From IMG/VR virus record IMGVR_UViG_3300021424_001947, positions 1 to 20,676 of that record: a DNA stretch of 20,676 bases; one strand, given 5' to 3'. The notes under the pieces were generated by a model that saw nothing but the letters and a program-made list of their open reading frames with translations, searched no databases and had not been told where the DNA came from. The DNA is from a virus. The position numbers and the translations under genes were made by a program. This document shows, in pieces, positions 1-20,676 of this stretch (the stretch's first letter is position 1; each line of letters opens with the position of its first letter).

Positions 1-42
1 TTAATCAATGGGTCACAAGTTCGAATCTTGTCGGGGGAGCCA
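1..42 (+). tRNA. tRNA-Asn(GTT), 3' part only
   Basis: The window opens inside a tRNA. The T arm is intact (stem 15-19/27-31, loop TTCGAAT), followed by the 3' acceptor strand at 32-38, discriminator G39 and an encoded CCA at 40-42. The first bases, TTAA, are the end of an anticodon loop. Together with discriminator G and the match of TTAATC to the usual bacterial tRNA-Asn loop, they indicate anticodon GUU. The first anticodon base lies outside the window, so the identity is inferred. Confidence 0.8.
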
Positions 43-43
43 T

Positions 44-115
44 GGGCGATTAGCGCAGCGGTAGCGCAGTTGCTTTACACGCAATTGGTCGGCGGTTCGA
101 ATCCGTCATCGCCCA
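44..115 (+). tRNA. tRNA-Val(TAC)
   Basis: A complete cloverleaf. Acceptor 44-50 pairs with 108-114, discriminator A115. The D stem is 53-56/64-67. The anticodon stem is 69-73/81-85 with loop TTTACAC, which gives anticodon UAC. The T stem is 91-95/103-107 with loop TTCGAAT. CCA is not encoded, unlike the neighbouring tRNA-Asn, whose CCA ends two bases upstream. The two were probably transcribed together. Confidence 0.95.
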
Positions 116-118
116 CTT

Positions 119-126
119 GATAAATA
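119..126 (+). promoter_or_regulatory. T4-type late promoter-like octamer (GATAAATA)
   Basis: GATAAATA matches the NATAAATA form of the T4 late promoter (TATAAATA) described in cyanophages. A start site about 6-7 bases downstream would leave a very short leader with a purine-rich AAGAG before the ATG at 144. This suggests late expression of the Dps-like gene. It is a short motif in AT-rich DNA, so chance occurrence is possible. Confidence 0.5.
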
Positions 127-143
127 AAAATAAAAAGAGTATA

Positions 144-578
144 ATGGAAAAACTTTATAAACTCTTGAGTGATGCTCAGTCATCACTTTTTGTTTTGTTC
201 CATAAAACTTGGGCATTTCATTGGAATGTTGTTGGTGAAGATTTCACTCAACTCCATCAACTTTTTGGTGGACAGTATGAAATTATGTTTGAAGAGATTG
301 ACCGTCTCTCTGAACATATGCGTTATTTGAATGTAAAACCTCTGAGTTCTCTTTCTAGAATGCTTGAGGTGACTCAAATTAAAGAGGCTGCAAGTTCAAC
401 GGGAGCAAAAGAAATGCTTCAAGAACTTCTTGATAATAACACCAAGTTTTGTGAATTAATGCAAGGGATTTCAGAAGAAGCAGAAGAGCAAAAGCAATAT
501 GCAACTGCTAATCTAGTTCAAGACTTAATGGAATCTCACGGTAAATTTGTTTGGCAGTTAAGATCGCACCTACAATGA
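144..578 (+). CDS. dps: Dps-like ferritin (DNA protection / iron storage)
   Basis: A 144-residue protein of the Dps/bacterioferritin-like family, whose members form hollow 12-subunit shells, oxidise Fe(II) with peroxide and store the iron. The ferroxidase ligands expected for Dps all appear to be present: His26 in HWNV, His38 in LHQLF, then Asp53 and Glu57 in IDRLSE. The length is near the usual 150-170 residues, with a short N terminus lacking the basic tail that binds DNA in some Dps proteins. I chose the ATG at 144; a longer reading from a TTG at 117 would run into the upstream tRNA spacer and adds only Lys/Asn-rich residues. AAGAG lies four bases upstream. In a phage it may protect DNA from photosynthetic peroxide or manage host iron; that role is inferred. 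Confidence 0.88.
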   Translation: MEKLYKLLSDAQSSLFVLFHKTWAFHWNVVGEDFTQLHQLFGGQYEIMFEEIDRLSEHMRYLNVKPLSSLSRMLEVTQIKEAASSTGAKEMLQELLDNNTKFCELMQGISEEAEEQKQYATANLVQDLMESHGKFVWQLRSHLQ

Positions 579-593
579 ATAGGATGAAGAACA

Positions 594-845
594 ATGATTT
601 CAATAAGATGCAAAGATTGCAATAAAGAATTAACAGGACACCCAACAAAAACCATTACTTGTGGTTGTCCTAATATGGCGACAATTCGTGGTGATAAAAT
701 TTCAGCAGTTGACTTATCGCGTATTGTTATGTTAAACTCTATTCAGAAAGAACAAAAATCAAATGTTCTGACTTCACAAGATCTTGCTTTTCAGGAAGCA
801 AGACGCCAACGTAAAGTTCGTCGTTTAGATTTTGAGATTCGTTGA
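594..845 (+). CDS. Small conserved-type phage protein with zinc-ribbon-like cysteines
   Basis: An 83-residue protein of unknown function. Four cysteines arranged as CxxC (residues 6 and 9) and CxC (23 and 25) could bind a metal as a small zinc ribbon. The rest is a hydrophilic helical segment ending in a strongly basic tail (QEARRQRKVRRLDFEIR), which could bind nucleic acid. It starts 15 bases after the Dps-like gene, with AGGATGAAGA as a plausible ribosome-binding region, so the two are probably co-transcribed. Similar small proteins are common in cyanomyovirus genomes, but I cannot assign a name. Confidence 0.75.
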   Translation: MISIRCKDCNKELTGHPTKTITCGCPNMATIRGDKISAVDLSRIVMLNSIQKEQKSNVLTSQDLAFQEARRQRKVRRLDFEIR

Positions 846-852
846 TATTCTT

Positions 853-935
853 GGAGAGAGTCCGGTTGGTCGAGGACACCGCTTTGAAAGCGGCTGGGTT
901 TAAAAGCTTCGCAGGTTCGATTCCTGTTCTCTCCG
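853..935 (+). tRNA. tRNA-Ser(TGA)
   Basis: A class II tRNA with a long variable arm. Acceptor 853-859 (GGAGAGA) pairs with 928-934 (TCTCTCC), discriminator G935. The anticodon loop TTTGAAA is closed by CCGC/GCGG and gives anticodon UGA. The T arm carries TTCGATT. CCA is not encoded. It lies between two groups of small genes. Confidence 0.93.
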
Positions 936-1037
936 CTTTCTTTATATTTGTTTAATCACTTTCTTGATATCAACACATAATAAACAAAGTTGCAACATTT
1001 GGTAATATAACTAATAATATCCAATCAAATCCTTCTT

Positions 1038-1187
1038 ATGGATCAACACACCTATGAAAACTGGGTGAAGATCAAGGCAACTTTTGAGTCTTCTGGTAAT
1101 ATTGATAATATGTTTTACAAAAGAGCAGTTGAAATTGTAAAAACAAAAAAAGATTCACTTGCAGAGTTTCTTGGAGACAAGAAATGA
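1038..1187 (+). CDS. Hypothetical 49-residue protein
   Basis: An open frame starting MDQHTYENWVKIKATFESSG and ending in GDKK. It is soluble and helical, with no motif I recognise. The start is the first ATG after a 102-base AT-rich gap (936-1037) in which I see no convincing promoter. Its stop overlaps the ATG of the next gene, and it heads a tightly packed set of microproteins, which supports it being real. Confidence 0.65.
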   Translation: MDQHTYENWVKIKATFESSGNIDNMFYKRAVEIVKTKKDSLAEFLGDKK

Positions 1188-1387
1188 TGCACGAACAAGA
1201 AGAATTAGTTACCCGTTCAGAAGTTCAGGAGATGATCGATGCAGCAATACGACAACACAACCGTAATGCTAGCATCATTAGTATGTGCGTCGGTTGGGTG
1301 GTTCTTGCTTTATTTGCTGAGGGACTTTTGAGGTTGATAGGCGTTATTCCACCAGTACTGCCATGGCTCAACATTACTCTGAAATAA
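1184..1387 (+). CDS. Small membrane protein, 67 residues
   Basis: An N-terminal charged, probably helical segment (residues 1-28) is followed by a hydrophobic stretch at about 30-56 able to form one or two membrane segments (VGWVVLALFAEGLLRLIGVI). Two ATGs in tandem (1184 and 1187) could serve as start. The first overlaps the upstream stop, and GGAGA lies about 6-10 bases upstream. Function is unknown. Its C-terminal 25 bases overlap the next gene. Confidence 0.65.
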   Translation: MMHEQEELVTRSEVQEMIDAAIRQHNRNASIISMCVGWVVLALFAEGLLRLIGVIPPVLPWLNITLK

Positions 1388-1542
1388 TCGGCATAGTCCT
1401 ATTACTGGTGTTTGCCGCCACGATGTTTTATCAGGGCACTTGTATTCTAAGAAATCAACGTGGATATTCTCTGCGTGATTATATGAAACAAGACAGCACT
1501 AATATGCGTAAAAGAGTAGAAGAACTTTTAAAGGACAAATGA
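1363..1542 (+). CDS. Small membrane-anchored protein, 59 residues
   Basis: Starts with MAQHYSEI followed by a single hydrophobic segment (residues about 7-22) and a basic soluble tail with Arg/Lys-rich helices (MRKRVEELLKDK). The N-terminal anchor with a cytoplasmic helix resembles many small phage membrane proteins, but no family is recognised. It overlaps the upstream gene by 25 bases and the next by 4, the pattern of translational coupling seen through this stretch. Confidence 0.6.
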   Translation: MAQHYSEIIGIVLLLVFAATMFYQGTCILRNQRGYSLRDYMKQDSTNMRKRVEELLKDK

Positions 1543-1652
1543 TAGTTTTAACAGAAAAAGATTTGCAAGAACTTCAAGAGAGAGTTTTACAACAAAAGTT
1601 AGACGAACTATTTGAAGAACCATCAACTTACGAGGACGAGAAAGATGTTTAA
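1539..1652 (+). CDS. Hypothetical 37-residue acidic helical peptide
   Basis: A short frame starting MIVLTEKDLQELQERV and rich in Glu, Gln and Leu with heptad-like spacing, consistent with a short coiled coil. It begins with a 4-base ATGA overlap on the previous stop and overlaps the next start by 8 bases. Support comes only from gene packing and the amphipathic composition. Confidence 0.5.
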   Translation: MIVLTEKDLQELQERVLQQKLDELFEEPSTYEDEKDV

Positions 1653-1737
1653 AACACTTTTCTTTTCAGTACTTCTTTACGGATCAATTATGGGATTCTG
1701 GATCTGGTGGGGTCTCACACACGCATACCCACAATAG
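1645..1737 (+). CDS. Hypothetical 30-residue membrane peptide
   Basis: MFKTLFFSVLLYGSIMGFWI is followed by WWGLTHAYPQ. Nearly the whole peptide is hydrophobic and could form one membrane helix rich in aromatic residues. GAGGACGAG lies just upstream of the ATG inside the preceding gene and could act as a ribosome-binding site. The frame is short, so confidence is limited. Confidence 0.5.
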   Translation: MFKTLFFSVLLYGSIMGFWIWWGLTHAYPQ

Positions 1738-1745
1738 GAGATTAT

Positions 1746-1913
1746 ATGGAACGCTTTAAAGATTTCTCAGATTATGAACTCAAATTACTAGCAGATGCAG
1801 TATGGATGAGACAGAGATGTTTCATCGCAGGTGATAGAAGGTTCAAAGAATATGGTGTGCTCTTAGATGAGATTCGTCAAAGAATTAATTATATCCCAGG
1901 AGTATTTGCATGA
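1746..1913 (+). CDS. Hypothetical 55-residue protein
   Basis: Begins MERFKDFSDYELKLLADAVW and is a soluble, helical, charged protein with no family I recognise. I chose the ATG at 1746 because AGGAG lies five bases upstream. An in-frame ATG at 1707 would extend 13 residues into the upstream microprotein gene and has no such site. It ends in a 4-base overlap with the next gene. Confidence 0.65.
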   Translation: MERFKDFSDYELKLLADAVWMRQRCFIAGDRRFKEYGVLLDEIRQRINYIPGVFA

Positions 1914-2035
1914 TGTTATTAGCAAAAGCACTTTTATTTGTTTCAGTTCCGTTTGTTCTATCAACACTTTACTTCGGCACAAGAGGGGGATACTATGACT
2001 CCAAAGACTATAAGGGAAATGGAACCGCACACTAA
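1910..2035 (+). CDS. Small membrane protein, 41 residues
   Basis: An N-terminal hydrophobic segment (residues 3-22, LLAKALLFVSVPFVLSTLYF) is followed by a short glycine/tyrosine-rich polar tail ending GNGTAH. CAGGAG lies about 10 bases upstream. It overlaps the previous gene by 4 bases and the next by 41, an unusually long overlap. Confidence 0.55.
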   Translation: MMLLAKALLFVSVPFVLSTLYFGTRGGYYDSKDYKGNGTAH

Positions 2036-2213
2036 ACAGCGGTATTACTTTTCTTCTTCTGCATTTGTAAGAATGTGGGGACACAGTTCATTACATGACT
2101 ATCGTATTGTAGATTTTTGTGTTGAGTGGGCACATAGAGAAGAGAATGCTCCATTGGACAATACAGTTGATCAATACTTTTACTACGAGTTCAAGACTTG
2201 GAGGGGATACTAA
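1995..2213 (+). CDS. Hypothetical 72-residue protein
   Basis: A soluble protein rich in Tyr, Phe, His and Trp, starting MTPKTIREMEPHTKQRYYFS. I chose the ATG at 1995 because AGAGGGGGA, a strong ribosome-binding sequence, lies just upstream. Earlier in-frame starts have no comparable site and run deeper into the preceding gene. It shares 41 bases with that gene in another frame. No family recognised. Confidence 0.65.
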   Translation: MTPKTIREMEPHTKQRYYFSSSAFVRMWGHSSLHDYRIVDFCVEWAHREENAPLDNTVDQYFYYEFKTWRGY

Positions 2214-2326
2214 TGTTTCACCTAATAGAAGTTTTAGCAGCAAGTCCAGTATGGTTGGGACTTTGTGGAGCAGGCTTGACGGTTGCTCCGATTATGGGTA
2301 TAATGCTTATACACCAAACTAAATAA
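2213..2326 (+). CDS. Small membrane peptide, 37 residues
   Basis: Starts on a TAATG junction with the previous stop, with GGAGGGGA about eight bases upstream, a strong ribosome-binding site. The peptide is hydrophobic through residues 4-34 (valine, leucine, glycine and isoleucine rich), enough for one membrane helix. It is the last gene of the microprotein run; tRNA-Pro begins 9 bases later. Confidence 0.6.
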   Translation: MFHLIEVLAASPVWLGLCGAGLTVAPIMGIMLIHQTK

Positions 2327-2335
2327 CGGTGTTGA

Positions 2336-2407
2336 CGGGGTGTAAGTCAGCGGTAGACGGCTTGCTTTGGGAGCAAGAAGACAGAGGTTCGATCCCTCTC
2401 ACCCCGA
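2336..2407 (+). tRNA. tRNA-Pro(TGG)
   Basis: Acceptor 2336-2342 (CGGGGTG) pairs with 2400-2406 (CACCCCG), discriminator A2407. The anticodon stem CTTGC/GCAAG closes the loop TTTGGGA, giving anticodon UGG. The T stem AGAGG/CCTCT has loop TTCGATC. CCA is not encoded. Confidence 0.94.
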
Positions 2408-2425
2408 CTCATAAAACTTTACTTT

Positions 2426-2656
2426 ATGAAAATGTATCCAGAACTTTCATATCTCCAAAAATTTACAGTCGAAGAGTTTCAAAAAGATTTTGATACTCTG
2501 ATAGAAAGAGTTGAAAATGGCGAATCATTTATTATTACTGATGGAGAAAGAAACGCAGTGATAGTTCCATACAATGAAACCATAAAGTTTGCAGTAGAAT
2601 CTAAAGTGGATGACGACGTGATACGAATACATACTGATCACGAAGAAGGTTGTTGA
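2426..2656 (+). CDS. Phd/YefM-like antitoxin-type protein
   Basis: A 76-residue protein whose middle part (FTVEEFQKDFDTLIERVENG then ESFIITDGERNAVIVPYNE) follows the Phd/YefM pattern: a helix pair, a glutamate-rich turn, then a beta hairpin ending before a C-terminal tail. In that family the N-terminal domain binds operator DNA and the tail blocks a toxin. Here the tail is acidic and short, and no toxin gene is adjacent: the next features are a promoter and tRNAs. It could be an orphan antitoxin that counters a host toxin, or a DNA-binding regulator. An ATG at 2432 is an alternative start; neither has a good ribosome-binding site. Confidence 0.6.
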   Translation: MKMYPELSYLQKFTVEEFQKDFDTLIERVENGESFIITDGERNAVIVPYNETIKFAVESKVDDDVIRIHTDHEEGC

Positions 2657-2681
2657 CATAGAGTTCCAGGTCCTCTACAAT
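2653..2681 (+). promoter_or_regulatory. Sigma70-like promoter for tRNA-Ile/tRNA-Met
   Basis: TTGACA at 2653-2658 and TACAAT at 2676-2681, separated by 17 bases, match the consensus well. The -35 box overlaps the stop codon of the Phd-like gene. The predicted start is just upstream of tRNA-Ile. The -10 box lies in the loop of an inverted repeat (2666-2672/2683-2689). Confidence 0.75.
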
Positions 2682-2693
2682 AGACCTGGTTTT
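2666..2693 (+). terminator. Possible rho-independent terminator overlapping a promoter
   Basis: CCAGGTC (2666-2672) and GACCTGG (2683-2689) form a perfect 7-bp stem with a 10-base loop, followed by TTTT. It could end transcription of the Phd-like gene. The loop contains the -10 box of the tRNA promoter, so the repeat could instead be an operator. The T tract is short. Confidence 0.45.
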
Positions 2694-2695
2694 AC

Positions 2696-2767
2696 GGGAC
2701 TGTCGCCTATGGGTTAAGGCCCACTGCTTATAACGGTGTGAACTGAGTTCAAGTCTCAGCAGTCCTA
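2696..2767 (+). tRNA. tRNA-Ile(TAT)
   Basis: Acceptor 2696-2702 (GGGACTG) pairs with 2760-2766 (CAGTCCT; first pair G-U), discriminator A2767. The D stem is 2705-2708/2717-2720. The anticodon stem 2722-2726/2734-2738 closes the loop CTTATAA, so the anticodon is UAU, reading AUA. The T stem is 2743-2747/2755-2759. Bacteria usually read AUA with a CAU tRNA modified to lysidine, so a UAU isoleucine tRNA is less common. Confidence 0.88.
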
Positions 2768-2771
2768 CCTT

Positions 2772-2844
2772 GCTCCTTTAGCAATCTGGTGAATGCAGCG
2801 AACTCATAATTCGCCTGAGGCGTGTTCGATCCACGCAAGGAGCA
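2772..2844 (+). tRNA. tRNA-Met(CAT)
   Basis: Acceptor 2772-2778 (GCTCCTT) pairs with 2837-2843 (AAGGAGC), discriminator A2844. The anticodon stem GCGAA/TTCGC closes the loop CTCATAA, giving CAU. The T arm GCGTG/CACGC has loop TTCGATC. A CAU tRNA could be elongator Met, initiator, or the lysidine-modified Ile2. A UAU isoleucine tRNA four bases upstream makes Met more likely, but this is not settled from sequence. Confidence 0.85.
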
Positions 2845-2845
2845 C

Positions 2846-2875
2846 TTGACAGAACCCCTGTCAAACCTTTATAAT
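2846..2875 (+). promoter_or_regulatory. Consensus sigma70 promoter with -35 in an inverted repeat
   Basis: TTGACA (2846-2851) and TATAAT (2870-2875) with an 18-base spacer, both perfect consensus boxes. The -35 box is the left arm of a perfect 7-bp inverted repeat, TTGACAG (2846-2852) and CTGTCAA (2858-2864). This could be an operator or a hairpin. It should drive the small gene at 2898 early in infection using host RNA polymerase. Confidence 0.85.
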
Positions 2876-2897
2876 ACTAAGGTCAACAATCAAAACA

Positions 2898-3113
2898 ATG
2901 ACTCTCACAGCAAAATTCAAGAAAGACGTTCAAACCCTTCGTGGAGCAGCAAATGGTGACTTCTACCTTGATGTAAAGAATCCGAAACTTTACAAAAAGG
3001 TTCGCCGCTACTACGAAAACGAAGGTGTAGTATTCTCTGGTGATCCTCTGGATGATTATGAAATGCTTATGGAATACGTTCTTGCAGATCTTGAATCCGT
3101 TGAGGTTGCATGA
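2898..3113 (+). CDS. Small conserved-type cyanophage protein, 71 residues
   Basis: A soluble, charged protein (MTLTAKFKKDVQTLRGAANG onward) ending in an acidic helix (LMEYVLADLESVEVA). No motif gives a function. It is the first gene after a consensus promoter and overlaps the next gene by 4 bases (ATGA), so it heads a short operon, probably early. I believe similar proteins recur in cyanomyoviruses but cannot name the family. Confidence 0.75.
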   Translation: MTLTAKFKKDVQTLRGAANGDFYLDVKNPKLYKKVRRYYENEGVVFSGDPLDDYEMLMEYVLADLESVEVA

Positions 3114-3361
3114 CAACAAGGCTTCCTAAAGTTCTTTTGGAACGAGAAGGATATCGTTTCGTTGAAGTTGGTATTCTTGAAATCAACGGTAAACCTGATT
3201 ACCGTATGCAAAAACAAAACGAATACACTAAACGCTGGAATGACATTTATCTTTTTGATAATGTTTTACAATGTTCTACTGCAATGGAAGATATTGAATA
3301 TGCGAAATGGTTAGATCCAGATCGTGTTCCTTGTTATGTAAAGGATGATGAAGAGAATTAA
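3110..3361 (+). CDS. Hypothetical 83-residue phage protein
   Basis: A soluble protein starting MTTRLPKVLLEREGYRFVEV, predicted mostly beta strands in the first half and an acidic tail (VKDDEEN). No known motif. The start is fixed by the 4-base overlap with the upstream gene. The next gene begins two bases after its stop, so it belongs to the 2898-3588 operon. Confidence 0.72.
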   Translation: MTTRLPKVLLEREGYRFVEVGILEINGKPDYRMQKQNEYTKRWNDIYLFDNVLQCSTAMEDIEYAKWLDPDRVPCYVKDDEEN

Positions 3362-3363
3362 TT

Positions 3364-3588
3364 ATGTTTGAACTAGATGATATGGAACTGATGCAACTTC
3401 AGTTTTGTATGCAACAAACTAAAAAAATGATGTCAATGGGAGGAGAAATCCGCCGCCATGCTTCTATCACTCAAAAGATTGAAGAAGAAATGGAACGACG
3501 CAAACAAGCAACTGGAGCATATACTCCCGAAGCTGTTAGTCGTCAGTTGGAAGAAGAAATTAAACTTCTTTCTAAACATCTTAAATAG
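3364..3588 (+). CDS. Hypothetical 74-residue helical protein
   Basis: A highly charged, probably all-helical protein with many Met, Gln and Glu residues and heptad-like leucines (IEEEMERRKQATG and RQLEEEIKLLSKHLK), consistent with a coiled coil. No family recognised. It closes the short operon. The 45 bases after it hold only a weak 5-bp inverted repeat (TCCCG ... CGGGA, within 3589-3620). Confidence 0.68.
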   Translation: MFELDDMELMQLQFCMQQTKKMMSMGGEIRRHASITQKIEEEMERRKQATGAYTPEAVSRQLEEEIKLLSKHLK

Positions 3589-3633
3589 TCCCGGGATGAC
3601 TTAAAAAGCGCACTGGTCGGGAGCAAACCCCTT

Positions 3634-3861
3634 ATGACTAAATCTGATTGTTTCAGATACATAGGAAACATTCTCCTTTTATCTGGGTATTTTTTTCTCT
3701 TATGGGGAGATCCAAAATCAGGTTTATTAATAAAATGTATTGGGAATGCATTCATTATTCCCTTTGCATTGAAGCATAAGTTTTGGGATATCTTATTTCT
3801 ATGTGGCTTCTATGCCGCAATTGAAGTACCAAAACTTATACAACTTTTCCTAGTTTCTTAA
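3634..3861 (+). CDS. Small multi-pass membrane protein, 75 residues
   Basis: Three hydrophobic stretches: residues about 9-24 (NILLLSGYFFLLWG), 29-45 (GLLIKCIGNAFIIPFAL) and 50-73 (FWDILFLCGFYAAIEVPKLI onward). It is therefore a predicted inner-membrane protein with two or three spans. No function can be assigned. The stop codon lies in the loop of an 8-bp hairpin (3849-3868). Confidence 0.65.
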   Translation: MTKSDCFRYIGNILLLSGYFFLLWGDPKSGLLIKCIGNAFIIPFALKHKFWDILFLCGFYAAIEVPKLIQLFLVS

Positions 3862-3868
3862 AACTAGG
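3849..3868 (+). repeat. Perfect 8-bp hairpin across a stop codon
   Basis: CCTAGTTT (3849-3856) and AAACTAGG (3861-3868) pair perfectly around a CTTA loop. The stop codon of the small membrane protein gene occupies the end of the loop and first base of the right arm. No T tract follows, so it is not a standard terminator; it may be an RNA-processing or stability element. Confidence 0.5.
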
Positions 3869-3892
3869 TGGTGCCCACAAGACCCCTTAAAA

Positions 3893-3899
3893 CTAAATA
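3893..3899 (+). promoter_or_regulatory. Possible cyanophage late promoter (CTAAATA)
   Basis: CTAAATA lies 25 bases before the ATG of the small coiled-coil gene. It is close to the T4 late box, and this form has, as I recall, been proposed for cyanophages. Short motif in AT-rich DNA, so only suggestive. Confidence 0.35.
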
Positions 3900-3924
3900 T
3901 TCTAAGAGTTTAATACTTATAAAA

Positions 3925-4083
3925 ATGGCAACGACTAAAAAGACCGTAACTTCTACAGATACTTCCTCCACAACTCCTGCCGTAGTAGTACCAGATACTT
4001 CTGAACTAGAGGCAAGAGTACAAGTTCTTGAAGAAAGACTTGCTGATTTGATTGGAAGACTAGAGAAAAAAATCAGTTTCTAG
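3925..4083 (+). CDS. Small coiled-coil protein, 52 residues
   Basis: The N-terminal half is a Thr/Ser/Lys-rich disordered segment (MATTKKTVTSTDTSSTTPAV). The C-terminal half is a leucine-zipper-like helix (ELEARVQVLEERLADLIGRL then EKK), likely oligomerising. I chose the ATG at 3925; the longer reading from a GTG at 3868 would start in the upstream hairpin. No biochemical role is known to me. It lies between a late-promoter-like site and the structured region preceding the sugar operon. Confidence 0.7.
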   Translation: MATTKKTVTSTDTSSTTPAVVVPDTSELEARVQVLEERLADLIGRLEKKISF

Positions 4084-4095
4084 TTTCTGAAAAAT

Positions 4096-4178
4096 TCTTG
4101 CTGGTGCGGATGGGACTCTCTCCCGCCTGGTTTCTTGCCTCCAGTCAAAGGGTAAGTGGCGAGCCTGATAATACACTT
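4096..4178 (+). ncRNA. Candidate structured RNA upstream of the sugar operon
   Basis: This gene-free stretch is more GC-rich than its surroundings and has many short complementary segments: CTGG 4101-4104 or 4127-4130 with CCAG 4141-4144, GCGG 4106-4109 with CCGC 4123-4126, CTTGCC 4134-4139 with GGCGAG 4158-4163, and TAAGTG 4153-4158 with CACTTA 4174-4179. Some of these cross, so a pseudoknot is possible. A terminator follows directly. The wcaG RNA motif is a known candidate cis-regulatory RNA from cyanophages, linked to polysaccharide genes, and its setting would fit. I cannot confirm the match from memory. It does not fold as a tRNA on either strand. Confidence 0.4.
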
Positions 4179-4207
4179 AGGGGGTTGACAACAACCTCCT
4201 TTTTTTT
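4179..4207 (+). terminator. Rho-independent terminator before the sugar operon
   Basis: Stem 4179-4187 pairs with 4192-4200 (nine pairs, one G-U) around an ACAA loop, followed by a run of T to 4207. This is a clear terminator. It would end transcripts from the small-gene region, or act as an attenuator for the candidate RNA just upstream. Its hairpin contains the -35 box of the next promoter. Confidence 0.85.
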
Positions 4208-4214
4208 GTATGAT
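4185..4214 (+). promoter_or_regulatory. Sigma70-like promoter of the carbohydrate operon
   Basis: TTGACA (4185-4190) and TATGAT (4209-4214) with an 18-base spacer. The -35 box lies in the stem and loop of the terminator and the T tract forms part of the spacer. The predicted start at about 4221 gives a leader of about 20 bases before the ATG at 4242. This would let host polymerase start the operon afresh after upstream transcripts end. Confidence 0.75.
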
Positions 4215-4241
4215 ACATACTATAGAGTTTATTGGTTTTTG

Positions 4242-5156
4242 ATGAATGTAATTGCTGGAAATTGTGCAGGAGTTTTTAGTGGATTTCTTTTGCAACTTGC
4301 TTGGATGGAAACAGTTGAAAAATCCGATGGAGATATAAACCTTTTTTTGCATACAAGAAATAAAACTCATTATCCTGGTAGTAGTTACTCAGATTATAGA
4401 TGGATAGAATCCTCTCAAGTTAATAATTTTCATGAAGTTTTAGAGAAAAACGTTCTTTTAGATTTCTTTAAACCAAATGAATATCTGGGTAGAGAATATC
4501 CAAAAGACTTTACTTACTTTGAGGCTTATCCTGCAGATATAAAGTCGCAATTAAAATACTATCCAGAAGATACTCTTAAATATGATGGTAGAGGTAGCAA
4601 AAAAGAACAGTATGTTGATCCAGAAAATCTTACTAGAACTAGACTGTCGTTGAATAATCAATGGAAAAAATTTAAACCATTAGATGATTTTTCTGAAAAA
4701 ATAAAAAACGAAGAAAAATTAATCGAAGGAAAAAAGGTAATGTCTGTTATGCTAAGACAAACAGGACATTATCAAGGAGTTTCTAATGTAGTTGAACCTG
4801 CTATCGAATCTGTTAAAAATAAAATTGATGATTACGATGCAGTTCTTTTAACTACAATGATTCAACCTTTTGTTGATGAATTTAAAAAAGTTTTTGGAGA
4901 CAGATGTATTGTTGCAGATAGACCAAGACTTTCTCAAGATATTGATTGGAAAGGAGGTAGGAATTCTCAACAGGGTGGACAAGAATCTATGACTGATGAG
5001 GAATATAACCTTGAATATCAAAATGCATTTTTAGATGTAATTTTATCTAGTAAAACTGAGTATATTGTTGGTAGTAGTAGTAATATGTTTCTTGCTGCTT
5101 TACTGATGAACCCAAATATTGTATATGATCTTTTTTATTTTGCGGATGGATATTGA
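4242..5156 (+). CDS. Putative glycosyltransferase, fucosyltransferase-like fold
   Basis: A 304-residue predicted cytoplasmic enzyme and the first gene of the operon. The C-terminal third carries VMSVMLRQTGHYQG, resembling the basic donor-binding strand of GT11/GT23-type fucosyltransferases, and later LSSKTEYIVGSSSNMFLAAL, resembling the conserved end of those families, where a Ser-rich loop contacts GDP. I infer a GT-B enzyme that may use a GDP-sugar. Family placement is uncertain. The start at 4242 leaves a short leader after the promoter; the open frame extends upstream to 4098 through the terminator, which is not credible coding sequence. It ends two bases before the next ATG. Confidence 0.68.
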   Translation: MNVIAGNCAGVFSGFLLQLAWMETVEKSDGDINLFLHTRNKTHYPGSSYSDYRWIESSQVNNFHEVLEKNVLLDFFKPNEYLGREYPKDFTYFEAYPADIKSQLKYYPEDTLKYDGRGSKKEQYVDPENLTRTRLSLNNQWKKFKPLDDFSEKIKNEEKLIEGKKVMSVMLRQTGHYQGVSNVVEPAIESVKNKIDDYDAVLLTTMIQPFVDEFKKVFGDRCIVADRPRLSQDIDWKGGRNSQQGGQESMTDEEYNLEYQNAFLDVILSSKTEYIVGSSSNMFLAALLMNPNIVYDLFYFADGY

Positions 5157-5158
5157 TT

Positions 5159-5959
5159 ATGAAAAAGAAATTTAATCTAGTTGGAAATACCTTCACTCAT
5201 CTCACTGGAGGTAACAAAGGCTATTCTGTTCATGGTAAAGAATCCAAATATATTGAATGGGTTCAAAGCGGTGGGGATGGAACGTTCTATATTGATAATA
5301 CCATCAATGAAGGAGTTAATGATAAAAGATCTGGACCCAAATATCTTTGGCTTTTAGAATCTAAATTTATCAAACCAGGTCTTGTTGAAAGTATTATTGA
5401 AAATCTTGAACTAGTTGAAAATACATTCGATATTATTTTCACTCATGATCAAAGACTTCTTGCTCTTGGTGATAAGTTTAAATGGGTTCCTGCCCAAGGA
5501 TTCTGGATTAAAGAACCAAAGATCTATGAGAAATCTAAAATGATTTCTATGATTTCTTCAAACAAACGAATGTGTGAAGGTCATCTAAAGAGACTTGAAT
5601 GGATTGAAAGAATTGGTGATCAGGTTGATCTTTATGGCCGTGGATTCAATGAAATTGAATTGAAAGAAGATGGTCTATGTGACTATATGTTCTCTGTAGC
5701 AATTGAGAATGGTCAGTATTCAACTTACTTCACAGAAAAACTTTTAGATTGTTTTGCAACAGGAACTATTCCTGTTTATCTGGGTGCTCCAGATATCGGA
5801 GAACATTTTAACATGGATGGTATCATCGTGTTGAGTGATGAGTTTGATGTTTCAGAAGAAATCTATTACGGCAAAATGGATGCTATTCAAGATAATCTTG
5901 AACGGGCTAAAAAGTTAGAAATCTTAGAAGACTTTATTTGGGAGAATTATTTAAAATGA
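5159..5959 (+). CDS. GT10-family fucosyltransferase (alpha-1,3/1,4 type)
   Basis: A 266-residue protein whose last hundred residues match the GT10 core: DYMFSVAIENGQYSTYFTEK then LLDCFATGTIPVYLGAPDI (about residues 175-213). In GT10 enzymes this region binds GDP-fucose, with Glu and Lys of the TEK motif contacting the nucleotide. Known members transfer L-fucose from GDP-fucose to GlcNAc or Glc. The N-terminal half, which binds acceptors in this family, is divergent. The ATG at 5159 follows the upstream stop by two bases; a TTG at 5153 is a weaker alternative. The gene overlaps the next by 4 bases. GDP-fucose would come from the gmd and fcl products in the same operon. Confidence 0.85.
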   Translation: MKKKFNLVGNTFTHLTGGNKGYSVHGKESKYIEWVQSGGDGTFYIDNTINEGVNDKRSGPKYLWLLESKFIKPGLVESIIENLELVENTFDIIFTHDQRLLALGDKFKWVPAQGFWIKEPKIYEKSKMISMISSNKRMCEGHLKRLEWIERIGDQVDLYGRGFNEIELKEDGLCDYMFSVAIENGQYSTYFTEKLLDCFATGTIPVYLGAPDIGEHFNMDGIIVLSDEFDVSEEIYYGKMDAIQDNLERAKKLEILEDFIWENYLK

Positions 5960-6297
5960 ACTTTGGAAATTTGATTGACGAGTGTATTAAAGAAACGATT
6001 GATGAAGTCCTTTCTCGTAGAGAACTTCCTGATGTTAAATATATTGAAACTGATAATCTTGGAGAAGTTGTAGAAAAACTTTCTATTCTTCATACTCGTA
6101 TGTGGATGTTAGAAGATGCAATTCAAGAAGCAAAAACTGACCAAGAGATTGCTGAATTAAAAAAGAAGATTGATATCTGCTTTAAAGTAAAGCGTCCTCG
6201 TTTGGTACAAGCAGTCAACTTACTTGTTGATAATGCAATTGCAACAGGAAGATCTTTAAGAGAGGATTCTGTAAAACTTTATAAAGGTGTAGAATGA
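5956..6297 (+). CDS. DUF4254-like small helical protein
   Basis: A 113-residue, probably all-helical protein. The pattern LHTRMWMLEDAIQEAKTDQE then IAELKKKIDICFKVKRPRLV resembles DUF4254 proteins, which have an LH..xW.LED motif, a charged linker and a lysine-rich helix ending in a conserved Arg. Those are found beside GT9-type glycosyltransferases in surface-polysaccharide clusters; their function is not known to me. The next gene here also looks GT9-like, which fits. I chose the ATG at 5956, in a 4-base overlap with the upstream stop; an ATG at 5938 would add six residues. The resemblance is by eye and remote. Confidence 0.6.
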   Translation: MNFGNLIDECIKETIDEVLSRRELPDVKYIETDNLGEVVEKLSILHTRMWMLEDAIQEAKTDQEIAELKKKIDICFKVKRPRLVQAVNLLVDNAIATGRSLREDSVKLYKGVE

Positions 6298-7019
6298 AAA
6301 TCTGTTTAATCAATCAACCAGCAGGTATTGGTGATGTATTTTTTCTTCAGTACATTGCTAGAAAGTATCTCTCAATGGGATACAAAGTTATTTGGCCTTT
6401 GCAGGAAAGACTTCTTTGGATTAAGGATTACATTACTGACATTGATTTCTGTTCTCAAAATGATGATTTTCCTGGAAAGGAATATTATGGTCAGATGGGA
6501 ATTATCCAATCTCCACAGTTTGTTTACCTAGGAATGGATATGATTCATTTCTGGCAAAACGATTTTGGTATTTCTGAGTCAGAAACGTGTATGTGTATGC
6601 ACGCAAAGTATCTTCAACTTTTTCTTGACTGGAATAAGTGGTCTGAAGGATTCAAGTTTACAAGAAACATAGAAAGAGAGAATCATCTTTACTATGATGT
6701 GTTAGGATTAAAAGATGATTCTGAATATGTGTATGTAAATCTCTATGCGAATACTGATAACAAGAAAAATAATGTTCTTCAGTTTCCTGAATTTGATCTT
6801 CCAATTGTAGAGAACGATATCAACTATTGTCTGTTTGATTATTGTAAGGTACTTGAGAACGCAAAAGAAATTCATACCGTCCATACATCTGTCCCATACC
6901 TGATTGATGTTCTTGATATCAAAGCAGAAAAATATTTGATGTATCAAGGAATTCATAATGACGATATAAAATATATTCCTTTTGTAAATACAAATCCAAT
7001 TTACGTACCAAATAGTTGA
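6294..7019 (+). CDS. Putative GT9-like glycosyltransferase
   Basis: A 241-residue protein starting MKICLINQPAGIGDVFFLQY. The glycine-rich GIGD loop near the N terminus is typical of heptosyltransferase-like (GT9) and related GT-B enzymes. Near the C terminus, LENAKEIHTVHTSVPYLIDV resembles the segment in which those proteins recognise a nucleotide-sugar or guard the active site. The protein is shorter than typical GT9 enzymes (320-350 residues) and the middle is not recognisable, so the donor and acceptor are unknown. It starts in a 4-base overlap after the DUF4254-like gene. Confidence 0.6.
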   Translation: MKICLINQPAGIGDVFFLQYIARKYLSMGYKVIWPLQERLLWIKDYITDIDFCSQNDDFPGKEYYGQMGIIQSPQFVYLGMDMIHFWQNDFGISESETCMCMHAKYLQLFLDWNKWSEGFKFTRNIERENHLYYDVLGLKDDSEYVYVNLYANTDNKKNNVLQFPEFDLPIVENDINYCLFDYCKVLENAKEIHTVHTSVPYLIDVLDIKAEKYLMYQGIHNDDIKYIPFVNTNPIYVPNS

Positions 7020-7023
7020 AGTC

Positions 7024-7362
7024 ATGTATACTGAAGAAAGACCTTGGGGTATGTTTGAAACTTTATGTGAAGGGTCATCCTATAAAGTAAAAAGAATCTA
7101 TGTAAACTCTAATCAATCATTTTCTCTACAATATCATGATAATAGATGGGAAGATTGGATTATTGTTGAAGGTGGTGGTACTATTAATGTGGGGGAAGAA
7201 TTGAACAATTGTGTAGTGGGTGATAGATTTCAGATACCACCTAAAACTATTCATAGAGCAACTGCTGGATCTGAAGGTTTGACTTTTATTGAAATTCAAC
7301 GTGGTATTTGTGATGAAAACGACATCACTAGACTGGAAGATAACTACGGTAGAGTTGTTTAA
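7024..7362 (+). CDS. Mannose-6-phosphate isomerase type II-like cupin
   Basis: A stand-alone 112-residue cupin equivalent to the C-terminal domain of ManC/AlgA-type enzymes. The family signatures are visible: RPWG.FE (residues 6-12), YKVKRIYV (20-27), SLQYH (34-38), IPPKTIHRA (71-79), FIEIQRG and DITRLEDNYGR at the end. In that family the enzyme interconverts fructose-6-P and mannose-6-P, feeding GDP-mannose synthesis. The metal-site strand is altered: the usual QxHHHRxEHW reads QYHDNRWEDW, so His38, Glu43 and later His77 remain but other histidines are lost. Activity is therefore uncertain. No guanylyltransferase domain accompanies it. It begins four bases after the upstream stop. Confidence 0.82.
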   Translation: MYTEERPWGMFETLCEGSSYKVKRIYVNSNQSFSLQYHDNRWEDWIIVEGGGTINVGEELNNCVVGDRFQIPPKTIHRATAGSEGLTFIEIQRGICDENDITRLEDNYGRVV

Positions 7363-7408
7363 TTTATTTTTTTGTGATATTATTACTTTAAATTCTTAAG
7401 AAAGACTA

Positions 7409-8149
7409 ATGAATCGTATCGAAAATTACTCTATCCTTGAAGGTAGAATTGTTGAATGGTTAAAGGATTACGCTATAACTAATAATGTTAAAGCATTTGT
7501 AATTGGAGTCTCTGGTGGAATTGACTCTGCAGTTTCTTCAACTCTTGCAGCAAAAACTGGTCTCCCAGTTTATGCTCTTGGTATGCCGATCCATCAGAAA
7601 GAAGAACAGGAAACTCTCTCAGACGTTCACCTTCAGTGGCTCGATGATAGCTTTAGTAATGTAACTACACTCAAGTATGACCTGACTGGTGTCTTTGATG
7701 CCTTCAAACAAACAATGAACGGTTATGGCGAGAACACTCATGCTCTTGCTAATAGTCGTTCAAGACTTCGTATGGTTACTCTTTATCAAGTAGCAACTTC
7801 AGTTGGTGGTATCGTTGTTGGTACGGGTAATAAAGTTGAAGATTATGGAGTAGGTTTCTATACTAAGTATGGTGATGGTGGAGTTGATATTGCTCCTATT
7901 GCAGATCTTTATAAGACTGAAGTATGGGAACTTGGAAAACATTTAGGTGTCAACTCTGGTATTATCGAAGCAAAACCAACTGATGGACTCTGGGATGATG
8001 GCCGAACTGATGAAGATCAGTTAGGTGCTTCTTATGAGCAACTGGAAGAAGCAATGGAAACTGGATCTGGTCCTGGTCTTGAGTCTCTTCTCAAGTTCTC
8101 CTCAATGAATAGCCATAAAATGCAACCAATTCCTACTTTCAAACTATGA
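7409..8149 (+). CDS. nadE: Ammonia-dependent NAD synthetase
   Basis: A 246-residue enzyme of the NadE family, which adenylates nicotinate adenine dinucleotide with ATP and amidates it with ammonia to form NAD. The ATP-pyrophosphatase loop SGGIDS is at residues 35-40. GTGNKVEDYG and KYGDGGVDIAPIADLYKTEV (about 138-172) match the substrate-binding region, and GLWDDGRTDEDQLGASYEQL (193-212) matches the C-terminal motif. No glutaminase domain is present. It has a 46-base upstream gap, the second largest in the operon, with AAGAAAG before the ATG, and overlaps the next gene by 4 bases. NAD(P) is a cofactor of the operon's dehydrogenase, dehydratase and reductase; it might instead counter NAD-depleting host defences. 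Both are inferences. Confidence 0.92.
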   Translation: MNRIENYSILEGRIVEWLKDYAITNNVKAFVIGVSGGIDSAVSSTLAAKTGLPVYALGMPIHQKEEQETLSDVHLQWLDDSFSNVTTLKYDLTGVFDAFKQTMNGYGENTHALANSRSRLRMVTLYQVATSVGGIVVGTGNKVEDYGVGFYTKYGDGGVDIAPIADLYKTEVWELGKHLGVNSGIIEAKPTDGLWDDGRTDEDQLGASYEQLEEAMETGSGPGLESLLKFSSMNSHKMQPIPTFKL

Positions 8150-9069
8150 GTGTCTGCCTCGTTCTAAGTAACAAAATTTCTGACGATAGTTGGAAAGATA
8201 AAATTCCACCAATCGATGGGTTTGGAACTGAGGGAATAGGATCCATGCTCCAATATCATCTGCTCTTAAATTTCTTTGCAGATTTTATTGGAGTTGAATT
8301 CACATATCCTGGTTCTGAAAATTTTGCACATCATTCATATACGGAATATTCAAAAGAAGAATATTTCAAAATGATAGATTCCTTCTTTAACTTTCCAAAT
8401 CTAAATGGTGGTTGGGATCAAGTTATTACTATGTCAGAGATAAATGATAGTCTCATGTCATTTATTAATGAAAATAAAAATAATGATAAGAAAATACTAA
8501 TTAACTTGTATAACTGCCATAGAGAATTGGCATCTCTATGTGGCCATTATATGACTGAGATCTTTACAAAAGAACGAATAGATAAGATTAGAAATAATTT
8601 GTATTTTTCTGGAGAAAGATATTTTGATGAGAACATAAATATCTCATTGCACATTAGAACTGCAAATCCAGATGATATCCCTGCAGAAATTGTTTCTACT
8701 TATAGAGAAAAATATATTTTCGAAAAAGACTTTCATAGATACAAAAATTTAGTTGACTTCCTAAAGAATAATACCAAGGATAAGAAAGCAACTCTGCATA
8801 TACATTCTCAAGGATTTACTACAAATTTTGAAGAATTTTTTGAATTAAAAGAAGAAAATTTTGATATTAAATTGCACATTGATGATCATCCTATAAGTGA
8901 CATCTATCATATGGTAAATGCAGATTTTCTTATAATGTCCAATAGTTCTTTCTCTTGGTTATCTTCTTTATTGAACAGCAATCAAAAGATTGCCAGAGAT
9001 AATTTTATGAATGGGCCTTTTGTGCATAATTGTTTAAAGGCAAATTACGACTATAGTCAAATTTCATAA
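8146..9069 (+). CDS. Putative GT11-like glycosyltransferase
   Basis: A 307-residue protein. Three segments follow the order seen in GT11 and related fucosyltransferases: ISLHIRTANPDD (the basic strand, HxR), ATLHIHSQGF, and MVNADFLIMSNSSFSWLSSL near the end, comparable to the ANSSxSWWGA motif of the two clear GT11 genes at 16322 and 17991. The rest is divergent, so I read it as a distant member with unknown donor and acceptor. It starts on a 4-base overlap with nadE. The N terminus (LVLSNKISDDSWKDKIPPID) has no signal or membrane segment. Confidence 0.65.
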   Translation: MSVCLVLSNKISDDSWKDKIPPIDGFGTEGIGSMLQYHLLLNFFADFIGVEFTYPGSENFAHHSYTEYSKEEYFKMIDSFFNFPNLNGGWDQVITMSEINDSLMSFINENKNNDKKILINLYNCHRELASLCGHYMTEIFTKERIDKIRNNLYFSGERYFDENINISLHIRTANPDDIPAEIVSTYREKYIFEKDFHRYKNLVDFLKNNTKDKKATLHIHSQGFTTNFEEFFELKEENFDIKLHIDDHPISDIYHMVNADFLIMSNSSFSWLSSLLNSNQKIARDNFMNGPFVHNCLKANYDYSQIS

Positions 9070-9082
9070 AGTGTATTATAAT
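9054..9082 (+). promoter_or_regulatory. Weak possible internal promoter
   Basis: TATAAT at 9077-9082 is a perfect -10 box, with TAGTCA (9054-9059, four of six) 17 bases upstream. It lies at the end of the GT11-like gene, in front of a good ribosome-binding site for the dehydrogenase. The -35 is weak and the region AT-rich. Confidence 0.3.
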
Positions 9083-9097
9083 TAAAGGAGAATTTTG

Positions 9098-10258
9098 ATG
9101 AGTATGAAGATTGGTGTAATTGGTGCCGGTAGACTTGGAATTTGCTTTGCTCTTCTTTGTGAAGCAGCAGGGTATGATGTTTTGGTCTCTGACATCAGAG
9201 AAGAATATGTTCAAAAATTGAATGAAAGAAAAATCGATACGAATGAACCTGAAGTAGAGAACCTTCTTCGCGTTGCAAAGAATTTTAGAGCAACAACAAA
9301 CAATAAAGAAGTTATTGATGAGTGTGATTTGATTTACACTCTAGTTTCTACTCCATCTCTTCCTGATGGATCTTATGATGTTTCATCTGTATGGCAAGTT
9401 GTTGAAGACTTTAAGGACGTTTCTAAAACTAAGTATTTTGTTGTTGGGTGTACCACCAATCCTGGAGATTGTGATAACTTCAAAAAACAACTTCCAAGTA
9501 ACGTAAAAGTTTTTTATAACCCAGAATTTATTGCTCAGGGGTCAATTATCAGTGATCTCCGTACTGCAGATATGGTTCTTCTTGGAACCGATCCATTTTC
9601 TAATGACGATTTGATTATTGCAAACATTAGAAAGTTGTATGAAAAAATTCAAACAACCCGTGCAATTGTTTGTTCCATGTCAACAACAGCTGCAGAAATC
9701 ACTAAGATTGCAATCAATTGTTTCTTAACTACGAAAATCAGTTATGCAAACATGCTAGGTGATGTTTTGCATCATGCTGGATGTGGAGATGAAGTAAACA
9801 CTGTTCTGTCTGCTGTTGGAACTGATAGTCGTGTTGGTAGAAAATACCTTGGATATGGCTTTGGATATGGTGGCCCTTGTCTTCCTAGAGACAACAGATC
9901 TTTTGCTGCATTTGCAAAGAAGGTTGGATTAGATTATAACCTAGGGACAGTCACGGATGAAATTAATAACCAACATGCAACTTTTGTCTGTGAATATTTT
10001 GAGAAAATGAATCAAAACAAAAATCCATTTTATTTTGATTCCATCAGTTATAAAATAGGAACCGATATTCTTACTGAAAGTCAGCAATATCGTCTATGTT
10101 TGGATCTTCTTAATAGAGGATATAAGGTCTACATTCGCAACGATCAAAAAGCAGTAAGTCAAGTTGAAGATGAACTGAGAGAAAAGTATGGTGATAGGGT
10201 CTGTATTGTTGATGATTCGTCATATATTACTGAACCTATTTTTGTTGTGACTCTATGA
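9098..10258 (+). CDS. UDP-glucose/GDP-mannose dehydrogenase family protein
   Basis: A 386-residue nucleotide-sugar dehydrogenase, which oxidises the C6 alcohol of a nucleotide sugar to a uronic acid with two NAD. Residues 5-35 form the NAD-binding GxGxxG fold (GVIGAGRLGICFA). AEITKIAINCFLTTKISYAN (199-218) holds the conserved Lys and Asn, and GYGFGYGGPCLPRDNRSF (252-269) the catalytic cysteine, Cys261. The C-terminal sugar-binding domain is shorter and more divergent than usual (families run about 390-440 residues), so the substrate (UDP-Glc, GDP-Man or other) cannot be told. AAAGGAG lies seven bases before the ATG at 9098, the strongest ribosome-binding site in the operon. It overlaps the methyltransferase gene by 4 bases. 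Confidence 0.87.
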   Translation: MSMKIGVIGAGRLGICFALLCEAAGYDVLVSDIREEYVQKLNERKIDTNEPEVENLLRVAKNFRATTNNKEVIDECDLIYTLVSTPSLPDGSYDVSSVWQVVEDFKDVSKTKYFVVGCTTNPGDCDNFKKQLPSNVKVFYNPEFIAQGSIISDLRTADMVLLGTDPFSNDDLIIANIRKLYEKIQTTRAIVCSMSTTAAEITKIAINCFLTTKISYANMLGDVLHHAGCGDEVNTVLSAVGTDSRVGRKYLGYGFGYGGPCLPRDNRSFAAFAKKVGLDYNLGTVTDEINNQHATFVCEYFEKMNQNKNPFYFDSISYKIGTDILTESQQYRLCLDLLNRGYKVYIRNDQKAVSQVEDELREKYGDRVCIVDDSSYITEPIFVVTL

Positions 10259-10977
10259 AAATTGCGAAGTATCCATATGTAAATGAATCTGAAATTTCTG
10301 TATCTGAGAATGCTATCTACTTAAATTCTAGTTGGGTTCATCCAGAAAAAGATTCAAAATGGGATGCTCCATTTGTTTGGGAATTGAATGTAATTCAAAG
10401 ATTTGTTGATGAAATAAAAGAAGATTCTGTTATTCTTGATGTTGGTGCAAATACTGGAACTTTTTCTCTTGCTGCAAAACTGTATCCAAATACGAAATGG
10501 CATTCATTTGAACCAGATCCATTTAATTTTTCTTTACTGAAAGAAAATATAGAGATTAATGGTATTGAAAATATCACATTGTACGAGGAAGCTTTAAGTG
10601 ATAATGTTGGTGAATGTGTTTTGAAAATATGTCTAACTCATAGAGGACTTAATACTATTGGTAAAAATGTGAAAAGATTTTCAGAAGATGAATCTATAGA
10701 TTATCCTGTCAAATCTAATACCATCGACAATCTCTTTATTGATACCAGAATTGATCTGATCAAAATAGATACAGAAGGTGCAGAGTATGATATAATTAAG
10801 GGTGGTATTGAAACTATTCAAAAATATAAACCAAAAATTTTGTTAGAATATAATCCTGGAAATATGAGTCAATGTGGCCACACTCTAGAAAAATTAAATT
10901 CTCTCATACAAGAAATAGGTTACAATCCATTTTGGTTTGATAATGGAGAGAACCTTTTTATTTCCTCTACAACTTAA
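10255..10977 (+). CDS. FkbM-family methyltransferase
   Basis: A 240-residue S-adenosylmethionine-dependent methyltransferase. Motif I is VILDVGANTGTFSLAA (59-74), followed by FEPDP at 85-89, the acidic strand that binds the ribose, and later LIKIDTEGAEYDIIKGG, diagnostic of the FkbM family. Such enzymes O-methylate sugars in polysaccharide and antibiotic clusters. In this operon the likely substrate is a hydroxyl of the glycan or nucleotide sugar. The length is typical of the family. The start is set by a 4-base overlap with the dehydrogenase gene. The next gene starts four bases after its stop. Confidence 0.88.
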   Translation: MKIAKYPYVNESEISVSENAIYLNSSWVHPEKDSKWDAPFVWELNVIQRFVDEIKEDSVILDVGANTGTFSLAAKLYPNTKWHSFEPDPFNFSLLKENIEINGIENITLYEEALSDNVGECVLKICLTHRGLNTIGKNVKRFSEDESIDYPVKSNTIDNLFIDTRIDLIKIDTEGAEYDIIKGGIETIQKYKPKILLEYNPGNMSQCGHTLEKLNSLIQEIGYNPFWFDNGENLFISSTT

Positions 10978-10981
10978 ATTT

Positions 10982-12085
10982 ATGCTTACTAAAAAACATT
11001 TAAAAATAAAATCTATTGAAGAAATTAGGGGAATTCTAGATTCAATCAAGACCGAAGAATATTCTTTGGTAAACTACGTTTGGACTGAGTATGGATTTTA
11101 TCCTACTTTCTTTAATGAACTATTCGAAGGTTTCTTCAAAGATGTTAAAGGTCCAAAAATTGGATTTTGTTTTCCTGGTCAAGAAGTATTTTATGAACCT
11201 CATGTTGATACTCTTGTAACTCTGGATGGTTTTATTGATACAACAAAAGCTTATAAGGACAGTCAAGAGACGGAACTTCTTTTAAATAATTTTAAAACAA
11301 TTCCGGATAAAGGTATTGCTTTTTGGTATACTCTTCGCAATTTTGATGAAGACTTATATGAAGAAGCTTTCTCTGGATATGTCTTCAAAAATATCTTATA
11401 TCCAATTGGAAAGGACTTGCATTGGAAACTTGGATGGCCACCTGGACCTGGGCATAAGTATGCAGAAGGTGAAGATGGTACATGGTATTTTCCATCTTGC
11501 AAATACTATGAGGCTGGTGTTCAGGCATATGATCTGGACTTATGGAATCCTAACTTTAAAAAAACTGATGGTTTAGGAATCGAAAAATATAACACGTTCT
11601 TTGTTAAGAATAGTTGGAAAACCAGAAACTATGGGTCGATCAATATTAATGATTACTTAGTTGGAAAGGATGGTACATCTGGTGATTTGAGATTTGGAAG
11701 TGTTGAGTTTGATTTATATGCAAAAGTAATTGATTATCACATTAAGAATAAAATAAACTTAGTAATCATTAACGACTTAGTTAAATTTCCTGTTGTTGAT
11801 AATGAATATATTTCTTATGTTGACATGACTGGGTTCTTAGATGTAAGATATCTTTTAACAATTATCGAAGAATCAAATAACTTTATTAATACAGGAACTA
11901 GTCCTGGTGACTTGGCTGCATATTATTGTGCCACAAACCAAGTTATTGTTGGGGATGATAGAATCCAAAATAGGACTCAGTTTTGCGATACTATCTTAGG
12001 AAAAAGAAATAAAAAAGTTTTTAGATTCCATACAGTTGATAAAAACTACGATGAGTTATTTGAATTCTTAGATCAACACTCTTAA
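10982..12085 (+). CDS. Unrecognised protein of the glycan operon, 367 residues
   Basis: I do not recognise this protein. It is soluble and rich in aromatic residues, with a distinctive centre: [20 protein letters not shown] then [20 protein letters not shown]. The C-terminal third ([20 protein letters not shown] then [20 protein letters not shown]) looks like the donor-binding half of a GT-B enzyme or of the GT11-like proteins nearby, where a short S/T-rich loop follows a helix. A glycosyltransferase is the best guess from context. The ATG at 10982 is chosen because the upstream stop ends at 10977; an ATG at 10943 would overlap the methyltransferase gene by 35 bases. No ribosome-binding site is clear for either. 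Confidence 0.6.
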
Positions 12086-12089
12086 AAAA

Positions 12090-13091
12090 ATGAAAGTAGC
12101 ATTAATCACTGGAATCACAGGGCAAGACGGATCATATCTTGCAGAACTTCTTCTTGAAAAGGGGTATGAAGTTCATGGTATTATTCGTCGATCGTCTTCA
12201 ATTAATACCAGTAGAATTGATCACATCTTCGATAAAATAAAACTTCATTATGGTGATTTAACAGATTCTACAAATATGGTTAGAGTTATTCAGTTAGTTC
12301 AACCTGATGAAATTTATAATCTTGGGGCTCAAAGTCATGTGAAGGTTTCTTTTGAAATGCCTGAGTATACTGGACAAACTGATGCTCTAGGAACTCTTCG
12401 TATTCTGGAAGCAGTTAGACTTCTTGGACTTGAAGATAAAACTAGAATATATCAAGCATCTACCTCAGAGATGTTTGGTAAAGTTAGAGAAATTCCACAA
12501 AAAGAAACCACGCCTTTTCACCCAAGATCTCCTTATGGGTGCTCAAAAGTTTATGCATATTGGATTACTAAAAACTATAGAGAAGCATATGGAATGTATG
12601 CTTGCAGTGGAATTCTTTTCAATCATGAATCTCCACGTAGAGGAGAAACATTTGTAACAAGGAAAATTGTTAGAGGATTGAAATCTATTAGTGAGGGTAG
12701 GCAAAATCTTTTAGTTCTTGGAAACCTTGATGCTAAGCGTGATTGGGGACATGCTAAAGATTATGTTCGTGCAATGTGGATGATGTTGCAGCAAGATGTT
12801 CCGGATGATTATGTAATTTCTACACACAAACAATATTCTGTCCGTGAGTTTGTTCAAGCAGCTGCTCCATATTTTAATATGGATATTAGTTGGCAAGGAT
12901 CTGGTGATGATGAAATTGGAATTGATTTGAATAGTGGAAAAACTGTTATTGCGGTGAATCCAAAATACTATAGACCCTCTGAGGTTGATACTCTTCTTGG
13001 TGATGCTACTAAAGCAAAAAATGAACTTAGATGGGAACCTGAAATTTCATTTGATCAACTAGTAGAGGACATGTGTAGAAATGAATCTTGA
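12090..13091 (+). CDS. gmd: GDP-mannose 4,6-dehydratase
   Basis: A 333-residue short-chain dehydrogenase/reductase that converts GDP-D-mannose to GDP-4-keto-6-deoxy-D-mannose using bound NADP. The nucleotide-binding glycines are in ITGITGQDG (G8, G11, G14), with [12 protein letters not shown] (33-44) typical of Gmd. The catalytic set is Thr125-Ser126-Glu127 in STSEMFG plus Tyr149 and Lys153 in [26 protein letters not shown] and the end [16 protein letters not shown] are also family hallmarks. It is somewhat shorter than the E. coli enzyme (373), with no sign of truncation. The product is the branch point for the next two enzymes, fucose synthase and the ColD-like dehydratase. The last 11 bases overlap fcl. 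Confidence 0.97.
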
Positions 13092-14010
13092 TAGTAAAAT
13101 ATTTGTTGCTGGCCATCTTGGTCTTGTTGGATCTGCCATTGTTCGTTCTCTAAGAGAAAAAGGATATAAAAATCTTGTGCTTGCCACTCGCAAGGACCTT
13201 GATCTTCGCAATGAAAGTGCAGTCTTGAAATTTTTTAAAGAAACTAAACCAGATTATGTTTTCCTATCCGCAGCAAAGTGTGGTGGGATTAAGGATAATA
13301 TTGATTATCCTGTTCAGTTTCTTGAAGATAATTTGAAGATTCAGGGCAACGTTATTTCTTCTTCATATCAAAGTGGTGCTAAGAAATTAATGTTTCTTGG
13401 ATCTGCTTGCATTTATCCAAGAGAATGTGAAAATCCAATCAAGGAAGAGCATCTACTTTCTGGATATCTTGAACCTACTAATGAAGCATATTCTATTGCC
13501 AAGATTTCTGGTATTAAACTGTGTCAATCATACAATAAACAATATGGGACAAATTACATATCAGTAAATCCATGTAATGTTTATGGCCCAAAAGATAACT
13601 TTAATCCAGAATCAAGCCATGTTATTGCTGGTTTGATTCGTCGCATTCATGAAGCAAAGAAAAATAAAAAAGAATTTGTAGAATGTTGGGGTACAGGTAA
13701 TGCAAGGCGAGAGTTTATTTACGTTGAAGATCTTGCAGAGGCACTTATTTTTTTGATGAATCACTATGATGGAAGTGAAATCATAAATGTTGGTGTGGGT
13801 AAGGATGTATCCATTAAAGAACTTGTCGGACACCTTGTGGATGTGATAGAATATACTGGTAAAATAAAATGGGATACAACAAAACCAGAAGGAGTAAAGC
13901 AAAGACTTCTTGATGTAAAGAAAATTATTGATCTTGGTTGGGAACCTAAAACACCAATTGATCTTGGATTAAAACTAACATATGAGTATTTTAAATTAGG
14001 GGAAAAATGA
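13081..14010 (+). CDS. fcl: GDP-L-fucose synthase (epimerase/reductase)
   Basis: A 309-residue enzyme of the WcaG/Fcl family that epimerises GDP-4-keto-6-deoxymannose at C3 and C5 and reduces it with NADPH to GDP-L-fucose. The N-terminal fold is [13 protein letters not shown] (G11, G14, G17). The catalytic residues are Ser108 and Cys110 in LGSACIYP, and Tyr137 and Lys141 in NEAYSIAK. The usual SSC reads SAC here, a conservative change that keeps the key Ser and Cys. AAKCGGI and PCNVYGP are further family marks. The position between gmd and the ColD-like gene, with 11- and 4-base overlaps, fits one pathway. A role as a colitose synthase (ColC-type) is possible but less likely. Confidence 0.95.
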
Positions 14011-15176
14011 CTTATTGGCCACTGATGGAAGATACGATTTCTTTTAGGGATCGTTTAAAAATGGCAATGTTCTTATTGACCAGTAGCAGACTAACTAATG
14101 GACCTAAGGTTCGTGAATTCGAATCAAAATGGTCAGAGTGGTTGAATGTAAAACATTCACTCTATGTCTCTAGTGGTAGCACTGCTAACTCCTTGTTGAT
14201 TGCTGCAGTTAAAGAACATTATGGTTTGAACGATGGAGATAAAGTTTTAGTTCCTGCAACTACATGGATGACAAACATTGCTCCTGTTTTTCAAAACGGA
14301 CTGCAACCAATTTTTTGTGATATTAATCTTGATAATTACTCTTTTGATATTGATGAATTGAAGTACATCGCTACTCAACATCCAGACATTAAAGTAGTTT
14401 TTATTACTCATTTGATTGGGTTTTCTTCTAATGTTGAACTTGTTGGAGATATCTTCCCGAATGCTTTGATTCTTGAAGACGTTTGTGAGTCTCATGGTGT
14501 TGAAGGTCCTAATAATAAAAAGCGTGGTAGTGATTCCATTGGATCTACTTTTAGTTTTTATTTTGGACATCATATGACCACCATTGAAGGTGGTATTGTT
14601 TGTACAAACAATACTGAACTTTATGAACTGATGCGAATGAAGCGTAGTCATGGTATGGCTCGTGAAGCATCTACTGAGATGTTTAAAAAGTACAGTCAAG
14701 AAAATCCAAACATTGATCCTGCGTTTCTGTTCATGACAGATGGATATAATTTCCGCAATCATGAAGTTTGTGCTGTATTGGGTTTGTCTCAGATCAAACG
14801 TCTTGATAAAAACATTGAGATTCGCAGAGAAAATTTTCAGTATTGGATGCAAAACTTTTTAGATTCTCCAAACTCTAAAAATTATATAATTCCAGAGAAT
14901 CAACAAGGAAATAGTAGTTTTTCTTTTCCAATAATTACCAGAGACAAATCATTCACTGATTATTTGAAAAGTTCATTTAGACATCAGGGTATTGAGTATC
15001 GTCCTATTATTAGTGGTAATATTCTCATGCACCCAGCATTTAAAAAGTATAGTCTTTGCACACAAAAAGAAAATACAAATGTAGATATCTTGCACAAAAA
15101 TGGGCTATATGTTGGTAATAGTCAGTTTGTAAATAAAGAAAAAATTGATAGACTTCTCACATTAATGGGTCTATAA
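14007..15176 (+). CDS. colD: ColD-like GDP-4-keto-6-deoxymannose 3-dehydratase
   Basis: A 389-residue PLP enzyme of the DegT/DnrJ/EryC1/StrS fold. The PLP phosphate motif VSSGSTANSLL (54-64) and EDVCESHG (157-164) are conserved. The site that normally holds the Schiff-base lysine, just before the EGG motif, reads FGHHMTTIEGG, with His188 in place of Lys. This swap is the hallmark of the ColD/RfbH 3-dehydratases, which remove the C3 hydroxyl rather than transaminate. The end (IEYRPIISGNILMHP and NGLYVGNSQ) also resembles ColD, as does the length (388 in E. coli). With Gmd upstream the likely substrate is GDP-4-keto-6-deoxymannose, leading to GDP-colitose. No dedicated ColC is obvious; the Fcl-like protein may serve. 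It overlaps fcl by 4 bases. Confidence 0.85.
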   Translation: MTYWPLMEDTISFRDRLKMAMFLLTSSRLTNGPKVREFESKWSEWLNVKHSLYVSSGSTANSLLIAAVKEHYGLNDGDKVLVPATTWMTNIAPVFQNGLQPIFCDINLDNYSFDIDELKYIATQHPDIKVVFITHLIGFSSNVELVGDIFPNALILEDVCESHGVEGPNNKKRGSDSIGSTFSFYFGHHMTTIEGGIVCTNNTELYELMRMKRSHGMAREASTEMFKKYSQENPNIDPAFLFMTDGYNFRNHEVCAVLGLSQIKRLDKNIEIRRENFQYWMQNFLDSPNSKNYIIPENQQGNSSFSFPIITRDKSFTDYLKSSFRHQGIEYRPIISGNILMHPAFKKYSLCTQKENTNVDILHKNGLYVGNSQFVNKEKIDRLLTLMGL

Positions 15177-15182
15177 TTACCT

Positions 15183-15190
15183 AATAAATA
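15183..15190 (+). promoter_or_regulatory. T4-type late promoter-like octamer (AATAAATA)
   Basis: AATAAATA fits the cyanophage NATAAATA late motif and lies in the largest gap of the operon (15177-15226), 36 bases before the ATG of the GME gene. This could give late expression of the last five operon genes independent of the upstream promoter. Chance occurrence is possible. Confidence 0.45.
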
Positions 15191-15226
15191 TCACAGAATT
15201 AATTAATTTTTAACTGAGGTTTTAAC

Positions 15227-16312
15227 ATGAGTCATTATAAAAAAACAGCATTGGTTTTTGGTGCTGGTGGATTTATTGGAAGTCATATGGTTAAGAGACT
15301 TCGTGCTGAGGGTTATTGGGTCAGAGGTGTAGACCTTAAGAGGCCTGAATATTCTGAAACCGAAGCAAATGAGTTTATTCAAGGTGACTTGACTGACTAT
15401 AACCTTGTCGAAAGATGCATTGAATTCAAAGGCTATCTTGGAAACTTCTATCAATATGTTCCTGATCAGCAAGTAGACACTTTTGATGAAATCTATCAGT
15501 ATGCTGCTGATATGGGTGGTGCAGGATTTGTTTTCAGTGGAGAAAATGATTCTGAAATCATGACTAACTCTGCTGCAATCAATCTGAATCTTTTGCTTGC
15601 ACAGAAAAAAATAAATGATCGTAAGAGTGTAAACAAGACTAAGATTTTCTATAGTTCCTCTGCTTGCATGTATCCTGAGTATGCTCAGATGGATGTGAAT
15701 AATCCTGGTCTTAAAGAAACAGATGCCTATCCTGCAGGACCTGACTCTGAGTACGGTTGGGAAAAACTATTCTCAGAAAGACTCTTCCTTGCATATAATC
15801 GAAATCATGAAATTCCAGTTCGTATTGGTAGATTCCATAATATCTTTGGCCCAGAAGGAACTTGGGTTGGGGGTAGAGAAAAATCTCCTGCAGCAATGTG
15901 TCGTAAAGTAGCAGAAGCATCTGACGGTGGTGTGGTTGAAATTTGGGGTGATGGAGAACAGACTCGTTCTTTCCTTTATATTGATGAGTGTATTGAAGCA
16001 ACTCGCCGTTTGATGGAATCGGATTTCTTGGGTCCTGTAAATATTGGATCTGAAGAGATGGTAACGATCAATCAACTTGCAGATATTGCTGCTAAAGTTG
16101 CTGGAAAGACCATCGTTAAAAAGCATATTGATGGACCTCTTGGTGTTCGTGGACGTAATTCTAACAACGATCTTATTCGCGAAAAACTTGGATGGGACTA
16201 CACAATGACTCTTGAAGAAGGCATTGCTAAAACATATGCATGGATTTCTGAGAAAGTCGAAGAACAAGAAAGACTGTATAACTGGGAACCACTTCCATCT
16301 TTTTCTTTCTGA
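15227..16312 (+). CDS. gme: GDP-mannose 3,5-epimerase
   Basis: A 361-residue SDR enzyme closely resembling the plant GDP-mannose 3,5-epimerase, which makes GDP-L-galactose (and GDP-L-gulose). Visible hallmarks include the NAD fold FGAGGFIGSH (G12, G15, G18), YAADMGGAGFV (92-102), the catalytic YSSSACMYPE (142-151, Cys147), YGWEK (Tyr176, Lys180), then GRFHNIFGPEGTW, WVGGREKSPAAMCRK, QTRSFLYIDECIEATRR and GVRGRNSNNDLIREKLGWDY. Almost every family block is conserved, which argues for a working enzyme. The ATG at 15227 has GAGG eight bases upstream. A late promoter-like box lies in the 50-base gap before it. It shares the GDP-mannose donor with Gmd, giving a second route to an L-galacto-configured sugar. 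Confidence 0.96.
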   Translation: MSHYKKTALVFGAGGFIGSHMVKRLRAEGYWVRGVDLKRPEYSETEANEFIQGDLTDYNLVERCIEFKGYLGNFYQYVPDQQVDTFDEIYQYAADMGGAGFVFSGENDSEIMTNSAAINLNLLLAQKKINDRKSVNKTKIFYSSSACMYPEYAQMDVNNPGLKETDAYPAGPDSEYGWEKLFSERLFLAYNRNHEIPVRIGRFHNIFGPEGTWVGGREKSPAAMCRKVAEASDGGVVEIWGDGEQTRSFLYIDECIEATRRLMESDFLGPVNIGSEEMVTINQLADIAAKVAGKTIVKKHIDGPLGVRGRNSNNDLIREKLGWDYTMTLEEGIAKTYAWISEKVEEQERLYNWEPLPSFSF

Positions 16313-16321
16313 GGAACTTTT

Positions 16322-17191
16322 GTGATTGGATACAATAGACTTGGAACAAATGGTCGCTTAGGCAATCAAATGTTTCAGTATGCATCTCTAAGAGGCATTG
16401 CCGCAAATAATAATTTGGATTGGTGTATTCCTCCTCATGATACACCAAACTATGCAAATTATGGTTTGTTCGATGCTTTTAAATTAAAGAATTTGAATCA
16501 TACTGGGCTTATCAATGGACCTACCTATGATGAGCCTGGGTTTGATTTTGATGAAGAGTTGTTTAATAATTGTCCTGATAATGTAAACATTGATGGATAT
16601 CGCCAATCTGAAAAATATTTCAAACACATAGAGAACTTTATTAGAGAAGACTTTGAATTTAATGATGAGATTTATGAACCTTGTAAAGAGTTTATGAATC
16701 AATTCAATGAGAATATTATTCTCCTCCATGTGCGTAGAGGTGATAATACTGGTCGTCCTGACTGGTATCCGATGCCAACAGTTGATCATTACGAATATCT
16801 TTTAGACAAGTATTTTAACAATGATCAACCAGTTCTAATTTGTTCTGATGATCTTGAATGGGTTAAAGAACAAAAACTTTTTAGTAGCGATAGATTTTAT
16901 TTGTCAGAAACAAGAGTTTATTATTCGCATCAAACTTTAAATGGTGCAGGACAAATGGAGAAATCTTTAGTCCCTTATTATGACTTGTGTCTGATGACAA
17001 TGTGCAGTGATGCAATTATTGCTAACAGTTCTCTTTCCTGGTGGGGTGCTTGGCTTCAGAAAAATCCAAATAAAAAAATCATTACCCAAAGTCCATGGTT
17101 TGGTGAGAGATTGTCTTTTAATAATACTAAGGATCTGATTCCAGAATCTTGGATTGTTGAAAGAATTCCTGAGGAGAGAATTCAACGATGA
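16322..17191 (+). CDS. GT11 alpha-1,2-fucosyltransferase-type enzyme, copy A
   Basis: A 289-residue GT11 enzyme. All GT11 motifs are present: GRLGNQMFQYA (11-21), LHVRRGD (135-141, with the Arg that binds GDP) and IIANSSLSWWGAWL (232-245). Members transfer L-fucose, or other L-galacto sugars such as L-galactose and colitose, from GDP. The length is typical (280-300). The start is a GTG at 16322: GAGGAA lies six bases upstream, and the next ATG would cut off the GRLGNQ motif. It lies directly after gme, so its donor could be GDP-L-galactose; this is inference. It overlaps the GT2-like gene by 4 bases and is a close paralogue of the GT11 gene at 17991. Confidence 0.92.
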   Translation: MIGYNRLGTNGRLGNQMFQYASLRGIAANNNLDWCIPPHDTPNYANYGLFDAFKLKNLNHTGLINGPTYDEPGFDFDEELFNNCPDNVNIDGYRQSEKYFKHIENFIREDFEFNDEIYEPCKEFMNQFNENIILLHVRRGDNTGRPDWYPMPTVDHYEYLLDKYFNNDQPVLICSDDLEWVKEQKLFSSDRFYLSETRVYYSHQTLNGAGQMEKSLVPYYDLCLMTMCSDAIIANSSLSWWGAWLQKNPNKKIITQSPWFGERLSFNNTKDLIPESWIVERIPEERIQR

Positions 17192-17994
17192 TAGATTTAA
17201 CATTTCTCATTCCAACCAGAATCGAAACAGAAGACAGATTGAGAAACATTATCTCATCTGTCTCTTATTTGTTGCGACACATACCAGCAAAAATAATTGT
17301 TAAGGAAGTTTCTAATCGTCCAACTTTTCAGTTTAGAGCCGTACCTGAGATTAAAAAATATGCAAATACGAATAATCTGACTTATCTGTATGAAGAAAAT
17401 GATGATCCTTTGTTCTGTAAAAGTAAAGTTCTAAACGATTTGATAGTTGCGTCAGATACAAAAGTTGTTGCAAATTACGATGCTGATTGTATTTTACCAA
17501 TTTCATCATATCATCAAGCATATGGTGCAATTAATGATGATCATGCTGACGTAGTGTATCCTTATGGATGTGGAATCTATCAGTGGAAAGCAGAATACAA
17601 TATGAATATTTACAGTGACTTTGTAAGTTCTCTTGATACTTCTGTTCTTGATAGAAATAAGACCCTTTCAAATTCAACCATTGGATGGACGCAGTTTATA
17701 AATCGACAAAAGTATATTGATTCTTATATGATGAATGAAAACTTTGTGTCTTGGGGTTGTGAAGATGATGAATTTTATTATCGTATGAGTGTTCTTGGTA
17801 ATCGTATTGCACGTATTGATAACTATGTCTATCACTTAGAACACAGTAGGACTCATAATTCTTGGTTCAGCAATCCCAATTTTAACAATAATTGGAACTT
17901 GTGGAATACTATTAAGACGTTTGACAAAGAACAACTTATACGGTATTATGAAAGTCAAGACTATCTAAAAAAACGCAGAGAACAATTGAAATGA
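17188..17994 (+). CDS. GT2/GT7-like glycosyltransferase
   Basis: A 268-residue GT-A-type transferase. It opens with LTFLIPTRIETEDRLRNII, the nucleotide-binding start of inverting family-2-like enzymes. VVANYDADC (93-101) supplies the DxD metal site (Asp98, Asp100). WGCEDDEFYYRMSVLG (189-204) matches the C-terminal W-G-x-E-D-D block of GT7-type galactosyltransferases and chondroitin-polymerase-like proteins. It therefore probably adds Gal, GalNAc or GlcNAc to the growing glycan. It is sandwiched between the two GT11 genes, with 4-base overlaps on both sides. The family assignment is between GT2 and GT7. Confidence 0.8.
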   Translation: MIDLTFLIPTRIETEDRLRNIISSVSYLLRHIPAKIIVKEVSNRPTFQFRAVPEIKKYANTNNLTYLYEENDDPLFCKSKVLNDLIVASDTKVVANYDADCILPISSYHQAYGAINDDHADVVYPYGCGIYQWKAEYNMNIYSDFVSSLDTSVLDRNKTLSNSTIGWTQFINRQKYIDSYMMNENFVSWGCEDDEFYYRMSVLGNRIARIDNYVYHLEHSRTHNSWFSNPNFNNNWNLWNTIKTFDKEQLIRYYESQDYLKKRREQLK

Positions 17995-18803
17995 TAGGAT
18001 TTAACGCACTCGGGCGGATGGGAAGATTTGCCAATCAAATGTTTCAGTATGCTGCACTGAAGGGTATTGCAAGAAATATCGGAGCAGATATTATGATTCC
18101 AAACCACACTCAAGTGATGGATGATGGTATTGGTAACATGCTTCGAACTGAACTATTTGACTCTTTTGATTTGAGAGTAAATGTTGGTCTTTTGAATAAT
18201 GGACATTCTCCCGTGGTGAATGAAAGGTTCTTTCATTTTGATGAAGAACTTTTTCGCATGTGTCCAGATCATGTAAGCTTGCAAGGTTATTTTCAAACAG
18301 AAAAGTATTTCAAACATATTGAAGATGAAATTCGTGAGGACTTTACTTTTAAAGATGAAATTTTAAAACCTTGTAAGGAGATGATTTCATCTGTTGATAA
18401 TCCACTTGCACTTCACGTTCGTCGTACAGACTACGTTAGAAATAGCGGTAATCATCCCCCATGTACAATTGATTACTATCAAAAGGCTCTTAGTTATTTT
18501 GACAAAGATCGTAACGTAATTGTTTTTTCGGATGATCCTGCTTGGTGCCAGGAACAAGAAATTTTCTCTGATGATCGTTTTATGATTTCTGAGAATACTG
18601 ACAACAGAGTTGATCTTTGTTTGATGTCACTTTGTGATGATTTTATCATTGCAAATTCTACTTTTTCTTGGTGGGGTGCATGGCTCTCCACTAATAAAAA
18701 TAAAAAAGTTATTGCACCTGTCCAGTGGTTTGGAACTGGATACACAAAAGATCATAACACTAAAGATTTAATTCCCGATGACTGGACAAGAATTTCTGCT
18801 TGA
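17991..18803 (+). CDS. GT11 alpha-1,2-fucosyltransferase-type enzyme, copy B
   Basis: A 270-residue GT11 protein and paralogue of copy A. Shared blocks include GRxxNQMFQYA (11-21), the FDEELFxxCPD stretch, EKYFKHIEDEIREDFTFKDE (104-123, nearly identical in copy A) and IIANSTFSWWGAWL (219-232). The donor-binding motif reads HVRRTD (142-147) instead of HVRRGD, and the insert at 142-165 of copy A differs, so donor or acceptor preference may have changed after duplication. The start is fixed by the 4-base overlap with the GT2-like gene. Its last 26 bases overlap the GT25-like gene. Confidence 0.9.
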   Translation: MIGFNALGRMGRFANQMFQYAALKGIARNIGADIMIPNHTQVMDDGIGNMLRTELFDSFDLRVNVGLLNNGHSPVVNERFFHFDEELFRMCPDHVSLQGYFQTEKYFKHIEDEIREDFTFKDEILKPCKEMISSVDNPLALHVRRTDYVRNSGNHPPCTIDYYQKALSYFDKDRNVIVFSDDPAWCQEQEIFSDDRFMISENTDNRVDLCLMSLCDDFIIANSTFSWWGAWLSTNKNKKVIAPVQWFGTGYTKDHNTKDLIPDDWTRISA

Positions 18804-19599
18804 TAAAAATAAGTCAGTATACAAACTAAAAGGTATCCCTCATATCTATTGGTTAAATCTTGATGCCGATACTCATCGTCGTGAGTATATGGAGCAGCAG
18901 TTTAGATATTGGGAAATTGAAAATCATACTCGCATCTCTGGATTTGATGGTAGAGTTGATGATGTTTCCTGCCACTTAAAAGGTAGAATACCTGATAATA
19001 TATCTCAAAATGAATTGGGATGCTGCATGTCACATCTTAAAGCCATTAAAAAGTTTTATGAAGAAACCGATGACGAATATTGTTTAATTCTTGAAGATGA
19101 TGTGAATTTTGACATTGTAAAATATTGGAACTTTACTTGGTCAGAATTCTTTTCTCTTGCTCCATATGACTGGGATTGTCTTCAGTTAACTACTATTTGT
19201 ACTGGAGATATTCATGTCAAACTTCACTTAAAATTCATTAATGATTTCTCTGCAGCAATTTATCTTATTAGCAGACATCATGCTGCAAAGATGATGCGAC
19301 ACCATATTAGGGGTGATAAATTTAAATTGGATAACGGTGTTAAACCCAGAGCAGTTTCTGAGGATACTATTCTTGAAACTGGTAAAACATATACCATCCC
19401 ATTATTTTTATATAATCTACAAATGGGTTCTACCATTCACCAAGAACATTTAAGTATCTTTCATAAAGGTCCTCATGATGCTTTATTGAACTACTGGCAG
19501 CAAAGTGGTGCTAGTATTGATATTAGGGATTATATGAATTACGATCCATATCTGGGCCGAATCACTGAGAATAGTGCAGCGTCTCAACAAGAAGCTTGA
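18778..19599 (+). CDS. GT25-family LPS-type glycosyltransferase
   Basis: A 273-residue protein matching the GT25 family (LPS galactosyltransferases such as Lob/Lsg types). Visible motifs are IYWLNLDADTHRREYMEQQF (23-42), NELGCCMSHLKAIKKF (78-93) and LILEDDVNFD (103-112), the last giving the EDD metal and donor site. A C-terminal block (AVSEDTILE) has the SED-type motif. The start at 18778 overlaps copy B of GT11 by 26 bases; there is no better in-frame ATG before the IYWLNLD motif. It is the last gene of the operon. Its stop overlaps the -35 box of a downstream promoter. Confidence 0.86.
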   Translation: MTGQEFLLDKNKSVYKLKGIPHIYWLNLDADTHRREYMEQQFRYWEIENHTRISGFDGRVDDVSCHLKGRIPDNISQNELGCCMSHLKAIKKFYEETDDEYCLILEDDVNFDIVKYWNFTWSEFFSLAPYDWDCLQLTTICTGDIHVKLHLKFINDFSAAIYLISRHHAAKMMRHHIRGDKFKLDNGVKPRAVSEDTILETGKTYTIPLFLYNLQMGSTIHQEHLSIFHKGPHDALLNYWQQSGASIDIRDYMNYDPYLGRITENSAASQQEA

Positions 19600-19625
19600 C
19601 ATAATCCCAAAGGGAATGTTAAACT
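19596..19625 (+). promoter_or_regulatory. Possible promoter for the structured leader/porin-like gene
   Basis: TTGACA (19596-19601) overlaps the stop of the GT25 gene. TAAACT (19620-19625, four of six) is the best -10, 18 bases away. A small TCCC-AAA-GGGA inverted repeat lies in the spacer. The -35 is perfect, the -10 weak, so it may need an activator. Confidence 0.45.
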
Positions 19626-19733
19626 GAAAAAGTCAACGCAACAAAGCCTCAAATACTCGCTGAGTGCCGTGACTTAATTATGGGAATGTCGATTCCCTTT
19701 ACATCCGCAGATACATTCTGTGAGAAAATATAG
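19609..19733 (+). ncRNA. Candidate structured 5' leader with alternative pairings
   Basis: AAAGGGAAT (19609-19617) is perfectly complementary to ATTCCCTTT (19692-19700). The same ATTCCC can pair instead with the adjacent GGGAAT (19682-19687) around a GTCG loop. These two states exclude each other. Inside the long-range pair lie AAGTCA/TGACTT (19630-19635/19670-19675) and ACTC/GAGT (19655-19658/19662-19665). A 17-codon frame, 19680-19733, sits in the 3' part. Such switching suggests a regulatory RNA. I could not match it to a known family; it lacks the conserved core I associate with the cyanobacterial glutamine riboswitches. Confidence 0.35.
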
Positions 19734-19743
19734 AGGTACTATT

Positions 19744-20112
19744 ATGTTTAAATCCGCAATCGCAGCTGTTGCTGCAACTCCTTTCCTTGCTTCGGCTGCA
19801 TTTGCTGGCCCTTATGTTAATGTTGAGGCAAATGCTGGTCTCGCTGGTTCTGATTACGTTGGCACCGTAACAGAAGCACATGTTGGTTATGAGGGTCCCT
19901 TGAGTGATACTGTGAGTGCATATGCACAGATCGGTCCTGCTCTGACCACTCCTAACGCTGGTGATACTACAGTAAATCTGTCTGGTAAGGTTGGTATCAA
20001 TATTGCTGCTACCAATAACCTGGGCATTTACGGAGAATACTGGGGTCTTGGTGGTGGTGAGGTTGAGAACCTGACTTCCAACTTCAAACTTGGTGTGAAG
20101 TATTCTTTCTGA
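19744..20112 (+). CDS. Small secreted, outer-membrane beta-barrel-like protein
   Basis: A 122-residue protein with a clear Sec signal peptide: Lys3, a hydrophobic core to residue 17, and an AFA cleavage site after Ala21 (ASAAFA then GPYVNVEANA). The mature part alternates polar and hydrophobic residues in Gly/Asn/Thr-rich strands (VGYEGPLSDTVSAYAQIGPA, then later NNLGIYGEYW) and ends in LGVKYSF. The C-terminal Phe is the usual signal for outer-membrane insertion. About 100 mature residues could make eight short strands, a small porin-like barrel or part of one. GAGG lies nine bases before the ATG at 19744; a GTG at 19720 would spoil the signal peptide. It has its own leader and a strong terminator. 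An outer-membrane role in the cyanobacterial host is inferred. Confidence 0.78.
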   Translation: MFKSAIAAVAATPFLASAAFAGPYVNVEANAGLAGSDYVGTVTEAHVGYEGPLSDTVSAYAQIGPALTTPNAGDTTVNLSGKVGINIAATNNLGIYGEYWGLGGGEVENLTSNFKLGVKYSF

Positions 20113-20134
20113 TAAACAACTCATAGTATGAGTG

Positions 20135-20162
20135 AAAGCACCCCTTTCTGGGGTGCTTTTTT
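20135..20162 (+). terminator. Strong rho-independent terminator
   Basis: AAAGCACCCC (20135-20144) pairs perfectly with GGGGTGCTTT (20150-20159) around a TTTCT loop, and the T run continues to 20162. It ends the porin-like transcript and insulates the Hli gene. Confidence 0.93.
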
Positions 20163-20183
20163 ATGACTTCCTAACAAAGGCAC

Positions 20184-20212
20184 TTGACACATCTTAATAT
20201 TTCCTATATAAT
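20184..20212 (+). promoter_or_regulatory. Consensus promoter of the Hli gene
   Basis: TTGACA (20184-20189) and TATAAT (20207-20212), both perfect, with a 17-base spacer. It follows a terminator and precedes the Hli ATG by 27 bases, so this is the gene's own early-type promoter. Confidence 0.88.
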
Positions 20213-20239
20213 GTTGTAACAGTTCTTCACAAAACTACA

Positions 20240-20434
20240 ATGACTGTAACAACGAATGATCGCGGACAACAGAATATGTGGGCAAAAGAACCACAAATGT
20301 ATTACGAAAACTATGGGATGGATTCCCCTAATCAAGTAAAGGAGAAAACCAATGGACGCTGGGCTATGGTCGGCATTATTGCTGGTTTCATTTCTTATGC
20401 TCTCACTGACAAGTTCTTCTTCGGAATCTTCTGA
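20240..20434 (+). CDS. hli: High-light-inducible protein (Hli)
   Basis: A 64-residue single-helix chlorophyll a/b-binding-like protein. The diagnostic EKTNGRWAMVGIIAGFISYA block (35-54) has the ExxNGR and AMxG chlorophyll-binding residues of the Hli/SCP family, followed by the short FFGIF end typical of cyanophage copies. In cyanobacteria these proteins sit in the thylakoid membrane and protect photosystem II from excess light; phage copies are thought to keep photosynthesis going during infection. The N terminus is polar and longer than the minimal Hli. The gene has its own consensus promoter, and a small membrane peptide follows 32 bases later. Confidence 0.96.
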   Translation: MTVTTNDRGQQNMWAKEPQMYYENYGMDSPNQVKEKTNGRWAMVGIIAGFISYALTDKFFFGIF

Positions 20435-20466
20435 AGACCTACAACCTATCAAACAAGAGGTTACTG

Positions 20467-20553
20467 ATGACTGAAACAATTTTTACCATCACCACGGTTG
20501 CATTTTTTGTAGTCCTGGGTTATGCTGTAGAGCAACTCTCTGAGACTTATTAA
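20467..20553 (+). CDS. Small single-helix membrane peptide, 28 residues
   Basis: MTETIFTITTVAFFVVLGYA then VEQLSETY. One hydrophobic helix of about 15-18 residues flanked by polar ends, similar in size and shape to tiny photosystem subunits, though I cannot match it to a named one. AAGAGG lies ten bases upstream. Its position after hli suggests co-transcription. Its stop overlaps the ATG of the next gene (TAATG). Confidence 0.55.
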   Translation: MTETIFTITTVAFFVVLGYAVEQLSETY

Positions 20554-20676
20554 TGATTGGCAATCTTGAACCAGAAGAAAGGGTGTTATCACCCAGACCC
20601 ACTAAGACTGCTGATATGCTCGGGCAGTTTTCTCTTGCCCTACAAAAACTTGGATGGGATGCTGACGATGAACTCT
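20553..20676 (+). CDS. Start of an unidentified gene, cut by the window end
   Basis: The frame opens MIGNLEPEERVLSPRPTKTA and continues to the last base without a stop (41 codons). It begins in a TAATG overlap with the membrane peptide gene. The visible part is soluble, with a predicted helix (ADMLGQFSLALQKLGWDADD). No family recognised from this fragment. Confidence 0.55.
   Translation, partial: MIGNLEPEERVLSPRPTKTADMLGQFSLALQKLGWDADDEL

Follow-up and report, generated by a model that had tools for sequence, protein, structure and literature searches.

NAD synthetase (NadE) is a known enzyme and has already been annotated in several cyanophages. The NAD synthetases annotated in P-TIM68, Bellamy, S-SSM7 and HTVC008M are 54-71% identical to the protein described here, which is encoded in a 20.7-kb viral fragment (hereafter the window). 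They also adjoin a nucleotide-sugar dehydrogenase of the UGDH family, and in each case the synthetase was annotated as a single gene and not as one of a pair. A search of the open-licence literature returned no description of a NadE-dehydrogenase module.

The housekeeping NadEs of SAR11, Bacteroidota and marine euryarchaea are about 51-61% identical to the window protein and share with it all active-site residues as well as the clade motifs GTGNKVED and PTDGLW. They are chromosomal and single-copy with a UGDH nearby in 0/80 loci, whereas the phage NadE is paired with UGDH. Among the genomes sampled, those of SAR11, of marine euryarchaea and of several Bacteroidota yielded no full NAD synthetase other than one of this clade; the position of the gene in SAR11 is constant, with a class-II DAHP synthase-like gene on one side and cysS on the other (both named by sequence recognition). 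One genome of the SAR11 class sample (G199, contig C89) harbors a NadE of this clade as a second copy outside a glycan locus (L280:1929-2561), its other NadE being longer and apparently glutamine-dependent. The NMN synthetase NadE* of Francisella tularensis (3FIU) is the best structural match and is nevertheless only about 33% identical; compared with it, the loop GTGNKVED has one extra residue and the loop PTDGLWDDGR differs.

Two further systems resemble the locus in chemistry or in product. Glutamine-amidotransferase routes of the WbpS type yield uronamides, that is, they perform the chemistry of one alternative weighed below, with a protein family that differs from NadE. The phage NAD reconstitution pathway NARP1, in which Adps and Namat act on ADP-ribose and nicotinamide (PMC12774641), ends in NAD as NadE does but includes neither NadE nor UGDH. 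In bacteria, none of the 385, 247 and 201 genomes sampled (from the class of a SAR11 genome, the phylum of a Bacteroidia genome and the phylum of a Chloroflexi genome, respectively) showed an LPS locus in which an additional NadE adjoins a UGDH, most cellular loci of this survey having short flanks. In one genome of the Bacteroidota sample (G559), the only detected NadE is in a glycan locus beside a GDP-mannose 3,5-epimerase-like (GME-like) epimerase and a GT11 gene (L281:7326-8513); no UGDH was seen near it, and the C-terminal part of the gene contains a tandem repeat (GDSCIRRNDSDDTS).

Cyanophages also encode a protein of about 140 aa that is widely labelled NAD synthetase and belongs to the SegE-like GIY-YIG endonuclease family (PF19835, about 1e-55; for example L004:26-463 and L001:4650-5084). 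The label is found in P-SSM2, P-SSM4, P-SSM7, P-RSM4, S-TIM4, ACG-2014d and others. A cyanophage NAD synthetase was counted in 24/153 (PMC10452541) and was reported to be periodically expressed (PMC7238727); both the count and the expression may rest on the GIY-YIG protein, from which true phage NadE is now set apart.

A NAD synthetase within a cyanophage glycan island

By its sequence, the window is cyanophage DNA. Its matches are partial only and chiefly to Synechococcus phages, and it carries a gene for a cyanophage OMP family protein and several tRNA genes. The nadE gene is surrounded by a glycan island with the following features:

5153-5959, plus strand: GT10 fucosyltransferase (Pfam 7.9e-10)
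7024-7362, plus strand: cupin of the mannose-6-phosphate isomerase C-terminal type (Pfam 1.3e-20)
7409-8149, plus strand: NadE, single-domain ammonia-type NAD(+) synthetase (Pfam, active-site residues, AlphaFold/PDB match)
8146-9069, plus strand: glycosyltransferase-like protein of 307 aa (ORF; PHROG 2644 glycosyltransferase 6e-7; without Pfam match)
9098-10258, plus strand: NDP-sugar 6-dehydrogenase of the UGDH family (Pfam UDPG_MGDP_dh_N 3.7e-28, central domain 2.7e-22; TIGR03026)
10255-10977, plus strand: FkbM methyltransferase (Pfam 3.2e-20)
12090-13091, plus strand: GDP-mannose 4,6-dehydratase, Gmd (Pfam 1e-151)
13081-14010, plus strand: GDP-L-fucose synthase, Fcl (Pfam Epimerase 1.2e-62; so annotated in S-SKS1)
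14007-15176, plus strand: DegT/DnrJ sugar aminotransferase (Pfam 1.2e-57)
15227-16312, plus strand: putative GME-like NDP-sugar epimerase (Pfam Epimerase 1.4e-34)
16322-17191, plus strand: GT11 fucosyltransferase (Pfam 7.2e-18)
17991-18803, plus strand: GT11 fucosyltransferase (Pfam 9.3e-31)
18778-19599, plus strand: GT25 glycosyltransferase (Pfam 1.4e-10)

The cyanophage OMP gene follows the GT25 gene. The glycosyltransferase-like gene, which stands between NadE and UGDH in the phage group of the window, overlaps the nadE stop codon by 4 bp (ATGA), and UGDH begins 29 bp past its end, at the ATG in position 9098 (TTG 9095 in the ORF list). The assignment of the epimerase at 15227-16312 to GME is suggested by its sequence pattern. 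Three island proteins of 241-382 aa have no Pfam match (4098-5156, 6294-7019 and 10937-12085), and a Ferritin/Dps-like protein is encoded amid the phage tRNA genes (117-578; Pfam Ferritin 1.3e-21).

The nadE ORF starts with ATG and encodes 246 aa. Its product matches Pfam NAD_synthase (PF02540; E 6.3e-47, 160 bits for a cut-off of 21) and passes the TIGR00552 nadE model (163.8 bits for a cut-off of 63.65); it misses the equivalog cut-off of PRK13980 (183 vs 255 bits), a stricter model of one NAD+ synthase subgroup. All 11 positions that we take to be the annotated ATP, Mg and deamido-NAD sites of E. coli NadE are kept (G33, D39, R119, T139, E144, K153, D160, K169, T191, H236 and K237), including the ATP/Mg residues T139, E144 and K169. 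The PP-loop SGGxDS is present (G33-x-S35-G36-G37-I38-D39-S40), and R119, K153, D160, H236 and K237, presumably the deamido-NAD contacts, are invariant across UGDH-linked viral NadEs. The statement of the initial annotation that all NadE motifs appear intact is thus borne out, every known catalytic and substrate residue being kept.

Comparison with near phages indicates purifying selection on nadE (dN 0.05-0.19, dS 0.8-1.4, dN/dS <0.2). An AlphaFold model obtained from 44 sequences, the window protein plus those of the related loci, reached a pLDDT of 92.7 and a pTM of 0.91. It matched PDB NadE chains with Z of 20.9-32, the top fold match being 3FIU from Francisella (Z 32.0, rmsd 1.6 over 229 residues); by sequence, the best relatives of solved structure were again 3FIU together with archaeal and bacterial NadEs. 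By family, fold and intact active site, the window gene is a genuine NadE, and its product is very probably active as a NAD (or NMN) synthetase.

Strict pairing of NadE with a nucleotide-sugar dehydrogenase

Related loci were gathered from phage genomes, IMG/VR and cellular genomes. UGDH was found on the same strand and at most 1.75 kb from NadE in 90/90 of the closest viral loci, a set that includes near-duplicates and was picked by closeness to the query. The spacing between NadE and UGDH was exactly a 4-bp overlap in 56 of these loci and at most 15 bp in 66. Given the composition of this set, the search was repeated with more distant queries: among the 79 resulting loci whose flanks both measured 4 kb or more, UGDH was present in the available flank in 56 and within 2 kb in 51. 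The reverse search, starting from UGDH, recovered NadE in 59/70 loci, NadE being missing in the other 11. Loci L236 (4168-6161) and L243 (4141-6116) present a tandem pair of nucleotide-sugar dehydrogenase-like genes without NadE.

The other genes of the island are patchy. Within the 45 loci that have at least 6 kb of flank on each side, GME-like epimerases occur in 30, the two GT11s in 31 and 35, GT25 in 25, DegT in 14, Gmd in 9 and Fcl in 8; UGDH, present in all, is therefore the single constant gene. The initial annotation had pointed out the odd placement of NadE in a glycan operon; the placement is confirmed, but it is no one-off, dozens of marine phages having the same arrangement.

UGDH lies downstream of NadE in 193 cases and upstream in 23, the two genes mostly abutting. 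Of 25 contigs without UGDH near NadE in the available flank, 9 carry one elsewhere, in many cases at a distance of tens of kb. UGDH is also encoded in each of the 15 isolate records that have a window-type NadE, compared to 34 of 50,697 records overall; isolate records are not independent, and the count is given without a formal p-value. On two contigs with UGDH elsewhere (L313:3559-6729 and L363:3534-6732), NadE follows directly after Hsp20, GroES and GroEL-like genes.

The NadE tree, which has very long outgroup branches, requires a minimum of 10 changes in adjacency to UGDH, and a single clade of UGDH-paired NadEs is rejected (AU p 1.5e-10); HTVC008M falls among SAR11-related sequences and L246 among Bacteroidota-related ones. 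The pairing is thus strict and was formed repeatedly. The partner itself varies, Bellamy and the window sharing 70% identity in NadE and just 24% in UGDH. The window UGDH exceeds the TIGR03026 cut-off (214.6 vs 189.8 bits) and had no Pfam match to the UGDH C-terminal domain family. In the UGDH alignment, the catalytic Cys262 is invariant, as are K204, N208, D266 and D33, the last being the acidic residue expected for NAD use. All this points to a conserved two-gene NadE-UGDH module that is used to build surface sugars.

What NadE may provide to the dehydrogenase

We tentatively favour a role in which NadE supports its partner dehydrogenase with NAD(+), NAD being the presumed product and the dehydrogenase the presumed consumer. 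The host would supply NaAD (possibly NaMN), whose carboxylate would be activated with ATP; displacement of the AMP by ammonia would then give NAD(+). NadE would in this way keep NAD(+) available to the NAD(+)-dependent NDP-sugar 6-dehydrogenase, which would perform a four-electron oxidation to the NDP-uronic acid of a phage-directed surface glycan. A CN-hydrolase neighbour in Sf-FS3, considered as an ammonia source, was discarded, as it gave no Pfam match.

Within the island, the dehydrogenase is the enzyme with a stoichiometric turnover of free NAD(+): the cofactor of Gmd and of epimerases is regenerated during catalysis, and Fcl depends on NADPH. Cofactor supply, as put forward in the initial annotation, is plausible, but the counts single out one operon enzyme, UGDH being present in 90/90 loci vs 9/45 for GMD, 8/45 for Fcl and 30/45 for GME-like epimerases.

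Substrate residues were compared between 162 UGDH-linked viral NadEs and 132 NadEs in NAD or unlinked contexts. The catalytic and substrate columns are 99-100% invariant in the UGDH-linked proteins, as in the NAD-context group, and only peripheral columns separate the two. In human NadE, Tyr525 stacks on the nicotinate and His648 contacts the adenine (PMC6946656). F150 and H236 of the window protein, which appear to correspond to these two residues, are conserved, and this favours NaAD as substrate and hence the supply of NAD.

Some points argue against NAD supply. Since hosts all make NAD, and UGDH reduces NAD without destroying it, the need of UGDH for a phage NadE is not obvious. NadE alone moreover relies on host NaAD, and UGDH-bearing phages are without NAPRTase-family salvage. 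The window itself is a fragment. Among 29 NadE contigs, the NAPRTase family PF04095, which we take to cover NAMPT as well, was found in 6/8 UGDH-less but 1/21 UGDH-bearing ones (Fisher p 3.8e-4), so that the phages that look equipped for NAD rebuilding form a different set. CTP_transf_like matches occur in both groups, are mostly short and probably represent sugar-type cytidylyltransferases; they therefore do not discriminate between the groups.

Three operons of large phages that contain a NadE of the window clade include a NadD-like adenylyltransferase (L340:3373-6792, L320:2900-6822 and L330:4499-6846), together with a NAPRTase in L340 and L320 and an isochorismatase-family protein, which would fit a nicotinamidase, in L330. 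These are apparent phage-encoded Preiss-Handler salvage operons and candidates for NAD rebuilding; no UGDH was found on the phage contigs bearing such operons.

Co-occurrence as strict as that of NadE and UGDH would sooner be expected of enzymes that catalyse successive steps of a pathway. NadE could be such an enzyme if it amidated the carboxylate made by its partner, an NDP-uronate being converted to the NDP-uronamide. Like NaAD, NDP-uronate is a nucleotide-diphosphate compound with a terminal carboxylate, so that ordinary NadE chemistry could be reused. UGDH is the sole constant partner, adjacent in both orders, drawn from two very divergent subfamilies and co-occurring even when unlinked; amidation is favoured by how strict the pairing is and by the lack of further NAD genes, salvage being found mostly in UGDH-less phages, and decoration genes such as methyltransferases and carbamoyltransferases are common nearby. 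However, no substitution at a substrate position sets UGDH-linked NadEs apart from NAD-context ones, and UGDH-linked NadEs are scattered among housekeeping clades, which would require a repeated and traceless substrate switch; our literature search also returned no NadE-type sugar amidase. We consider it possible, though rather unlikely, that marine phages repeatedly recruited NadE-type synthetases for the amidation of the nucleotide-sugar uronate that their partner dehydrogenase makes. The idea of a pocket remodelled for sugar amidation was dropped as a lead, the active site being the same in both groups of NadEs.

A variant that would leave the support of the dehydrogenase unchanged is that the enzyme amidates NaMN instead of NaAD, as an NMN synthetase (NadE*). 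The Francisella NMN synthetase 3FIU is its nearest PDB relative in fold and sequence, but at only about 33% identity, and in phage salvage operons of the same clade the NadD-like adenylyltransferase gene stands just before NadE, as expected for an enzyme that uses NaAD. This variant is improbable.

The initial annotation had also proposed that NadE refills NAD depleted by Thoeris, SIR2 or similar defences. NadE amidates NaAD (or NaMN) and cannot on its own use the ADP-ribose and nicotinamide released by NADases, PF04095 genes are absent from 20/21 UGDH-bearing NadE contigs, and the tie to UGDH would be left unexplained. Although NadE does make NAD, and other phages do rebuild NAD against such systems (NARP1; PMC12774641), the proposal is unsupported and this function very improbable for the window gene.

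It is likewise very improbable that NadE accompanies UGDH only because a mobile and mosaic glycan island moves en bloc: NadE is indeed missing from some UGDH loci, but UGDH is found at every locus and the other island genes at between a fifth and about three quarters of them, the pair persists through the swap of UGDH families, both gene orders and unlinked co-occurrence are seen, the UGDH-adjacent state is polyphyletic, and nadE is under purifying selection.

The presence of a strict module in abundant marine phages suggests that the making of an oxidised surface sugar depends on something that NadE alone can supply, be it NAD or an amide. If the amide were the answer, the module would represent a hitherto unknown way to make glycans that contain uronamides, and a housekeeping enzyme of cofactor synthesis would be working on sugars. 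Under both answers, a part of the large and still unexplained glycan islands of cyanophages would gain a function that can be tested.
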